Shown here: in pieces, positions 1 to 64,000 of the stretch
Layout: each line of letters starts with the position of its first letter
How positions within the stretch are numbered: position 1 is the stretch's first letter
NCBI RefSeq assembly: GCF_010499265.1
Contig: NZ_JAAGSC010000044.1
Span: 93,266 to 157,265 of the forward strand
Length of the DNA stretch: 64,000 nucleotides
Direction of reading: 5' to 3'
Source: Wenzhouxiangella limi
Lineage (GTDB): Bacteria > Pseudomonadota > Gammaproteobacteria > Xanthomonadales > Wenzhouxiangellaceae
Position numbers and translations under genes: made by a program
The notes under the pieces: generated by a model
Databases searched by the model: none
Seen by the model: the letters and a program-made list of their open reading frames with translations, nothing else
Told to the model about the DNA's origin: nothing

Positions 1-2565
1 CTGTTCGATCTCGGCTCGATTGCCGTAGTCGAAGATGTCAGTCTGCGCGAACAGGCCCGCCAGCAGGCCGACGAGATGCTGACCCGCCTGACCAAGCTGG
101 CGGCCAAAGTGCCCGGCGTGTTGTACCAGTACCAGCAATGGCCGGATGGCCGGGCCTGCTTTCCGTTCGCGACCGATGGCTTGTTCGACGTCTACGGGGT
201 TCGTCCCGACCAGGTGGTGACCGACGCCACGCCGGTATTCGAAATACTGCACCCGGACGATGTCGAGCGGGTTGCCGAGCGTATCCAGGCATCGGCCCGT
301 ACCTTGACCACCTGGCGTGACAGCTACCGCGCCATCGCGCCCGACGGGCGAACCGTCTGGCTGGAAGGCGAGAGCGAACCCGAAGCCATGGCCGACGGCA
401 GCGTGCTCTGGCATGGATACATCCGCGAAGTCACCGAACAGAAGCTGGCTTCCGAGCGGCTGGAAGCCAGCGAAGCCCTGTACCGGGCGATCTTCCACAA
501 CGTCAACGACGGCATCATCCTGCATCGGGTCATGCCCGACGGTCGGCCCGGGCCGTTTGAGGAAGTCAACGATGTGGCCTGTCGGATCTTGCGTTATTCG
601 CGCGATGAACTCACCAAACTGGCGCCGGGCAAGATTGACGATCCCGAGGCAATGCTTGACATTGCCGCGATCATGCAAAGCCTGCGCGACACCGGCCATG
701 CGAACTTCGAGAGCTTGTTGATCGCCGGGGACGGCACGCGGATCGAGTGCGAGGTTTCCGCGCACCAGTTCGAATACCGCGGCGAGCAACGGATCCTGTC
801 GGTGCTGCGCGATATCCGCGAGCGCAAGACCGCCGAGCGCGAGCTTCGCCAGGCCTTGCGCGAGATGAGCGAGGCCCAGGATGCCCTGCGCCTGCATGCC
901 CGGGTGTTCGAGTCCACGCGCGAGGGCATCATCATCACCGATCGCAACAACCACATTCTGACCGTCAACGCCGCCTACAGCGAGATCACGGGCTATTCGG
1001 CGCGCGAGGTCATCGGCCGGAATCCGAGTATTGTCGGCTCCGGCGAAGTCGACAAGTCGGTCTATCGCGAGATGTGGCGGTCACTGGACAGCGAAGGACA
1101 CTGGCAGGGCGAGTTGCTCAACCGGCGCAAGGACGGCAGCGTGTATCCGCAGTGGCTGTCGATCAGCGCGGTGCGTGGCGACGGCGACGATGTCACGCAC
1201 TATATCGGCTGGCTACGCGACCTGACCCGGGAAAAGGAAATCGAGCGGCGGATCGAACGGCTGAGCAATCTGGATTCACTCACCGGGCTGCCCAATCGCT
1301 CGCTTTTTCGAGATCGCCTGGAGGTCCAGGCGGCGACGTCGGGCAAGCGCGGAAAGCCCTTCTCCTTGCTCTACCTCGATCTTGACCGCTTCAAGATCGT
1401 CAACGATTCGATGGGCACCGAATCCGGCGATGCCTACCTGCAGAAGATGGCCGAACGATTGGTTCGTCTGTTGCGGCCCACCGATACCGTCAGCCGCCTG
1501 GGCGGCGATGAGTTTGCCCTGCTGCTGCCGGATACCGACGCCGAGGGCGCGGCCCACCTCGCCGGCAAGGTGCAGGCCGAGCTCAACCGGCCGCACAAGA
1601 TTGGCGACCGCACGCTCAGCCTGACGGTCAGTATCGGTATCGCGATCTATCCCCAGGATGGCAAGGACTATCAGTCGCTGCTGACCGCAGCCGACGTGGC
1701 CGTTAATCGGGCCAAGGAAAAGGGCCGCAATACCAGCGAGTTCTTTACCGTCGAGCTCCAGGATCAGGCCCGGCGAACGCTGCAGATCGAGACCGATCTG
1801 CGCGCGGCCATGGTCAAGGGCGAACTGTCCCTGCACTACCAGCCCAAGGTCGATCTGGCGTCGGGCGAGATTGTCGGGGCAGAGGCCCTGCTGCGCTGGC
1901 AGCACCCGGAGCGTGGGGCGATGTCACCGGCCGAGTTCATTCCGGTGGCCGAAGAAACCGACCTGATTGTCGAGGTCGGCCACTGGGTGCTGGACGCGGC
2001 GCTCGGTCAGCAGGTCGCGTGGCGTGAGCAGGCGCTGGCGACGCTGCCGGTCGCGGTCAACCTGTCGGTACGCGAGTTCCGCCAGCCCGACCTGGTCGAT
2101 TTGATTGCGCGGAAGCTGGCCGAGCACCGGATCGACCCGAGTCTGCTGGAACTGGAGATCACCGAGGGGGTGTCCCTGGATGATTCGATCGGGGTGGTCG
2201 AGGTGATGCAGCGTCTGCGCAAGCTGGGCGTGGCCATGGCGATCGATGATTTCGGCACTGGTTATTCATCGCTGAGCTACCTCAAACGCTTCAGCATCAA
2301 CGACCTCAAGATCGATCAGTCCTTCGTGCGCGCGCTTGACGGCGACAATCAGGCGATCGTGACGGCCATCGTGGGCGTGGCCCGCGGGCTGGGCTTCAGT
2401 ACAACCGCCGAAGGTATCGAAACGGCCGAGCAGTTGGCCTTTCTCAAGCGCCAGGGCTGCAAATGCGGGCAAGGCTATTACTTCAGCCGACCGGTGCCGG
2501 CCGACGAATTTGCCGCACTGCTGCGCCAGCCCAAAGCCTATACCGACCTGATCTCGCCGGTTTGA
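1..2565 (+). CDS. PAS-PAS-PAS-GGDEF-EAL cyclic-di-GMP signalling protein (5' partial)
   Basis: The frame is open from base 1, so the true start lies upstream; the first internal ATG is at 76. Three PAS-like sensor modules occupy roughly the first 400 residues, followed by a diguanylate cyclase domain with an exact GGDEF motif (1501-1515) and an EAL phosphodiesterase domain (EAL at 1882-1890). An RxxD inhibitory-site motif (RPTD, 1474-1485) lies five residues before GGDEF, the usual spacing of a c-di-GMP feedback site. The EAL domain keeps DDFGTGYSS, the LKIDQSF lysine and aspartate, the AEGIE glutamate and the GQGYYFSRP segment, so both domains look catalytically competent. It is probably a cytoplasmic or membrane-tethered sensor that makes or degrades c-di-GMP in response to an unknown ligand. 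Any N-terminal membrane or receiver domain is outside the window. The 3' end overlaps the convergent uridylyltransferase gene by 28 bp. Confidence 0.95.
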   Translation: MFDLGSIAVVEDVSLREQARQQADEMLTRLTKLAAKVPGVLYQYQQWPDGRACFPFATDGLFDVYGVRPDQVVTDATPVFEILHPDDVERVAERIQASARTLTTWRDSYRAIAPDGRTVWLEGESEPEAMADGSVLWHGYIREVTEQKLASERLEASEALYRAIFHNVNDGIILHRVMPDGRPGPFEEVNDVACRILRYSRDELTKLAPGKIDDPEAMLDIAAIMQSLRDTGHANFESLLIAGDGTRIECEVSAHQFEYRGEQRILSVLRDIRERKTAERELRQALREMSEAQDALRLHARVFESTREGIIITDRNNHILTVNAAYSEITGYSAREVIGRNPSIVGSGEVDKSVYREMWRSLDSEGHWQGELLNRRKDGSVYPQWLSISAVRGDGDDVTHYIGWLRDLTREKEIERRIERLSNLDSLTGLPNRSLFRDRLEVQAATSGKRGKPFSLLYLDLDRFKIVNDSMGTESGDAYLQKMAERLVRLLRPTDTVSRLGGDEFALLLPDTDAEGAAHLAGKVQAELNRPHKIGDRTLSLTVSIGIAIYPQDGKDYQSLLTAADVAVNRAKEKGRNTSEFFTVELQDQARRTLQIETDLRAAMVKGELSLHYQPKVDLASGEIVGAEALLRWQHPERGAMSPAEFIPVAEETDLIVEVGHWVLDAALGQQVAWREQALATLPVAVNLSVREFRQPDLVDLIARKLAEHRIDPSLLELEITEGVSLDDSIGVVEVMQRLRKLGVAMAIDDFGTGYSSLSYLKRFSINDLKIDQSFVRALDGDNQAIVTAIVGVARGLGFSTTAEGIETAEQLAFLKRQGCKCGQGYYFSRPVPADEFAALLRQPKAYTDLISPV

Positions 2566-3977
2566 AGCCTTGAGCTTTCTTGCCGGCCGTCGATCACGCT
2601 GCCGGCAGCAATGATGCGGGCGGCCGGACCGTCGTTGACCAGCCGCACGTCGCCGCGCAGAACCACACCGCCCTCGAACCGGATATCGCCCCGGATGCTG
2701 ACCGACTCGGCGGCCGCCAGCGAAGGCGCGCCGTGTGCAAAGCGCTGGCGGAAAGCGTCAACGGTGGCGTAAAACGCCGGATCGAGGTCAACCCGCAGGG
2801 CGTTTTCGCATACCGGATACAGCTGGCCCGATGGATCCAGGCGGTAGCGGTCGGACCAGAGCACCAGCAGGTCTGACGTCGTCTTGACCGGCGCAAAGCG
2901 GCTGCGCGGCACGCGCAGGATGCGCGCGTCCGGGAAAATCTCCAGGGCCGAACCCATGGCGGTCTCGACCTGGACGGCGCGCGGGGTCGAGGCGTCTTCG
3001 GGGACCACGTGCTTGAGGTTGCGGATCATGGGCAGGCCGAGCACGCCTTCGCGCCGCTCGAGTTCGGTGGACAGGGCCTGCAGGTCCAGCCAGAGGTTGT
3101 TGGTGTTGAAGTAGCGGTAGCGCTCGATGTCCTGAAAGCGATCGCGCTCGTCGGCCGGGCACTGGGCCGACTCGCGCAGGCGCAGCCGGCCGTCGCCATC
3201 CAGGGCCAGGTGGCCGCCCTTGCGATCGGCCGGCGTGCGATCGGTGACTTCCATCACGAACGGGATGCGCTCGCGCGCCATCCAGTCCAGGATGGCCGGG
3301 TCCAGGGTCGCGCCCAGGTTGTCGGCGTTGGAGACGAAGGCATAGCGAAAACCTTGCGCCAGCAGCTGCCGCAGCAGGCCGGTGGCGGCCAGCGCGGTGT
3401 AGAGATCGCCGTGTCCGGGCGGGCACCATTCGCGCTGCGGCGCGTCGGGCCATGCGATGGGCGCCAGGGTTTCGGGATCCAGCCGCGGCACGCGGTGCTG
3501 GAGAAACGACGGCGGCAGCGGACGCTGTCCGGCCAGCAGTTCGGGGAAGCGCTCCAGGGCCGCCAGCGAGTCCCGGTCGGTCGCGAAGCTGTTCATCAGC
3601 AGCAGCGGCACGGCGTGGCCGGACGCCGAGCGCAGGTGCAGCACCTGGCGCGCGATCAGGTCGAGAAAGCTCAAGTTCTCCCGCGCCGGCAGCAGCGACT
3701 TGGCCTGGTCCAGCCCCATGGACGTGCCCAGCCCGCCGTTGAGCTTGATCATGACGCAGCGCCGAAGCGCATCGCTTTGGGGCGCGTCGGATCTGGGCAG
3801 CGATTCCAGATCCGGTACCGATTCGACCGGGCGGATATCGGCTTCGGTCAGCAGGCCGGTGCCGCCGCCGGCCAGCTGCTCGAAGTAATGGCGGAAGGTG
3901 CGAATGGCCAGCTCCGGCAGACCGTCGGCCTGCATCGCTTGCCGGATCGGCGCGAACTTGTGGTCCAATGAGGTCAA
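2538..3977 (-). CDS. UTP--glucose-1-phosphate uridylyltransferase, UDPGP (UGP) family
   Basis: The protein belongs to the eukaryote-like UDPGP pyrophosphorylase family, not the usual bacterial GalU family. The nucleotide-binding motif KLNGGLGTSMGLDQAKSLLP is clear, followed by FVSNADNLGATLDP and a C-terminal left-handed beta-helix-like segment (SIRGDIRFEGGVVLRGDVRL). The expected reaction is UTP plus glucose-1-phosphate to UDP-glucose, feeding glycan or trehalose/sucrose synthesis; other sugar-1-phosphates are possible. The start is uncertain. The frame stays open to an ATG at 4046 and a TTG at 4055, but those would share bases with the divergent SDR start and give a low-complexity N-terminus. 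A TTG near 3977 (or 3968) just before the DHKFAPIRQAM segment is more plausible. Confidence 0.85.
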   Translation of the reverse strand: MTSLDHKFAPIRQAMQADGLPELAIRTFRHYFEQLAGGGTGLLTEADIRPVESVPDLESLPRSDAPQSDALRRCVMIKLNGGLGTSMGLDQAKSLLPARENLSFLDLIARQVLHLRSASGHAVPLLLMNSFATDRDSLAALERFPELLAGQRPLPPSFLQHRVPRLDPETLAPIAWPDAPQREWCPPGHGDLYTALAATGLLRQLLAQGFRYAFVSNADNLGATLDPAILDWMARERIPFVMEVTDRTPADRKGGHLALDGDGRLRLRESAQCPADERDRFQDIERYRYFNTNNLWLDLQALSTELERREGVLGLPMIRNLKHVVPEDASTPRAVQVETAMGSALEIFPDARILRVPRSRFAPVKTTSDLLVLWSDRYRLDPSGQLYPVCENALRVDLDPAFYATVDAFRQRFAHGAPSLAAAESVSIRGDIRFEGGVVLRGDVRLVNDGPAARIIAAGSVIDGRQESSRLQTGEIRSV

Positions 3978-4044
3978 TGGATTTCTGCCCCCGACGGCTG
4001 GTGCTGGATCAGCGGTCGAGTATAGCGGGCCCCTGGAGTTGGAC

Positions 4045-4836
4045 ATGCAGTTCAAGGATCAAGTGGTGTGGATCACCGGCGCTTCGTCCGGCCTGGGCTG
4101 GGCGATGGCGCTGGAGTTCGCCCGGCTGGGCGCCACGCTCGTGCTCACGGCGCGGCGGGAGAAGATGCTTGAGCAGCTGGTCGCGCATATTGAAGCCGCC
4201 GGCGGCAGGGCGGTGGCCATGGCCTGCGATGTCACCGATGACGCCAGCTTGCGCGCGACGGCCGACCGGATCGCGGCCGAGCTGGGCCGGCTGGATGTGG
4301 CGGTGGCCAACGCCGGTTTCAGCGTCAGCGGACGCTTCGAGGACATCTCGGCCGCCGACTGGGACCGGCAGATGCGGCTCAACGTCACCGCGCTGGCGAT
4401 GACGGCCCGCCATGCCCTGCCGCAGCTGCGCGCAACGGCCGGGCGCCTGGTGCTCATCGGCAGCGCCTCGGCGTTTGTGCCCGTGCCCAGGGCGGCGCCG
4501 TACGCGGCTTCCAAGGCGGCGGTGCATTCGATCGGCGAGACCCTGCAGATCGAGCTTTCCGGCAGCGGTGTCAGCTGCACCACCATCCACCCGGGATTTG
4601 TCGAAAGCAATATCGCGCGAGTCGACAGCGCGGGGGTGTTTCACCCCGACGCCCGCGACCCTCGCCCCGCCCGGCTGATGTGGCCGAGCGATCGGGCAGC
4701 GCGGGTGATGGTGCGAGCGATCCGGCGGCGGCGCAAGGTCTTTGTCTTTACCGGTCACGGCCGCCTGGCCTACTGGGTGGGACGGCTGGTCCCTCCGGTC
4801 GCGCGCGTGGCCATGCGCAAAGTCGGCGTGCGCTAG
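4045..4836 (+). CDS. SDR family NAD(P)-dependent oxidoreductase
   Basis: A 263-residue classical short-chain dehydrogenase/reductase. It has the Rossmann motif TGASSGLG near the N-terminus, the NAG motif (VANAGFS), a catalytic serine in IGSASAF and the YAASK tyrosine/lysine pair. The ATG at 4045 is preceded by GGAG six bases upstream (4035-4038), and the protein then starts directly at the Rossmann fold; the frame is open further 5' but that part lacks SDR features. The C-terminus is longer than a minimal SDR and ends in a basic, hydrophobic stretch typical of membrane-associated lipid or retinol-type SDRs. The substrate cannot be read from sequence. It is divergent from the uridylyltransferase gene. 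Confidence 0.9.
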   Translation: MQFKDQVVWITGASSGLGWAMALEFARLGATLVLTARREKMLEQLVAHIEAAGGRAVAMACDVTDDASLRATADRIAAELGRLDVAVANAGFSVSGRFEDISAADWDRQMRLNVTALAMTARHALPQLRATAGRLVLIGSASAFVPVPRAAPYAASKAAVHSIGETLQIELSGSGVSCTTIHPGFVESNIARVDSAGVFHPDARDPRPARLMWPSDRAARVMVRAIRRRRKVFVFTGHGRLAYWVGRLVPPVARVAMRKVGVR

Positions 4837-4956
4837 GAAAAGGGCTGTCTTCATGCCGTCTGGCGGCCGGGAAGATATGCTCTGCCGCTGAGTTTGAACT
4901 GTCGTGATTGCGCTGCCCCCGTGCCCAACGCCCGTCCCCTGATTCGAATCCCGCAG

Positions 4957-5823
4957 ATGCGCCCGGCCACGTCGGCCGCGCCGCCGACGGCCGATGAGGC
5001 CGAGCTTGGGCGGTTTGTCGTCGACCATCCGGGGCTTCTGGTGCTGACCGGCGCCGGCATGAGCACCGGCTCGGGGATTCCGGCCTACCGCGACGCCGAC
5101 GGCCAGTGGCTGCGTCGCGACCCGATTCTTTTTCAGGACTTCATGGCCTCGGCGCTGGTGCGCCGCCGCTACTGGGCGCGCAGTTATTTCGGCTGGCGGC
5201 TGATGCAGCAGGCCCGGCCCAACGCCGCCCATCGCGCGCTGGCGCGGCTCGAACAGCTGGGCCGACTGTCGCTGCTGGTGACCCAGAACGTCGATGGCCT
5301 GCACGCCACGGCGGGCAGTAGCTTGCTGGTGGAGCTGCACGGCCGCCTGGCCCGGGTCCGCTGCCTGCAGTGCGGCGCAGGCTGCGATCGCGACGAGGTA
5401 CAGGCACGCCTGGAAGCGCTGAATCCCGACTGGCACCCCGAGGTACTGGGCTACAACCCGGATGGCGACGCCGAGCTCGACGCCAGCGCCTATCCCGGCT
5501 TTCGGGTGGCCGAGTGCACGGTCTGCGGCGGGCCGCTGAAGCCCGACGTGGTGTTTTTCGGCGAGCCGGTGCCGCAAACCCGCGCGCAAGCGGTCGCCGA
5601 GGCCATCGCGCGCAGCAGCGCGGTGCTGGTGGTCGGATCCTCGCTGGTGGTGATGTCCGGCTATCGCATCGTCCGCCAGGCGGCGGCCGCCGGTCTGCCG
5701 ATCGCGGCGATCAACGACGGCCGCACCCGCGCCGATGAGCTGCTGCAGTTCAAGCTCGGTGGCGATTGTGTCGGGGTGCTGGAGCGGATTGGTGCCCAAA
5801 TCGACGGCGCGGCGGCGGCATGA
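4957..5823 (+). CDS. Sir2 family NAD-dependent protein deacylase
   Basis: A sirtuin of about 288 residues. The NAD-binding motif GAGMSTGSGIPAYRD, the TQNVDGLH motif, the catalytic histidine in ELHGRL, two zinc-binding CxxC pairs (CLQC and CTVC), DVVFFGE and the VVGSSL motif are all present. The region between GAGMSTGSGIP and TQNVDGLH (RRRYWARSYFGWRLM) resembles class II (SIRT4-like) sirtuins. It is expected to remove acyl groups from protein lysines using NAD+. The start is uncertain: ATG 4957 is used because it lies just before the conserved core, but in-frame GTG 4921 and TTG 4894 are possible and none has a strong ribosome-binding site. Confidence 0.9.
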   Translation: MRPATSAAPPTADEAELGRFVVDHPGLLVLTGAGMSTGSGIPAYRDADGQWLRRDPILFQDFMASALVRRRYWARSYFGWRLMQQARPNAAHRALARLEQLGRLSLLVTQNVDGLHATAGSSLLVELHGRLARVRCLQCGAGCDRDEVQARLEALNPDWHPEVLGYNPDGDAELDASAYPGFRVAECTVCGGPLKPDVVFFGEPVPQTRAQAVAEAIARSSAVLVVGSSLVVMSGYRIVRQAAAAGLPIAAINDGRTRADELLQFKLGGDCVGVLERIGAQIDGAAAA

Positions 5824-5927
5824 GGCCCTCCGTTCGCCGATTGCGCGCCTGGCGGTCGTTTCTCCGGCAAGCCGGTCCACGATCTCCTATGCTTGCACCT
5901 TCAGTCAGCAACGATTAAGGAAACGCC

Positions 5928-7658
5928 ATGAAATCCTCAAGATCCGCCGCTTGCATCGTCGTACTGGTGCTCACGGTCGCGGTATCGCAAACGCTGCTGG
6001 CCCAGAGCGAGCCCGCGGACCTGGTTCTGGTCGGCGGGGATGTCGTGACCCTGGCCGCTGATCCGGGCCAGGCCGAAGCCGTTGCGGTTCGGGACGGCCG
6101 CATCGTGGCCGTGGGCGAGCCCGCGGAGATCGAGGCGCTGACCGGCCCGGAAACCGAAGTGATTGATCTGGACGGGCGCATGCTGCTGCCCGGCTTTATC
6201 GAGGGCCATGGACATTTTCTGGGCCTGGGCGAGGCGCTGATGACGCTGGACCTGCAGGACACGCGTTCTTTTGCCGAGGTGGTCAGCCGGGTCGAACAGG
6301 CGGTGGCCGACGCCGAGCCGGGCGAGTGGATCACGGGCCGCGGCTGGCACCAGGAAAACTGGAACGAAACCGGGGAAGACGTGGTCGACGGCGTACCCAC
6401 CCACCACGAGCTGAGCGCGGTCAGCCCGGACAACCCGGTGCTGTTGACCCACGCCAGCGGCCATGCCGCGCTGGCCAACGAGATGGCGCTGGGGCTGGCG
6501 GGGATTGCCGAGCGGACACCGAACCCGGAAGGCGGCGAGATCGTGCGCGACGGGGAAGGCCAGCCCACCGGCTTTTTGCGGCAGGCCGCCCAGCAGCCGG
6601 TTCGCGAGCGCATGCGCATCTGGTACCAGGGGCTGGGGCAGATCGCGCGCCAGCAACGCTTTCAGCGCCAGGTCGACCTGGCCGCCGAGCAGGCGTTGAG
6701 CCACGGCGTCACCAGTTTTCACGACATGGGCCAGCGTTTCGACGACATCGACAGGCTCCTGGCCATGGACGAAGAGGGCGCATTGCCGCTCAGGCTTTAC
6801 GTGGCCGTGATCGGCGAGACCAACACCGACCTGGATCGCCGTTTGCCGGACTATCTTCGTCCGCCGGCCGACGGTCGGATGCTGGCGGTGCGCTCGGTCA
6901 AGCGCCATCTTGACGGTGCCCTGGGCACCCACGGCGCCTGGCTGCTGCGCCCCTATGCCGACCGTCCCGATCATTCCGGTCTGCCGCAGATGTCGCTGGC
7001 CGACCTGCGCGAGACCGCAGCGATTGCTTACCAGCACGGTTTCCAGCTCAACACCCACGCTATCGGGGATCGCGCCAACCGCGAGGCGCTGTCGGTTTAC
7101 GAATCGATTCAGCGCCTGGCCGGTGACGAGGCGCTGCGCTGGCGCATCGAGCACGCCCAGACCCTGCACCCCGACGACGTGCCGCGCTTTGCCGAGCTGG
7201 ACGTGATCGCGTCCATGCAGGGCATTCACGCCACCTCCGACGGGCCCTGGGTGCCGCAACGGCTGGGCGAGGAGCGGGCGGAAAGAGAGGCCTACGTCTG
7301 GCGCTCACTGCTCGACAGCGGTGCCACGATCTGCAACGGCACCGACGTGCCGGTCGAACCGATCTCGCCGATCGCCTCGCTGCACGCCTCGATTACCCGC
7401 GAGATGGCCAACGGCGAGCGGTTTTTCCCGGAACAGTCCATGGAGCGGGTCGAGGCGCTGAAGTCCTACACCATCCACTGCGCCTTCGCCGCCTTTGAAG
7501 AAGAACGCCTGGGCACGATCGAGGTTGGCAAGCTGGCCGACCTGGTGGTGCTGGACCGCAACCTGCTCGAAGTCAGCGAGGATGAACTGGCCGAGGCCCG
7601 GGTCGACCTGACCCTGGTCGGCGGTGAAGTCCGCTATCGCCGCGAGAACTCAGAGTAG
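5928..7658 (+). CDS. Secreted amidohydrolase family protein (YtcJ-like)
   Basis: A 576-residue amidohydrolase with an N-terminal signal peptide (hydrophobic segment to about residue 24, TLLAQ before the mature part). The metal-dependent hydrolase signature HGH (FIEGHGHF), the HLDGALGTHGAWL segment, NTHAIGDRAN, RIEHAQTLHPDD and a C-terminal GTDVPVEPISP motif match the amidohydrolase-3/YtcJ group. The start ATG has AAGGAAA eight bases upstream. Enzymes of this group hydrolyse amide or related bonds in diverse small molecules; the substrate is unknown. The protein is predicted to act in the periplasm. It stands alone and ends 18 bp from the convergent psiE-like gene. Confidence 0.9.
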   Translation: MKSSRSAACIVVLVLTVAVSQTLLAQSEPADLVLVGGDVVTLAADPGQAEAVAVRDGRIVAVGEPAEIEALTGPETEVIDLDGRMLLPGFIEGHGHFLGLGEALMTLDLQDTRSFAEVVSRVEQAVADAEPGEWITGRGWHQENWNETGEDVVDGVPTHHELSAVSPDNPVLLTHASGHAALANEMALGLAGIAERTPNPEGGEIVRDGEGQPTGFLRQAAQQPVRERMRIWYQGLGQIARQQRFQRQVDLAAEQALSHGVTSFHDMGQRFDDIDRLLAMDEEGALPLRLYVAVIGETNTDLDRRLPDYLRPPADGRMLAVRSVKRHLDGALGTHGAWLLRPYADRPDHSGLPQMSLADLRETAAIAYQHGFQLNTHAIGDRANREALSVYESIQRLAGDEALRWRIEHAQTLHPDDVPRFAELDVIASMQGIHATSDGPWVPQRLGEERAEREAYVWRSLLDSGATICNGTDVPVEPISPIASLHASITREMANGERFFPEQSMERVEALKSYTIHCAFAAFEEERLGTIEVGKLADLVVLDRNLLEVSEDELAEARVDLTLVGGEVRYRRENSE

Positions 7659-7676
7659 GCCCGCGGAGAACGGACG

Positions 7677-8156
7677 TCAGTCGCTGCCGGCGCGCTTGAG
7701 CAGCCAGTAGGTCGCGCCCAGGGCGAGGATGGCGCCGCCCAGGCCGAGCAGGTGCAGGGGGTCGAGCTTGTCGACCTCCAGCACCATGAACTTGCGCACT
7801 ACCGCCATGATCGCGATCAGCACCACGACCTCGACGTGGATGAAGCCGCCGAGGCGGCCTTCCTCTTCCATGGTTCGGACGATGGAGTTGTTGAATTCCA
7901 TCGCGATCAGAACGGTGAGCACCATGTCGAACACGGCCTGGAACAGGCGATAGTCGAACGGGTCCTGGGTCGTGATGAACAGCAGCGAGAATACGTTGGC
8001 AACCAGGTAGAAAATGGCCACGAGCACCAGTAGCGCGATGGCCAGGGTCAGGACGATGGAGATGACCCGCTCGAAGCGCCGGTACAGGGACAGGCTGGAC
8101 CAGTTGGCCGTGATCTCGGGCAATTGCCGCTCAAGCCAGTTCTTCGATTCGGGCAT
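7677..8156 (-). CDS. PsiE-like phosphate-starvation-inducible family membrane protein
   Basis: A 159-residue protein with four predicted transmembrane segments and the family's charged EFNNSIVR and FIHVEVVVLIAIMAVVRKF segments, matching the PsiE domain family. PsiE of E. coli is induced by phosphate starvation and its biochemical role is unknown. There is a short cytoplasmic N-terminus (residues 1-30) and a C-terminal tail after the last helix. No pho box was recognised upstream. Confidence 0.85.
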   Translation of the reverse strand: MPESKNWLERQLPEITANWSSLSLYRRFERVISIVLTLAIALLVLVAIFYLVANVFSLLFITTQDPFDYRLFQAVFDMVLTVLIAMEFNNSIVRTMEEEGRLGGFIHVEVVVLIAIMAVVRKFMVLEVDKLDPLHLLGLGGAILALGATYWLLKRAGSD

Positions 8157-8185
8157 GCTTAGTTCTCCTCGCCTGGAAATCTCGC

Positions 8186-9112
8186 CTAGAAGAACCGAGC
8201 GTACCGCACAATGACCTGGTTGCGCTCGGGGCGGTTGCGAACCGCGGTCTCATGGTAGGCGTGCACGAACAGCACCTGGGGCCCGCGCTGAAAGCGGATG
8301 CCGGGTCCGAAGCCGATCACCTGCTCGCGCGAGTCGCGCACGTTCATCCCGTCAATGCGGTCGTCGCTGATCTGGCGCAAGTGGTAGCCGGCCAGGCCCA
8401 GCCGCAGTCCCGGGGCGATCTCGCGCGAAATGGCCAGGTTGGTGTGCACGGCTTCGCCGGCCTGGCTCCAGTCCGCGCCCAGGGCCGGTGACGGGTCGTC
8501 GTTGCGCCCGTTCCACAGATAGTGAAAACGGGCGCTGATTTCCCACCGATCGGTGAACATCCAGGTGGCCGCATAATGGGGGTTGACGCGAAAGGTATTG
8601 GTGCCGGTGTTGGCCAGGCGATTACGGTCATACCCGCCCACCGGAACGGTAAAATTGAAGTTGAATCGCTGCCAGAACGGGCGTCCAAAGAGCTCTTTTT
8701 CCGGCCACTGCAGCACCAGCGGACTCAGAAACAGGTCACCGAAGCCGCTTTGGCGATCGTCGAGGCCCGGAATAACATCCAGATCCACGTGGACCAGCGG
8801 CAGAATGAACTCCGCGCCCCAGTTGGCGCCCAGCAGCTTGTGATCCGACAACCAGGCGACCTGGGTGGCGATGCCGACCGTGCGCAGGGCGTCCGGCGCG
8901 GGCTGGGTGTCGCCGTTGTTGTCGCTGAAGCTGTCGGCATCCGCGGCGATGATGGTCTGCTGAAACATGGTCCCGGGCAGGGCGCGACCATCCATGAAGT
9001 TGGTGTTGCCGATGTTGATGGGTGGCAAAACGACCTGGGGGTAGGCGGGCGACAGCCCGCCAAGGGCCAGGAGCACAAAGGTCAGTCTCAAAACTCGAAG
9101 GTCAAAGCGCAT
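8186..9112 (-). CDS. Outer-membrane-type protein of the SphA / phenol meta-pathway (MetA) family
   Basis: A 308-residue protein with a signal peptide (MRFDLRVLRLTFVLLALGG) and alternating aromatic/polar beta-strand patterns ending in an aromatic residue (RYARFF), as expected for an outer-membrane barrel. It resembles the family annotated as transporter or phenol-degradation meta-pathway protein, whose members are thought to act in uptake of hydrophobic compounds. The chosen ATG (9110-9112) puts the signal peptide at the N-terminus; the frame is open to 9187, but that extension is hydrophilic and would abut the divergent lipase gene. Substrate unknown. Confidence 0.75.
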   Translation of the reverse strand: MRFDLRVLRLTFVLLALGGLSPAYPQVVLPPINIGNTNFMDGRALPGTMFQQTIIAADADSFSDNNGDTQPAPDALRTVGIATQVAWLSDHKLLGANWGAEFILPLVHVDLDVIPGLDDRQSGFGDLFLSPLVLQWPEKELFGRPFWQRFNFNFTVPVGGYDRNRLANTGTNTFRVNPHYAATWMFTDRWEISARFHYLWNGRNDDPSPALGADWSQAGEAVHTNLAISREIAPGLRLGLAGYHLRQISDDRIDGMNVRDSREQVIGFGPGIRFQRGPQVLFVHAYHETAVRNRPERNQVIVRYARFF

Positions 9113-9186
9113 CGGAGGGTCTCGTTGATCACAGATATCGGTCAGAATGATAACCATCTTCAACTGGCATGCTTTGATTTCCATCA

Positions 9187-10239
9187 ATGACGGTCCGAAA
9201 ACACAACCCGCCCGGCAAAAAGTCGCTGGCGCTGCTGCTTGCGCTGCCGCTGGTCGTTTTTGCTCTGGTGGCGAGCTGGATCTTCTGGGCGGAGACCCAC
9301 CCGGATCTGGAGCGGGACCTTCGTGTAACCGCCCAGGCTCAGCTGGAGGAGTGGCTGCCGGAGGTGGTCTCGCCCGAGCCCGGCACGATCGGTTTCAGTC
9401 CGGCCTCTGAAGATCATTCCGGCCCGGAGCCTGATGTCGTGTTGATCCACGGGCTGGACGAGCCGGGCGGGATCTGGGACGAAATGGCCGCGGCGATGGC
9501 CGAGGCCGGACTGACGGCCTGGGAATTTCGCTATCCAAACGATCAGGCGATTGACCACAGCGCCGACTTGCTCGCCGAACAATGGCCGACGCTGGAGACC
9601 GAGACGGTTTTTTTAGTGGGCCACAGCATGGGGGGGCTTGTGATTCGCGATTTCGTCTCGCGCCACCGCCACCCGGTTGAAGGCCCGCCTGCCGTTGGCG
9701 GCGCCACGGTCGGCGGCGTCATCATGATTGGCACTCCCAACCAGGGTTCCGAGTGGGCGCGCCTGCGGGCCTGGCTGGAAATCCGCGAATGGATGGCCGA
9801 TCTGCCCGAGGGCCGTGCCTCGTTGTTCGCCGGCCTGCGCGACGGCACGGGCGCGGCCAAGATCGATCTGCGGCCCGGCAGTCGGTTCCTGTCCGAACTC
9901 AATGCCCGGGCATGGCCTGACGCCGTACCCATGCTGATTCTCGGTGGCCAGTTGACCGAACCGACCCCGGAAATGCTGGTCGGCTTGCGCCGGCTGGCCG
10001 ATGATCTTGGCATCGACGATTTTGACCAGGTCGTCGAGAAATGGTGGCGTGACGCCGGCGAGGGCGTCGGTGATGGGGCGGTGTCGGTCGAGTCGCTGGC
10101 CGTGCCGGGCGGTCCGGAACCGGTGCTGCTGCCGGCCTCGCATCGCGGCCTTTTGCTGACCATGCCGCTGTCCGAACAGCAGCCGCCGGCCATCGAAGCG
10201 GTGGTCGAGCAGCTGCGGGACTGGCGCTCGGCCAACTAG
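9187..10239 (+). CDS. Alpha/beta hydrolase, lipase-like, with N-terminal membrane anchor
   Basis: A 350-residue alpha/beta-hydrolase. A basic N-terminus is followed by one hydrophobic segment (about residues 12-32) that could be an uncleaved signal anchor. The core has an oxyanion-loop motif VLIHGLDEPGG, the nucleophile elbow GHSMGG and a late histidine (PASHRGLLL). Fold and motif spacing fit triacylglycerol lipases or PGAP1-like esterases. It is probably exposed to the periplasm. It is divergent from the MetA-like gene with a 74-bp gap. Natural substrate unknown. Confidence 0.85.
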   Translation: MTVRKHNPPGKKSLALLLALPLVVFALVASWIFWAETHPDLERDLRVTAQAQLEEWLPEVVSPEPGTIGFSPASEDHSGPEPDVVLIHGLDEPGGIWDEMAAAMAEAGLTAWEFRYPNDQAIDHSADLLAEQWPTLETETVFLVGHSMGGLVIRDFVSRHRHPVEGPPAVGGATVGGVIMIGTPNQGSEWARLRAWLEIREWMADLPEGRASLFAGLRDGTGAAKIDLRPGSRFLSELNARAWPDAVPMLILGGQLTEPTPEMLVGLRRLADDLGIDDFDQVVEKWWRDAGEGVGDGAVSVESLAVPGGPEPVLLPASHRGLLLTMPLSEQQPPAIEAVVEQLRDWRSAN

Positions 10240-10345
10240 AATCGTCGCGTTTCCGTTCAGCCTGACTTCAGCCTCGGTGGGTTACAAGGGTCACACAGCG
10301 GCAGAAACCGTCGCCTTGATCCGGCTTGAAGCCAAGGAGTGCACC

Positions 10346-11983
10346 ATGAAAAGACCGATTCAGACTGCAGTGATGGCGACCCTGTTGACTTTACTGCTCG
10401 CGCCGGCCGTCAGTGCGCGCAGCGTCGGTGATTTTCATGGTTTCGGCCAGGGCGAGCTGGACCAGATGCTGGCGCCGGTGGCGCTGTATCCGGATACGGT
10501 GCTATCGCACGTGCTGATTGCCGCGACCTATCCGCTGGAGGTGGTTCAGGCCGCCCGCTGGTCCCGCAACAATCCGGATCTGCGCGGTGAGGCAGCGGTC
10601 AATGCCGTGATCGGGCACGCGTGGGATCCGTCGGTGATGGCGCTGGTTGCGTTCCCTGAACTGTTGGCGCGCATGGACGCCGACCTGGACTGGACCCAGC
10701 GTCTGGGTGATGCCTTCCTGGTCCAGGAAGAAGACGTGCTCGACAGCATCCAGCGGCTCAGGGGGCAGGCCCATCGGGCCGGCAACCTGGGCAGCAACGA
10801 GCACGTGCAGGTGGTGCGCGAGCGCGAGGTCATCTACATCGAGCCGGCCCGCCGGCAGGTGATTTACCTGCCCCATTACAACCCGAGCGTGGTGTATGGA
10901 CGCTGGCACTGGGCGGACTACCCGCCCATCGCCTGGAGCCACCCGCGCCGTTACCGAAGTTCGGTGTCGTTTTATTGGTCGCCAGCCTACAGCGTGGCGC
11001 CCACCTTCTTTTTCAGCTCTTTTCACTGGTCGCGGCGCCAGGTCGTGGTGGTCAATCACCACCACCACTATTATCGGCCGGGACACTATTCGCGGCCGCG
11101 TACGGTGGTCAATCAGCATTTCTACAGCGGTCGAGACGTCGCCCGTCACGACAGTGCCCGGCGCTGGACGCACAAGCCGACGCATCGGCGCGGCGTGGCG
11201 TACCGGGCCGATGTACCCGCTCGTCATCGCCAGGCCAGCATCCAGTCCAGCCGGCAGCGGGCTGCTGTTGCTGCGAACAACAGGAAAGCGACGGCGCGGG
11301 TTGCCGAAACGCGCTCGCAGCAGCGCCAGTGGGCGGCAGAGCGGCGTTCGGGACTGGATCGGCAAGCGCCAGCGGCCGGTCAGCCGCGCGCCGGTCGAGC
11401 AACCTCCCGTCCGCCAAGCGCCGAGAACCGGCTGTCTACGCGGCGTTCATCGAATGCGCAGACGAGATCGCCAGCGCGGGCCTTGAGCGGCTCGTCGCCA
11501 AACTCGAGCAGCCAGCGCGACCGGGTCAAAAGCTCGGCAAATCGGACGACTCGGACGACCCGCGAGCCGTCCAGCGCGGTCCCCAAGCGCGGCTTGCCGG
11601 TGGATCAGCGACGGTCACAGCGCCCGTCGAATGCGGCGTCGTCGGCGCGCCGCACGCCACCGTCAGCGGTGCGATCGACCGCCCGGCCGCGCGCTGCAGC
11701 GCCCAGCCCCTCAAGACGCCAGTTGTCTGCGTCTTCGCGGACTCCTGAGCGCGCGCGCAACAGCACGGTGCGGACCACCCGTCCTGCGCGCAACTCGGCG
11801 CCCCGCGCCGCTGCCCGGGATCGCGCCTCGAGCCGCCAGATGGCCCCGACGCCGCCTCAACGGACTGGCGATCGAGCGCGCGCCAGCGTTGATCGGTCTG
11901 CGTCCAGATCGACATCGCGGGCGTCGCGTAGCCAACAGCCAAGCCGCCTCAGCGAACGAGCCGCAGCCCGGCGCCGCGACTGA
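10346..11983 (+). CDS. DUF3300 family secreted protein with long Arg/Ser-rich tail
   Basis: A 545-residue protein. The start ATG has an AAGGAG ribosome-binding site six bases upstream and opens with a signal peptide (MKRPIQTAVMATLLTLLLAP, cleaved near SARS). Residues about 25-200 carry the DUF3300 signature: LDQMLAPVALYPDTVLSHVL, the VQAARW and WDPSV segments, and a YLPHYNPSVVYG motif. A Tyr/Trp/His-rich segment follows, with five consecutive histidines. From about residue 265 the protein is low-complexity and strongly basic (Arg, Ser, Ala, Pro, Thr) to the end, a disordered cationic tail longer than the domain itself. DUF3300 proteins are exported and of unknown function; the tail suggests binding to polyanions or the cell surface. 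It ends in RRRD. Confidence 0.85.
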   Translation: MKRPIQTAVMATLLTLLLAPAVSARSVGDFHGFGQGELDQMLAPVALYPDTVLSHVLIAATYPLEVVQAARWSRNNPDLRGEAAVNAVIGHAWDPSVMALVAFPELLARMDADLDWTQRLGDAFLVQEEDVLDSIQRLRGQAHRAGNLGSNEHVQVVREREVIYIEPARRQVIYLPHYNPSVVYGRWHWADYPPIAWSHPRRYRSSVSFYWSPAYSVAPTFFFSSFHWSRRQVVVVNHHHHYYRPGHYSRPRTVVNQHFYSGRDVARHDSARRWTHKPTHRRGVAYRADVPARHRQASIQSSRQRAAVAANNRKATARVAETRSQQRQWAAERRSGLDRQAPAAGQPRAGRATSRPPSAENRLSTRRSSNAQTRSPARALSGSSPNSSSQRDRVKSSANRTTRTTREPSSAVPKRGLPVDQRRSQRPSNAASSARRTPPSAVRSTARPRAAAPSPSRRQLSASSRTPERARNSTVRTTRPARNSAPRAAARDRASSRQMAPTPPQRTGDRARASVDRSASRSTSRASRSQQPSRLSERAAARRRD

Positions 11984-12213
11984 CGAGCAGTCGCACCAAG
12001 CCCGCTGGTTAGAGCAGAGGGACCCAGGCGTAAGACCAGATGCGAAGGCTTCGCTCTGGCCAATCGCGTCTAGCGGGTCTGATGCCTTAGCCCTGGACCG
12101 AGCGTGTCGCAGGCCGACCGATGGGGCCGTTGCGCATCGACTAGACTTGTGCGTTCGGATCGCTGCGCATCGCGGATCGATTCAGTGCCGAGACCTGGAG
12201 CAGCCTGTCAGCC
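11984..12213. other. Intergenic region with no recognised gene
   Basis: About 230 bp between the DUF3300 gene and the TrkA-C protein gene. Long open frames run through here and back into both neighbours, but their translations are Arg/Pro-rich frame shadows with no family features. No convincing terminator hairpin, promoter or repeat was recognised. Confidence 0.5.
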
Positions 12214-12993
12214 ATGACCGCCGTCGCCACGTTTCTCATTGTGTTGCTGTTGTCGCTGATCGTGGCGCGCTTCGTGAGCGTGGCCCTGACGCTGACCGGG
12301 CTTTCGCCGGAAGTCGCGCGGTTCCAGGCGCGCTCGGCGCTGTCCGGGACCGGTTTCACGACCCGGGAAGCCGAAGCGATCGTCAATCATCCGGTGCGTC
12401 GTCGCATTGTCATGGTGTTGATGGTGGTCAGGAACGCCGGCCTGACCGGCGCCATCGCCTCGCTGGTGCTTTCTTTTACGGGATCACCGACCACCCAGGA
12501 AGCGCTGACCCGTCTCGGGGTGATCGCGGCGGGCCTGGCCGGACTTTGGATTCTGGCGCGTAGCCGCGCCGCCGATCGAATCATGTCCCGGGTCATCCGG
12601 CGCCTGCTGAATCGATACACCGAGCTCGGGGCAAGCGATCTGGTCAATCTGCTCGACATCTCCGGTGACTTCACCATCCGGGAGCTGGCGCTGGACGAGG
12701 ACGACTGGCCGGTTGGCAAGACGCTGGCCGAAACCGAACTGCACGGTGAGGGCATCCTCGTCCTCGGCATCCGTCGGGAAAGCGGCAACTACCTCGGGGC
12801 ACCGACCCCCGATACCGAATTCTGCGCGGGCGACCGGCTCGTACTCTACGGCCGCGCCGAACGCATCGCGGAACTCCGTAAACGCAGCCTGGGCGCAGAG
12901 GGAGACGCTCGCCACGAGCAGGCCAGACGCGAGGAGGACGAAGTCGAACAAAGCGAGCAGCGCGAGGACCGAAGACGCTCCTCGGAGGCATGA
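12214..12993 (+). CDS. TrkA-C (RCK_C) domain-containing membrane protein
   Basis: A 259-residue protein with an N-terminal membrane segment (residues 4-25), a conserved FQARSALSGTGFTTREAE motif, two further hydrophobic segments (about 68-90 and 98-115), and a C-terminal TrkA-C domain (about 145-225; ELALDEDDWPVGKTLAETEL to GDRLVLYG). TrkA-C domains bind small ligands such as cyclic dinucleotides or nucleotides and gate K+ or other ion transport. The SGTGFTT stretch resembles the P-loop-like segment of Trk/Ktr subunits but is too short for a channel. The last 30 residues are a charged Glu/Arg tail. Role in ion homeostasis is inferred from the domain only. Confidence 0.75.
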   Translation: MTAVATFLIVLLLSLIVARFVSVALTLTGLSPEVARFQARSALSGTGFTTREAEAIVNHPVRRRIVMVLMVVRNAGLTGAIASLVLSFTGSPTTQEALTRLGVIAAGLAGLWILARSRAADRIMSRVIRRLLNRYTELGASDLVNLLDISGDFTIRELALDEDDWPVGKTLAETELHGEGILVLGIRRESGNYLGAPTPDTEFCAGDRLVLYGRAERIAELRKRSLGAEGDARHEQARREEDEVEQSEQREDRRRSSEA

Positions 12994-13048
12994 ATGGGGC
13001 GGACTGGAAGGGCTCCGCGCCGAGGCCGCAATTCGAGCCCGTCGGGCT

Positions 13049-15028
13049 TCAGCCCAGCCAGATCGAGCCGACCTGGTAGACGATGAAGGCGGCCGTGTAG
13101 GCCAGCACCGACATGTAGCCGAGCTGGAACAGCGGCCAGCGCCAGGTGCCGGTCTCGCGGCGGGTGATGACCTGGGTCGGCAGGCACTGCATGGCCAGGA
13201 CGAAAAACACCAGCAGGCTCAAGCCCGCGGCCGGCGAGACGTTGTCGCGCAAGCGCTCGCCGATGCTGTCGGGATCTTCTTCGCCATCACCACCCATGCC
13301 GTAGAGCACCGACAGGGTCGATGCAATGACCTCGCGGGCGGCAAACGAGGCCAGCACGCCGACGCTGATCTGCCAGTCGAAGCCCAGCGGGGCGAAGACC
13401 GGCTCGATGGTCTTGCCTAGCCGTCCGGCGAAGGAGTACTCCAGCTGCGCGGCGGCGACCACGGCGTCGATGCGCTCGGGCGCGGCCTGTTCGGCCTGGA
13501 GCTGCTCGACCTGCTCGGCGGTCGCGGCCGGCAGCTGTTCGGGGTCCAGGCGCGGGAAGGTGCCCAGCGCCCAGAGAATCACGCTGATGGTCAGGATCAG
13601 GGTCGCGGCGCGCCTAAGAAACAGCCCGCTGCGGTCGATGGCGGTGGTCAGCGCCGTTTGCAGGTGGGGGCGTTTGTAGGTCGGCAGCTCGATCAACAGC
13701 GGGTTGGGCCGGCCCTTGAGCAGGGTGCCGCGGATGACCACGGCGGCGGCAAAAGCGGCCACGATGCCGAGAAAATAGGCGCCGGCAAACACTGCACCGG
13801 CCAGCAGCGGCTGGTCGGCGAACAGCATGGCCGTGACCATGATGTAGACCGGGATGCGGGCCGAGCAGGAAAACAGTGGCAACACCAGCATGGTGGCCAG
13901 GCGATCGCGCGGATTGTCGATGGTGCGCGTGCTCATGATCGCCGGAATCGCACAGGCATGGGCCGAGAGCATCGGCACGAACGCGCGTCCGGGCAGCCCG
14001 GCTCGGGCCATGTAGCGGTCGACCACGAAGGCCGCACGCGCCAGGTAGCCGGTATCTTCGAGCACCGAGATCAGCAAAAACAGGATGAAGATCTGGGGCA
14101 GGAAGATCAGCGTCCCGCCCAGGCCGGCGATGACCCCGTCGACGACGAAGCTGCCGAGCAGATTGTCCGGCAGCCAGCCGGCCGCGGCCGCGCCCAGGCT
14201 GGCAAAACCGGTGTCGATCCAGTTCATCGGCGTTTCGGCGAGCATGAAGATCGACTGAAACAGCGCGCCCATCACCAGGATAAACGCGGCCAGCCCGTAG
14301 ACCGGGTGGGTCAGCCAGTCGTCGAGCACCTGGGTCAGGCGCGAATCGCGCACAAGCCCCTTCCCGCCGGCGCGCTCGTTGACCTGCTCGGCCCAGGCAT
14401 AGCGCTTGGCCGGCTTGCAGCCGCTGCAGGCCAGGCAGGCCGGACAGCCATTGGCCGCGCACTCGGCGCCTGCAACAAGCGCGTCGCGAAGCTCGTCGAG
14501 CCCCTCGCCGCTGCGGGCCGAGACCGGCACCACGCTGGCACCGAGCTCGATGGCCAGGTGCTGGCAGTCGAGCTCGATCCCGCGCCGGCGGGTCAGGTCG
14601 GTCATGTTCAGGGCGATGACCAGCGAGTCGCAGCGCTCGCGCAGCTGGCCGGCCAGGTAGAGGCTGCGCTCGAGGTTGGTGGCGTCGGCGACCATGACCA
14701 CGGTCAGATCGATCGCCGGGTCGGCCAGGGAGGATTCGATGTACTCGGCCGCGACGCGTTCTTCGGCGCTGTGGTTGTCGAGGCCGTACAGGCCGGGCAG
14801 GTCGACCATCTCGACCGGTTGTCCCTGCCAGATCACGCGCGCCTTGCGCACCTCGACCGTGGTGCCGATGTGGTTCGAGGTTCGTGCCTTTAGCCCGGTC
14901 AGGCGGTTGAACAGGGTGGTCTTGCCGGCGTTGGGATTGCCGGCAAACAGCAGGCGCCGCGCCCCTGCCGTCGGGCGATTTTCGCTGATCCGCGGCAGTT
15001 CAAGCGTGGCGACAGGGCCTTGGCTCAT
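13049..15028 (-). CDS. feoB: Ferrous iron transporter FeoB
   Basis: A 659-residue inner-membrane Fe(II) transporter. The N-terminal G-domain shows G1 (GNPNAGKTT), G2/G3 (IGTTVEV, DLPGLYGLD) and G4 (NMTD). The membrane domain has the FeoB core with the Gate motifs around LPLFSCSARIPVY. A Cys-rich insert (CPACLACSGC) sits between the G-domain and the membrane part. The ATG at 15028 overlaps the feoA stop as ATGA, so the two are translationally coupled; the frame remains open further 5' within feoA but in a non-conserved reading. Transcription likely runs from the FNR-type site upstream of feoA. Confidence 0.97.
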   Translation of the reverse strand: MSQGPVATLELPRISENRPTAGARRLLFAGNPNAGKTTLFNRLTGLKARTSNHIGTTVEVRKARVIWQGQPVEMVDLPGLYGLDNHSAEERVAAEYIESSLADPAIDLTVVMVADATNLERSLYLAGQLRERCDSLVIALNMTDLTRRRGIELDCQHLAIELGASVVPVSARSGEGLDELRDALVAGAECAANGCPACLACSGCKPAKRYAWAEQVNERAGGKGLVRDSRLTQVLDDWLTHPVYGLAAFILVMGALFQSIFMLAETPMNWIDTGFASLGAAAAGWLPDNLLGSFVVDGVIAGLGGTLIFLPQIFILFLLISVLEDTGYLARAAFVVDRYMARAGLPGRAFVPMLSAHACAIPAIMSTRTIDNPRDRLATMLVLPLFSCSARIPVYIMVTAMLFADQPLLAGAVFAGAYFLGIVAAFAAAVVIRGTLLKGRPNPLLIELPTYKRPHLQTALTTAIDRSGLFLRRAATLILTISVILWALGTFPRLDPEQLPAATAEQVEQLQAEQAAPERIDAVVAAAQLEYSFAGRLGKTIEPVFAPLGFDWQISVGVLASFAAREVIASTLSVLYGMGGDGEEDPDSIGERLRDNVSPAAGLSLLVFFVLAMQCLPTQVITRRETGTWRWPLFQLGYMSVLAYTAAFIVYQVGSIWLG

Positions 15029-15282
15029 GGGCCTGGCTCCACTTCGATGGCTTCGGCCAGGCGGCGGTCGACGCCGATTCTGACGCCTGAAAGCGAGACG
15101 ATCATGCGGCTGCCGTGGCGGATGACCTCGATCTTGCGGCCTTCGCACAGGCCCATGGCGCGCAGCCGCAGGTACGGTTCGTCGTCATTCGGCAGCGCGC
15201 GCACGCGCGCGACGTGCCCGCTCGGCAGTCGGCTGAGACTATCGCCGGGTACAGGCGCATCGTTCGCAATCGTCGGGCTCAT
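15025..15282 (-). CDS. feoA: Ferrous iron transport protein FeoA
   Basis: An 85-residue SH3-like FeoA protein (VRALPNDDEPYLRLRAMGLC, then EVIRHGSRMIVSLSGVRIGV) that supports FeoB function from the cytoplasm. ATG 15282 is preceded by an AGGAGG sequence 11 bases upstream; a TTG at 15315 in the same frame would add 11 residues. Its stop overlaps the feoB start by four bases. No feoC-like gene follows feoB. Confidence 0.92.
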   Translation of the reverse strand: MSPTIANDAPVPGDSLSRLPSGHVARVRALPNDDEPYLRLRAMGLCEGRKIEVIRHGSRMIVSLSGVRIGVDRRLAEAIEVEPGP

Positions 15283-15341
15283 CCGGGCCGCATCCTCCTG
15301 GGTCTCGAAAAGCAATCTAAATGAGTCTCAATCGGTAGGTA

Positions 15342-15355
15342 TTGACCCGGGTCAA
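15342..15355 (-). promoter_or_regulatory. FNR/ANR-type palindrome upstream of feoAB
   Basis: TTGACCCGGGTCAA is a perfect inverted repeat matching the FNR/CRP-family half-sites TTGAC-N4-GTCAA (FNR consensus TTGAT-N4-ATCAA). It sits 60 bases upstream of the feoA ATG, and a class II position would place the transcription start near 15307. E. coli feoABC is FNR-activated, so the context fits. A weak 10/19 match to the Fur consensus (about 15315-15333) lies between this site and feoA and would overlap the predicted promoter. Confidence 0.6.
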
Positions 15356-15432
15356 GTTTGTCGGTTCCGGCGCGCTGAAGCGGGCCGGGCTCGGCTACCA
15401 TAGGCGCCCCTGTGCAGCTGCTGGAGTTTTCA

Positions 15433-16353
15433 ATGAACCCGCTTAAGTTGTCGTCCGTTGCGCTTGCAGCGGTCCTTGTGCTTGCCTTGTGCCTGCCGGC
15501 GCCGGCCCTGGCCTGGAGCCGTTTCGCGCATGAAGCGACGGGTCATCTGGCCGAAGGCGATCTGTCGCCGGTTGCGCGGGCGGCGGTGCTGGAGCTGCTT
15601 GACGGCCAGGGGCTGGCCGCGGTCGGATCCTGGGCTGACGAGGTTCGACCGGATCGGCCGGAAACGGCGCCGCTGCACTACGTCAACGGCCCCGTCGACG
15701 TGCTGGTGCCGTCGCAGGCCGATTTCGATCTGCCGCAGGGGACTGTCTACAGCGCCGTGCTGGGCTATGCCGAAATCCTGGCCGATACGGCCCAGCCGCG
15801 GATTCAGCGCGTCGAGGCACTGAAGTTCCTGATCCATTTTCTGGCCGATCTCCATCAGCCGCTGCATTCGGGTTTTGCCGAGGACCGCGGCGCCAACAAT
15901 GTGCCCGTGCTCTACCAAGGCGAGGTGATCAACCTGCACCGCTACTGGGACAACCAGATCTTTGCCGCCGTGCAGACCGATTTCGACAGCCGCGAGTTCG
16001 CCGCCGTGCTGCGCGCCCGCCACGGTGATCACGAGCGCCGGGCGTGGGCGGCCAGCAGCCCGCGCGACTGGGTCATCGGGGCCCGAAAGCTGATCTTTGG
16101 CGGTCTGTATCCGCGCCCGCGCAGGGATGCGCTGAAAGAGGTTCCGGCCGCTGAAATTCCGCCCGGGGTCGAAGCGCCCGTCGGCGTACTCGACGAGCGT
16201 TATCGAGCCATCTGGCAGCCGGTGGCCGAGCGCCAGATCGCGCGCGCCGGGGCGCGGCTGGCGGCCGCGCTCAACCATATTTTCGAATCCGGCCAGTCGC
16301 CTTTCGCGCCGCCGCCGATCCCGTTTCCGCCGGCCCCGTCTCCGTCCGGATAA
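15433..16353 (+). CDS. Secreted S1/P1 family nuclease
   Basis: A 306-residue zinc-dependent nuclease. ATG 15433 has GGAG six bases upstream and begins a signal peptide (MNPLKLSSVALAAVLVLALC) that would be cleaved after PALA to expose an N-terminal Trp (WSRFAHE). In this family that Trp is itself a zinc ligand. The other ligand motifs are present in order: FAHE, SWADEVR, LHYVN, IHFLADLHQPLHSGF and NLHRYWDNQIF. It is expected to degrade single-stranded nucleic acids in the periplasm or outside the cell, for nucleotide or phosphate acquisition. The C-terminus ends in a short Pro-rich tail. Confidence 0.93.
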   Translation: MNPLKLSSVALAAVLVLALCLPAPALAWSRFAHEATGHLAEGDLSPVARAAVLELLDGQGLAAVGSWADEVRPDRPETAPLHYVNGPVDVLVPSQADFDLPQGTVYSAVLGYAEILADTAQPRIQRVEALKFLIHFLADLHQPLHSGFAEDRGANNVPVLYQGEVINLHRYWDNQIFAAVQTDFDSREFAAVLRARHGDHERRAWAASSPRDWVIGARKLIFGGLYPRPRRDALKEVPAAEIPPGVEAPVGVLDERYRAIWQPVAERQIARAGARLAAALNHIFESGQSPFAPPPIPFPPAPSPSG

Positions 16354-16389
16354 GGAACGGATGCGGGATCGGAATCTTTTCGCCCGACT

Positions 16390-17382
16390 TCAGTGCCGCG
16401 GCGTGATCAGGACTTTTCCGGCGCGCTCGCCGCGCGCGGCGGCGGCCACGGCCTGCTTGATCTGGCGGATATCGAAGGTGTCGGCAATCGGCACCCGCAG
16501 CTGCCCGGTCGCGATGCGACGGGTCAGATCGGCGTAGAGGGTCGTGCGCTGTTCGGTGCTCGCCCCGGCGTACCAGGTCGCCAGCCAGAAGCCGGTCAGG
16601 GTCAGGCCGCGAAAGATCAGGTGAGTCGGTGAGACCTGGCAGGGCTGACCGCTCATCACCCCGTAGTTGACAATGGTGCCGCCGTCTGTGAGGCAACCGG
16701 CGAGACGCTCGGTAGAGGTGCCGCCCACGGCATCGATGGCCAGCTGGATTCTGGCGCCGTCGGTGGCTTCGCGAACCTGGCCGGGCAGATCATCACCGTC
16801 GATCAGCACCACATCGCCACCCGCGGACCTGACGACTTCGGCGGCGCCCTCGCGGCGCACCACGTTGATCGTGCGAATACCCCGTTCGGCCGCCAGTTTG
16901 ACCAGGTAGCCGCCGACCCCGGAGTTGGCGGCGTTCTGGATCACCCAGTCGCCGGGTTTGAGGTCGACGAACTCCGACAGCAGCAGGGAAGCCGTGGGTG
17001 GATTGATGGTCAGCATGGCCAGCTGCTGGGCATCGGCGTTGTCGGGCAGCGGCACGAGATCGCCGGCGGCTGCCACCAGATGGCTGGCCCAGGTGCCGCA
17101 GCCGAGTGGCAGCAGCACGGTCTGGCCTTCGCGCAGCCCCTGCACGTCAGCGCCCAGCGCGACAATCCGGCCGACGCCTTCGTTGCCGGCCGTTGCGGGC
17201 AACTCGGGCAGAATGCCGTACAGGCCGGTCAGGGTCAAAAGGTCGGACGGGTTGATGGGGCTGGCCAGCACTTCCACCAGCGCTTCACCGGGTTCGGGGT
17301 CGGGCAGGTCGACTTCGACCGGTTCGATCAAGGCTTCCGGGTTCGGACCGCGTTGGCTGTAGCGCGCCTGAATGGCTTTCAT
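16390..17382 (-). CDS. Medium-chain dehydrogenase/reductase, 2-enoyl thioester reductase-like
   Basis: A 330-residue MDR protein without the catalytic zinc cysteines. PINPSDLLTLTGLYG, TAGNEGVG, a nucleotide-binding region around NAANSGVGGYLVKLAAERGI and TIVNYGVMSGQP match the mitochondrial enoyl reductase (MECR/ETR) group, which reduces 2-enoyl thioesters with NADPH; a quinone oxidoreductase role is the alternative. It is divergent from the nsrR-like pair, so the 142-bp gap holds promoters for both sides. Confidence 0.88.
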   Translation of the reverse strand: MKAIQARYSQRGPNPEALIEPVEVDLPDPEPGEALVEVLASPINPSDLLTLTGLYGILPELPATAGNEGVGRIVALGADVQGLREGQTVLLPLGCGTWASHLVAAAGDLVPLPDNADAQQLAMLTINPPTASLLLSEFVDLKPGDWVIQNAANSGVGGYLVKLAAERGIRTINVVRREGAAEVVRSAGGDVVLIDGDDLPGQVREATDGARIQLAIDAVGGTSTERLAGCLTDGGTIVNYGVMSGQPCQVSPTHLIFRGLTLTGFWLATWYAGASTEQRTTLYADLTRRIATGQLRVPIADTFDIRQIKQAVAAAARGERAGKVLITPRH

Positions 17383-17441
17383 GGAGTCTCCTGACGGACA
17401 TTGAACAGACGCACGAGGATACGCCAGCCGGTGTGTCTGAA

Positions 17442-17482
17442 TTGATCAATATCAAATACTTCTATTTCTGCCTGCCCATAAT
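17442..17482 (+). promoter_or_regulatory. Predicted class II FNR-dependent promoter of the nsrR-like pair
   Basis: TTGATCAATATCAA (17442-17455) is a perfect match to the FNR/ANR consensus TTGAT-N4-ATCAA. A good -10 hexamer CATAAT (5/6) lies at 17477-17482, predicting a start near 17489-17490. The FNR site would then be centred about 41 bases upstream, the standard class II activator position. No conventional -35 hexamer is seen, as expected for an activator-dependent promoter. The first regulator gene begins at 17525. Confidence 0.7.
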
Positions 17483-17524
17483 GAAAGCTCATTCCAATAT
17501 CGCCAATCGGCAAAGAGACCTGCG

Positions 17525-18034
17525 ATGCATTTGACCCAATACTCCGGATACGGCCTGAGGGCGCTGATGTATGTCGGCCTGAAAGGCGAGGAATTGTCGA
17601 CCATCGCCGAGATTGCCGAGGCCCACAGTATTTCCCGAAACCACCTGATGAAGGTGGTGCAGCAATTGGCCGCCGAGGGTTTCGTCTATTCCCGGCGCGG
17701 CAAGAAAGGCGGGATCCGGCTCGCCGCTCCGCCCGATCGTCTCAGCGTCGGCGAGGTGGTTCGTACGCTTGAACCGAACCTCGGCGTTGCAGACTGCATG
17801 CGCGCCGACCGGCGCTGTGTGCTCGTCGAGGTCTGCCGCCTGCGGGCCAAGCTGCGCGAGGCCAGCGAGGCCTTCCTGGCGGTGCTTGATGGGGTTACCC
17901 TTGCCGATCTGCTCGAAGGTCCGGCCCAGCAGCTGGTGATGAAAGAACTGCTTGGCCAGGAGCCGACGCCGGGCAGCGTCCAGTTGACCGGCGGTGACGG
18001 GCCCGCCCCCTGCTTTGCTTCATCGATGAGCTAG
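17525..18034 (+). CDS. Rrf2 family transcriptional regulator, NsrR-like (first of a tandem pair)
   Basis: A 169-residue Rrf2 protein with an N-terminal winged helix (LTQYSGYGLRALMYV; recognition helix ISRNHLMKVVQQL; wing RRGKKGGIRLA) and three cysteines (C91, C98, C104) in the loop where NsrR binds an Fe-S cluster. The closest family resemblance is NsrR, the nitric-oxide-sensing repressor, rather than IscR or CymR. The C-terminal 25 residues are extra and Pro/Gly-rich. The spacing to the second copy is 23 bp, so the two are probably co-transcribed from the FNR-type promoter. Confidence 0.88.
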   Translation: MHLTQYSGYGLRALMYVGLKGEELSTIAEIAEAHSISRNHLMKVVQQLAAEGFVYSRRGKKGGIRLAAPPDRLSVGEVVRTLEPNLGVADCMRADRRCVLVEVCRLRAKLREASEAFLAVLDGVTLADLLEGPAQQLVMKELLGQEPTPGSVQLTGGDGPAPCFASSMS

Positions 18035-18057
18035 GCGACGCCTCGGATGATTCGGCC

Positions 18058-18519
18058 TTGAAGCTTACCCAGCATGCCGATTACGGCATCCGGATTCTGA
18101 CCTACCTGGGTCTGCATCCGCAGTCCCAGGCCACCGTTGGCGAGATCGCCGCTGCTTTCGACATCTCCCACCACCATCTGACCAAGGTTGTGCAACAGCT
18201 GGTCGCGCAGGGCGTCGTCGAGTCCAGGCGGGGCAAGCAGGGCGGCCTGCGCCTGGCCCGCTCACCGCACGAGATCCGTGTCGGCAGCGTCATTCGGGCC
18301 CTGGAAAACGATTTTCACCTGGTCGAGTGCATGCGCCACGAGCGCGACTGCAAAATTGCCCCGGTCTGTCGTTTCAGCGATATGGTGACTGAAGCCAGCG
18401 AGGCCTTTCTCGCGGTGCTGGACGGCTACACCCTCGACGATATGCTGTTCGGCAGCGCGCGCCGCCGCCAGCTGAATCGTCTGTTGATCCTCGAGCCCCG
18501 CGTGGCCGAACGCCACTGA
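18058..18519 (+). CDS. Rrf2 family transcriptional regulator, NsrR-like (second of a tandem pair)
   Basis: A 153-residue paralogue of the preceding gene, starting at TTG 18058. It has the same winged-helix plan (LTQHADYGIRILTYL; ISHHHLTKVVQQL; RRGKQGGLRLA) and cysteines at the identical positions C91, C98 and C104, in CMRHERDCKIAPVC. Both copies keep the cluster ligands, so both look functional; they differ in the recognition helix (SRNHLMK versus SHHHLTK), which suggests different DNA targets or heterodimers. NO or Fe-S status sensing is inferred from the family. Confidence 0.88.
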   Translation: MKLTQHADYGIRILTYLGLHPQSQATVGEIAAAFDISHHHLTKVVQQLVAQGVVESRRGKQGGLRLARSPHEIRVGSVIRALENDFHLVECMRHERDCKIAPVCRFSDMVTEASEAFLAVLDGYTLDDMLFGSARRRQLNRLLILEPRVAERH

Positions 18520-18554
18520 CTCGTTGCCACGAGAAGGGCGCTGACAATGAAAGA

Positions 18555-18667
18555 GGCGGCCTTCACCAGCCCGACCCCAGCGCCTGCGCCTGCCGCTGCC
18601 GCTGCTCCCTTCCGGGCCTGACGGGGTTCACGGCAGAAACAGCGTGGGAAGACCGGCAAAGACCGCC
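18555..18667 (-). ncRNA. ffs: Bacterial signal recognition particle RNA (4.5S RNA)
   Basis: On the minus strand the conserved SRP RNA core GTCAGGCCCGGAAGGGAGCAGC is present (18596-18617), including the GGAA tetraloop and the asymmetric-loop AGCAGC that binds Ffh. The ends pair (GGCGGTCTT with AAGGCCGCC), giving a 113-nt hairpin. A -10-like GATAAT hexamer (18676-18681) lies about ten bases upstream of the predicted 5' end. The exact ends are inferred from pairing. Confidence 0.92.
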
Positions 18668-18720
18668 AGTCGCTGATTATCCCAGAATTGAGCCACGCTG
18701 TGGCCGAATTGTCGCGCCGG

Positions 18721-18981
18721 TCACCCGATCCGCTCCAGGCGCTGCAGGCGGTGCTCATCGTCGGTAATCAACCGAAAGCGGCCCTGAATGCCTGCGTGGT
18801 TGACGTGGGCGCGCAGGGCATTGGCGGGAAAGCGAATGGTTCGGCCTTCGCTGTCGGTCACGACGACGGCAACGGCCTGGCCCTGATAATAGCGGAGGTA
18901 CTCATCGGTGCTGATGCTCAGGGAGAAACGGTATTCTTTCACCGCAGTGCTCCGGTCCGTTCGCGACATGGCCTGGTTCAT
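18721..18981 (-). CDS. DUF2835 family protein
   Basis: An 86-residue protein carrying the DUF2835 pattern: KEYRFSLSISTDEYLRYYQG, then RTIRFPANALRAHVNHAGIQ and GRFRLITDDEHRLQRLERI. Its function is unknown. The annotated ATG is 18981; an in-frame ATG at 18969 is equally possible, since family members usually begin close to the KEYRF segment. It is divergent from dnaX. Confidence 0.85.
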   Translation of the reverse strand: MNQAMSRTDRSTAVKEYRFSLSISTDEYLRYYQGQAVAVVVTDSEGRTIRFPANALRAHVNHAGIQGRFRLITDDEHRLQRLERIG

Positions 18982-19088
18982 AGCTTAGGCCACATCGGCC
19001 GTCCAGGAGAAGGCCTGGTGTACACTCAACCACCCTGCAGCCGTCTGCGCAAAGTCTGGCGGCGTAACGGAATTTCTGGAGAAAAAGA

Positions 19089-20765
19089 TTGAGCTATCAG
19101 GTTCTTGCGAGAAAGTGGCGGCCTCGCGATTTTGCCGGGCTGGTCGGCCAGTCGCATGTGGTCCAGGTTCTGGGTAATGGCCTGGCCAGTGGCCGCATCC
19201 ATCACGCTTTTTTGTTTACCGGCACGCGGGGGGTGGGCAAGACCACCATCGCGCGCATTCTGGCCAAGTCGCTGAACTGCGTGGAGGGCGTGACCGCCGA
19301 GCCGTGCGGGGTTTGCGAAAACTGCGTGGCGATCGATGAAGGGCGCTTTGTCGACCTGCTCGAAATCGATGCCGCGTCCCGCACCAAGGTGGACGATACC
19401 CGTGAGATCCTCGATAACGTGCAGTACGCGCCGGCCCGCGGCCGGTTCAAGGTGTATCTGATCGACGAAGTCCACATGCTCTCCACCCACAGCTTCAACG
19501 CCCTGCTCAAGACGCTGGAAGAACCGCCGGAGCACGTCAAGTTCGTTTTGGCGACCACCGATCCGCAAAAAATACCGGTGACCATCCTGTCGCGCTGCCT
19601 GCAGTTCAACCTGCGCCGCCTGCAGACCGATGAAATCGCCGGACAGATGCGCCAGATTCTTGCTGCCGAGGAGGTGGAGGCCGAAGGCGAGGCGGTGAGC
19701 CTGCTGGCGCGCGCCGCTGACGGCAGCATGCGTGATGGGCTGAGCCTGCTTGACCAGGCCCTGGCCGCGGGCGAAGGACTGAGCGAGAAGGCCGTGCGCG
19801 ACATGCTCGGCAGCGTCGAGCAGCGCCATATTCACCAGCTCCTCCAGGCCCTGGCCGAGCGCCAGCCCGGCGCCGCGATCGCCGCGATCGGCGAGGTCTT
19901 CGGCCAGGCCCGCAGCCTGTCGCGGCTGCTTCAGGATCTGGCCGAAGCGCTGCACCGCATCGCGCTGATCCAGCAGTTGCCCGATTACCGCGACGATTCG
20001 CGCGCCGACTGGGAGGAGCTCACGGCGATGGCGGCGCGCCTGGATTCCGAGGACGTGCAGTTGTATTACCAGATCGCGGTGACCGGACGGCGCGATCTGC
20101 ATCTGGCACCGACGGAACGTTCGGGCTGCGAAATGACGCTGCTGCGGATGTTTGCTTTCGCCCCGATGGACAATCCGGACGGGAGCGCTTCCGGGCGCTC
20201 ATCGGCGCCTGGCCGCCCAATCGGCGAGGATGCCCGCGGCCTCGCCTCGGCCGCATCCGGCGCCGTGGACGCGGCGCCAAAGCCGGTGCCATCGCCTGAG
20301 GACTCGCCCGGCGCGGTGGCGGAAGGTGGCTCGGCGACGCCAAGCAGCGCTTCCGATGCGCCGGTGCTGACGGCGGAGAACTGGCCGGCATTGCTGGCGC
20401 GGCTCGGGCTCAACGGCTCGGTGCGCACGGTGGCCGCCTTGCTTGCGTTCAGCGAGACGGGCGATGGATACATCACTTTCACCGCCGGTCGAGATGATCT
20501 GTTCATGATGACCGAGCGCTTCAAGGCGGCCTTGACGAGCGCCTTGAGCGCCCACCTGGGTTACGAGGTCCGGGTCAGCATCCGGGCCGTGGACGAGGTC
20601 GATCTCGACACCCCGGCCCGGCGGGAACAGTCGCGTCGCGATGCCAGCCAGGCGGAGGCCGAGGACGCCATCGACAAGGACCCGCTGGTGCAGCGCCTGC
20701 GCAGCCGTTTCGACGCCGAAGTGCTGCGCGATTCCATTCGACCGCTTGATACAAGAAGTCACTAA
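19089..20765 (+). CDS. dnaX: DNA polymerase III subunits gamma and tau
   Basis: A 558-residue clamp-loader ATPase. It starts at TTG with GGAG seven bases upstream. Walker A (GTRGVGKTT), a zinc-binding cysteine set ([16 protein letters not shown]), Walker B (LIDEVHML) and the sensor 1 region ([10 protein letters not shown]) define the AAA+ part (residues 1-230). The clamp-loader collar follows to about 365, then an Ala/Pro/Ser-rich linker and a tau C-terminal part (about 425-558). It loads the beta clamp and, as tau, links polymerase to helicase. No slippery A-AAA-AAG site was seen in the linker, so a separate gamma form is not predicted. It heads dnaX-ybaB-recR. Confidence 0.96.
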
Positions 20766-20773
20766 AGGAAAAG

Positions 20774-21094
20774 ATGATGAAAGGCAATATCGGCCAGCTG
20801 ATGCAGCAGGCGCAGAAAATGCAGGAAAACCTCAAGCAGGCCCAGCAGGAGCTGGCCGACCTGGAGGTCACCGGCCAGGCCGGGGGCGGCCTGGTGGAAG
20901 TCACCATGAGCGGGCGCCACGAAGTTCGCCGCGTGCGCATTGACGAGAGCGTGGCCGACGACCGGGAAATGATCGAAGACCTGGTCGCCGCCGCGGTCAA
21001 TGACGCCGTCAATCGGGTCCAGGAAGCCAGCCAGGAGAAGATGTCGGGGTTGACCGGCGGACTGCCGCTGCCGCCTGGATTCACGCTGCCCTAA
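20774..21094 (+). CDS. ybaB: YbaB/EbfC family nucleoid-associated protein
   Basis: A 106-residue DNA-binding protein with the family pattern: an N-terminal coiled helix rich in Gln/Glu/Lys ([19 protein letters not shown]) and the core [20 protein letters not shown]. It ends in a Gly/Pro/Leu-rich tail. AAAGGAAAAG lies just before the start. It is a dimeric nucleoid protein with a possible role near recombination. It lies nine bases after dnaX and 17 before recR, the classic dnaX-ybaB-recR operon. Confidence 0.95.
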
Positions 21095-21111
21095 GCCAGG
21101 CCTCGCTCTGC

Positions 21112-21708
21112 ATGGCGGCTGATCCGTTCGACGCGCTGCTCGACGCGCTGCGTTGCCTGCCCGGGGTGGGCGCGCGCTCGGCCCAGCGCATGGCGCTGCA
21201 CCTGCTCGAGCGCGATCGCGACGGCGGTCGGCGCCTGGCGAACGCACTGGCGGTCGCCATGCGCGATATCCGTCGCTGTGACCGGTGCCGCAACTTCACC
21301 GCCGCCAAGGTCTGCCGGATCTGTGCCGACGAGCGTCGCAGTTCGCAGATCCTGTGCATCGTCGAAAGCCCCGCCGATGTGCTGGCGATCGAAGCGGCGA
21401 CCGGCTATCAGGGGCGTTACTTCGTGCTGCTGGGGCGACTGTCGCCGCTGGACGGTATCGGTCCCGGCGACCTGGGGCTGGATCAGCTGGAGCGCCAGCT
21501 GGCCGCAGGTGCCACCGAGGAGATCGTGATTGCCACCAACACGACGGTGGAGGGCGAAGCGACTGCGCACTACCTGAGAGAAATGGCTGCACGTCACCGC
21601 GTGCGCGTCTCGCGTCTGGCCCAGGGCGTGCCGCTGGGCGGCGAGCTGGAGCACACGGATCAGTCCACCCTGGCGCACGCGTTCAGTTCGCGCCAGCCGA
21701 TGGCCTGA
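21112..21708 (+). CDS. recR: Recombination mediator protein RecR
   Basis: A 198-residue RecR with an N-terminal helix-hairpin-helix ([20 protein letters not shown]), a zinc finger with cysteines in [18 protein letters not shown], and a TOPRIM domain ([35 protein letters not shown]). RecR works with RecO and RecF to load RecA onto SSB-coated DNA. Length and motifs are typical. Confidence 0.97.
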
Positions 21709-21728
21709 TCGATGTCCGCGGGCGCTGC

Positions 21729-22511
21729 TCAGCGCCCGGTGAATTCCGGCTGGCGCTTCTCGAGGAAAGCGCTGGTGCCCTCCTGCATGTCTTCGGTCGC
21801 GCAGCACAGGGCAAAGCGGGCCGTCTCCAGCGCAAGGCCGGCCTCAAGATTGATTTCTGCCCCTTGGAGCGTGGCCTGGAGGATCCCGCGCACGGATTCG
21901 GGCGCCGCCCTGGCCAGCGGGGCGGCCATGGACTGGACGGCTTCGTTCAGTTCCTCGGCCTCCACCACCTGGTTGACCAGTCCCAGAGCGAACGCGCGTT
22001 CGGCGCTGATCGGCTCACCGCCCAGGGCCATTTCCAGCGCCAGCGTGGAGCCGACCAGGCGCACCAGGCGCTGGGTGCCGCCGAAGCCCGGCATGATGCC
22101 GAGCTTGATTTCCGGCAATCCGAATCGAGCGTTGCGGCTGGCGATGCGAAGGTGGCAGGCCAGCGCCAGCTCCATGCCGCCGCCCAGCGCGTAGCCGTTG
22201 ATCGCGGCGATGACCGGCTTGTTCAGGCTCTGGATCATGCTCATCAGGTCCTGGCCAAACTGTGAAAAGCGGCGCGCCTCGAGCGGCGTTTGTTCACGGA
22301 TTTCGCCAATATCGGCCCCGGCCACGAAAGCCTTGTCGCCGGCGCCGGTCAGAACAATGACCCGAACCTTGTCGTCGCCGCTGGCGTCGATGATCGCCCC
22401 GTAAAGCTCCTGCAGGGTCTGGCGGTTGAGGGCGTTGAGCTTGGCCGGGCGTTTGATGGTGATGGTGTGCACGCCGCCGCGGGTGACGACGGACAGGTTT
22501 TCAAAAGACAT
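21729..22511 (-). CDS. Enoyl-CoA hydratase/isomerase family protein (hydratase type)
   Basis: A 260-residue crotonase-fold enzyme. ATG 22511 starts directly at the family N-terminus; the frame is open to 22649, but that part is a Cys/Trp-rich shadow. The oxyanion segments [10 protein letters not shown] and [14 protein letters not shown] are present, and both catalytic glutamates are kept (E114 in GGGME, E134 in LPEIKLG). It should hydrate 2-enoyl-CoA to 3-hydroxyacyl-CoA in fatty-acid beta-oxidation. It lies directly downstream of the psp genes on the same strand, only 19 bp after the small membrane-protein gene. Confidence 0.92.
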
Positions 22512-22530
22512 GGCGGGTCTCGATGGCGAA

Positions 22531-22776
22531 TCAGCCGCCGAATTGTAAACCACGCGCGAGCAGCATGATGCCGGCCAGCAGCAGGGCGATGGCGCCGGCC
22601 AGCGTCGCCAGAGCGCAGCAGGCCGGCCAGAGCGCCCGGCCGATATCAATCAGCTGATCGATCTGCGCGGCGAGCTCGCCACCGCTTGTTGCCAGGTCGT
22701 GCAGGCCTGCCGCGATCCCGGCCAGGGCGGCCGGGATCAGCAGCAGGGCGGTGAACACAATGAGCAGCAGGTGCAT
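22531..22776 (-). CDS. Small two-helix membrane protein in the psp operon
   Basis: An 81-residue hydrophobic protein with two predicted transmembrane helices (about 3-25 and 50-75) joined by a mixed loop. It does not resemble PspD or PspG by eye. It starts 19 bp after the pspC stop and ends 19 bp before the enoyl-CoA hydratase gene, so it is probably part of the sigma-54-driven psp transcript. Function unknown; a membrane-stress accessory role is inference from position. Confidence 0.6.
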   Translation of the reverse strand: MHLLLIVFTALLLIPAALAGIAAGLHDLATSGGELAAQIDQLIDIGRALWPACCALATLAGAIALLLAGIMLLARGLQFGG

Positions 22777-22795
22777 GTCCGCAGGCCGCGCCGGC

Positions 22796-23182
22796 TCAGT
22801 CGCGCAGCTCGCGGTCGATGCGATACTCGCTCGAGGTGATCCAGGCCTCCATGCGCTGCAGGCGTCCGTCCAGGTCGCGAAAGCGGCGGTTGAGATGGCT
22901 GACCGAGTCGCGCGGCGAGCGCCGGACCTCCTGCCAGAACTCGGCTTCTTCCTCGTCGCGATAGAGATCCCGCGGCCGTTTCGGCAGCAATAGCCAAAGG
23001 ACCAGGTAGCCGACCACCATCACGAAGGTAAACGGCAGCGCCAGCAGGACGACCACCAGGCGCAGGCCGACGCGGTTGACGCCGGTCCAGTCGGCCAGGC
23101 CGGCGCATACGCCGGCGATAATGGCGCGATCCTTGTCGCGGTAAAGGCGGTTGCGGCTGGCGTTTTCTCTGATCTTGTTCAT
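22796..23182 (-). CDS. pspC: Phage shock protein C
   Basis: A 128-residue PspC-domain protein. ATG 23182 overlaps the pspB stop (ATGA), indicating coupling; an upstream in-frame extension to 23350 overlaps pspB and is spurious. The PspC domain shows RLYRDKDRAIIAGVCAGLAD, then a transmembrane stretch (LRLVVVLLALPFTFVMVVGY) and a soluble tail with a predicted amphipathic coiled segment. PspC senses membrane stress with PspB and releases PspA from its activator. Confidence 0.92.
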   Translation of the reverse strand: MNKIRENASRNRLYRDKDRAIIAGVCAGLADWTGVNRVGLRLVVVLLALPFTFVMVVGYLVLWLLLPKRPRDLYRDEEEAEFWQEVRRSPRDSVSHLNRRFRDLDGRLQRMEAWITSSEYRIDRELRD

Positions 23183-23409
23183 GCGCGGTTCCTCCAGTCC
23201 GGGCTGTCGGCATCGAGAATGCGTTCCAGCGTGCGAATGCGGTCTTCCATGCGACGGGCGCTGTCGTTGAGATCTTCGAGCAGGGCCTCGTCCTTGCTGT
23301 TGAGCCGCCGATTGGCTGAATTCCGGGTCGTGTAGTGCATGACCAGCCACACCGGCAGGACGATGACCAGGAAAATGACCAGCAGCGGAAAGATGAAGTC
23401 GGGAAACAT
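23179..23409 (-). CDS. pspB: Phage shock protein B
   Basis: A 76-residue protein with one N-terminal transmembrane helix (PDFIFPLLVIFLVIVLPVWL) and a C-terminal leucine-heptad coiled coil (LEDLNDSARRMEDRIRTLER), exactly the PspB plan. It partners PspC in the inner membrane. It starts six bases after the pspA stop and overlaps pspC. Confidence 0.92.
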   Translation of the reverse strand: MFPDFIFPLLVIFLVIVLPVWLVMHYTTRNSANRRLNSKDEALLEDLNDSARRMEDRIRTLERILDADSPDWRNRA

Positions 23410-23415
23410 GGCCGC

Positions 23416-24081
23416 TTATCCCTGCTGCTTCTTCGATTTCATTTCGGCCAGCTCGGCCTCGATGCGCTCATCGGTCTCGAGCTGGCGGAACTCCGACTCC
23501 AGGCTCTGGCCCTTGCGGCCCATGTCCAGGGACTCGGCCTCGGACTCGATCTGCTCGATGCGCTGCTCGGCTGAATCGAAGCGGTGCAGCATCTCGTCGA
23601 TCTTGTCGTTGTGCAGGTGCTTGCGGGTCTTGAGCTGGTGGCTGGCCGAGCGATGGCGCATGACCAGCGCGCGCTGGCGATTGCGGGCGTCGGTAAGCTT
23701 GGCCTGCAGCTTGCCGATGTCGGCGTCGTACTTGGCCAGCTGGTCCTCGTACTGGGTCAGCTCTTCGGTCAGGTAGCCGATGCGGTCGCTGATCGCGGTC
23801 TTTTCGACCAGCGCGGCCCGGGCCAGGTCCTCGCGGTTCTTGTCGAGCGCGATCTCGGCCTTGCGGGCCCAGTCGATCTGCTGTTCCTCCAGCCGCTTGA
23901 GCAGCCGCGCGCGCTCTTTTTTCTCGGCGATGCACTTGGCGGTGGCCGAACGGACCTCGACCAGGGTGTCTTCCATTTCCTGGATCATCAGTCGGATCAT
24001 CTTCTCCGGATCCTCGGCTTTTTCCAGGGCAGCGTTGAGGTTGGCGTTGATGATGTCGCCCATGCGAGAGAAAATTCCCAT
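23416..24081 (-). CDS. pspA: Phage shock protein A (PspA/IM30 family)
   Basis: A 221-residue, almost entirely helical coiled-coil protein with the N-terminal amphipathic anchor (MGIFSRMGDIINANLNAALE) and the conserved KMIRLMIQEMEDTLVEVRS segment. PspA assembles on damaged inner membranes and preserves the proton motive force; in enterobacteria it also restrains PspF. AAGGAG lies eight bases before the ATG and a sigma-54 promoter lies about 40 bases upstream. It is the first gene of pspABC. Confidence 0.95.
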   Translation of the reverse strand: MGIFSRMGDIINANLNAALEKAEDPEKMIRLMIQEMEDTLVEVRSATAKCIAEKKERARLLKRLEEQQIDWARKAEIALDKNREDLARAALVEKTAISDRIGYLTEELTQYEDQLAKYDADIGKLQAKLTDARNRQRALVMRHRSASHQLKTRKHLHNDKIDEMLHRFDSAEQRIEQIESEAESLDMGRKGQSLESEFRQLETDERIEAELAEMKSKKQQG

Positions 24082-24422
24082 CGGTGTTGCTCCTTGGCTA
24101 TGGTTCGGTCTGCCAGCTTAAATGCAACAGGCATGCCAAAAATAATAAATCATGAAAACAATGGCTTAATGCAAAACCACCTGAACCGATAGGATAAATT
24201 AACCGCAATATTGGTAAATTTAACCTTGCGCAGACCGGGAACCGGCGTGGCCTGGCGCGGGTCACATTGATGTATGCCCCGACGCGATCCGGACTGATCA
24301 GACAATTCGATCGCGAGCGTTGCCGCCGGCGCCGAGACAGCATGATCCTGTTGCCCCGTCTGGTTTAAAATGCCGGGTCGGCTTTCCATCGGCCACTTTC
24401 ATTGCACTCATCTGGAGTCAAC
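24082..24422. other. Divergent intergenic region between pspA and the FKBP gene
   Basis: 341 bp without a gene. On the minus side it holds the pspA ribosome-binding site and the sigma-54 promoter. The centre (about 24140-24235) is clearly more AT-rich than the surroundings, fitting an IHF-bent or enhancer region for a sigma-54 activator. On the plus side a TAAAAT hexamer (24366-24371) could serve as the FKBP -10 element. No open frame with coding features was seen. Confidence 0.6.
24123..24138 (-). promoter_or_regulatory. Sigma-54 promoter of the psp operon
   Basis: TGGCATGCCTGTTGCA on the minus strand matches the sigma-54 consensus TGGCAYG-N4-TTGCW at every defined position, with GG and GC separated by ten bases. 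The predicted start near 24112 leaves a leader of about 30 bases to pspA. Enterobacterial pspA is likewise sigma-54-dependent and activated by PspF; no pspF gene is seen within the window. Confidence 0.85.
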
Positions 24423-25145
24423 ATGCAAAAGATACTTTTGACCTTCGCCACGGCTTCGCTTCTGGCCGCGTCTGCGACGGCCCAGGACCTCGAGTCCGAG
24501 CCCGGAAAACTGGGTTATTCCATCGGCTACGAGTTCGGCGCAGAACTGCGCAGCTACGATATCGAGCTGGAGCTGGAGTCGGTTTTTCAGGCCGTGCGCG
24601 ATGCGTATGCCGAGACCGAGCCGCGCGTGGACATCAACGAAATGCGCCAGCTGATGACCGAACTGCAGGAGCAGATTCGCCAGGAGCGCATGGAAGCCTT
24701 CGAGCAGCTGGCCGAGGATAACCAGGAGCGGGCCACCGAGTTCCTGGCCGAAAACCGCAGCAAGAACGGCATTGTTGCCCTGCCCAGCGGGGTGCAGTAC
24801 CGGGTGATCGAAGAAGGCGAGGGTGATCGACCGGGCCTGGAAGACGTGGTCACCGTCCACTACCGCGGCTCCAAGATCGACGGCCGCGAGTTCGACAGTT
24901 CCTTCCGGCGCGGCGTGCCCGCCGTGTTCCAGGTCAACTCGGTCATCGAGGGCTGGCAGGAAGTGCTGCCGCTGATGCGCGAAGGCGCGATGTGGCAGGT
25001 CTTTCTGCCGCCCGAGCTCGCCTTTGGTGTGCGCGGCGATCCGCCCATCATCGGGCCCAACGAAGCCCTGCAGTTCGACGTGCGCCTGGTGCAGATCGGT
25101 GAGCCCGAAGGCTTCGAGGAAGGCGCGCCGGTTCCCGGCCAGTAA
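24423..25145 (+). CDS. Periplasmic FKBP-type peptidyl-prolyl isomerase
   Basis: A 240-residue FkpA/Mip-type isomerase. ATG 24423 has CTGGAG five bases upstream and starts a signal peptide (MQKILLTFATASLLAASATA, cleaved before Q/DLES). An N-terminal helical dimerisation domain (about 30-125, Glu/Gln-rich) precedes the FKBP domain with VTVHYRGSKIDGREFDSS, VIEGWQEVLPLMREGAMW and PPELAFGVRG. It catalyses cis-trans proline isomerisation during folding of exported proteins. Confidence 0.93.
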   Translation: MQKILLTFATASLLAASATAQDLESEPGKLGYSIGYEFGAELRSYDIELELESVFQAVRDAYAETEPRVDINEMRQLMTELQEQIRQERMEAFEQLAEDNQERATEFLAENRSKNGIVALPSGVQYRVIEEGEGDRPGLEDVVTVHYRGSKIDGREFDSSFRRGVPAVFQVNSVIEGWQEVLPLMREGAMWQVFLPPELAFGVRGDPPIIGPNEALQFDVRLVQIGEPEGFEEGAPVPGQ

Positions 25146-25151
25146 GCTGGC

Positions 25152-25352
25152 ATGGGCGAGCCTGTCGCGCCGATTCCGGATATCGAGTCGCCGTGCATCG
25201 GAACCTGCACCCTCGGCCCCGAGGGTTTGTGTATCGGCTGTTTTCGATCGGGCGATGAGATCACGGCCTGGCTGAGCTACAACTCCGACCAGCGCCGCGC
25301 CATCATGCAGGCCTTGCCGCAGCGCGCCGGGCTGCTGTTCGACGATGACTGA
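25152..25352 (+). CDS. DUF1289 domain-containing protein
   Basis: A 66-residue protein with the DUF1289 cysteine pattern SPCIGTCTLGPEGLCIGCFR followed by WLSYNSDQRRAIM, a small Fe-S- or zinc-type motif of unknown role. It begins six bases after the FKBP gene and overlaps the next gene by eight bases, so the three form an operon. Confidence 0.9.
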   Translation: MGEPVAPIPDIESPCIGTCTLGPEGLCIGCFRSGDEITAWLSYNSDQRRAIMQALPQRAGLLFDDD

Positions 25353-25953
25353 CCTGGACGACAGGCTCGAGCGCCTGTCGTCCCGCCTGTTTCCTGCCGA
25401 TACGCCGGTCGCCGAACTGGCAGTAGACGGGTACCGGCCCGACGGCGCATCGGTCTGGCAACCGCGGCCTGCCGCTGTGCTCGTGCCCTTGATGCGGGCG
25501 CCGGAACCGAGTCTGTTGCTGACCGTTCGCAGCGGCGGCACGCTGACCCATGCCGGCCAGGTGGCGTTCCCGGGGGGTGGACGCTACGGTGATGAGACTT
25601 TTCCCATTGACACCGCGCTGCGCGAGGCCGAAGAGGAAACCGGCATCACGGCCGAAAGCGTTCGGATTCTTGGTCTGATGCGGCAGTTCGATACCATCAG
25701 CGCCTACCGGGTCGTGCCGGTGGTCGGCTTGCTGGACGAAGTCCCTTCTTTCAACCCCTGTCCGCGCGAAGTGCGTGCCGTGTTCACCGTGCCGCTGGCG
25801 CGCGTCCTGGACCCGGCCTCCTACTGCCGCCACCGGGTCATGCATCGCCAGCGCGATTACGAAGTCTGGTCCATGCGCAGCGAGCGCTGGACGGTCTGGG
25901 GCGCCACCGCGGCGATGCTGGCGCACCTGGCCGAGCTTTCAGCCGCGGCTTGA
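25345..25953 (+). CDS. NUDIX CoA pyrophosphatase (NudL-like)
   Basis: A 202-residue Nudix hydrolase with the CoA-pyrophosphatase signature LLTVRSGGTLTHAGQVAFPG immediately before the Nudix box, whose core REAEEETGI is intact. The first glutamate of the box is shifted (GRYGDETFPIDTALREAEEE), as in other CoA-type members. It hydrolyses CoA and acyl-CoA to phosphopantetheine and 3',5'-ADP. It overlaps the DUF1289 gene and probably shares its promoter. Confidence 0.9.
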   Translation: MTDLDDRLERLSSRLFPADTPVAELAVDGYRPDGASVWQPRPAAVLVPLMRAPEPSLLLTVRSGGTLTHAGQVAFPGGGRYGDETFPIDTALREAEEETGITAESVRILGLMRQFDTISAYRVVPVVGLLDEVPSFNPCPREVRAVFTVPLARVLDPASYCRHRVMHRQRDYEVWSMRSERWTVWGATAAMLAHLAELSAAA

Positions 25954-25978
25954 TCGGACCCGATGCCGACGCCGGCGG

Positions 25979-27454
25979 TCAGTCTTCTTCACGCAGCCCG
26001 AACAGCAGTTCGACGGTGCTCCGGTGCTCGGGGCGCAGCATCACGTGGACGTGATCGCCGGCCTCGAGCACCGTATCGTCGCGTACCGGCAGGGCTTCCT
26101 TGCCCCGGACCAGCAGCAGGATGTCGGCGCCGGCCGGAAGCGGCAGGATTCCGGCCGGGTTGCCGGTGACCATGGCGGCCGGATCCAGCCGAAACGACAG
26201 AATCTGGATCGGCAGCGCCTCGGTGGCGTTGATTTCGAGCACCGGCGCCGGCCGCTCGGCGCCGGCCCGGTCGACCTGGAAAAGCCGCACCGCCCAGCGC
26301 ACGGTCGCCCCGGGGATCAGTGCGTTGACCACGACCACGAAGAACACCAGGTGAAACAGCTCCAGCGCGCCGGGCACGCCGGCCAGCACGGGGAAGGTGG
26401 CCAGCAGGATGGGAACGGCGCCGCGCAGGCCCACCCAGGCAATGAAGCCGGACTCGCGCGGCTTGTAGCCGAACGGCCACAGCCCGAGCATCACCATCAG
26501 CGGTCGGGCGATCAGGGCCAGCCCCAGTGCCAGCACCAGGCCTTTCCAGGCCGAGGCGGCCAGCATGTCGGGCACCGCCAGCAGCCCCAGAACCAGGAAC
26601 ATGCTGATCTGGGCCAGCCAGGCGAGCGCGTCGTGGACGCGCAGTATGCCGACCCGATAGGGCAGTCGGCGATTGCCGAGCATCAGTGCGGCGACGTAGA
26701 CGGCCAAAAAGCCCGAGCCCATGAACAGGGTCGGCACGCCGAACGCGAGCAGCGCCAGGGCCAGGGTCAGGGCCGGATAGAGGCCGGCGGCCGGTACCCG
26801 GATTCTGGCGAGCAGACGGCTGCCCAGCCAGCCGATGGCCAGGCCGGCGCCGAGGCCGACGCTGAGCTGGACGAGAATCTCGACGCCCAGGGCGCCGAGC
26901 TGGAACGGTCCAGGTTCGAGCAGCTGGGCGGTCAGGCTCAGGGTCAGGATGACGGCGATCGGATCGTTAAGCCCCGATTCGAGCTCCAGCGTGGCGCCGA
27001 CCCGGCGCGTGAGCTGGACGCCGGAGCCGCGCAGCGAAGAAAACACCGCCGCGGCGTCGGTCGACGAGACGATGGCGCCGAGCAGCATCGCTTCGGTCCA
27101 GCCCAGACCCAGCAGCCGGGCGATGAGCGCCACCACGGCCGCGGTGCCGACCACCGCCACGGTGGCCAGCATCGAAGCCGGGGCGAGGTAGCGCCGGACC
27201 TGGCGAAACGGCGTGTTCAGGCCGCCGTCGAACAGGATCAGGACCAGGCCGACCGTGCCGACCCGGAAAGCGAGCTCGAAATCGACGAAATGCTCGGGTA
27301 ACTGGGCGCCGACCAGCAGCCCGATCAGCAAAAAGACCAGCACGACCGGAACGCCGATGCGCTCTGAGGGTCGGCTGAACAGCACGCTGAAGACCAGCAA
27401 CAACCCGGCCGCGACCAGCAACACCGCGGTCGTGGCCGGTTCGTTTTCAAACAT
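25979..27454 (-). CDS. Potassium/proton antiporter, CPA1 family (NhaP2/CvrA-like)
   Basis: A 491-residue cation/proton antiporter with about 12 transmembrane helices. The conserved FDGGLNTP segment, the ion-binding SSTDAAAVFSSLRG motif and LESGLNDPIAV are clear. The C-terminal 100 residues form a TrkA-C (RCK_C) domain that usually regulates transport. It exports K+ (or Na+) in exchange for protons across the inner membrane and serves osmotic or pH control. It is convergent with the CoA pyrophosphatase gene. Confidence 0.92.
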   Translation of the reverse strand: MFENEPATTAVLLVAAGLLLVFSVLFSRPSERIGVPVVLVFLLIGLLVGAQLPEHFVDFELAFRVGTVGLVLILFDGGLNTPFRQVRRYLAPASMLATVAVVGTAAVVALIARLLGLGWTEAMLLGAIVSSTDAAAVFSSLRGSGVQLTRRVGATLELESGLNDPIAVILTLSLTAQLLEPGPFQLGALGVEILVQLSVGLGAGLAIGWLGSRLLARIRVPAAGLYPALTLALALLAFGVPTLFMGSGFLAVYVAALMLGNRRLPYRVGILRVHDALAWLAQISMFLVLGLLAVPDMLAASAWKGLVLALGLALIARPLMVMLGLWPFGYKPRESGFIAWVGLRGAVPILLATFPVLAGVPGALELFHLVFFVVVVNALIPGATVRWAVRLFQVDRAGAERPAPVLEINATEALPIQILSFRLDPAAMVTGNPAGILPLPAGADILLLVRGKEALPVRDDTVLEAGDHVHVMLRPEHRSTVELLFGLREED

Positions 27455-27488
27455 CGTGATCGTTGCGCCTGCGCTGCAGCAGGGTGGC

Positions 27489-27932
27489 TCAGTCGCCCAT
27501 CGAGGGACGGGTGCGCTCGCGAACCTCCGAGACCAGCGGATAGCGTTCCCCCTGCTCGTCGATCAGGGTAATGTCGATGGTCTCACCCAGGGCCAGCGGC
27601 TGTTGCGGATCGATCAGCATCAGGTGCAGTCCGCCCGGCCGCAGCTTGACCACCTCGCCGGGCGCGATCGCCAGTTCATCGAGCCGGCGCATGCGCATCA
27701 CGCCTTCGTCCATGATCATGGTGTGGATTTCGACGTGACCGAACAGCGGGCTTTCGCCATCGACCAGGACGATGGCGTCTTCGCCGGTATTGTGCAGCTC
27801 CATAAAGCCGGCCATCATCCGCCCCGGCGGGGCCTCGGGCGACCAGGCATCGCTGATGACCAGGCCGCCCTCGGCGAGCGTGACGGCCGGGATCAGCAAC
27901 AGCGCGAGCAGCAGCATCTGGATACGAGTCAT
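27489..27932 (-). CDS. Periplasmic copper chaperone PCu(A)C
   Basis: A 147-residue protein with a signal peptide (MTRIQMLLLALLLIPAVTLA) and the PCu(A)C core: DAWSPEAPPGRMMAGFMELHN, then HVEIHTMIMDEGVMRMRR and GGLHLMLI, which together supply the His/Met copper ligands. The family delivers Cu(I) to the CuA centre of cytochrome c oxidase. It lies 34 bp upstream of the antiporter gene on the same strand. No sco or cox gene is nearby. Confidence 0.92.
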   Translation of the reverse strand: MTRIQMLLLALLLIPAVTLAEGGLVISDAWSPEAPPGRMMAGFMELHNTGEDAIVLVDGESPLFGHVEIHTMIMDEGVMRMRRLDELAIAPGEVVKLRPGGLHLMLIDPQQPLALGETIDITLIDEQGERYPLVSEVRERTRPSMGD

Positions 27933-28051
27933 GGCGAACAGTCTCCGGTATTGTTGGGTCAGCCTTTATTATCGCCCAGGCCGCGCGAGACCGCCCGGCG
28001 AGACGGCCCATCGTGTAAGCTGTGGCCGGTTCCCGTCACCGACCCAAGAGC

Positions 28052-28810
28052 ATGCTGGAGACCATTTCCCACGACCACGACGTGGTCGAAATCCGCCTTG
28101 ACCGCCCGCCCGTCAACGCCCTCAATCCCGCGCTGGTGCAGGCCCTGGACGCGGCCATGGAAGAGCACACGCGCGCCGGCGCCCAGGCGCTGGTGCTGTC
28201 CGGCCGGCCCGGACTGTTTTCGGCCGGACTGGATGTACCGGAGCTGCTGACCCTGGACGAGGACGGCATGCGCGCGTTCTGGCGCGATCTGTTCGCCCTG
28301 CTCGAGCGCGTGGCCGCAAGCCCGGTGCCGGTGGTCGCGGCGCTGACCGGCCATAGCCCGGCTGGCGGCACCGTGATCGCCCTGTACGCCGACTACCGCG
28401 TCCAGGCCGAGGGGGATTTCCGCCTGGGACTGAACGAGGTCCAGGTCGGGCTGGTCGTGCCGCCGGTGATTCATCAGGCCCTGGTCCGCCTGATCGGCCC
28501 GTACCCGGCCGAGCGCCACCTGGTGGCCGGCGAAATGATTCCGGCCGGCGACGCGCTGGCGCTGGGTCTGGTCGATGAAGTGGTCGCGGCCGAGCAGGTG
28601 GTTGATACCGCGGTGGCCTGGTGCCAGCGCCACCTGGCCCTGCCCAGGCACGCCATGCAGGCCACGCGCGCGCTGTGTCGGGCCGATCTCGCGCAGTCGT
28701 TCGCGGACGCCCGGGCACTGGACGTGGACGGTTTCGTGCGCGGCTGGTTTTCCGAGGAAACGCAGGCGACCATGCAGGCGCTGGTCGAGCGGCTGAAGAA
28801 AAACGCCTGA
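28052..28810 (+). CDS. Enoyl-CoA hydratase/isomerase family protein (isomerase type)
   Basis: A 252-residue crotonase-fold enzyme. ATG 28052 is preferred; a GTG at 28022 would add ten non-conserved residues. The oxyanion segments LFSAGLDVPE and GHSPAGGTVIALYADY are present. The first hydratase glutamate position is V108, while E129 (GLNEVQVGL) is kept. A single glutamate at that place is the pattern of delta3-delta2-enoyl-CoA isomerases, which move double bonds during oxidation of unsaturated fatty acids. Confidence 0.85.
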   Translation: MLETISHDHDVVEIRLDRPPVNALNPALVQALDAAMEEHTRAGAQALVLSGRPGLFSAGLDVPELLTLDEDGMRAFWRDLFALLERVAASPVPVVAALTGHSPAGGTVIALYADYRVQAEGDFRLGLNEVQVGLVVPPVIHQALVRLIGPYPAERHLVAGEMIPAGDALALGLVDEVVAAEQVVDTAVAWCQRHLALPRHAMQATRALCRADLAQSFADARALDVDGFVRGWFSEETQATMQALVERLKKNA

Positions 28811-28818
28811 GGTCTCGG

Positions 28819-29226
28819 TCAGTCCTTGCCGGCCAGTTCGCGCAGCGGCAGCGGGAGCGGGATGGATTCGCCCTTCTTCCAGTCCAGCCAGACGATGGTG
28901 GTGGTGCCGTCTGCGTGCAGCTCGGCGTGCTCGCCGTCGGGCGACAGGGAATGAATTTCGTGCTCGAGACGGATGCTGGAGCGGCCGGGCGAGTGCGGCT
29001 TGAGGCTGACTTCAACGCGCGCCGGCCACAGCAGCGGTCGCCGATAGTTGAGGTTGATGTTGGCCACGACCGGGCCTGCTTGACCGTCCTGCCAGTGGCT
29101 GGGCACGGAGTCCAGCCAGGCGGCGCGGCACTCTTCGATGTAGCGCAGGAAGGTGACGTTGCTGACGTGATGGAACGCGTCCAGATCGCCCCAGCGGACA
29201 TCGAGTTGGACTGAGAAAATGGCCAT
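28819..29226 (-). CDS. Acyl-CoA thioesterase, 4HBT/hot-dog fold
   Basis: A 135-residue hot-dog thioesterase of the YbgC/4-hydroxybenzoyl-CoA thioesterase group, with the active-site segment VRWGDLDAFHHVSNVTFLRY (catalytic Asp in GDLD). It hydrolyses acyl-CoA thioesters in the cytoplasm. It is convergent with the enoyl-CoA isomerase gene. Confidence 0.88.
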   Translation of the reverse strand: MAIFSVQLDVRWGDLDAFHHVSNVTFLRYIEECRAAWLDSVPSHWQDGQAGPVVANINLNYRRPLLWPARVEVSLKPHSPGRSSIRLEHEIHSLSPDGEHAELHADGTTTIVWLDWKKGESIPLPLPLRELAGKD

Positions 29227-29302
29227 GACGATTGTCTATCAACGAAACTCCCGGGCATCATACGCCGTCGCTGCCGCGGTCGGGTTATTCGGAGTGGTTT
29301 GA

Positions 29303-29893
29303 GTGAGCGAATACCAACCACCCAATGCATCCGATCCGAAGCGGTCAATGCCGGTGCGCACGATGCTGGCCATGCAGGCCGGTATCGTGCTGCTGGCGCT
29401 GGTTCTGGGCATGATCTTTGGTCTGGATTTGATTGCTGAACTGGAGTTCAGTCTGGCCGCCGTGAATTGGGGGATGGGCGGGGCGCTGTTGCTGCTGGCT
29501 GCCGGCTGGTGGCTGCACGCGATGAACTGGCGTTGGGTGGAAGCGCTCAGGCGATTCATGCGCGAGGCGCTGGTTCCGCTGTTTCGCGATGCCCCGCCCG
29601 GTACGCTGTTGATGGTGGCGCTTTTGGCCGGGGTCGGCGAGGAGTTGCTGTTTCGCGGTGTGATCCAGGGTGGCCTGGACGGTGTGATCGGGCCATGGCC
29701 GGCGCTGGCGCTGGCGTCGCTGCTGTTTGGGGCCATGCATGCCCTGAGCCGGGCCTATTTCGTGCTCGCCACGGTCATGGGCCTGTACATGGGCCTGGTC
29801 TATCTGTGGACCGGCAACCTGCTGATCCCGATCCTGATCCATTTTCTCTACGACTGGGTCGTGCTGCGCTATTACCTTGCCAGTCGCTCGTGA
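29303..29893 (+). CDS. CPBP family intramembrane metalloprotease
   Basis: A 196-residue integral membrane protein with the three CPBP (Abi/CAAX protease-like) motifs in order: GVGEELLFRG, FGAMHALSR and IPILIHFLYDW. A short cytoplasmic N-terminus (residues 1-20) precedes about five helices. Members cleave prenylated or other membrane proteins, and several act in bacteriocin immunity; its substrate is unknown. GTG 29303 starts the frame, and an ATG at 29348 would remove the tail. Confidence 0.88.
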   Translation: MSEYQPPNASDPKRSMPVRTMLAMQAGIVLLALVLGMIFGLDLIAELEFSLAAVNWGMGGALLLLAAGWWLHAMNWRWVEALRRFMREALVPLFRDAPPGTLLMVALLAGVGEELLFRGVIQGGLDGVIGPWPALALASLLFGAMHALSRAYFVLATVMGLYMGLVYLWTGNLLIPILIHFLYDWVVLRYYLASRS

Positions 29894-30037
29894 TCAGATG
29901 CTGAGATTGAACAGGCCGACGATACCGAAGATGATGAGGTAAATGGCGACGATGAAATTCAACAGTTTGGGCGCGATGAGAATCAGGATGCCGGCAATCA
30001 GCGCCAGCAGCGGCATGAGTTCGAAATGAATGGTCAT
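29894..30037 (-). CDS. DUF3096 family small membrane protein
   Basis: A 47-residue hydrophobic protein with two short membrane segments (ELMPLLALIAGILILIAPK and NFIVAIYLIIFGIVGLF). This is the DUF3096 pattern, of unknown function. ATG 30037 is chosen because GAGG lies nine bases upstream; ATG 30043 and the upstream ATG 30097 are alternatives. It ends at the stop of the CPBP gene. Confidence 0.72.
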   Translation of the reverse strand: MTIHFELMPLLALIAGILILIAPKLLNFIVAIYLIIFGIVGLFNLSI

Positions 30038-30114
30038 GATCATGGGCCTCGCTACGATGTGAGCGTCCACCATCGACCAGATGCCCCGGCTTGTCAAGCG
30101 ACCCCCCTTAGCTT

Positions 30115-30975
30115 GTGAAGACCCCCAAGCGACTGCAGCCGCTGCTCGATGACGGCCTGATCGATGAGGTGCTGGCCGAGCTCAAAAGCGGCAAGGAGGC
30201 CGACGTGTTCATCGTCCGCTGCGGTGATGAGCGGGTCTGCGCCAAGGTGTTCAAGGAAGCCGACAGGCGCAGCTTCAAGCAGGCGGTGATGTACCAGGAA
30301 GGCCGCAAGGTTCGCAACACGCGCCGCGCCCGGGCGATGTCGCGCAAGACCAGCTTCGGCCAGAAAGAGCAGGAACGGGTCTGGGTCAGCGCCGAGGTCG
30401 ACGCGCTCTACGCGCTGTCTGCCGCCGGCGTGCGGGTGCCGAACCCCTTGTCTTTCGTCGACGGCGTGTTGCTGATGGAGCTCATTACCGATGCTGAAGG
30501 CCGGGTCGCGCCGCGCCTGGACGGGATGGTGCTGGATGCGTCGACCGCTTTGGACTATCACGACCGCCTGGTGGCTGAGGTCGTGCGCATGCTCTCAGCC
30601 GGCCTGATCCACGGCGATCTGTCCGAATTCAACGTTCTGGTCGACGGACAGGGGCCGGTGATCATCGATTTGCCGCAGGCGGTCAACGCGGCGGCCAACA
30701 ACTCGGCGGCCATGCTGCTGGTGCGCGATGTCGACCGCCTGCGCCGCTTTTTTGGCCGCTTCGCCCCGCAGCTGCTCGAGACTGACTACGGCAAGGAGAT
30801 GTGGGCGCTGTACGCGGCCGGTCGGCTGCAGCCCGACAGCCGCCTGAGCGGGCGCTACGAGCCCGAGCTCAGCGACGTTAACCTGGCCGAGTTGATGGGT
30901 ATCATCGATGCCGCGCGCGAAGAAGAGCGCGAGCGCCGCGAACGGCTGCAGGCCGACGCCAGCGACGAGGGCTAA
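30115..30975 (+). CDS. RIO1-like serine/threonine protein kinase
   Basis: A 286-residue RIO-type kinase with a GTG start. The ATP-loop region has SGKEADVFIV with K of CAKVFK; the catalytic loop IHGDLSEFNVLV and the metal-binding IIDLPQAVN are present. The sequence strongly resembles the bacterial PA4780 group. It ends in a Glu/Arg-rich tail. In archaea and eukaryotes RIO kinases act in ribosome maturation; the bacterial role is uncertain. It is convergent with uvrA. Confidence 0.92.
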   Translation: MKTPKRLQPLLDDGLIDEVLAELKSGKEADVFIVRCGDERVCAKVFKEADRRSFKQAVMYQEGRKVRNTRRARAMSRKTSFGQKEQERVWVSAEVDALYALSAAGVRVPNPLSFVDGVLLMELITDAEGRVAPRLDGMVLDASTALDYHDRLVAEVVRMLSAGLIHGDLSEFNVLVDGQGPVIIDLPQAVNAAANNSAAMLLVRDVDRLRRFFGRFAPQLLETDYGKEMWALYAAGRLQPDSRLSGRYEPELSDVNLAELMGIIDAAREEERERRERLQADASDEG

Positions 30976-30996
30976 GCGCTCGTCGTGGCCGTCTGG

Positions 30997-33870
<2,874 letters not shown>

Positions 33871-33946
33871 GCCGGCGTCGACGAGGTCTGAAAACAACCT
33901 CGCATTATCGCCCGCTCGGTGAACGCGGCGCAAAGAAGGCCATGGA

Positions 33947-34378
33947 TCAAGCGTCGATCCGTTCGGCGATGGTCTCGGCGCTTTCCCGGGTCAGGTTGGC
34001 GCTGATCTCGGTTGTTACCAGCGCGGCCGTCGCCGCATCCAGTTTCTGCCGGATCAGGCCGAGCACGCGCGGCTCGGCCACCACGATCAGGCCTTCAGGG
34101 TCGCGCTCGATTCGCTGCTGGCCCAGGTGTTCGGCGATTTCGCCGGCAAAGACCTCGACCTCATGGTCTTTCGGGTCGGTTGACTCGCCGGCAGGGCTTT
34201 CCCCGTAGGCTTTGGATTCGTGCACCGTGCCGGGCCGATCGCTGACCAGGTCCTGCCGGCGCAGGCGGGCTTCGGGATGGGTCAGCTCGCTGTGCTCCTC
34301 CAGCGGGCTGAATTTCTTGTTACGGGTAAATACCCTTGCGCGCGCTGCGTCCGCGACGATCACGACATAGCCTGGCAA
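33947..34378 (-). CDS. Host attachment protein family
   Basis: A 143-residue protein of the family annotated as required for attachment to host cells. It begins [13 protein letters not shown] and has a Glu/Asp-rich middle, then FAGEIAEHL and [15 protein letters not shown]. The fold resembles eRF1-like subunits; the name derives from a plant-pathogen study and the molecular role is unclear. It lies 76 bp upstream of uvrA on the same strand. Confidence 0.85.
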
Positions 34379-34461
34379 CCTGCATCACTCCTGTTTTGCG
34401 AAGTCTGTACAGTCATCAACCTTGGTGCGGTGACTTGAGAATCAAGCCGGCGCGCCGATGT

Positions 34462-36369
34462 TTACCAGGCGACGCCGTAATCCTCACCGTAGTCGCTGGC
34501 CGCGCCGTGCATGGCCTCGTGCTCGTGATCGAACCAGATCGCCGTGGTCGGGTTGTAGGTGCGCTCGACCAGGTCGACGTCGTAGCCCATCTCGGCCAGC
34601 TCCGCCCGCGTATAGGCCGAAACCAGCGGTGTGACTTCGATCCGCCCCGGTTCGGCCTGGTGGGCGCCGAACGAGCTTTGCATCTGGTAGCTGGTGATGT
34701 TGCCGCGCCCGTCGGCGGCCTGCTGCACGCTCATGTCCCACTCGACCATGTTGAGGAAAAACTGCAGCAGGTTCTGGTCCTGGCTGTCGCCGCCCTGGAC
34801 GGAGAAGGCCATCAGCGGCTCGCCGTTCTTGAGCGCCAGCGAGGGCGTCAGGGTGACCCGCGGGCGCTTGCCGGGCTCGACCACGTTGTAGGGGTTGAGC
34901 TGTTCGTCGAGGACGAAGCTTTGCATGCGCTGGCTCAAGCCCACGCCGGTTGAGCCTGCGATGAAGGCCGGGATCCAGCCGCCGGACGGAGTGACCGAGA
35001 CCACCCAGCCGTCGGCATCGGCCGCCTGGATCGACGTCGTGCCGGCGAAAAAGGCCTCCCGTGCACTCGACTGCATGGCCTGCTGGAAGCCGTCCACGCC
35101 CAGCGCCTCGGCGTCGGGCGGGTTGGGCGTCCACTGTTCGAGCAGCTCGATGTAGGGATTGGTCTGGCCCTGGAAGGGGTAGGGGTCGCCGGGTCGGACG
35201 TCGGCGATCTGCTCATCGAAGGAAATCAGCGCCCGGCGCTCGGCGGCGTAGTCTTTCGACAGCAGGCCCTCGACCGGCTCGGCCGGGTCGAAGTACGGGT
35301 CGCCGTAGTAGAAATCGCGGTCGGCGAAGGCCAGGCTCATGGCCTGGTACAGGGTGTGGACGTAGCGGGTGGAGTTATAGCCCATGGCCTTGAGATCAAA
35401 ACCTTCGAGGATGTTGAGCGCCTGCAGCAGCACCGGCCCCTGAGTCCAGGTGGTGAGCTTGTAGACGTCGATGCCGCGGTAGCTGGTGGTCAGCGGCTCT
35501 TCGATCAGGACCTCCCACTGGTCCAGGTCCTCTAACGTGATCAGGCCGCCGTGCTCCTGGGTGGCGCGGACCAGTTCCTCGGCGATGTCGCCGCGGTAGA
35601 AGCGGTCGTAGGCGGCCATGATGGCCTGCTTGCGGGTCTGACCTGCGGCCAGCGCTTCGGCTTCGGTGGCGACCAGTTTTTCCAGGGTGGCTTTCAGATC
35701 GCTCTGGCGGAAAATCTCGCCGGGCTCGGGCGCGGCGCCCTGGTCGGGATTGTCCGGGTCGTAGTGGGGCAGAAACACCCGCCGGGAGTCCGGCCACTGG
35801 GCCAGGATGTCGCGCCGGCGCTCGATGTTGGCCGCCTGCGAGGCCTCCAGCGGATAGCCTTCGGCCATCTCGATGGCCGGCGCCAGCACCTGGCCCAGGC
35901 TCAGGTTGCCGTACTCGGCGACCATCACCATCAGCGCGCCCGGCGTGCCCGGGGTGACCGCGGCCAGCGGGCCGAACTCGGGCGGGTAGAGCATGCCCTG
36001 CTCGCGGAAGAATTCGGGGGTCGCGCCAGTCGGCGCCACGCCCAGCCCGTTGATTCCCAGCACCTGGCCCGTCTCGGGATGGTAGATCAGGGCCTGGGTC
36101 TCACCGCCCCAGCCGAGCACGTCCCACATGGTCGAGGTCACCGCCAGCATGGCCGCGGCCGCATCGACGGCGTTGCCGCCTTGCTGGAACATCATCGCCC
36201 CGGCCGTGGCACCCTGCGGCTTGCCGGTGAGCGCCACCCAGTGCTTGCCCAGCAGGACCGGGCGATGGGTCTCGATGGCCAGCGGGCTGCCGGCCCACAG
36301 CAAAAGGCCGACAACAGCGATGATTTGCAGCAGGCGAGCGGATGTCTTGTGGGACGACGACTTGGCCAT
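34462..36369 (-). CDS. Gamma-glutamyltransferase family protein (secreted)
   Basis: A 635-residue Ntn hydrolase with an N-terminal signal peptide (hydrophobic about residues 14-32). The nucleophile region FFAGTTSIQAADADGWVVS fits the autocatalytic Thr of gamma-glutamyltranspeptidases, and GGNAVDAAAAMLAV near the N-terminus, the LSQRMQSFVLDEQL loop and SVQGGDSQDQNLLQ fit the family. It would process in the periplasm into two chains and transfer or hydrolyse gamma-glutamyl groups from glutathione or related compounds. ATG 36369 is preferred; a TTG-like extension to 36408 lacks signal-peptide logic. Confidence 0.88.
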   Translation of the reverse strand: MAKSSSHKTSARLLQIIAVVGLLLWAGSPLAIETHRPVLLGKHWVALTGKPQGATAGAMMFQQGGNAVDAAAAMLAVTSTMWDVLGWGGETQALIYHPETGQVLGINGLGVAPTGATPEFFREQGMLYPPEFGPLAAVTPGTPGALMVMVAEYGNLSLGQVLAPAIEMAEGYPLEASQAANIERRRDILAQWPDSRRVFLPHYDPDNPDQGAAPEPGEIFRQSDLKATLEKLVATEAEALAAGQTRKQAIMAAYDRFYRGDIAEELVRATQEHGGLITLEDLDQWEVLIEEPLTTSYRGIDVYKLTTWTQGPVLLQALNILEGFDLKAMGYNSTRYVHTLYQAMSLAFADRDFYYGDPYFDPAEPVEGLLSKDYAAERRALISFDEQIADVRPGDPYPFQGQTNPYIELLEQWTPNPPDAEALGVDGFQQAMQSSAREAFFAGTTSIQAADADGWVVSVTPSGGWIPAFIAGSTGVGLSQRMQSFVLDEQLNPYNVVEPGKRPRVTLTPSLALKNGEPLMAFSVQGGDSQDQNLLQFFLNMVEWDMSVQQAADGRGNITSYQMQSSFGAHQAEPGRIEVTPLVSAYTRAELAEMGYDVDLVERTYNPTTAIWFDHEHEAMHGAASDYGEDYGVAW

Positions 36370-36445
36370 GAGGAGTCTCTTTTTTTGGCTGGAAGCCGAG
36401 CATAGCAAACCTGTTGCGGCCGAACCTCCGGGTTATGATCGAGCC

Positions 36446-37264
36446 ATGTCGCTTTCTCCGAAACATCCCATTTCCTTTGCGCTGGATGAGCGCGTGGCGC
36501 GAGTAACGATCAACCGCCCGCACAAGTGCAACGCCATGGACGCCGCCACCTGGCGGGCGTTGGCCGCGATCGCCGGCTCGTTGTCAGCCCGAGGCGCCCG
36601 GGCGCTGCAGATCAGTGGTGCCGGTGAGGATTTCAGCGCCGGTGCCGATCTCGATGAGCTGAGGGCGCTGCTGCCCCGGCCGTCGGAACAGCTTGCCAAT
36701 GCCCAACTTGTCCAGCAGGTCCTCAAGCTGCTGGAAAACCAGGCCCTGCCCAGCGTGGCCCTGGTTCGGGGTGCCTGCGTCGACAGCGGACTCGGGCTGG
36801 CCCTGTGTTGTGATATGCGGCTGGCTGCACCGGACGCGCGTTTCGCGTTCACCTCAGTCAGGCTGGGGTTGCATTCTTCGCTGGCTGACACCCGCCGGCT
36901 AGCCGGTGTCATCGGTCTCGCGCGCGCCCGCGAAATGCTGCTGACCGCGCGAACCATCGATGCCGAAACGGCGCTGGACTGGGGCTTGGTGAATCGCGTC
37001 GTAGAACCTTCCGACGACCTGCAGGCGGCCGGTGATGAGCTCACCCGCGACTGGGCCCGGACCTTGCCGTCCGGACTAGCGGCTACCCGTCGGGTGATGG
37101 CAGCGCTGGACGGATCCCGTCCGTTGAGCGAAGAAATACTGGATCGCCAGTTTCTCGAAGCCTTCTCCGGCGATGATTTTCGCGCGGGCGCCAAAGCCGA
37201 GCTTGAACAATGCGAGCCTGATACCGCCGACGCTTGTAAAGAAGATCAAGATAACGGAACATGA
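36446..37264 (+). CDS. Crotonase-fold protein lacking both hydratase glutamates
   Basis: A 272-residue enoyl-CoA hydratase/isomerase family protein. ATG 36446 follows a spurious long open frame antisense to the GGT gene. CoA-binding and oxyanion segments remain (INRPHKCNAM, DFSAGADLDEL, RGACVDSGLGLAL). The two positions that hold catalytic glutamates in hydratases are G117 (SGLGL) and S137 (FTSVRLGL). It is therefore unlikely to be a classical hydratase; another crotonase chemistry or a non-catalytic role is possible. It lies 55 bp upstream of the CNNM gene on the same strand. Confidence 0.85.
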   Translation: MSLSPKHPISFALDERVARVTINRPHKCNAMDAATWRALAAIAGSLSARGARALQISGAGEDFSAGADLDELRALLPRPSEQLANAQLVQQVLKLLENQALPSVALVRGACVDSGLGLALCCDMRLAAPDARFAFTSVRLGLHSSLADTRRLAGVIGLARAREMLLTARTIDAETALDWGLVNRVVEPSDDLQAAGDELTRDWARTLPSGLAATRRVMAALDGSRPLSEEILDRQFLEAFSGDDFRAGAKAELEQCEPDTADACKEDQDNGT

Positions 37265-37319
37265 ACGATTTCCGATCGATATACTGCAGAGCCCGCTCGC
37301 TGTCGTGCATGGACGCTGA

Positions 37320-38408
37320 ATGACGCTGCTGCTGTTCTACCTGTTTCTCGCCATCGGCGTCTCCTTTCTGTGTTCGATTCTTGAGGCCGCCCTGCTGTCG
37401 ATCACCCCGGCCCACATGGCTGTACTCAATGAAAGCGGTGCTCGAGTCGGGAAACACCTGCGCGAACTCAAGCGTGACGTCGACCGGCCGCTGGCCGCGA
37501 TTCTGAGCCTGAACACCATTGCCCATACCTTTGGTGCAGCCGGTGTTGGCGCCCAGGCGCAGGTGCTGTTCGGTAGTGCCTACGTAACGATTTCCTCGGC
37601 CCTGATCACGCTGGCGATCCTGATATTTTCTGAAATCATTCCGAAGACTCTGGGGGCAACCTACTGGAAAAGCCTGACCGGCTTCACCGTTTGGGGCTGC
37701 CTGACGTTGATCTGGCTGATGTGGCCCCTGGTGTGGTTGTCCAAGCAGATTACTCGCCTGCTTTCGCGCGGCCAGCCGACCTCCAGCGTCAGCCGCGAGG
37801 AGTTTCGTGCGCTGGCCCAGATCGGCACGCGCGAAGGCGTGTTCGAAAAAGACGAATCCAACATCTTCCTCAATGTCATCCGTTTCGGGGCGATTCGCGT
37901 CCAGGACATCATGACGCCGCGCGTCGTGGTCAAGAAGTTCCGCGGCGAGATGCGCCTGTCCGAGATGCTGGAGGTTGCCGACGAACTGGTGTTTTCCCGC
38001 TACCCGATCTACGGCGACAACGACGAGGACATCCAGGGTTACGTGATCAAGTCCGACGTCATCATGGCCCTGATTCGCGGCAAAGGCGAAAAGACCCTTT
38101 TTGATCTCAAGCGCGACGTTCTGTTCGTGCCCGAATTCATCTCGCTACGGGTGCTGTTCGGCCAACTTCTGGCCGAGCAGGAGCACTTTGCGGTAGTCGT
38201 TGACGAATACGGCGGTTTCTCCGGCGTGGTGACGATGGAGGACGTTCTCGAAACGCTGCTCGGCATCGAGATCGTCGACGAGAGTGACGCCGTGGAAGAT
38301 CTGCGTAAGGCCGCGCGCGACAAATGGACCCGTCGGGCGAAGAAGCTGGGTCTGGAATTGCCCGAGCCGCTTGCAGATTCGCAATCCGGTTCTGCGGCCG
38401 AATCCTAA
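37320..38408 (+). CDS. CNNM transmembrane / CBS-pair protein (HlyC/CorC-like)
   Basis: A 362-residue membrane protein. The N-terminal CNNM domain (about 1-165) has four hydrophobic segments with LCSILEAALLSITPAHMAVL and FSEIIPKTLG. Two CBS motifs follow (about 185-315; VQDIMTPRVVV and VVVDEYGGFSGVVTMEDVLE). The CorC-HlyC domain found in many relatives is absent, so this is a short form. The family handles Mg2+ or other divalent cations and is often misannotated as haemolysin. Confidence 0.9.
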   Translation: MTLLLFYLFLAIGVSFLCSILEAALLSITPAHMAVLNESGARVGKHLRELKRDVDRPLAAILSLNTIAHTFGAAGVGAQAQVLFGSAYVTISSALITLAILIFSEIIPKTLGATYWKSLTGFTVWGCLTLIWLMWPLVWLSKQITRLLSRGQPTSSVSREEFRALAQIGTREGVFEKDESNIFLNVIRFGAIRVQDIMTPRVVVKKFRGEMRLSEMLEVADELVFSRYPIYGDNDEDIQGYVIKSDVIMALIRGKGEKTLFDLKRDVLFVPEFISLRVLFGQLLAEQEHFAVVVDEYGGFSGVVTMEDVLETLLGIEIVDESDAVEDLRKAARDKWTRRAKKLGLELPEPLADSQSGSAAES

Positions 38409-38465
38409 TCACAGGATGATCTGCGGTAATCTGAACCCTGGTGATCTAGGACCAGCCGCACGGTA

Positions 38466-39548
38466 ATGAGCGAAAATAGTCGGGAATGGGTGAATTGGGC
38501 CATCCGCAGGATCGAGTCGGATTTCCAGCGCTCGGCCGATACCCATCTGATCAAGGTCGACCTGCCGGCGCTGCCCGGCATTGATCTGTACCTGAAAGAC
38601 GAATCCACGCACCCGTCCGGCAGCCTCAAGCATCGCCTCGCCCGCTCGCTGTTCCTCTACGGCCTGGCCAACGGCTGGATCGAGGAGGGCACGCCGATCA
38701 TTGAGTCCTCTTCGGGCAACACGGCCGTTTCCGAGGCCTACTTCGCCCGTCTGCTGGGCCTGCCCTTCATTGCCGTCATGCCGCGCGACACCTCCGAGCG
38801 CAAGGTCCGCGAGATCGAGTTCTACGGCGGAGAATGTCGCATGGTCGACGGTCACGCGATCTACAGCGCGGCGGCCGAGATCGCCCGGTCGGTTGGGGGG
38901 CACTATCTGGATCAGTTCACCAACGCCGAGAGAGTCACCGACTGGCGCGGCAACAACAATATCGCCCAGTCGATCTTCGAGCAGATGCAGCGCGAGCGCT
39001 TTCCCATCCCGGACTGGATCGTGGTCAGCGCCGGCACCGGTGGCACGCCCGCCACGATTGGTCGCTATATCCGCTATCGCTGCCACGACACCCGGCTGTG
39101 CGTGGCCGACCCCGAGAACTCCGTGTTCTACGATTACTGGCGGACCCGCGACTGCGACCTGACCAGCGAACACATGTCGGTGATCGAGGGCATCGGCCGG
39201 CCGCGGGTCGAACCGTCGTTCGTGCCCGACGTGATCGACCACATGATTCGCGTACCCGACGCGGCCAGTATCGCGACCATTCACTTTCTCGAAAAGATTC
39301 TGGGCCGCAAGGCCGGCGGATCAACCGGCACCAATCTCTATGCCTGTTTTCAGCTGATCCAGCGACTGGTGGCCGAAGGGCGCGAGGCCAGCCTGGTCAC
39401 CATGCTGTGCGACACCGGTGATCGCTATCTGAACACGTTCTACAACGAGGACTGGCTGGGAGAAAAAGGGTTTGTGCTTGCCCCCTGGCTGGAGTGCCTG
39501 GAGCATCTGTATGCGACCGGCCGCTTCAAGCAGCCGGCTGCGGCATGA
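38466..39548 (+). CDS. PLP-dependent cysteine synthase family protein
   Basis: A 360-residue fold-type II PLP enzyme. The Schiff-base lysine is in SGSLKHRLA, the phosphate/substrate loop is [13 protein letters not shown], and the PLP-phosphate glycine loop [14 protein letters not shown] is intact. The C-terminal segment ([18 protein letters not shown]) matches the group that includes L-cysteine desulfhydrase Cds1. The likely reaction is cysteine synthesis or degradation to H2S, pyruvate and ammonia. It is 57 bp after the CNNM gene. Confidence 0.9.
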
Positions 39549-39570
39549 GCGGTCGTAGCGCCGTGGGCGG

Positions 39571-40242
39571 CTAGCCGGCCAGCCAGATGTAGTGGCGGGG
39601 TCCCTTGCCGGCGCGGTGCGGACGTACGATCACCATTTCTGAACGGAAGCCGGCTCTTTTCAGGCGATTGTTGAACTGCGCGTCCGGTCCAGCGGACCAG
39701 ACCGCCAGTACGCCCTGCGCGCGCAACGCGGCGCGGATGACGGCCAGCCCCGCCAGGCTGTAAAGCCAGTCGTTTTCGCGCCGGATCAGCGCCTGGGGGC
39801 CGTTGTCGACATCGAGCAGAATGGCGTTGAAGCCACCTGGTTGGGCGCGCAGTAGTTCTGCGACATCACCGATGAACACGGTGCTGCGAGGATCGTCAAG
39901 CGGATGACCGGCCGGCTCGCCGATCAGGGTTCGGTTCCAGTCGACGACTTCCGGAACCAGTTCAGCCACGACCACTTCGGCAGCGGCTCCGGCCGCGGCC
40001 AGCGCTGCAGCATGGGTAAATCCCATGCCCAGTCCACCCACCAGCAGCCGGGGCTTCGCCGGCTGTCCCATGCGCGCGCAGGCCAGATCGGCCATGGCCT
40101 TCTCCGACCCGATCACCCGGCTGTTCATCAGCTCCCCGCGGCCGGGAATGACCATCGAGAACTTGTCCTTGTGCTCGTAGAGACGCAGGGATTTGGCGGT
40201 GTCGGGGATGCGCGCCTCGGCAAGCAATATCGAGCGGTTCAT
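39571..40242 (-). CDS. Spermidine-synthase-like methyltransferase-fold protein
   Basis: A 223-residue class I SAM-fold protein. ATG 40242 starts at MNRSILLAEARIPD. The SAM-binding loop GGLGMGFTHAAAL, the acidic strand end VVVAELVPEVVDWN, GDVAELL and the ILLDVDNGPQALI active-site-like segment resemble spermidine synthases and their shorter bacterial homologues. It lacks the N-terminal beta-domain of true spermidine synthase, so polyamine synthesis is uncertain. Confidence 0.82.
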   Translation of the reverse strand: MNRSILLAEARIPDTAKSLRLYEHKDKFSMVIPGRGELMNSRVIGSEKAMADLACARMGQPAKPRLLVGGLGMGFTHAAALAAAGAAAEVVVAELVPEVVDWNRTLIGEPAGHPLDDPRSTVFIGDVAELLRAQPGGFNAILLDVDNGPQALIRRENDWLYSLAGLAVIRAALRAQGVLAVWSAGPDAQFNNRLKRAGFRSEMVIVRPHRAGKGPRHYIWLAG

Positions 40243-40258
40243 GATTCGGTTTTCCGCA

Positions 40259-40384
40259 TTACTCGATGTCCGGATAACGGATTCCCGCTTCCTGACGAAC
40301 GGCGTCCAGCAGGGCGATCGGCTGCCGACTGAAATCCAGCGGGAGCCTCTCGCTTTGCTTGCGGTTTCGATTGAGGCAATCCAT
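40259..40384 (-). CDS. Small hypothetical ORF (41 aa)
   Basis: A 41-codon frame from ATG 40384 to TAA, immediately upstream of the spermidine-synthase-like gene. The translation (RLPLDFSRQPIALLDAVRQE, ending GIRYPDIE) has balanced composition unlike the Arg/Pro-rich shadow frames. The frame is open further upstream to about 40425 with no better start. It could be a microprotein or a gene tail left by the decay described for the adjacent fragment. No family was recognised. Confidence 0.3.
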   Translation of the reverse strand: MDCLNRNRKQSERLPLDFSRQPIALLDAVRQEAGIRYPDIE

Positions 40385-40422
40385 GACACGGGGTCGCTTC
40401 CAGAGCTTAGCCCCCGGGAAGT

Positions 40423-40590
40423 TTACCTTCGCGCAACAAGGTCACGGAGGATGCTGCTCGCGATCACGTCGATCACCCTCATGATCGTGGGCAAGAACCG
40501 GTCCCATAACGCTTCCATGAAAAAGACCTCATTGCCTCTGGCGGTGGCCACCATATCCTCGGGGCTGCCGGGGAACGTGTGGAGGTTCTA
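40423..40590 (-). pseudogene. Remnant of a Gfo/Idh/MocA family oxidoreductase gene
   Basis: A short open stretch between two stops encodes EVFFMEALWDRFLPTIMRVI and then DVIASSILRDL. This closely resembles the conserved segment around the second helix of Gfo/Idh/MocA oxidoreductases (vFMEAlWtRFLPai). The N-terminal Rossmann fold and the rest of the C-terminal domain are absent, and the frame ends at TAA (40423-40425). It is therefore a decayed gene fragment between the spermidine-synthase-like gene and rhlE. The 369-bp region 40243-40611 holds only this fragment and the 41-codon frame. Confidence 0.5.
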
Positions 40591-40611
40591 CTGGCGCCAG
40601 GCGTCATCGGG

Positions 40612-41886
40612 TCAGGCCGCGCGCGATGAGCGGGAACGCCCCCGGCCTCGGTGGCCTCCACTTTCGTTTCGGCTGCGGCTGGAGCGGGCGCCGGAGTTGT
40701 GATTGCTGCGCTGCGACCGGCCCTGCTTTTTCGGCGGCTGCGGGTTGCGCGCCGGCTGTTCGGTTGGCTCGTAGCCGTCCAGCGATTCGGTCGGGATGGC
40801 GACCTTGACCAGCTTGCGAATGTCTTCGAACTGGTAGTGCTCTGCACCGGAGACCAGCGACACCGCCAGCCCGTCGCGGCCGGCGCGGCCGGTGCGGCCG
40901 ATGCGGTGGACATAGTCTTCCGGCACGTTCGGGATCTCGTAGTTGACCACGTGCGGGAGCTGGTCGATATCCAGGCCTCGGGCGGCGATGTCGGTGGCGA
41001 CCAGTACGCGCACCTTGCCCTGCTTGAACCCGGCCAGGGCCTTGGTTCTGGCCCCCTGGCTCTTGTTGCCGTGAATCGCAGCGGCGCTTAGACCGTCGGT
41101 TTCGAGCTGTTTGGCCAGGCGGTTGGCGCCGTGCTTGGTGCGGGTAAACACCAGCACCTGGCGCCAATTCTCCGATCCAATCATCCACGACAGCAGTTCG
41201 CGTTTTCGGTTCTGGTCGACCCGGATGGCCTTCTGGGCGATCGCTTCGACGGTGGAGTTGGGCGGAGCGGTCTCGATGCGCAGCGGATCTTTCAGGAACT
41301 GGTGCGCCAGCGCCGAGATCTCCTTGGAAAACGTGGCCGAGAACAGCAGCGTCTGGCGCTTTTTCGGCACGTGCTTGAGGATCCGGTCGATGGCCGGGCG
41401 GAAGCCCATGTCGAGCATGCGGTCGGCCTCATCGAGGATCAGCATCTCGATGCCGTCCAGGCGCACGGTGCCGCGCTCGATGTGGTCGATCAGACGGCCA
41501 GGGGTCGCGATCAAAACATCGATGCCACGACGCAGCTTGTCCATCTGCGGGTTGATGTTGACGCCGCCGAAGACTTCCAGCGACTTGAGGTTGAGGTGAC
41601 GACCGTAGGCGCGCAGGTTTTCGTGAACCTGGGCGGCCAGCTCGCGCGTGGGCGTGAGAATCAGCGCGCGCAGCTTGCGCGGGCCGGTCTGGTCGCTGAG
41701 CTTTTGCAGCAGCGGCAGGGTGAAAGCGGCAGTCTTGCCGGTGCCGGTCTGGGCGCTGGCCATGAGGTCGCGCCCGGCCAGCATGGCCGGAATGGCTTTT
41801 TCCTGAATCGGGGTGGGACGGGTATAACCCTGCTCGCCAACGGCGCGCAGCAGTTCGGCCTTGAGGCCGAGGGAATCGAAAGACAT
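40612..41886 (-). CDS. rhlE: DEAD-box RNA helicase RhlE-like
   Basis: A 424-residue ATP-dependent RNA helicase. ATG 41886 (AAGGAAA upstream) begins at [15 protein letters not shown]; the frame is open to 42045 but that part is not conserved. Motifs in order: Q motif (GYTRPTPIQ), Walker [25 protein letters not shown] in [22 protein letters not shown], and [13 protein letters not shown]. The C-terminal 60 residues are Arg/Ser/Gly-rich, typical of RhlE tails that bind RNA. It acts in RNA unwinding, ribosome assembly or decay. Confidence 0.93.
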
Positions 41887-42039
41887 GGTGTTTCCTTGTT
41901 GACCAAGGCCTGGAAAACGGGCCGCGGGAGTGCGACACGCGAGACAAATCGGGGAAAGGCCTTGGAAAACATTCAATCCGCGAGAGGGCGCTGACGACGA
42001 TTGACCTGAAGCGGCCGGCCCAGCGCAGGGCGGATCATA
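41887..42039 (-). promoter_or_regulatory. Long structured 5' leader and promoter of rhlE
   Basis: A TATGAT -10-like hexamer (42034-42039, minus strand) would start transcription near 42027, giving a leader of about 140 nt. In the leader CCAAGGCCT (near 41957-41965) can pair with AGGCCTTGG (near 41903-41911), with the second arm just upstream of the AAGGAAAC ribosome-binding site. The same feature appears on the plus strand as near-direct repeats AAGGCCTGGAAAAC (41905-41918) and AAAGGCCTTGGAAAAC (41955-41970). No good -35 hexamer was found. Confidence 0.4.
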
Positions 42040-42080
42040 GCACAAGCCGACAGCGACCGCGATTGGCCCTCAGCGGCCGC

Positions 42081-43292
42081 TCAGACCCGGCGGAACACCA
42101 GCGTGGCGTTCGTGCCGCCGAACCCGAAGCTGTTGGACATGATCGTGTCCAGCTGCACGCCGTCACGCCGGCCGCGCACGATGTCGAATCCTTCAGCGGC
42201 CGGATCCAGGTGGTCGATGTTTGCCGAGGCTGCAATGAAATCGTTTTGCATCATGAGGATGGCGTGGATCGCCTCGTTGACCCCGGCAGCGCCGAGCGCG
42301 TGTCCGGCGAGCGACTTGGTGGAGGCGATCGGCGGGCTGTGGGTGCCGAATACGGCGCGGATGGCTTCCAGCTCCTTGATGTCGCCGACCGGCGTGCTGG
42401 TGCCGTGGGCGTTGAGATAGTCGACCGGCGAGTCCAGTCCCTCGAGCGCAATGCGCATGCAGCGCGTCGCTCCTTCGCCGGAGGGCTGGACCATGTCCGC
42501 GCCGTCGGAGGTGGCGCCATAGCCGACCAGCTCGCAGATTGGGCGCGCGCCACGCGCTCTGGCGTGTTCAAGTTCCTCGAGCACCAGCATGCCGCCGCCG
42601 CCGGAAATCACGAAACCGTCGCGATCGGCATCGTAGGCGCGCGAGGCCTGCTCCGGCGTCTCGTTATAGTTCGACGATAGCGCGCCCATGCCGTCGAACA
42701 TGACCGACGTGCCCCAGTGCAGCTCTTCGGCGCCGCCGGCGAACACCACGTCCTGCTTGCCGAGCTGGATGAGCTCGGCGCCGTTGCCGATGCAGTGGGC
42801 GCTGGTCGCGCATGCAGAGCTGATGGTGTAGCTGATGCCCTTGATCTTGAACGCCGTGGCCAGGTTGGCCGGGATCGCCGACGACATGCACTGCGTCACG
42901 CGGTAGGGCCCCACCTTCCGGGCCCCCTTTTTCTGCGTGGTCTCGCCAGTCTGCAGAACGCTTTCTGTCGAGGCGCCGCCGGAGCCCGCGATGAGGCCGG
43001 TGCGGGGATTGCTGATGTCGTTGCTGTCCAGGCCGGCCATGGCGATGGCTTCCTGCATGGCCACGTAGTTGTATCCGGCCGCTGTGCTCATGAAACGCCT
43101 GAGCTTGCGATCGATGAGGTCGGCGAGGGTCAGGTCGACCGGCCCGTGTACGTGGCTGCGGAAGCCGAGTTCCTTGTATTCCTCGCTGAAGCTGATGCCC
43201 GAGCGTCCGGCCTGCAGTGACGCCAGCACTTCGGTCACGTTGTTGCCAATGCTCGAGACAATCCCGAGTCCGGTGACGACGACACGACGCAT
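42081..43292 (-). CDS. fabB: Beta-ketoacyl-ACP synthase I
   Basis: A 403-residue condensing enzyme. The active-site cysteine is in [10 protein letters not shown], the two histidines in [11 protein letters not shown] and [12 protein letters not shown], and the C-terminal [11 protein letters not shown] loop is intact. It elongates acyl-ACP with malonyl-ACP; with FabA it makes unsaturated fatty acids. It lies nine bases after fabA on the same strand, the conserved fabAB operon. Confidence 0.96.
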
Positions 43293-43301
43293 GGGCCCTC
43301 C

Positions 43302-43814
43302 TTAAAACGAGTCGGTGGAAGTGAACAATCCGACCTTGAGGTCGGTGGCCGAATAGATCTCGCGCCCGTCAACGCTCATTGTGCCATCAGCGATGCCCAT
43401 GATGAGACGGCGGAGGAGAACGCGTTTCATGTCGAGCCGGTAGGTGACCCGCCTGGCTTGCGGCAGCACCTGGCCGCTGAACTTGACCTCGCCGACACCC
43501 AGCGCACGTCCGCGTCCGGGTCCGCCGCTCCAGCACAGAAAGAAGCCGATCAGCTGCCACAGGGCGTCGAGGCCAAGGCACCCGGGCATCACCGGATCGG
43601 ACTCGAAATGACATTTGAAGAACCATAGGTCGGGATGGATATCAAGTTCGGCGATGATCTCGCCCAGGCCGTGCGATCCGCCATCGCTGTCGATGTGGGT
43701 GATGCGATCCATCATCAGCATCGGCGGCAGCGGCAGCCGGGCGCCGTCGCTGCCAAACAGTTCGCCATGCCCGGCCTTCAGCAAATCGTCGTAGCTGTAT
43801 GCGCTTTTTCTCAT
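43302..43814 (-). CDS. fabA: 3-hydroxydecanoyl-ACP dehydratase/isomerase
   Basis: A 170-residue hot-dog enzyme with the catalytic histidine in [17 protein letters not shown] and the partner aspartate in LGLDALWQL. It dehydrates 3-hydroxydecanoyl-ACP and isomerises the product to the cis-3 form, committing carbon to unsaturated fatty acids. It is the first gene of fabAB; GGGGTAG lies just before the ATG. No FabR or DesT palindrome was recognised in the 213-bp gap to the divergent lipoprotein gene. Confidence 0.96.
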
Positions 43815-44027
43815 TTCTACCCCGAGTCAAATCGCTGACGTGGTTATTGTGCCGCCAAACCTGTGCCCTTGTCCTGCTTGTCTCGGGGTTTCGGCACGTT
43901 GCGCAATCACGCCCAAGTATGGTGGAGGGTACAAGCGAGCCCCGGCCGGGTCGGTCAAAAAAAATGGCGCTTGAACCGTCTGGAACGGGCGGTTTATGCT
44001 TCGACGACGATCCTACAAGGCCTGTGC

Positions 44028-45341
44028 ATGAACCCTCGGAGCTACTGCCCACGCGCTTTCTGGCTGAGACGGCTGGCGGCGTGCGCGCTGCTGACCAGTT
44101 GCGCCCTGTTGCTCAGCGCCTGCGCCGGCAGCCGCGTCGAGCCGCTGATGCCCACCCCGGTGATTTTTTCAGAACTGGATGTCGGCCCGCTGGATCACAT
44201 TCCCGAAGGGCGCCGCTGGAAGCCCAGGCGGGTCTATTACGCCACGACCCGCGCGCGCGAGCGCGATCTCCAGCGTATCGATTACGGCAATACCGAAAGC
44301 GACCGCGTCTCGGTCGGCATGGCCCTGATCGGTTTCGGTGGGCCAGAGATCTCCTGGACCGACCTCAACGACTACTCGCGTCGCGACAAGCGCCCCGAGA
44401 GCATCGATTTGTCGATTGCCGGGCTGGTCGAGGCCGGCCATTTCGAGCATGACGAAAACGGCGAGGTTGTCGACATCAGCGGCGCGGCCGCCTGGCTGAT
44501 GGACGATCTGAATGCTTCCATCGAGTCGGCTCGAGATCGCGATCTGATGATCTATGTGCACGGCGCCCGGGTGAACTTCTACAACGCCAACGCCTTCGCC
44601 GCCCAGCTCGATCATTTCATGGGCCGCGACATGACGTCGATGGCCTTTTCCTGGCCGACGCATCAGAACATCCTCGCCTACGGCAGCGGCACCGACGTAC
44701 GACGGGCCTATCGAGCCGCGCCGGCACTGGCGTCGATGCTGGAACTGCTGGCGCGCGATTCGACGGCCCGGCGGATCCACATCGTTTGCTGGAGCGCGGG
44801 TGGCCGAGTCGTCACCGAGGCCTTGCGCCAACTCCATCAGCGGCGAGGATCAGATCCGACCGATCTGCGCCTGGGCACCGTCTATTTCGCTGCCGCCGAC
44901 GTGCCCGACCGCGAGTTTCTCCAGGCCCTGCCTGCCATGAACGACCTGGCCAAGCGCATCGTGGTGACGTCCTCCTCCAACGACGAGGCGCTCAAGATGG
45001 CCCGAATTTTCATGCGCGGCGGGGTCCGCATCGGCGAGCGCGAGCGTGAGCTGAGCGACGATCAGCTTGCGGTCGTATTGGCCGCCGACCGGCTGGAGGT
45101 GGTGGATGTTTCCCACGGCTGGGAAGACCGCGGCTTCGACATCACCGGGCATCGCTACTGGTTCAATCACCCGTGGGCCAGCAGCGACCTCGTGCTGGCC
45201 ATCCGCAGCGATCTGGGTCCGGCAGAACGGGCGCTGGAAGCAACCGATTTGGGTATCTTGTGGGGTGTTCCGCCGGATTATCCCGCGCGTCTTCGGGCCC
45301 GTCTGAGTCGTGATGATCTGGTGATCCGCCGGCAAGATTGA
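44028..45341 (+). CDS. Lipoprotein alpha/beta hydrolase (DUF900-like)
   Basis: A 437-residue protein. ATG 44028 begins a lipoprotein signal with the lipobox LLSAC (about residue 31), so it is probably anchored to the outer or inner membrane. The hydrolase fold begins near RVYYATTRARERD, with an oxyanion-like YVHGARVNFYNAN, a nucleophile region VCWSAGGRVV and a late histidine segment DVSHGWEDRGFD. This matches the DUF900 alpha/beta-hydrolase family. The nucleophile elbow is WSAGG instead of the usual GxSxG (the first glycine is replaced by tryptophan). Substrate unknown. Confidence 0.82.
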   Translation: MNPRSYCPRAFWLRRLAACALLTSCALLLSACAGSRVEPLMPTPVIFSELDVGPLDHIPEGRRWKPRRVYYATTRARERDLQRIDYGNTESDRVSVGMALIGFGGPEISWTDLNDYSRRDKRPESIDLSIAGLVEAGHFEHDENGEVVDISGAAAWLMDDLNASIESARDRDLMIYVHGARVNFYNANAFAAQLDHFMGRDMTSMAFSWPTHQNILAYGSGTDVRRAYRAAPALASMLELLARDSTARRIHIVCWSAGGRVVTEALRQLHQRRGSDPTDLRLGTVYFAAADVPDREFLQALPAMNDLAKRIVVTSSSNDEALKMARIFMRGGVRIGERERELSDDQLAVVLAADRLEVVDVSHGWEDRGFDITGHRYWFNHPWASSDLVLAIRSDLGPAERALEATDLGILWGVPPDYPARLRARLSRDDLVIRRQD

Positions 45342-45491
45342 CCCAAGCTTTGGCCGCTGCCTGTGCTGGTTGACGCCCAGGCTGTCACCCGCCGTCAGCC
45401 TCAGCGAGTTTCGCCCGCGCCGGCGCCGGCGCGGCCCTGCGCCACGGCGTCGTGATAGGGTGCAGCGATATACAAGCCATGGGAAAAGCCA

Positions 45492-46196
45492 GTGCCAGAA
45501 AGCGATGACAAGGTTCTTCTGATAACCGGGGCGTCCAGCGGCATCGGTGCCGCCACCGCTCGCCTGGCGGTCGAGCAGGGCTACCGGGTGGCGCTAAGCG
45601 CCCGAACCGAGCAAAGACTGGAGGCGCTGGTCGCCGAACTTGGCCCCGGGCGCGCCCTCGCGCAGCGCTGTGACGTCACCGATTACGAAGACCAGAAGCG
45701 CATGGTTGCCGCAGCGCTGGAGTATTTCGGCCGCATCGACGCCGTGTTTGCCAACGCCGGTACCGGGGGTGAGCCGGGTGGTTTCTCCGCCGCGCCCGTG
45801 GCCAGCTGGAAAACCATGGTCGACGTCAACATTCTCGGCGTGGCCTATACCCTGCGCGCAAGCCTGGAAGAGGTGAAAAAACGTCGCGGTCACGTCGTGA
45901 TGACCGGTTCGGTCGCCGGTCGTCGAACCCTGGCCGGGTCGATGTACTCGGCCACCAAGTGGGCCGTTTCGGCCATCGGCTACGGCTTGCGAGAGGAAAT
46001 CAAGGGTTCGGGCGCGCGCGTGACGCTGATCGAACCCGGGATGGTGGATACGCCGTTTTTCGACGAGCCCAAGCCCGATGCACTCAAGCCCGAAGACATC
46101 GCCCGTGCCGTGGTCTACGCGCTGTCCCAGCCCGCCCACGTCGATGTGCACGAGTTGATGGTGTTGCCAACACCACCGCTGGAACAGGCCGACTGA
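45492..46196 (+). CDS. SDR family NAD(P)-dependent oxidoreductase
   Basis: A 234-residue short-chain dehydrogenase with GTG start and GGGAAAAG upstream. It has TGASSGIGAATA, FANAGTGGEP, a serine in MTGSVAGRR and YSATKWAVS. The C-terminus VLPTPPLEQAD is short. Resemblance is to the YdfG/serine-dehydrogenase-like group; the substrate is not readable. It stands between the DUF900 lipoprotein and the betaine-type binding protein on the same strand. Confidence 0.9.
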   Translation: MPESDDKVLLITGASSGIGAATARLAVEQGYRVALSARTEQRLEALVAELGPGRALAQRCDVTDYEDQKRMVAAALEYFGRIDAVFANAGTGGEPGGFSAAPVASWKTMVDVNILGVAYTLRASLEEVKKRRGHVVMTGSVAGRRTLAGSMYSATKWAVSAIGYGLREEIKGSGARVTLIEPGMVDTPFFDEPKPDALKPEDIARAVVYALSQPAHVDVHELMVLPTPPLEQAD

Positions 46197-46281
46197 CCAG
46201 GATGGCGGACGCGAGCCGTTGTCGCCTCCCCGCTTTCGTGCTGACGCCAGGGACTGCGCGCTTTCGGCAAGGATGTGGATC

Positions 46282-47217
46282 ATGATGCGGTGGTTGCCGG
46301 CCGCGGTGCTGGGGTTGTCGCTGGCCGCTTCGGCCGCGCAGCCGACGGTCCGGCTCGGCGTGCCGCCGTGGCAGGGGGCCGAGGCCAAAAGCGCCGTGGT
46401 GGCCGAAATCCTGCGCGCGACCGGCTACGAGGTGGAAACCGTCTCCGCCGCCGCGGTCCTGATCTTTCAGGGCCTGGCCCGCGGGGAGGTCGACGCCAAT
46501 CTCTCGGCCTGGGTGCCGGGCCAGGAAGAGGCTTTCGGTCCGCGTGTGGAGGCCGGCGACATCGTGATCCTGGGCGAGAACCTGCGCGGTGCCCGCACCG
46601 GTCTGGCGGTGCCGGCCGCCGCCCGCCGCAGCGGCCTGGTCTCGATGGAAGATCTGGAAGCATTCGCCTCCGAGCTCGATTCCACGATTTTCTGCATTGA
46701 GCCGGGCAGCGGGGCCAATGCCGTCGCCGAGGCCGCGATCGCCGAGGATCTCTACGGTCTGGGCGACTGGCGGGTGCTGCCCAGCAGCACCGAGGCCATG
46801 CTCACCCATGTCGAGCGCGCGGTACGCCGCGATCGCCTCACGGTCTTTTGCGCCTGGGCGCCGCACTGGATGAACGAAGCCTTCGACCTGGCCTACCTCG
46901 ACGACCCGGCCGGCCACTGGGGCGGACCGGGCGCGACCCGGGTGCTGACCCTGGCCCGGGCCGGACTGGAGCAGGATTTTCCCCAGCTGGCCGAATTCCT
47001 GAGCCGCTTCCAGGTCGATGCCGAAAGCCAGAGCCGCTGGATTTACGCCTACGCCCGCGAAGAGCAGCCGCTGGAGCGCGTGGCCAGGCGCTGGATCGCC
47101 GCCAACGAGAAGACCGTGCAGGACTGGCTTGCCGGCCTCCAGACCCCGGCCGGCGAGGACGCCGCCGAGGCGCTGGAGCAAGCCATGGCGCGCTGGCCCA
47201 CTAGCGACCCGAACTGA
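46282..47217 (+). CDS. Glycine-betaine-type substrate-binding protein (OpuAC/ProX family)
   Basis: A 311-residue type II binding protein with a signal peptide (MMRWLPAAVLGLSLAASAAQ). Lobe motifs VRLGVPPWQGAEAKSAVVAE, ANLSAWVPGQEE and the C-terminal Trp-rich region (WAPHWMNEAFDLAYL) fit proteins that bind quaternary amines. ATG 46282 has AAGGA nine bases upstream; ATG 46273 and 46285 are alternatives. No ABC ATPase or permease gene is adjacent, so this is an orphan binding component. Its 3' end overlaps the convergent S9 peptidase gene by 17 bp. Confidence 0.85.
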   Translation: MMRWLPAAVLGLSLAASAAQPTVRLGVPPWQGAEAKSAVVAEILRATGYEVETVSAAAVLIFQGLARGEVDANLSAWVPGQEEAFGPRVEAGDIVILGENLRGARTGLAVPAAARRSGLVSMEDLEAFASELDSTIFCIEPGSGANAVAEAAIAEDLYGLGDWRVLPSSTEAMLTHVERAVRRDRLTVFCAWAPHWMNEAFDLAYLDDPAGHWGGPGATRVLTLARAGLEQDFPQLAEFLSRFQVDAESQSRWIYAYAREEQPLERVARRWIAANEKTVQDWLAGLQTPAGEDAAEALEQAMARWPTSDPN

Positions 47218-49261
47218 CCTCGTAGTAGCGCTCAAACCAGGCCAGGATGTTGTCGATCTTGGCGATCAGCCGCGAGGGCCTGGAGGCGATGCCGTGCGCG
47301 GTGCCGGGCAGGCGCACCATGACGGTATCGACCTTGTTGAGCTTGAGCGCCTGGTAGTACTGCTCGGTCTCCGACATCGGCGTGCGGAAATCGTCCTCGC
47401 CGGTCATCAGCAGGGTCGGGGTGGTGACGTTGCCGACCAGCGACAGCGGCGAGCGCTGCCAGTAGTGCTCGAACTCATCCCAGGGCAGTCCGGGGAACTG
47501 GTGTTCGATCTGGGTGGTGTAGATATCCCCGGTCAGAGTCTTGGAAATCCAGTTGATGACCGGCTTGATCACGGCCGCAGCGCGGAAGCGGTCGGTCAGG
47601 CCGATGGCGTAGGCCGCGGCGATGCCGCCGGCCGAGCCGCCGGCGACGAACAGCCGCTCGGGGTCGACGAATCCCTTCTCGACCATCGCGTCGATACCCG
47701 ACATATGGTCGCCGAAGTCGTCTTCTGACGCGTACTTGTATTCGAGCTTCAGGCCGAACTCGCGGCCGTAGGACGAAGACCCGCGGTGGTTGGCGTAGAA
47801 CACGACGTAGCCCTCGGCGGCAAAGCGCTGCAGTTCGGCCGAGAAATGCGGTCCGTAGGCCAGGTGCGGGCCGCCGTGGATCTCCAGGATCAGCGGGTAG
47901 CGCTTCTCCGGGTCGAATCCGGGCGGGGTCAGGTACCAGCCCTGGATCTCGGTGCCGTCTACAGCCGATTCGTAGACGATTTCGCCGACCTCGGCCAGTT
48001 CGCGCTGACCGAGCAGGTTGGCGTTCAGGTCGGTCAACTGCCTCTTCTCGCCACCGGCCGGCTGCACGTGGACATCGGCCGGGCGCTGCGCCGTGCCGGC
48101 GGTGAAGGCGACGCTGCCGTCATCGGCGAGCGAAAAGTCGCCGCTTAGGTAAGGTCGCCCGATGCTGGTTCCGCTGATGCGCTCGACCACCGTGGTGATG
48201 TTGCCGTCGAGGTTGGCGTGCGCGACCTTCCGCTCGCCGCGGTCGTCGAAGCGGAAATAAACGCGCTCGCCGTTGGCGCTCCACTCGGGATCGGCCGTGG
48301 TGCGGTCGAGGTTGCGGGTGAGAATCCGGGGGTTGGAGCCGTCGGCGGCCACCAGCCCGATCTGGGTGAGCGAGTACTGGCGGCTTTGGTGGTCGTCGCG
48401 CTCGAACGCGATCATCGAGCCGTCCGGCGCGACCGCGGGCGACTGCTCGATGCCGGGCAGGTCGGTGAGCTGCTGGATGCGACGGTCGGCGAGATCGACG
48501 CGAAACAGATCGCGCTCGTCGCGCTGGTACTGCCAGTCTTCGGAACGGTTGGCGGCGAATACGATCGCCGAGCCGTCCGGCATCCACGCCAGCGGACCCT
48601 GGTGGTTGTAGTCGCCCTCGGTCAAGCGGCGCGCCGCCCCACCCTCGGCGGGCACGACGAAAACGTGATCGAAGCCGGGGTCGAGGTACCCGCGGCCGTC
48701 GTAGCGATAAACGACGCTGTCGATGATCACCGGGTCGGCGGCCCAGTCCGCACCCTCGGGTTTTTTCGGCGGCGTGGCCAGCGACGGCTTTTCGGTCGGT
48801 ACGCGCATGGTGAAGGCGATGTGCTCACCGTCCGGCGACCAGGCCAGCGCCGAGGGCGCCTCGACCAGGTTGGTCACGACCGCGGTATCGCCGGTGTCCA
48901 TCCAGCGCACGAACAGCTGGGCCTTGCCGTTATCGTCCTCGGCCACGTAAGCGAGCCGGTCGCCGGCCGGCGAGAAGCGCGGCGAGGAGAAGTTCTGTCG
49001 CCCCGACAGCAGCGGTCGATGAGACTCGCCCGCGGCATCGACCAGCCACAGATTCGATCGCACCGTATCGCTCATGACGTCGTGGATGGCGCGCACGTAA
49101 ACAATGCGCTGCGCGTCCGGCGAAATTTCCACCGCGCGGGCATACTGCAGGTCGAACAGGTCGGCCGAAGCCAGCCGTTCGGACTCGGCGTCCGAGGCCA
49201 CCGCCGGGACGGCCGAAAGCAGAAACAGCAGCGCGAAAAAGGGGGTCATCAGGCGCGACAT
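47201..49261 (-). CDS. Secreted S9 family prolyl oligopeptidase-like peptidase (copy 1)
   Basis: A 686-residue protein with a signal peptide (SRLMTPFFALLFLLSAVPAV). A seven-bladed propeller (about 40-420, repeated SPDG-type blade motifs) precedes an alpha/beta-hydrolase domain. The catalytic serine is in VAGGSAGG (around residue 542), the aspartate in TGEDDFRTP and the histidine in GTAHGIASRPS. It resembles acylaminoacyl and dipeptidyl peptidases and should trim peptides in the periplasm. A second copy lies at 50518-52557 in the same orientation. Confidence 0.93.
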   Translation of the reverse strand: MSRLMTPFFALLFLLSAVPAVASDAESERLASADLFDLQYARAVEISPDAQRIVYVRAIHDVMSDTVRSNLWLVDAAGESHRPLLSGRQNFSSPRFSPAGDRLAYVAEDDNGKAQLFVRWMDTGDTAVVTNLVEAPSALAWSPDGEHIAFTMRVPTEKPSLATPPKKPEGADWAADPVIIDSVVYRYDGRGYLDPGFDHVFVVPAEGGAARRLTEGDYNHQGPLAWMPDGSAIVFAANRSEDWQYQRDERDLFRVDLADRRIQQLTDLPGIEQSPAVAPDGSMIAFERDDHQSRQYSLTQIGLVAADGSNPRILTRNLDRTTADPEWSANGERVYFRFDDRGERKVAHANLDGNITTVVERISGTSIGRPYLSGDFSLADDGSVAFTAGTAQRPADVHVQPAGGEKRQLTDLNANLLGQRELAEVGEIVYESAVDGTEIQGWYLTPPGFDPEKRYPLILEIHGGPHLAYGPHFSAELQRFAAEGYVVFYANHRGSSSYGREFGLKLEYKYASEDDFGDHMSGIDAMVEKGFVDPERLFVAGGSAGGIAAAYAIGLTDRFRAAAVIKPVINWISKTLTGDIYTTQIEHQFPGLPWDEFEHYWQRSPLSLVGNVTTPTLLMTGEDDFRTPMSETEQYYQALKLNKVDTVMVRLPGTAHGIASRPSRLIAKIDNILAWFERYYEVSSGR

Positions 49262-49399
49262 GGGGATGCTCCGTTTGCAAACGAGCGCCCAGTCTACCGG
49301 AACGCTCTTTACCGGTTTCCGCCTTGCGGGAGCAGCGCAAGCACTCGGGTGATAGGGTGAATCGTATTCCAGTTCATTGGTTTCAAAGGAGCCTTACCG

Positions 49400-50392
49400 A
49401 TGCAGACAACCCGAATTCCCGGAACCGACCTTGAGGTCTCACGCATCGCCCTGGGCACCTGGGCGATCGGTGGCTGGATGTGGGGCGGAACCGAAGAGCG
49501 CCGCTCCATCGACACTATCCACGCCGCCATCGACCGCGGCGTGACCTTGATCGACACCGCCCCGGTCTACGGCTTCGGCACCTCGGAGAAAATCGTCGGC
49601 AAGGCGCTGGCCGAACACGATAAAGGCGATGCCATTCGTTTATCGACCAAGGTTGGCCTGGAGTGGGATGATGACGGTGCGATTCGGCGCAACGCCTCGG
49701 GCGAGCGCATCGCCCGCGAGATCGAGGACTCGCTCGAGCGCCTCGGGCGCGATCAGATAGATATCTACCACGTCCACTGGCCGGATCCGACCCGACCGGT
49801 AGAAGAGACCGCCCGCGCCATGCGCCGCCTGCTCGACCAGGGCCTGATCGGCAACGTGGGCGTTAGCAACTTCACTGGCGATCAGATGGAGCGGTTTCGC
49901 GCCGAGTGCCCGATTAATGTCTGCCAGCCGCCCTACAACATCTTCGAGCGCGGCATCGAATCCTCGATCAAGCCCTACTGCGAGCACAACGCAGTCGCGC
50001 TGATGACCTACGGGGTGCTGTGCCGCGGGCTGCTGACCGGCAAGATGACCGTCGACGCCTCGTTCGAGGGCGACGACCTGCGCAACAACGACCCCAAGTT
50101 CGCCCAACCCCGCTACGGGCAGTATCTGCGTGCGGTCGAGCAGCTTCAGGACTACGCCGACAAACAGTTTGGCCGCTCGCTGCTCGACTTCAGCATTCGC
50201 TGGGTGCTGGAAATGGGTACGCCGATCGCGATCTGGGGCGGGCGGCGACCCGAGCAGATGGAGCCGCTGGATCGCCTGTTCGACTGGACGCTGGACGGTG
50301 CCGCCCTGGCCGCGGTCGACTCCATCCTGGCCGAGGCGGTCAAGGATCCGGTCGGGCCGGAGTTCATGGCGCCGCCCACGGGGCTGGTCTGA
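49400..50392 (+). CDS. Aldo/keto reductase
   Basis: A 330-residue AKR with AAAGGAG upstream of the ATG. The motifs GTWAIGGWMWGG, IDTAPVYGFGTSE (catalytic Asp and Tyr), LSTKVG (Lys) and VHWPDP (His) give the full AKR tetrad, and the NADPH-binding end is IAIWGGRRPEQ. It reduces aldehydes or ketones with NADPH. It sits between the two S9 peptidase genes and is divergent from copy 1. Confidence 0.93.
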   Translation: MQTTRIPGTDLEVSRIALGTWAIGGWMWGGTEERRSIDTIHAAIDRGVTLIDTAPVYGFGTSEKIVGKALAEHDKGDAIRLSTKVGLEWDDDGAIRRNASGERIAREIEDSLERLGRDQIDIYHVHWPDPTRPVEETARAMRRLLDQGLIGNVGVSNFTGDQMERFRAECPINVCQPPYNIFERGIESSIKPYCEHNAVALMTYGVLCRGLLTGKMTVDASFEGDDLRNNDPKFAQPRYGQYLRAVEQLQDYADKQFGRSLLDFSIRWVLEMGTPIAIWGGRRPEQMEPLDRLFDWTLDGAALAAVDSILAEAVKDPVGPEFMAPPTGLV

Positions 50393-50517
50393 CGGGACGA
50401 ATCCACGGTCGTGCGAGGCGCAGTTCCCGGATCGAGATCGAGCACCGCGCCGCCAGTCCGGCCTGAGCCGGATCGCGGGTCTCGGTCATATGGCGCGGAG
50501 CACTCCGGCTTCCGGAT

Positions 50518-52557
50518 TCACTCGTCTGCGCCGGGGTCGTGCTTGTCGAACCAGCCGATGATGTTGTCGGTCTTGGCGATCAGGTGGCTGGGTCGCGCGG
50601 CGATCGAGTGCGAAGCGCCCGGGACGCGCACCAGCGCGGTCGGTACCTGGCGCAGCTTCAGAGCGCCGTAGAGCTGCTCGGCCTCCCAGGTCGGCGTGCG
50701 CCAGTCCTCCTCGCCGACCATGACCATTGTCGGCGTCGTGATGTTGCCGACCAGCGACAGTGGCGAAAGCCGGAAGAAAAGCTCCGGATCTTCCCAGGGC
50801 GTGGCGCGGAACCAGTGACGCGTCACGAATACCCCGATGTCGGCCGCCGTCGCCATCGTTGCCCAGTTGATCACCGGCTTGATGCTGGCCGCGGCCGCGA
50901 AGCGGTCGGTCTTGCCGACCGCCCAGGCGGTCAGGACGCCCCCGCCGGAGCCGCCGGTGATGAACAAGCGATCGGGGTCGACGTAGTCGCGTTCGATCAG
51001 TTCATCGACAACGCTCATCAGGTCGTCGTGATCGTTGCCGGGGTAGGCCCGATCGATCTGCTGGGCGAAGTCGTTGCCGTAGCCCGTCGAGCCGCGCGGA
51101 TTGGCGTAGACGGTCACGTATCCTTCCGCGGCAAAGCGCTGTATCTCGGCGGCAAAGCTGGGTCCGTACATCGCAAACGGCCCGCCGTGGATCTCCATGA
51201 TCATCGGCAAGCTGCCGTCGGCCCGGAAGCCGGGTGGCTTGGCGACCCAGGCCTCGATGGTGCGGCCGTCGAAGCGCGATTCGACCTGGATTTCCTCGAT
51301 CTCGGCCAGGTCGATGTGGCCCAGCGCATCGTCGTTCAGGTTGGTCAGCACGCGCGGGTCGGCGCGCCCGTCGATGACGGCGACTTCGGCGGGGCGGTCC
51401 CAGCGCTGGCGGGTGAAGGCGATCACTCCCGCGCGGCTGCCACCGACGCTGAACGAGCCCGAAGCGTAGGGCCGGCCAAGGCTGGTGCCGCCGACCTGTT
51501 CGGTCCGTACCCGGATCGTGCCGTCGAGGCTGATCTCGACCAGTGCGGTCTGGCCTTCGACCTCGGCCAGGGCGAAGACGGTCCGCCCGCTGGGCGCAAA
51601 CACGGGATTGCTGACCGGGTGATCGTAGTCGCCGGTCAGCTTGCGTGGTTCGGAACCGTCGGCGTTCATGACGTACAGGTCGTTCTGCTGATAGGCAAGC
51701 AGCTGGTCGTCGAAGCCGGTGTAGGCGATGCGTGCCCCGTCCGGAGAAACCGCGGGGCTGGCATCCGGCCCGTCGCGGCTGGTCAGTGCGGTGCGCGAAT
51801 CGTCGCTGAGGTCGACGGCGTAGATTTCGCTCTCGATCGGATCGAGTTCGGCCTCGGGCACGTCGTTGCCGACCACGAGCACGGTATCGTCATCGAGCCA
51901 GGCGGGGTCGGAGAAATCGTTGTCGCCATCGGTGATCTGGCGCGGCTCTCCGCCCTGCGCGCCGACCACGAACACGTGCGTGGCGCCGTCGCGCAACCAC
52001 CCCTGGCCGTCGAAGCGGATGGTCAGGTCGTCAAACACCCGCACGGGTTCGGCCCAGTCGGCGCCTTCGGGCGCTGTCGGCGGCGTGGCAAACGACGGTT
52101 TCTCACCGGGCACGAACATTGAGAACGCCAGCTGCGAACCGCTGGGCGACCACGCAAACTGACCCGGGCTCTCGATGAACTGGGCGACGGCAAAGTCGGA
52201 GCCATCGTCGAGGTAGCGTATCCGGATCTCGGACCCCTGCTCATGGCTGGCCCGGTAGGCGATCCGCCCGCCGGACGGCGACCAGCGCGGCGACGAAACG
52301 TGGCCGTCGGTGATCAGCGGCCGATGGCGGCCGCTTTCCACGTCCAGCAGCCACAACGATCCGCGCGGGCGGTCGGCGAGCTTGTCGTAGGCGGTCCGAA
52401 CGTAGACGATTCGGGTGCCGTCGGGAGAGACCTGTGGATCCGCGGCCCATTCGAGCGCGAACACGTCCATGGGCTCGAAGCGCCGGTAGTCGTCGGCGGC
52501 GGCTGACAAGGCCAAAAGCGTGGCCGCAGCGATGATCGTGGTCAGGATGAATTTCAT
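50518..52557 (-). CDS. Secreted S9 family prolyl oligopeptidase-like peptidase (copy 2)
   Basis: A 679-residue paralogue of the 47201-49261 gene. ATG 52557 opens a signal peptide (KFILTTIIAAATLLALSAAA); the frame is open to 52752 but without conserved features. The propeller shares blade phrases with copy 1 (SPDGTRIVYVR, EGADWAE, GGTSLGRPYASG). Catalytic residues: Ser in ITGGSGGG, Asp in VGEEDWRTP, His in GASHSIAARPS. Copy 2 is diverged throughout, so the duplication is old or the two arrived separately. Periplasmic peptide hydrolysis is expected. Confidence 0.93.
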   Translation of the reverse strand: MKFILTTIIAAATLLALSAAADDYRRFEPMDVFALEWAADPQVSPDGTRIVYVRTAYDKLADRPRGSLWLLDVESGRHRPLITDGHVSSPRWSPSGGRIAYRASHEQGSEIRIRYLDDGSDFAVAQFIESPGQFAWSPSGSQLAFSMFVPGEKPSFATPPTAPEGADWAEPVRVFDDLTIRFDGQGWLRDGATHVFVVGAQGGEPRQITDGDNDFSDPAWLDDDTVLVVGNDVPEAELDPIESEIYAVDLSDDSRTALTSRDGPDASPAVSPDGARIAYTGFDDQLLAYQQNDLYVMNADGSEPRKLTGDYDHPVSNPVFAPSGRTVFALAEVEGQTALVEISLDGTIRVRTEQVGGTSLGRPYASGSFSVGGSRAGVIAFTRQRWDRPAEVAVIDGRADPRVLTNLNDDALGHIDLAEIEEIQVESRFDGRTIEAWVAKPPGFRADGSLPMIMEIHGGPFAMYGPSFAAEIQRFAAEGYVTVYANPRGSTGYGNDFAQQIDRAYPGNDHDDLMSVVDELIERDYVDPDRLFITGGSGGGVLTAWAVGKTDRFAAAASIKPVINWATMATAADIGVFVTRHWFRATPWEDPELFFRLSPLSLVGNITTPTMVMVGEEDWRTPTWEAEQLYGALKLRQVPTALVRVPGASHSIAARPSHLIAKTDNIIGWFDKHDPGADE

Positions 52558-52670
52558 GCCAGGTGTCCTCAGCGAATGGCGGCAAAGCCGTAGCCGCGTC
52601 AGTTTAGCGGAATGGCCACCCGGGCGAAGACCGGTCCGGGTGTCATCAGAGCACTCAACCAGGCTGGTAG

Positions 52671-53432
52671 TCAACGGATCGCCTTGGACTGCCCGCCGTC
52701 GACGAGCAGGGCCGCGCCGTTGACCCAGCCGGCGCGCGGCGAGACCAGCCATACGGCCGCGTCGGCGATTTCCTGCGGGGTGCCGAGGCGCCCGGTGGGT
52801 ACGCTCTGGCGGACCATCTTGTAGATGTCGGGCTGATGCTCTCGCATCATTTCCCAGCCGCCGCCGGGGAATTCGGTCGAGCCGGGCATCAGGACATTGG
52901 TTCGTATCCCGTGCGAGCCTTCGACGACGGCCAGCTTCTTGGCGAAGGCATTCAGGGCGGCCTTGGCGGAGGTGTAGGCAAAATCCGACATTGGCGCGGC
53001 CTCGATCGCCGAGCCCGAGGACACCAGCAGGATCGTGCCTTGTTGCCTGTCACGCATCAGCGGCAGTACCGCCTCCACCAACCGCACGGCACCCATCACA
53101 TCGACGTTGAGGCTGGCGTCCCAGCTTGATCGTTCTCCGGTCACGGCCAGCGCCGAGGCGTTGCTGATCAGGATATCGATCGTTCCGAAGCGCTCGCAGG
53201 CTTTGGCCACCAGTGCTTCCACGCCGGCGTCATCACCGACATCGGTCGGCACCGCCAGCACCTCGGCACCCATTGCTTCCAGCGCGCGTTTGGCCTCCTC
53301 CAGCGCCTCGGCACCGCGCGCCGCGATCACCAGTCTTGCCCCTTCTGCGGCCAGTCCTTCGGCGATGGCCCGTCCGATGCCGCGGCTTGCGCCGGTCACC
53401 AGTGCGACCTTGCCGGTCAGTTCAAGATCCAT
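52671..53432 (-). CDS. SDR family NAD(P)-dependent oxidoreductase, last gene of an accessory operon
   Basis: A 253-residue classical SDR: TGASRGIGRAIAEGLA, ISNASALAV, a serine in VSSGSAIEA, YTSAKAALNAF, and a C-terminus VNGAALLVDGGQ typical of 3-oxoacyl-reductase-like SDRs. It starts 54 bp after the end of the prolyl-aminopeptidase-like gene. The substrate is likely an intermediate of the pathway encoded by this run. Confidence 0.9.
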   Translation of the reverse strand: MDLELTGKVALVTGASRGIGRAIAEGLAAEGARLVIAARGAEALEEAKRALEAMGAEVLAVPTDVGDDAGVEALVAKACERFGTIDILISNASALAVTGERSSWDASLNVDVMGAVRLVEAVLPLMRDRQQGTILLVSSGSAIEAAPMSDFAYTSAKAALNAFAKKLAVVEGSHGIRTNVLMPGSTEFPGGGWEMMREHQPDIYKMVRQSVPTGRLGTPQEIADAAVWLVSPRAGWVNGAALLVDGGQSKAIR

Positions 53433-53486
53433 GTTGGTCCCTCCGCATACTTTGAACAGGGAACAATCACGAGCGCAAGCGCTTGG

Positions 53487-54455
53487 TCAGAACTTCCCAT
53501 CATCGACATTCCTCAAGAACTGCACCAGGCCAGGAAAAAAGTGCTGCCGATCGTCGTACTGCGACAGGTGGCTGCCGTTCGGGCAGTGCAGGTAGCGACC
53601 GTGTTGGACCTGGCCGGCCATCCACTCCATGTGCTTCGGGTCCATGGTGTCGTGAGCCGCACCGATGGTGAGCGTCGGGACCTGGATCTTTGGCAGGTCG
53701 GCCGAACGGTTCCAGCGGCCCAGAGTGGCGTTGGGCGTCATGCCGAACTCGCTATGGCCTTGCATGTGCACATACAGATCCTTGTTGAGATGCTTGAAGG
53801 TGCGCAGGATCGAATCCGGCCATTCATCGAGCGGCATGCGCAGCACGTGCTCGGTGTAGTGGTGCTGCATCAACAGTTCCTCGTAGCGCGGATTCTCGTA
53901 GTCTTCATTGGCTTCGAGTTGCCGGATCTCGGCAAACACGGCCGGGTCCATCTGCGGGCCCAGCACCTCGCGCGCATAGCGGTTGTAGCCCTGCACGTCG
54001 GAGACCATGTTCGAGATGATCAGGCCCTTGAGGTGCTGCTGGTGGGCGAGCGCGTACTCGAGGGCCAGCATGCCGCCCCAAGACTGGCCGTAGAGAAAGA
54101 AGTTGTCCGGGTTCAGTCCCAGCGCTTGCCGGACCTGTTCGACCTCGTCGACGAAATGCTCGATGGTCCAGAGATCCGGGTCCCTGGGCTGATCGCTGTA
54201 ATACGAGTCGAGCTGGTCGTAGTAGATGTACTCGATGCCTTCGGTCGGCAGATAGCCGTCGAAACATTCGTAGAGCTCATGCGTCGCCCCAGGGCCGCCG
54301 TGGAGCAGCAACAGGCGGATCTTCGGGTTGTTGCCGACGCGCTTGATCCAGACGGAGAACTCGCCCTTGGGTGTGGAGATCGGGATGCGGCGCACGCCGC
54401 CGGTGAGTTGGTCGGGTGCGTTCGAATAATCCAGATATTCTGTCAGAGTGGTCAT
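53487..54455 (-). CDS. Prolyl-aminopeptidase-like alpha/beta hydrolase
   Basis: A 322-residue alpha/beta hydrolase of the proline iminopeptidase (S33) group: oxyanion motif LLLHGGPGATHE, nucleophile GQSWGGMLALEYALA, Asp region IGAAHDTMDPKH and His in CPNGSHLSQYDD. In catabolic clusters such enzymes may cleave esters, amides or C-C bonds rather than peptides. Its ATG overlaps the stop of the SMP-30-like gene by four bases (ATGA), so the two are coupled. Confidence 0.9.
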   Translation of the reverse strand: MTTLTEYLDYSNAPDQLTGGVRRIPISTPKGEFSVWIKRVGNNPKIRLLLLHGGPGATHELYECFDGYLPTEGIEYIYYDQLDSYYSDQPRDPDLWTIEHFVDEVEQVRQALGLNPDNFFLYGQSWGGMLALEYALAHQQHLKGLIISNMVSDVQGYNRYAREVLGPQMDPAVFAEIRQLEANEDYENPRYEELLMQHHYTEHVLRMPLDEWPDSILRTFKHLNKDLYVHMQGHSEFGMTPNATLGRWNRSADLPKIQVPTLTIGAAHDTMDPKHMEWMAGQVQHGRYLHCPNGSHLSQYDDRQHFFPGLVQFLRNVDDGKF

Positions 54456-55510
54456 TCAGAGGCCTCCAGCTTCACCAGCGCGTTGCCCAGCCCGGTCAGG
54501 TAGATCGGACCACCCTCATGGGTGAGGATCAAGCCGGTGAACAGCCCGGGCAGGGGCGCCCACATGTCCGGACCCATGACCGCCAGGCGTGACTCGCCGG
54601 TCTGGCCGCGGCGCTGCCACTCGATCATGGCGTGTTGGTGTTCGGCGGTTTCCGGATAGAACGCCGTGGACCAGGATCCGGAGTCGGGATCGACGACCAG
54701 CAGCGCGTTGGCGATCGGCGCGGCGACCCAGAGGCGCCCGGCTTCATCGAGTTCGATGTTGTCCGGGGTCGGCAGTTCGGCCACGACGCGGCCTTCGGAC
54801 AAGCGTCCGTCGGCCACCGAAAGCTCGTAGCCAACGATCCGGTCGGCCATGGTCTCGGCAACATAGATCTGACCGCGGGCCTCGTCGATCGCCACGCCGT
54901 TGCCGAAGGTCAGGCCGGACAGCTTGAGTTCGGCCACCGATTCGCTTGTGCCGTCGGCCGGTGGCGGCAGGCGAAACAGCGCGCCATCGAGAAACCCCTC
55001 ATCGACCGCCGCGAACATCCGCGCTTCGGAATCGGGACCGGCGCGGTTACGCGTCGACTGACTGAACCAGATCGCGCCGCTGCTGTCGCGTCGGGCCGAG
55101 TTGGCGCCGAATTCGTGCTGGTGAATTCGAACCACCTGCTCGGTTTCGGTGTTGATGCGGTAAATGGCTCCGGTCAGGATATCGGCGACCAGTACGTGGA
55201 TGCCATCCGGTTCCATGGCCACCCCGTTGGGGCCTGCGCTGCGCTCGGGCGGCTCGTGCACGTAGCCGGCCGCGGCGAAATCGCCGAACGGCCGCTTCGC
55301 GCCTTCCGGATCCAGCGCCACCAGGCCATGGACCTGGTCGGCAACCAGCAGCGTGCCGTCGGCCAGCATGACGCCGTCTTCGGGACGCACCAGGGAGCGA
55401 TCGGCCGGGAACAGTGCGGATTTTTCGTAGGATTGTGTAGGCTCGGCAGTATCAGCCTGCACGGTAAACGCCACAGCAAGGGCGAATAGAGCAAGACAGG
55501 TTCGTCGCAT
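54452..55510 (-). CDS. Secreted SMP-30/gluconolactonase-like protein
   Basis: A 352-residue protein with a signal peptide (RRTCLALFALAVAFTVQA) and a six-bladed propeller of the SMP-30/strictosidine-synthase-like group. Metal- and substrate-lining segments include RPEDGVMLADG, GPNGVAMEPDG, GNGVAIDEA and PDNIELDEAGRLWVAAP. Members are Ca/Zn-dependent lactonases; here it would act in the periplasm. Next to an NTF2-like protein and an S33 hydrolase it fits a ring- or lactone-processing pathway. Confidence 0.85.
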   Translation of the reverse strand: MRRTCLALFALAVAFTVQADTAEPTQSYEKSALFPADRSLVRPEDGVMLADGTLLVADQVHGLVALDPEGAKRPFGDFAAAGYVHEPPERSAGPNGVAMEPDGIHVLVADILTGAIYRINTETEQVVRIHQHEFGANSARRDSSGAIWFSQSTRNRAGPDSEARMFAAVDEGFLDGALFRLPPPADGTSESVAELKLSGLTFGNGVAIDEARGQIYVAETMADRIVGYELSVADGRLSEGRVVAELPTPDNIELDEAGRLWVAAPIANALLVVDPDSGSWSTAFYPETAEHQHAMIEWQRRGQTGESRLAVMGPDMWAPLPGLFTGLILTHEGGPIYLTGLGNALVKLEASE

Positions 55511-55595
55511 GGTGTTGATCCTTGTAGGGTTGATTTGGGTAGGATTTGGCCTTCGTCATCAAGCCCGCATATAGCGAATCGATACGCTCCTGGAA

Positions 55596-55964
55596 TTACT
55601 CCGGATGAAGGTAGAACACCTTGCTCATGATCTGCCATGGGCCTTCAATCTTGACCAGCGTGAAAAAGTCGGTGAAGCGGTGGCCGTTCCAGTTGTCGAG
55701 TTCGACGCGCACCGAAGCCGCGCTGCCTTCGATGTCGATGCGGATGTCGCCGGCGACCAGGTTGGCGGCCTGACCAGTCTCGGCGAGCCAGTCGTACATC
55801 ATCTCGATCGGGCCTGCGAACAGGTCCGGGCCCACGTAGCCGCAGATGGTGGCTAGTTCATGGAAGATCGGGCGCAGGGTATCGATCTTGCCGGTTCGGC
55901 CGCCTTCGACGTAGGTCTGCATAACCGCTTCGATCTGGCGGAAATCTGCACTGGAATCGTTCAT
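55596..55964 (-). CDS. NTF2-like (SnoaL/lumazine-binding-type) protein, copy B
   Basis: A 122-residue cone-shaped alpha+beta-barrel protein: FRQIEAVMQTYVEGGRTGKI, ICGYVGPDLFAGPIEMM, VRVELDNWNGHRFTDFFTLV, KIEGPWQIMSKVFY. It matches the NTF2-like superfamily that includes SnoaL cyclases, ketosteroid isomerase and putative lumazine-binding proteins. Such proteins often catalyse isomerisation or hydrolysis. It lies 36 bp after the VOC gene. Confidence 0.8.
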   Translation of the reverse strand: MNDSSADFRQIEAVMQTYVEGGRTGKIDTLRPIFHELATICGYVGPDLFAGPIEMMYDWLAETGQAANLVAGDIRIDIEGSAASVRVELDNWNGHRFTDFFTLVKIEGPWQIMSKVFYLHPE

Positions 55965-56000
55965 GCGTGCTGCTCCTGTGTTATCGAAAACGTGGGTTGT

Positions 56001-56582
56001 TCAAAGCAGTGCACTGATCGCACCCCGGATCGGCGAGACCGGCTCGTGAATCTTGCGCATCCGGAAGTCGTTGAGTGAGGCACCGCTGGCAACCGCAGCC
56101 AGCCATTCTTCCGGATCGAATTCCACCCCGACCGGGTTGACATCGAACGCCGGTCCGGAGATGTAGGCATTGCACTCTTCGGCGGTTTCGAAAGCGTCGA
56201 CCTGGAACTCCATCTGGTTTCCGTCGGGGTCGGCGTAGTACATGGAAACCGTCACCCCGTGATGGATACACCAGTAGGGCTCGATGCCATGCTTTTTGCA
56301 GTGCTGGTAGTTCTTGAACAGGTCTTCCAGCGAGGCGAGCGTCCAGGCCAGGTGGTCGACCCCAACCCAGGCCCGGCTTTCCGGCTCGCAGCCGGCGGGG
56401 TTGACCACTGAGAGATCAAGCAAGGCAAAGCGATGATGCTCGTCGTCGAAGGTCAGAAAAGCCATGGCCGGGTTCTGACTCTGAACGGTAGCGCCGAACA
56501 CGGTGCGATACCAATCCATCATTTCGGCGAAGCGACGCGTGCGGTAGACGACGTGGGCCAGGGCTACGGGTTTTACAGGCAT
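56001..56582 (-). CDS. VOC (glyoxalase/extradiol dioxygenase) superfamily protein
   Basis: A 193-residue vicinal-oxygen-chelate protein. ATG 56582 has TGAGGA nine bases upstream. The metal ligands of extradiol-type VOC enzymes are present: His in ALAHVVYRT, His in VGVDHLAWTL and Glu in GNQMEFQVD; YYADPDGN is typical of this branch. The C-terminal 60 residues are unusual. It could be a ring-cleaving dioxygenase, epimerase or glyoxalase-like enzyme. It is 11 bp after the NTF2-like gene, so translationally close-coupled. Confidence 0.85.
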   Translation of the reverse strand: MPVKPVALAHVVYRTRRFAEMMDWYRTVFGATVQSQNPAMAFLTFDDEHHRFALLDLSVVNPAGCEPESRAWVGVDHLAWTLASLEDLFKNYQHCKKHGIEPYWCIHHGVTVSMYYADPDGNQMEFQVDAFETAEECNAYISGPAFDVNPVGVEFDPEEWLAAVASGASLNDFRMRKIHEPVSPIRGAISALL

Positions 56583-56593
56583 GATGTTTTTCC

Positions 56594-56968
56594 TCAAGGG
56601 TGAAAGTAGCGTTCTTCGATGATCTTGCCATCGCGCACGGCAAACACGGCGATCTGGCTATGCGGCGTCCGTTGCCCGGCGTGAAAGATCAACATGTCGG
56701 CAAACAGCGCGAAGTGATCACCGGTAACGAAGGGCCCGTCCACGCTCAGGTCTTCGATGGCGTGGGTGGAAAACCAGTGAAGGTTTCTCGCGCGTACTGC
56801 TTCGATGCCTCGATAAACGCAATCAGAGTCATCGGCTTGCGGGTACGGTTCGATGCTAACCACGTCCTCGGCCCAGTATTTCTCCCCGGCCGCGCGGTAG
56901 TCGCCGGCAAGCAACAGTTCGGTAAAGTTGGCGGCAACCTCCGCCGTAGTCGGCAGATGTTCGGTCAT
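56594..56968 (-). CDS. NTF2-like (SnoaL-type) protein, copy A
   Basis: A 124-residue NTF2/SnoaL-fold protein: EVAANFTELLLAGDYRAAGE, YWAEDVVSIEPYP, VDGPFVTGDHFALFADML and IEERYFHP. It is a different subgroup from copy B at 55596-55964. Proteins of this kind next to VOC enzymes often perform isomerisation or dehydration in small-molecule catabolism. It is the first gene of the tight group after the stem-loop at 57082-57113. Confidence 0.82.
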   Translation of the reverse strand: MTEHLPTTAEVAANFTELLLAGDYRAAGEKYWAEDVVSIEPYPQADDSDCVYRGIEAVRARNLHWFSTHAIEDLSVDGPFVTGDHFALFADMLIFHAGQRTPHSQIAVFAVRDGKIIEERYFHP

Positions 56969-57081
56969 GGCTTCTGTTGTAAACCCAGAGCAGAGTTTGC
57001 TTCGATGTCTTTACTGGCGGCGGTCACCATGTTGTTCATCATGGAACTCCAGAGATCGCAAAGCGACGAAAGGGGTCCAAA

Positions 57082-57113
57082 CACGCTGCAAGGAACGCAG
57101 CCCTTGCAGCGTG
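57082..57113. terminator. Perfect 12-bp stem-loop after the secreted small-protein gene
   Basis: CACGCTGCAAGG (57082-57093) and CCTTGCAGCGTG (57102-57113) form a perfect 12-bp stem with an 8-base loop. It lies 17 bases after the stop of the 57130-57603 gene and about 115 bases before the NTF2-like copy A start, on the minus strand. A short CCCCTTT tract follows but there is no strong U-run, so it may attenuate or protect the upstream transcript rather than terminate fully. Confidence 0.5.
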
Positions 57114-57129
57114 ATGGACGATAGTCGAA

Positions 57130-57603
57130 CTACTTGAGCATGATTTCGCGAATCATGTATTCGCCCTGGATTTCACGAATCTCGTTGTATAGTTCGAGCA
57201 CCGTTTCGTTGCTGTTGTCCATGTTTTCTTCGCCCCAGGCTTTCATGAACTCGTTGTAGCGTTCCCGATCCGGTCCCATCGAATCCGAGTTGGGATATTT
57301 GATGACCAGCATCAGATCGAATGAGCCCCGCGCAACGGCCTGATTGGCATAAATGGCATAGTCTTCAATGTGCCCTAACTCTTTAGCAACCTCATTAGCT
57401 GCCACCCAGGTTGCTTTCAAACCTTCCAGATAGATATTGAATGTGCCGGGCTTCAGTTTCACCGTAGTCAGTGACCAATAGGCGTCGGAAGGCTCATAGT
57501 CTTCCCAAACCTTGAGTTGGGCAGATGCCGATGAGGCGAAGGTCAGTGTGATGAGGCCCAACAAGGCCAGCGAGCTGAAACGCAATGATTTTGACTGAAA
57601 CAT
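57130..57603 (-). CDS. Small secreted protein of unknown function
   Basis: A 157-residue protein with a signal peptide (SLRFSSLALLGLITLTFASS, cleaved after SASA). ATG 57603 has GAGGAAAA upstream; the frame continues to 58020 but without conserved features. The mature protein (SLTTVKLKPGTFNIYLEGLK, then IYANQAVARGSFDLMLVIKY and a Glu/Asn-rich helix) resembles dimeric alpha/beta-barrel (NIPSNAP-like) proteins by eye, not certainly. Base composition is visibly lower in GC than the surroundings. Confidence 0.7.
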   Translation of the reverse strand: MFQSKSLRFSSLALLGLITLTFASSASAQLKVWEDYEPSDAYWSLTTVKLKPGTFNIYLEGLKATWVAANEVAKELGHIEDYAIYANQAVARGSFDLMLVIKYPNSDSMGPDRERYNEFMKAWGEENMDNSNETVLELYNEIREIQGEYMIREIMLK

Positions 57604-57725
57604 AAATTTTCCTCGAATTGTTGTTTGGATAGAACTGCTTGAATAGCGATCGCGGCATGCGGTCGCATCTTCTGGTGTGCCACGGAGGCCACCAAAAGTT
57701 CTTTCGGCCATGACAGCGATGCTGC

Positions 57726-59120
57726 TCATGGCAATGCAATGCGCTTCATCTGAGGCGCTTTGCCGTAAGTCAGTGAGCGCCATAGCCACTCCATCGGTCC
57801 GTATCGGAACGACTTCAGCCACAGCAGCGAGAAAACGATTTGGCTGGCATAGATCACGCCAGAGAAGACGACCAGGGATTGAATCGACCAGAGACCCGCC
57901 TGATTCAGTCCGATGCCGTAGAAGACCGTCAGCCCGATCACGGTCTGGCTCAGATAGTTGGTCAGCGCCATGCGACCGGGCGCGGTAAGGACTCTCAGGA
58001 CGGGCGCTGCCTTCTGCCAAAGCAGCACAAATCCCGCGGCATAGGCAATACCGAGCGGGATCACGGCAAAGGTGTAGGCCATGACAGCAAGCAGCAGGGT
58101 GGACAATACGTACTGGATGCCGAACAGGATGCTGAAGATACGAGCGTCCTGCCAGTCATTGAGGGTCAGGCCGCCAGCCAGCGCGGTCAGGCCCAGACCG
58201 ATGAACAGACCAAACATCGTATTGCGCAGTCCAAAAAACTTCACCAGGAAAGGTGTTGCGGCCGCTCCGATGACTGCCGCGAGCAGGCTCATGGCGCTGG
58301 CGAAACTGCTGTACTGCTCGCTGGTCCAGCCCAACTGTTGTACGGCAAGCGTCGGCGCCACGGCGTCGGTGAAGGTGAACGTGGCCTGAGACAGGCCAAT
58401 ACCGAGCAGAAAAATGATGGTTGTCGGCACCATCAGGGCTTTGAACAAACCTTTGAGAATCGGCCACCACGCGTCCTGCTGGCGCGCCTGGCATTCGGCT
58501 GAGGGCTGGCCCTTGTTCCAGGGCATCAAACGCTCGCCGGGGCGCTCACGAAACAAGCTGACGAATCCGGAAGCCACGGCAACAAAACCCGCCAGCAGCA
58601 GCGCCATGAGGGTGATCTGGCCGGATGCCAGCAGCTGACCGGCGATGAACGCGGACGCGGAAAGCCCGAGTGTTTGGGCGGCGAACATGCAGCCGTTGAT
58701 CGTCGTGCGCTCTTCGTGCGGGACGATATCCATCGTCATGCCGTCGACCGCCACGTCATTGAAAACAGCGCACAGGTTGAGGGCAAAGAAGAACGCGGTG
58801 AGCGCGAAGATGTCAGCCGAGCCGGGGGCGCTCGCAGCCAGCGCCAGCAAGACCACCAGCATCATGTCCTGGCCCCCCAGAATCCAGGATCGTCGCCGAC
58901 CCATGGGCTTGAAGGTGAAGCGGTCCATCAACAGGCCGTTGAAAAGCTTCAGCGACCACGGCAGCAGCGCGGTGCCCACAAACGCGCCCACGGCGACCGG
59001 AGAGGCTCCGTCAGCAGCCAGCCAGGCCGGGATCGCGATGATCGACAGACCCACGGGAATGCCCTGCATGAAGTACAGCAGGACGATTGCAGCGAAGCGC
59101 GCGAGCCTGCTTTCCGACAT
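57726..59120 (-). CDS. MFS-type transporter fused to a DUF418 C-terminal domain
   Basis: About 464 residues. The first ~350 resemble the AmpG/acetyl-CoA-transporter branch of the MFS (FAAIVLLYFMQGIPVGLSII, MDRFTFKPMGRRRSWILGGQ, NDVAVDGMTMDIV). From about codon 350 (near 58073) the sequence changes to the C-terminal half of DUF418 membrane proteins (IPLGIAYAAGFVLLWQ, GRMALTNYLSQTVIGLTVFY, FRYGPMEWLWRSLTYG). The last MFS helices are missing, so this is an in-frame chimera, perhaps from a deletion between two neighbouring genes. ATG 59120 is preferred; 59174 is possible. Transport function is uncertain. Confidence 0.8.
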   Translation of the reverse strand: MSESRLARFAAIVLLYFMQGIPVGLSIIAIPAWLAADGASPVAVGAFVGTALLPWSLKLFNGLLMDRFTFKPMGRRRSWILGGQDMMLVVLLALAASAPGSADIFALTAFFFALNLCAVFNDVAVDGMTMDIVPHEERTTINGCMFAAQTLGLSASAFIAGQLLASGQITLMALLLAGFVAVASGFVSLFRERPGERLMPWNKGQPSAECQARQQDAWWPILKGLFKALMVPTTIIFLLGIGLSQATFTFTDAVAPTLAVQQLGWTSEQYSSFASAMSLLAAVIGAAATPFLVKFFGLRNTMFGLFIGLGLTALAGGLTLNDWQDARIFSILFGIQYVLSTLLLAVMAYTFAVIPLGIAYAAGFVLLWQKAAPVLRVLTAPGRMALTNYLSQTVIGLTVFYGIGLNQAGLWSIQSLVVFSGVIYASQIVFSLLWLKSFRYGPMEWLWRSLTYGKAPQMKRIALP

Positions 59121-59375
59121 GGCGGGCAGAAGGTGGGAGCGTGGAAGTCGATCAGTGTGTAAGACAACGCTCATAAATGGGCCCGAAGTGAGGTATATAT
59201 CTCGTTGAGAAAGCTTGGCCCTGATGCTTCGTGGGGGCAACGACGAAAGCGTCAATAGTTCGTCAAAGTTGTCCGCTGGCCAGACACACGGCAGCACTCA
59301 GCGCCGCTATTGCCGAGAATCGGCTCGTATTGGCCCAGAGATTGAATGCCGACTGAGCCGGCGGTGGCCCTGATG

Positions 59376-59888
59376 TCAGCCATTCTGTTGCGCGAGCGTG
59401 GAGAATTCGGTCATGCCGAAGGCCTCCAGCACGTCCCTGTCGAACGGCTCGACGGCCGCGTTGCGCTCGCGTACGCCGACGTCCACGCCGACCACGGTGC
59501 GGAAGGGGCGTCTGCCGGCCGGGGTATCGATCAAGGCGATGATCTCCGTGACGACCATGGCCGGATCAGTGGGGGTGTCGGGGTCGTTGAACATGCCGTC
59601 GAAGGCATCGCCGACCGACTTGTAGGCGGTGCGTGCGACCTCTGGATAGTCAGCCACGCGCTGGTCTGCGTCTGCCGGCTGGGGGCTGACTTCAAACAAG
59701 GCGGTGGCGAATGGGCCCGGTTCGACCACGACCACGTCGACGCCGCAGCAGGCCAGTTCGCCGCGAAGCGCCATGGAGTAGCCTTCCACCGCCCACTTGC
59801 TGGCATGGTAGACGCCGAAGAATGGCGCGCTCAGGCGCCCGGCGATCGAGCTCAAGTTGATGACCAGGCCGCTGCCGCACTTGCGCAT
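59376..59888 (-). pseudogene. 5'-truncated SDR gene
   Basis: A frame of 170 residues that starts at an internal ATG and matches only the C-terminal part of an SDR: LVINLSSIAGRLSAPFFGVY, HASKWAVEGYSMALRGEL (the Tyr and Lys of the active site), VVVVEPGPFATALF. The N-terminal Rossmann fold with the TGxxxGxG motif is absent. The open frame extends only to about 59940 without SDR sequence. It is probably a remnant of a deletion or recombination. Confidence 0.65.
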
Positions 59889-59919
59889 TTCCTGGCGAAA
59901 AGGCCAATTGATTAGGCGA

Positions 59920-60129
59920 TTACGGAAATGTCCTGTAGGCGTAACGCGTGTCGTTGCCGTTGCCGCATTCGCCGAAGCGGGCCATCAGCCGAGCCGGTAC
60001 GCTGCCTGCGTTGGTCAAGCCGGATTCCCATGCTTCATGGGCTCTGCCGAAAACCTCGGCATTGGCGCTGCGACCCAGCCAGTAGATCGTTTCGAGGTTG
60101 GAGATGTCTCCCGATTCGGTTCGAGCGCG
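59920..60129 (-). pseudogene. Unidentified gene fragment (C-terminal remnant)
   Basis: Between TGA and TAA a frame encodes ISNLETIYWLGRSANAEVFG, then AHEAWESGLTNAGSVPARLM and a short tail, with good coding character but no plausible start. It lies next to the truncated SDR in another frame and ends only about 30 bases before SDR sequence resumes. This suggests the two fragments were joined by a deletion. Family not recognised. The remaining 60130-60278 shows nothing. Confidence 0.35.
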
Positions 60130-60278
60130 TCACGCGACGAAAGGTCGGTAAATCACGTTTCAAACCATGGATGCAATCGGAGCAGAATGCGGGCTGCGGC
60201 ACAACTGCGTCAGCGTCAAACTATCGTCATTTCTACGTGGTTCGTTGCCGGTAAGAGCTAGCGTTACGACTTCGGCGT

Positions 60279-62405
60279 TCAGGCATCCGGGTTGGGCAGC
60301 AGATCCGGCCAGCCGTACTTGTCCCAGGCCGCCACAAGACCGATGCGCTTGGCAAAAGGTAGGAAGTCCGGATGCAGCCGGGTGTGCCGAATGGGCTCGA
60401 TATCCGCCCAAAGCGACATCAGGCAGTACATATTGGCTGGCGTGATCTGGATACCGAGGGTGTTGAAGACCATCTTGCTGTAGCCCATCCAGATCGCCGG
60501 TGCGACGATGCTGGTGTCGCAGGGATCGGGTAGGGTGGCGTGCAGGTAGTCGAGCATGGCGCAGTAAACCGCGCGATGGATTTTTCTTCCGCTGCAAACA
60601 CCCTTGGCGGCAAGCTTCCAGTAAGTATTCAGCGCCGGCCCGCTCAAGGGGCGGGTGCCGGCGGGCGGGAAGATCACGGTGTTCATCAAAAGCCGGGTCT
60701 GCCAGTACTGCTCCACGGCCAGCTCGCGATCGCCGGCGGCTGCTGTGGCGACGGCCATCCACATCGACGGCAGGCCGAGATCGACCATGCGCTGGCCGGC
60801 GGCAATGGCAGCCTCGAGGTTACCCAGATTAAGTTGAGCCACGCTTAGCATGGCGAAGTTTCGCCCGTTGACCGGGTCCTGTTCGATCGCTCCCTCGATA
60901 TAGGGCAGGGCCTCGCGCGTCCGGCCGATATAGAGCAGAAAAGACCCGAGCCGTAGAGTCACGTCCGGGTTGTCGGGCTCCAGGCGATGGGCCTCATGCG
61001 CCAGGTCCAGCGCGCCGACCGGATCATTCTCGGTCCAGCGATGGATGCCCAGCAGGGCACGGGCATGACCCTGGCCGGGGTCAAGTTCGATCGCTTTGTC
61101 GGCGCATTCGGCCATGCGGATAGACTGGGCGACTCGGTCGAGACAAGGTGTGTAGACAGCGGTGTAAGCATGGGCCTCGGACAGTGCGGTCCAGCCGGCG
61201 GCGAACTCGGGTTCGAGTTCCAGCGCCTTTTCCAGCAGTTCAATGGCCCGGGCCAGGACACCGTCGCCGATCGCGCGCATGGTCAGGGCCCGGCCCTGCA
61301 GATACAGTTCCATCGCTGTCTGGCGGCGCGCAGTATGACGAAGTTCGGGCGGGCGAACTTCGAGTTTGAGCTCGCGGCCGATCTCGCCTGTGACCGACTT
61401 TGCGACCTCGTCCTGCAGGGCGAGAAGGTCGCCGGTTGAGCCACGGTAAGTCCGAGCCCAGAGTTCGAAGCCGGAATGTCCGTCGACCAGGCTGACGTGG
61501 ACGCGCAGCTGCTTGTCCTGACGCTGGATCGAGCCATCAACCAGATAGGCGACGTTCAGAGCCTGAGCGATTTTCGTCAGCCGACGACCCAGTGATCTGC
61601 CATGCATGGAAGAGGTGCGTCCGGCCACCAGCAGGCGCGGCGCCTGCCCTAAAGAACTTATGAGCTCATCGAACAGTCCCTGAGCGATCAGCGTTTGTTC
61701 GCTATCGATTTCCGGCGACTGGAAAGGCAGCACGGCAATGCGGATGCGACGGTCAGTACCCGTCACGGCAGTGGAGGACGTACGCAAGCGCCAGGCGTCG
61801 CGCAAACGTCCTTCCGAGAGCCGATCGTTCCGGCGCTGGTAACCGGCCAGGGATTGTTCGACAGCAGTGAGCAAGCGCTGCTCGACCTGTTCGCGCTGAC
61901 CGGCCAGCCACTGCTTGAAGGCTTCGCCCAGATCAAGCTGGTCCAGCAGCGCCTTGCCGCTCACGGCGAGCAGCTGCTGGCTGGCGCTGGCGTCGGTGCC
62001 GTTGCCGAGAGAGCGTTCCAGCTCGGACAGGTCTGACGTCACGGCCGCGGCGTTGACGCTTACCCGGTCACGCGTGATTTCAAGGAAGTCCGCGCGAATC
62101 GCGGACAGTTGTCTTTTCAGCCCGAGCAGGGTCTGGCGCAGGCTCGCCCGGGCGTGGGCCCTGAACTTGCCTGGCCACAACAGCTGGCTGAGCCGCTCCC
62201 GATCCATGGCTGAGCCGGGGCTGAGGCAAAGCATGCCAAGCAACGCCTGGGGTCGCTTTCCGCTGATGACAATTTCAGTCCCATCCGGTGCGAAGAGACG
62301 AAAGTTGCCGAACAGTGAGGCCCGCAGCCTCAATCGAACGGGTTTTGCATGCTGTTCTCCCTGATCAAAGCAGCCTCGGAAGTCGATCGCGCAAGAACAC
62401 GGCAC
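60279..62405 (-). CDS. SARP-like transcriptional regulator with TolB-like and TPR domains
   Basis: A 708-residue cytoplasmic protein. Residues about 25-100 form a winged-helix DNA-binding domain with the SARP/AfsR pattern (LFGNFRLFAPDGTEI, KRPQALLGMLCL, LRQTLLGLKRQL). A bacterial transcriptional activator-type helical region follows to about 205. Residues about 218-335 are TolB-like (IRIAVLPFQSPEI, VDGSIQRQDKQLRVHVSLVD), and several TPRs cover about 365-570. There is no membrane helix. The start is uncertain: GTG 62405 is used, and TTG 62336 just before the wHTH is possible. It lies upstream of the catabolic run on the same strand and is the best candidate for its regulator. Confidence 0.82.
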   Translation of the reverse strand: MPCSCAIDFRGCFDQGEQHAKPVRLRLRASLFGNFRLFAPDGTEIVISGKRPQALLGMLCLSPGSAMDRERLSQLLWPGKFRAHARASLRQTLLGLKRQLSAIRADFLEITRDRVSVNAAAVTSDLSELERSLGNGTDASASQQLLAVSGKALLDQLDLGEAFKQWLAGQREQVEQRLLTAVEQSLAGYQRRNDRLSEGRLRDAWRLRTSSTAVTGTDRRIRIAVLPFQSPEIDSEQTLIAQGLFDELISSLGQAPRLLVAGRTSSMHGRSLGRRLTKIAQALNVAYLVDGSIQRQDKQLRVHVSLVDGHSGFELWARTYRGSTGDLLALQDEVAKSVTGEIGRELKLEVRPPELRHTARRQTAMELYLQGRALTMRAIGDGVLARAIELLEKALELEPEFAAGWTALSEAHAYTAVYTPCLDRVAQSIRMAECADKAIELDPGQGHARALLGIHRWTENDPVGALDLAHEAHRLEPDNPDVTLRLGSFLLYIGRTREALPYIEGAIEQDPVNGRNFAMLSVAQLNLGNLEAAIAAGQRMVDLGLPSMWMAVATAAAGDRELAVEQYWQTRLLMNTVIFPPAGTRPLSGPALNTYWKLAAKGVCSGRKIHRAVYCAMLDYLHATLPDPCDTSIVAPAIWMGYSKMVFNTLGIQITPANMYCLMSLWADIEPIRHTRLHPDFLPFAKRIGLVAAWDKYGWPDLLPNPDA

Positions 62406-62415
62406 GACGTCAGGC

Positions 62416-62459
62416 TGTGATCGATCTCACAGTATAGAACGCACCCCTGCCTGAACCAA
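62416..62459 (-). promoter_or_regulatory. Predicted promoter with CRP-type operator for the SARP-like regulator
   Basis: TTGGTT (62454-62459) and TATACT (62431-62436) on the minus strand are separated by 17 bases, predicting a start near 62424. TGTGATCGATCTCACA (62416-62431) is a perfect match to the CRP/Vfr consensus TGTGA-N6-TCACA. The site is centred on the predicted start, where CRP-family proteins normally repress. It could instead serve a more distal start, so the direction of control is open. Confidence 0.6.
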
Positions 62460-62482
62460 GTCCTGGAAGAACGGGGCGGTGA

Positions 62483-63397
62483 TCAGCCGGTTGAAAGCAG
62501 CCTGATGACCATTTGAGCCTGCGGTGCTTCGACGCGCATGCCGTCGTATCGGCTGAATGGTCCAGTACCCGTTTCGGGCTTTCCGCCGTCGTGGTAGCCG
62601 ATCGCCCGGAATGTCCAGCAGCCTCGCAGGTTCTTGACCAAGCCAATATGACGTCCGCGACGGTCGAACACGGCGTACAGATCATTGCGCAGGAAAAACA
62701 GGTCCAGCCCGTCGGCTGAGGCGGCGTCTTGGACGGGCTCGAAACGGAAGCGCTGCCAGGCCGTTGCCATGGGCGAAAAAATCGTGTTCACCGGCGCGAA
62801 ACTCCGGCGGTGGTGCTCGGTGGGTCCCTTGCGCAGCAGGCCAAGGTAGTGGGCGTCAGTGCCGTAGCCGACATTGGTATGCCAGCCGTAATCCGGAAAG
62901 CGGCCGGCGAGCTCGCGCATCATCCGGTCGCGCGTGACCTTGGCTACTACCGAAGCAGCAGCGATCGACAGCGAACGGCGATCGCCCTTGACGATGGCCT
63001 CGACATTGCAGCCCAGCGCCGGCTTTGATCGACCATCCACCAGCGCGTGATCCGGCGATGCCGGCAAGGCCTCGAAAGCGCGCTTCATTGCCAGCAGGTC
63101 GGCGTGGTGGATGTTGAGCGTGTCGATCTCTTCGACCGACGCCATGCCGACGCCAACCTGGGCAATATCCTGAATGCGCCGGAAGAAATCTTCGCGTTTT
63201 TCGGCCGAGAGGAGTTTCGAGTCGGTCAAGCCGCGGAGCGCAGTCGGTTTCGGACCCGGTGGCAGGACCACCGCCGCGGCCACGACCGGACCGGCCAGCG
63301 GCGCGCAGCCGGCCTCGTCAATGCCGCATACGCGTCCGTCGCTGCGGCGCTCGAGGTTCAGCGTGGGCCATCGCGGGAGGGACGATCGAGAGGTCAT
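62483..63397 (-). CDS. rnhB: Ribonuclease HII with C-terminal extension
   Basis: 304 residues against about 200 for the family. The chosen ATG 63397 begins the RNase H fold; catalytic residues are D27 and E28 (GIDEAG), D121 (LVDGRSK) and D157 (KVTRDRMM). The GRG motif that normally follows DEAG is altered to GCA (DEAGCAPLAG). After the usual end (HHRRSFAPV) about 100 residues follow, with a compact pattern LYAVFDRRGRHIGLVKNLRG and GCWTFRAIGYHDG, resembling a small beta domain not recognised. It should remove single ribonucleotides and RNA primers from DNA. It is divergent from rplU. Confidence 0.9.
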   Translation of the reverse strand: MTSRSSLPRWPTLNLERRSDGRVCGIDEAGCAPLAGPVVAAAVVLPPGPKPTALRGLTDSKLLSAEKREDFFRRIQDIAQVGVGMASVEEIDTLNIHHADLLAMKRAFEALPASPDHALVDGRSKPALGCNVEAIVKGDRRSLSIAAASVVAKVTRDRMMRELAGRFPDYGWHTNVGYGTDAHYLGLLRKGPTEHHRRSFAPVNTIFSPMATAWQRFRFEPVQDAASADGLDLFFLRNDLYAVFDRRGRHIGLVKNLRGCWTFRAIGYHDGGKPETGTGPFSRYDGMRVEAPQAQMVIRLLSTG

Positions 63398-63474
63398 GGC
63401 GTCATTATGGCGCGTCCAGCAAGGGCAAGCCGGCAATAAATTTGGTCTCATGGGCGAATGCACGGCCTAAATAA

Positions 63475-63503
63475 TTGACCTGGTGCCCGTCATCCGGTAA
63501 TAT
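63475..63503 (+). promoter_or_regulatory. Predicted sigma-70 promoter of rplU-rpmA
   Basis: TTGACC (63475-63480) and TAATAT (63498-63503) are separated by 17 bases, giving a start near 63510 and a leader of about 35 bases. The ribosome-binding site CTGGAG lies nine bases before the rplU ATG. Confidence 0.6.
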
Positions 63504-63544
63504 TTCCGCTCTTTGCTGAAGCACTTTCATCTGGAGCACGCATC

Positions 63545-63856
63545 ATGTACGCGGTATTTACCACCGGCGGCAAGCAGTACCGGGCAGCGGAAGGCGACGT
63601 CCTTCGCGTCGAAAAGCTGGACGCCGACAAGGGCGCGACCGTCGAAATCAACCAGGTTCTGATGGTTGGTGAAGGCGAGGATGTGCGTATTGGCACGCCC
63701 AACCTGGAAGGCGGCAAGGTCACGGCCGAGGTGGTCGATCATGGCCGCGGCGACAAAATCCGGATCATCAAGTTCCGGCGCCGCAAGCACCACATGAAGC
63801 AGATGGGCCACCGCCAGTATTACACTGAACTCAAGATCACCGGAATTGAGGGCTAA
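63545..63856 (+). CDS. rplU: 50S ribosomal protein L21
   Basis: A 103-residue L21 with the standard opening [20 protein letters not shown] and C-terminal [14 protein letters not shown]. It binds 23S rRNA in the large subunit. It is followed after five bases by rpmA, the universal rplU-rpmA order. Confidence 0.98.
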
Positions 63857-63861
63857 AGACG

Positions 63862-64000
63862 ATGGCACATAAAAAGGCAGGCGGCTCGACACGCAACGGC
63901 CGCGACTCCAATCCGAAATACCTGGGCGTCAAGCGCTACGGCGGTGAGCACGTGCTGGCCGGGAATATCCTGGTTCGCCAGCGCGGCACCCGGTTCCATG
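63862..64000 (+). CDS. rpmA: 50S ribosomal protein L27 (3' partial)
   Basis: The first 46 residues are visible: [20 protein letters not shown], then [20 protein letters not shown] and RGTRF. The [10 protein letters not shown] motif is the hallmark of L27, whose N-terminus reaches the peptidyl-transferase centre. The gene runs off the window end. Confidence 0.97.

Follow-up and report, generated by a model that had tools for sequence, protein, structure and literature searches.

An in-frame MFS–DUF418 chimera in a variable gene slot of Wenzhouxiangella limi, probably a leftover of serial deletions

Introduction

The 64,000-nucleotide stretch of Wenzhouxiangella limi DNA analyzed here (the window) contains an open reading frame that begins as an AmpG-like MFS transporter and ends as a DUF418 membrane protein. 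Such a frame raises the question of whether it encodes a new membrane protein or is what deletions left of two genes.

Results

Two truncated proteins share one open frame

A first-pass annotation of the locus had proposed an in-frame chimera of MFS and DUF418 sequences with an intact frame of 464 residues. This reading was borne out, both by the open minus-strand frame (Table 1) and by separate Pfam matches to each half. An upstream GTG start would extend the frame to 523 aa. In the first half, MFS_1 (residues 13-341, 58.7 bits) and Acatn (residues 9-159, 52.7 bits) both score above their gathering scores. The second half matches DUF418 (PF04235) at residues 341-454 with 113.7 bits, covering profile positions 48-163 of 163 only. 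In NCBIfam, the MFS part reaches 79.4 bits with the AmpG subfamily model TIGR00901, below its cut-off of 350; it also matches RhtX/FptX and the DUF418 part matches YeiB, all below the curated cut-offs. The chimera shares its N-terminal ~344 residues, TM1-10, with AmpG/SLC33A1-type MFS proteins (TIGR00901; PF13000, Acatn; PF07690), and among chains of solved structure acetyl-CoA transporter 1 and AmpG come nearest in sequence. The nearest homologue of the MFS part is only 37% identical; its GC3 (0.80) is similar to that of host genes. The DUF418 part shows 65-71% amino acid identity with DUF418 proteins of the Wenzhouxiangella family, a divergence from relatives equal to that of the flanking genes.

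To locate the join, each half was aligned separately. DNA homology with intact DUF418 genes starts at 58089/58088 in the loci of seven out of seven relatives (BLASTN), and nine MFS homologues track the chimera to residue ~345, where they go on into a conserved SATQF…NLG helix (TM11) and then a last helix. Both helices are missing from the chimera, as had been suggested before. The codons around the join read …CTG CTT GCT GTC ATG GCC TAC…. The switch had earlier been placed near 58073 (residue 349); the region was right, but the join lies about 15 nt away, at residue ~344. Likewise the division into two parts holds, with ~344 and ~120 residues in place of ~350 and ~115.

An exact 12-bp direct repeat, GGCCATGACAGC, is present at 58077-58088, across the join, and at 57706-57717, just beyond the stop codon. 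The chance of such a repeat at that place in shuffled sequence is about 0.002, a value computed post hoc. The repeat is not visible in the spacer between DUF418 and the 157-aa protein gene of three relatives.

Table 1. Features of the chimeric reading frame and its surroundings (window positions)
Feature	Position	Strand	Basis
MFS-DUF418 in-frame chimeric ORF	57726..59120	minus	open frame, ATG 59120, 464 aa
MFS part, residues 1-344, TM1-10, AmpG/Acatn-like transporter without TM11-12	58089..59120	minus	MFS_1/Acatn/BT1 matches, TIGR00901, alignment of full-length homologues
DUF418 part, last ~120 residues of host DUF418 gene	57726..58088	minus	identity to relatives, alignment
Junction zone, codons ~A-V-M-A, residues ~344-348	58077..58089	minus	start of DNA homology to intact DUF418, codon view
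SDR remnant without the ~121 N-terminal codons (NAD(P)-binding half), ~176 C-terminal residues left	59376..59906	minus	71% identical to intact 299-aa SDR of G024
What is left of gene X (small secreted protein): stop codon and the ~58 codons before it	59920..60100	minus	comparison with G061, homologues
Former upstream region of X, kept up to GGGAGA motif; ~198-bp deletion adjoins	60107..60237	minus	69% identical to the DNA preceding X in G061
Conserved regulator with TPRs, intact, 708 aa, left slot edge	60279..62405	minus	62-70% identical in relatives
Conserved secreted 157-aa protein, intact, right slot edge	57130..57603	minus	66-70% identical in relatives; no Pfam family

The chimera lies among other truncated genes

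Between the two intact genes that form the edges of the slot, the window holds, in order, the X remnant, the SDR remnant, the MFS part and the truncated DUF418. The two gene fragments previously noticed beside the chimera are the C-terminal parts of SDR and X. In comparison with G061, X carries the same residue at 47 of 58 codons and has lost its start and 65 codons by a clean internal deletion of ~198 bp that included the start codon. The SDR remnant starts directly past the X stop, at SDR residue ~122. To these losses are added ~286 codons of DUF418 and TM11-12 of the MFS protein. No intact X, SDR, MFS or this DUF418 gene was found elsewhere in the host genome, which is 99.6% complete.

Since the genome is a draft of 44 contigs, we considered an assembly artefact joining two genes. 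This is highly improbable: the join sits within a 436-kb contig, the sequence on either side agrees with the conserved host locus, two neighboring junctions have the same character, and intact copies are lacking elsewhere in the genome.

Relatives carry intact versions of most of the genes in the same slot

The conserved row consists of the 708-aa regulator, the variable slot, the 157-aa secreted protein, a SnoaL-like protein, a glyoxalase, a second DUF418 in some genomes, a lumazine-binding-like protein and an NHL-type protein. In Wenzhouxiangella relatives the regulator is followed by a full DUF418 gene (406-435 aa) and then by the genes for the 157-aa protein, SnoaL and glyoxalase. A full DUF418 gene fills the slot in W. 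sediminis and Wenzhouxiangella sp. 15190 (L032, L033) and in G027, an intact 299-aa SDR gene in G024, and intact X in G061 and G062. Two genomes of the same genus, G003 and G011, encode DUF418 proteins that agree with those of W. sediminis and strain 15190 in the ORF starts compared, which points to the GTDB genus of Wenzhouxiangella as the source of the window. The stop codon of the regulator gene (~60274-60295) is where DNA collinearity with Wenzhouxiangella loci breaks off, and it restarts within DUF418 at 58089; in the loci of relatives, the end of synteny at this left edge of the slot falls at 60264-60297. The idea that the chimera may be a deletion product is supported by these loci, where DUF418, SDR and X, all truncated in the window, are intact in the same slot. 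Intact MFS was not seen there: the MFS part, sought alone in 30 genus genomes and 369 class genomes, was absent from the 29 other genus genomes, and an intact MFS-DUF418 pair was never seen at the locus within the genus.

The cluster itself (window 57130-62405; L147, L167, L168, L170) combines genes for a TPR-containing regulator, the 157-aa secreted protein, SnoaL, glyoxalase and lumazine-binding-like proteins, with the variable slot following the regulator. X (~123-142 aa; L171:3472-3897, L167:6560-6931) has no Pfam family and is found in few Wenzhouxiangellaceae, after or near the regulator.

In Mangrovimonas sp. ST2L15 (L034:7947-10542), an Acatn/AmpG-like MFS gene is directly followed by a DUF418 gene in the same direction, so the ancestral order needed for a deletion exists somewhere. 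Gene order and direction are as in the chimera, but the Mangrovimonas genes are separate and intact, and they are ~29-30% (MFS part) and 46% (DUF418 part) identical to it; 1.13 kb separates the equivalents of the two breakpoints. The pair places a transporter related to acetyl-CoA carriers beside a probable acyl-CoA-dependent acyltransferase, which suggests a functional pair. Homology between the gene upstream of the Mangrovimonas MFS and the secreted 157-aa protein was unsupported (3 bits).

Serial deletions in a decaying slot probably made the fusion, and the chimera is likely a non-functional leftover of this recent decay. We infer an ancestral row of regulator, X, SDR, MFS, DUF418 and secreted 157-aa protein, with an intact MFS gene once beside DUF418, from which several deletions in the host lineage would have removed pieces. 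One of these, probably of ~1.1-1.2 kb, would have taken out TM11-12 of the MFS protein together with the spacer and ~286 codons from the start of DUF418, joining the two frames by chance. Repeated deletion within a single dispensable slot explains the locus most simply; the order of the events, like the loss of function, is part of the reconstruction.

A different and rather unlikely origin is replacement, in which a horizontally acquired MFS segment took the place of the 5' part of the host's DUF418 gene by illegitimate recombination, with no internal deletion of a neighbor pair. The absence of MFS from the 29 other genus genomes and the low identity of its nearest homologue would fit such an event. 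However, X and SDR, which stand between the regulator and MFS, belong to the slot in relatives, so the region is not simply foreign; moreover, the GC3 of the MFS part is host-like and the MFS-DUF418 order exists in Mangrovimonas. The simple insertion of one foreign block is weakened by the same presence of X and SDR in the relatives' slot.

The fusion was found in a single genome

The first-pass annotation had pointed out that the chimera would be an ordinary family if its C-terminus recurred in full-length homologues from many genomes. No such homologue was found in 399 genomes of the order: none covers both halves, which match two disjoint gene sets. Matches to the MFS half break off around residues 338-358, apart from a weak one that reaches 400, and the DUF418 matches lie in the C-terminal part. 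No homologue spanning both halves was detected in a pattern-based contig scan of 84,980 species, no full-length homologue in 43 family genomes, and no plasmid record covered 80% of the chimeric protein. The fragment region 59870-60320 had no plasmid match, and no report of such a fusion was found in the literature searched. Among the genomes searched the fusion is thus restricted to one lineage, represented by one genome. A widespread MFS-DUF418 family, the reading to which we give practically no credence, is contradicted by the scans of the 84,980 species and of the family, class and order genomes.

A different extension occurs in the same MFS subfamily. In two genomes a C-terminal TFIIB-type zinc ribbon (PF13453) lies past TM12 (L146:6677-8476, L145:6542-8257), and the same CPKC segment appears in L176 in the alignment of MFS homologues. 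MFS-zinc ribbon is a natural, recurrent fusion and may deserve attention.

The predicted product lacks the DUF418 active-site helices and the last MFS helices

If made, the product would run through MFS TM1-10 straight into the final helices of DUF418; the helices of the acyltransferase active site would be absent, as would the last part of the MFS C-bundle. By alignment, the DUF418 loss corresponds to residues 1-286 of a 406-residue relative. The deleted part contains residues nearly invariant in the DUF418 family, among others D17, R20 and N31, which in intact relatives lie in helix 1 as D17-x-x-R20 and the asparagine N31. In the TmAT acyltransferase superfamily, to which DUF418/YeiB (PF04235) belongs, the arginine of the TMH1 DxxR motif is reported to be essential in several enzymes and the asparagine to be important in HGSNAT; the acyl-CoA site of AT3 proteins is reported to be made from TM1-4 and TM9-10 (PMC12423673). 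An intact DUF418 protein was modeled with moderate confidence and gave HGSNAT as its best but weak match (E 0.017). The chimera shares the last ~120 residues of the family, including the conserved GRMALTNYL.Q and EWLWR.LTYG segments, but not its first ~286. With all N-terminal DUF418 elements lost, it is very unlikely that the chimera acts as a DUF418-type acyltransferase.

An AlphaFold2 model of the chimera was built on a 57-row alignment. TM1-6 have pLDDT values mostly around 90 and residues 370-460, the DUF418 end, are predicted with high confidence; residues 198-345 have block means of only ~47-71 and the pTM is 0.57, low values that may partly reflect the shallow alignment. A single continuous helix, 323-370, runs through the join. 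The N-terminal bundle and the DUF418 end are thus predicted to fold well, the truncated MFS C-bundle not confidently. Foldseek returned SLC33A1 as best match and AmpG next, the best TM-score to these being ~0.37; the rmsd is low over the N-terminal bundle only and exceeds 15 Å in longer alignments. The model makes an active MFS transporter unlikely. Lacking both these active-site helices and the last part of the MFS C-bundle, the chimera is most likely a non-functional remnant, although against this its frame is intact and its DUF418 part keeps the conserved C-terminal residues.

Low dN/dS in the fragments does not distinguish function from recent decay

In a branch test, the DUF418 part showed an omega of 0.132 on the window branch against 0.096 elsewhere, a difference that is not significant (2dlnL 0.47); the deletion may be too recent to register. 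The SDR remnant, deprived of its nucleotide-binding half, can have no SDR activity, yet its omega against the intact relative is 0.055. In the X remnant, 22 of 37 differences fall at third positions (raw counts). As the broken SDR has an equally low omega, low values here indicate deletions that are young compared with the divergence of the species, not fragments that function. Selection as proof of a functional fusion is rejected by this control.

A random deletion between two co-directional genes preserves the frame one time in three. The earlier emphasis on an unbroken frame, read as pointing to function, is therefore unsupported: chance can keep a frame, and the adjacent broken SDR is equally conserved.

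It is quite improbable that the fusion was selected, with DUF418 helices standing in for MFS TM11-12, either in a transporter that works or in a novel membrane protein. The open 464-aa frame, the omega of 0.13 for the DUF418 part on the window branch and the confidently modeled residues 370-460 would agree with selection. However, the fusion is known from one genome only, the adjacent broken SDR has an equally low omega, the truncated MFS bundle is poorly predicted, the DUF418 active-site helix is gone and other truncated genes lie all around. Slightly less probable again is that the frame is expressed and kept as a working hybrid carrier, an acetyl-CoA/AmpG-like transporter in which helices of an acyl-CoA-dependent membrane acyltransferase have taken the place of the last two.

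Discussion

The frame is a real in-frame MFS-DUF418 chimera. It is most likely an ordinary deletion-born remnant of members of two known families. From AmpG/SLC33A1-type MFS proteins it differs by the lack of TM11-12 with the SATQF...NLG segment and by its score below the TIGR00901 cut-off, and from DUF418/YeiB proteins by the loss of the first ~286 residues with the TMH1 DxxR motif and the asparagine (PMC12423673). Bacterial fusion genes and pseudogenes born from deletion likewise consist of two co-directional neighbors joined in frame amid truncated genes, and the locus differs from ordinary cases only in packing three truncation events into 2.2 kb.

If the fusion were functional after all, it would bear on how far the MFS fold tolerates replacement of TM11-12. 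The finding is a modest one: deletions in a fast-changing slot can yield an intact-looking fusion frame, one that automated annotation would label as a transporter. The SDR remnant next to it is a useful internal control, indicating that low dN/dS alone is no proof that a young fusion is functional.
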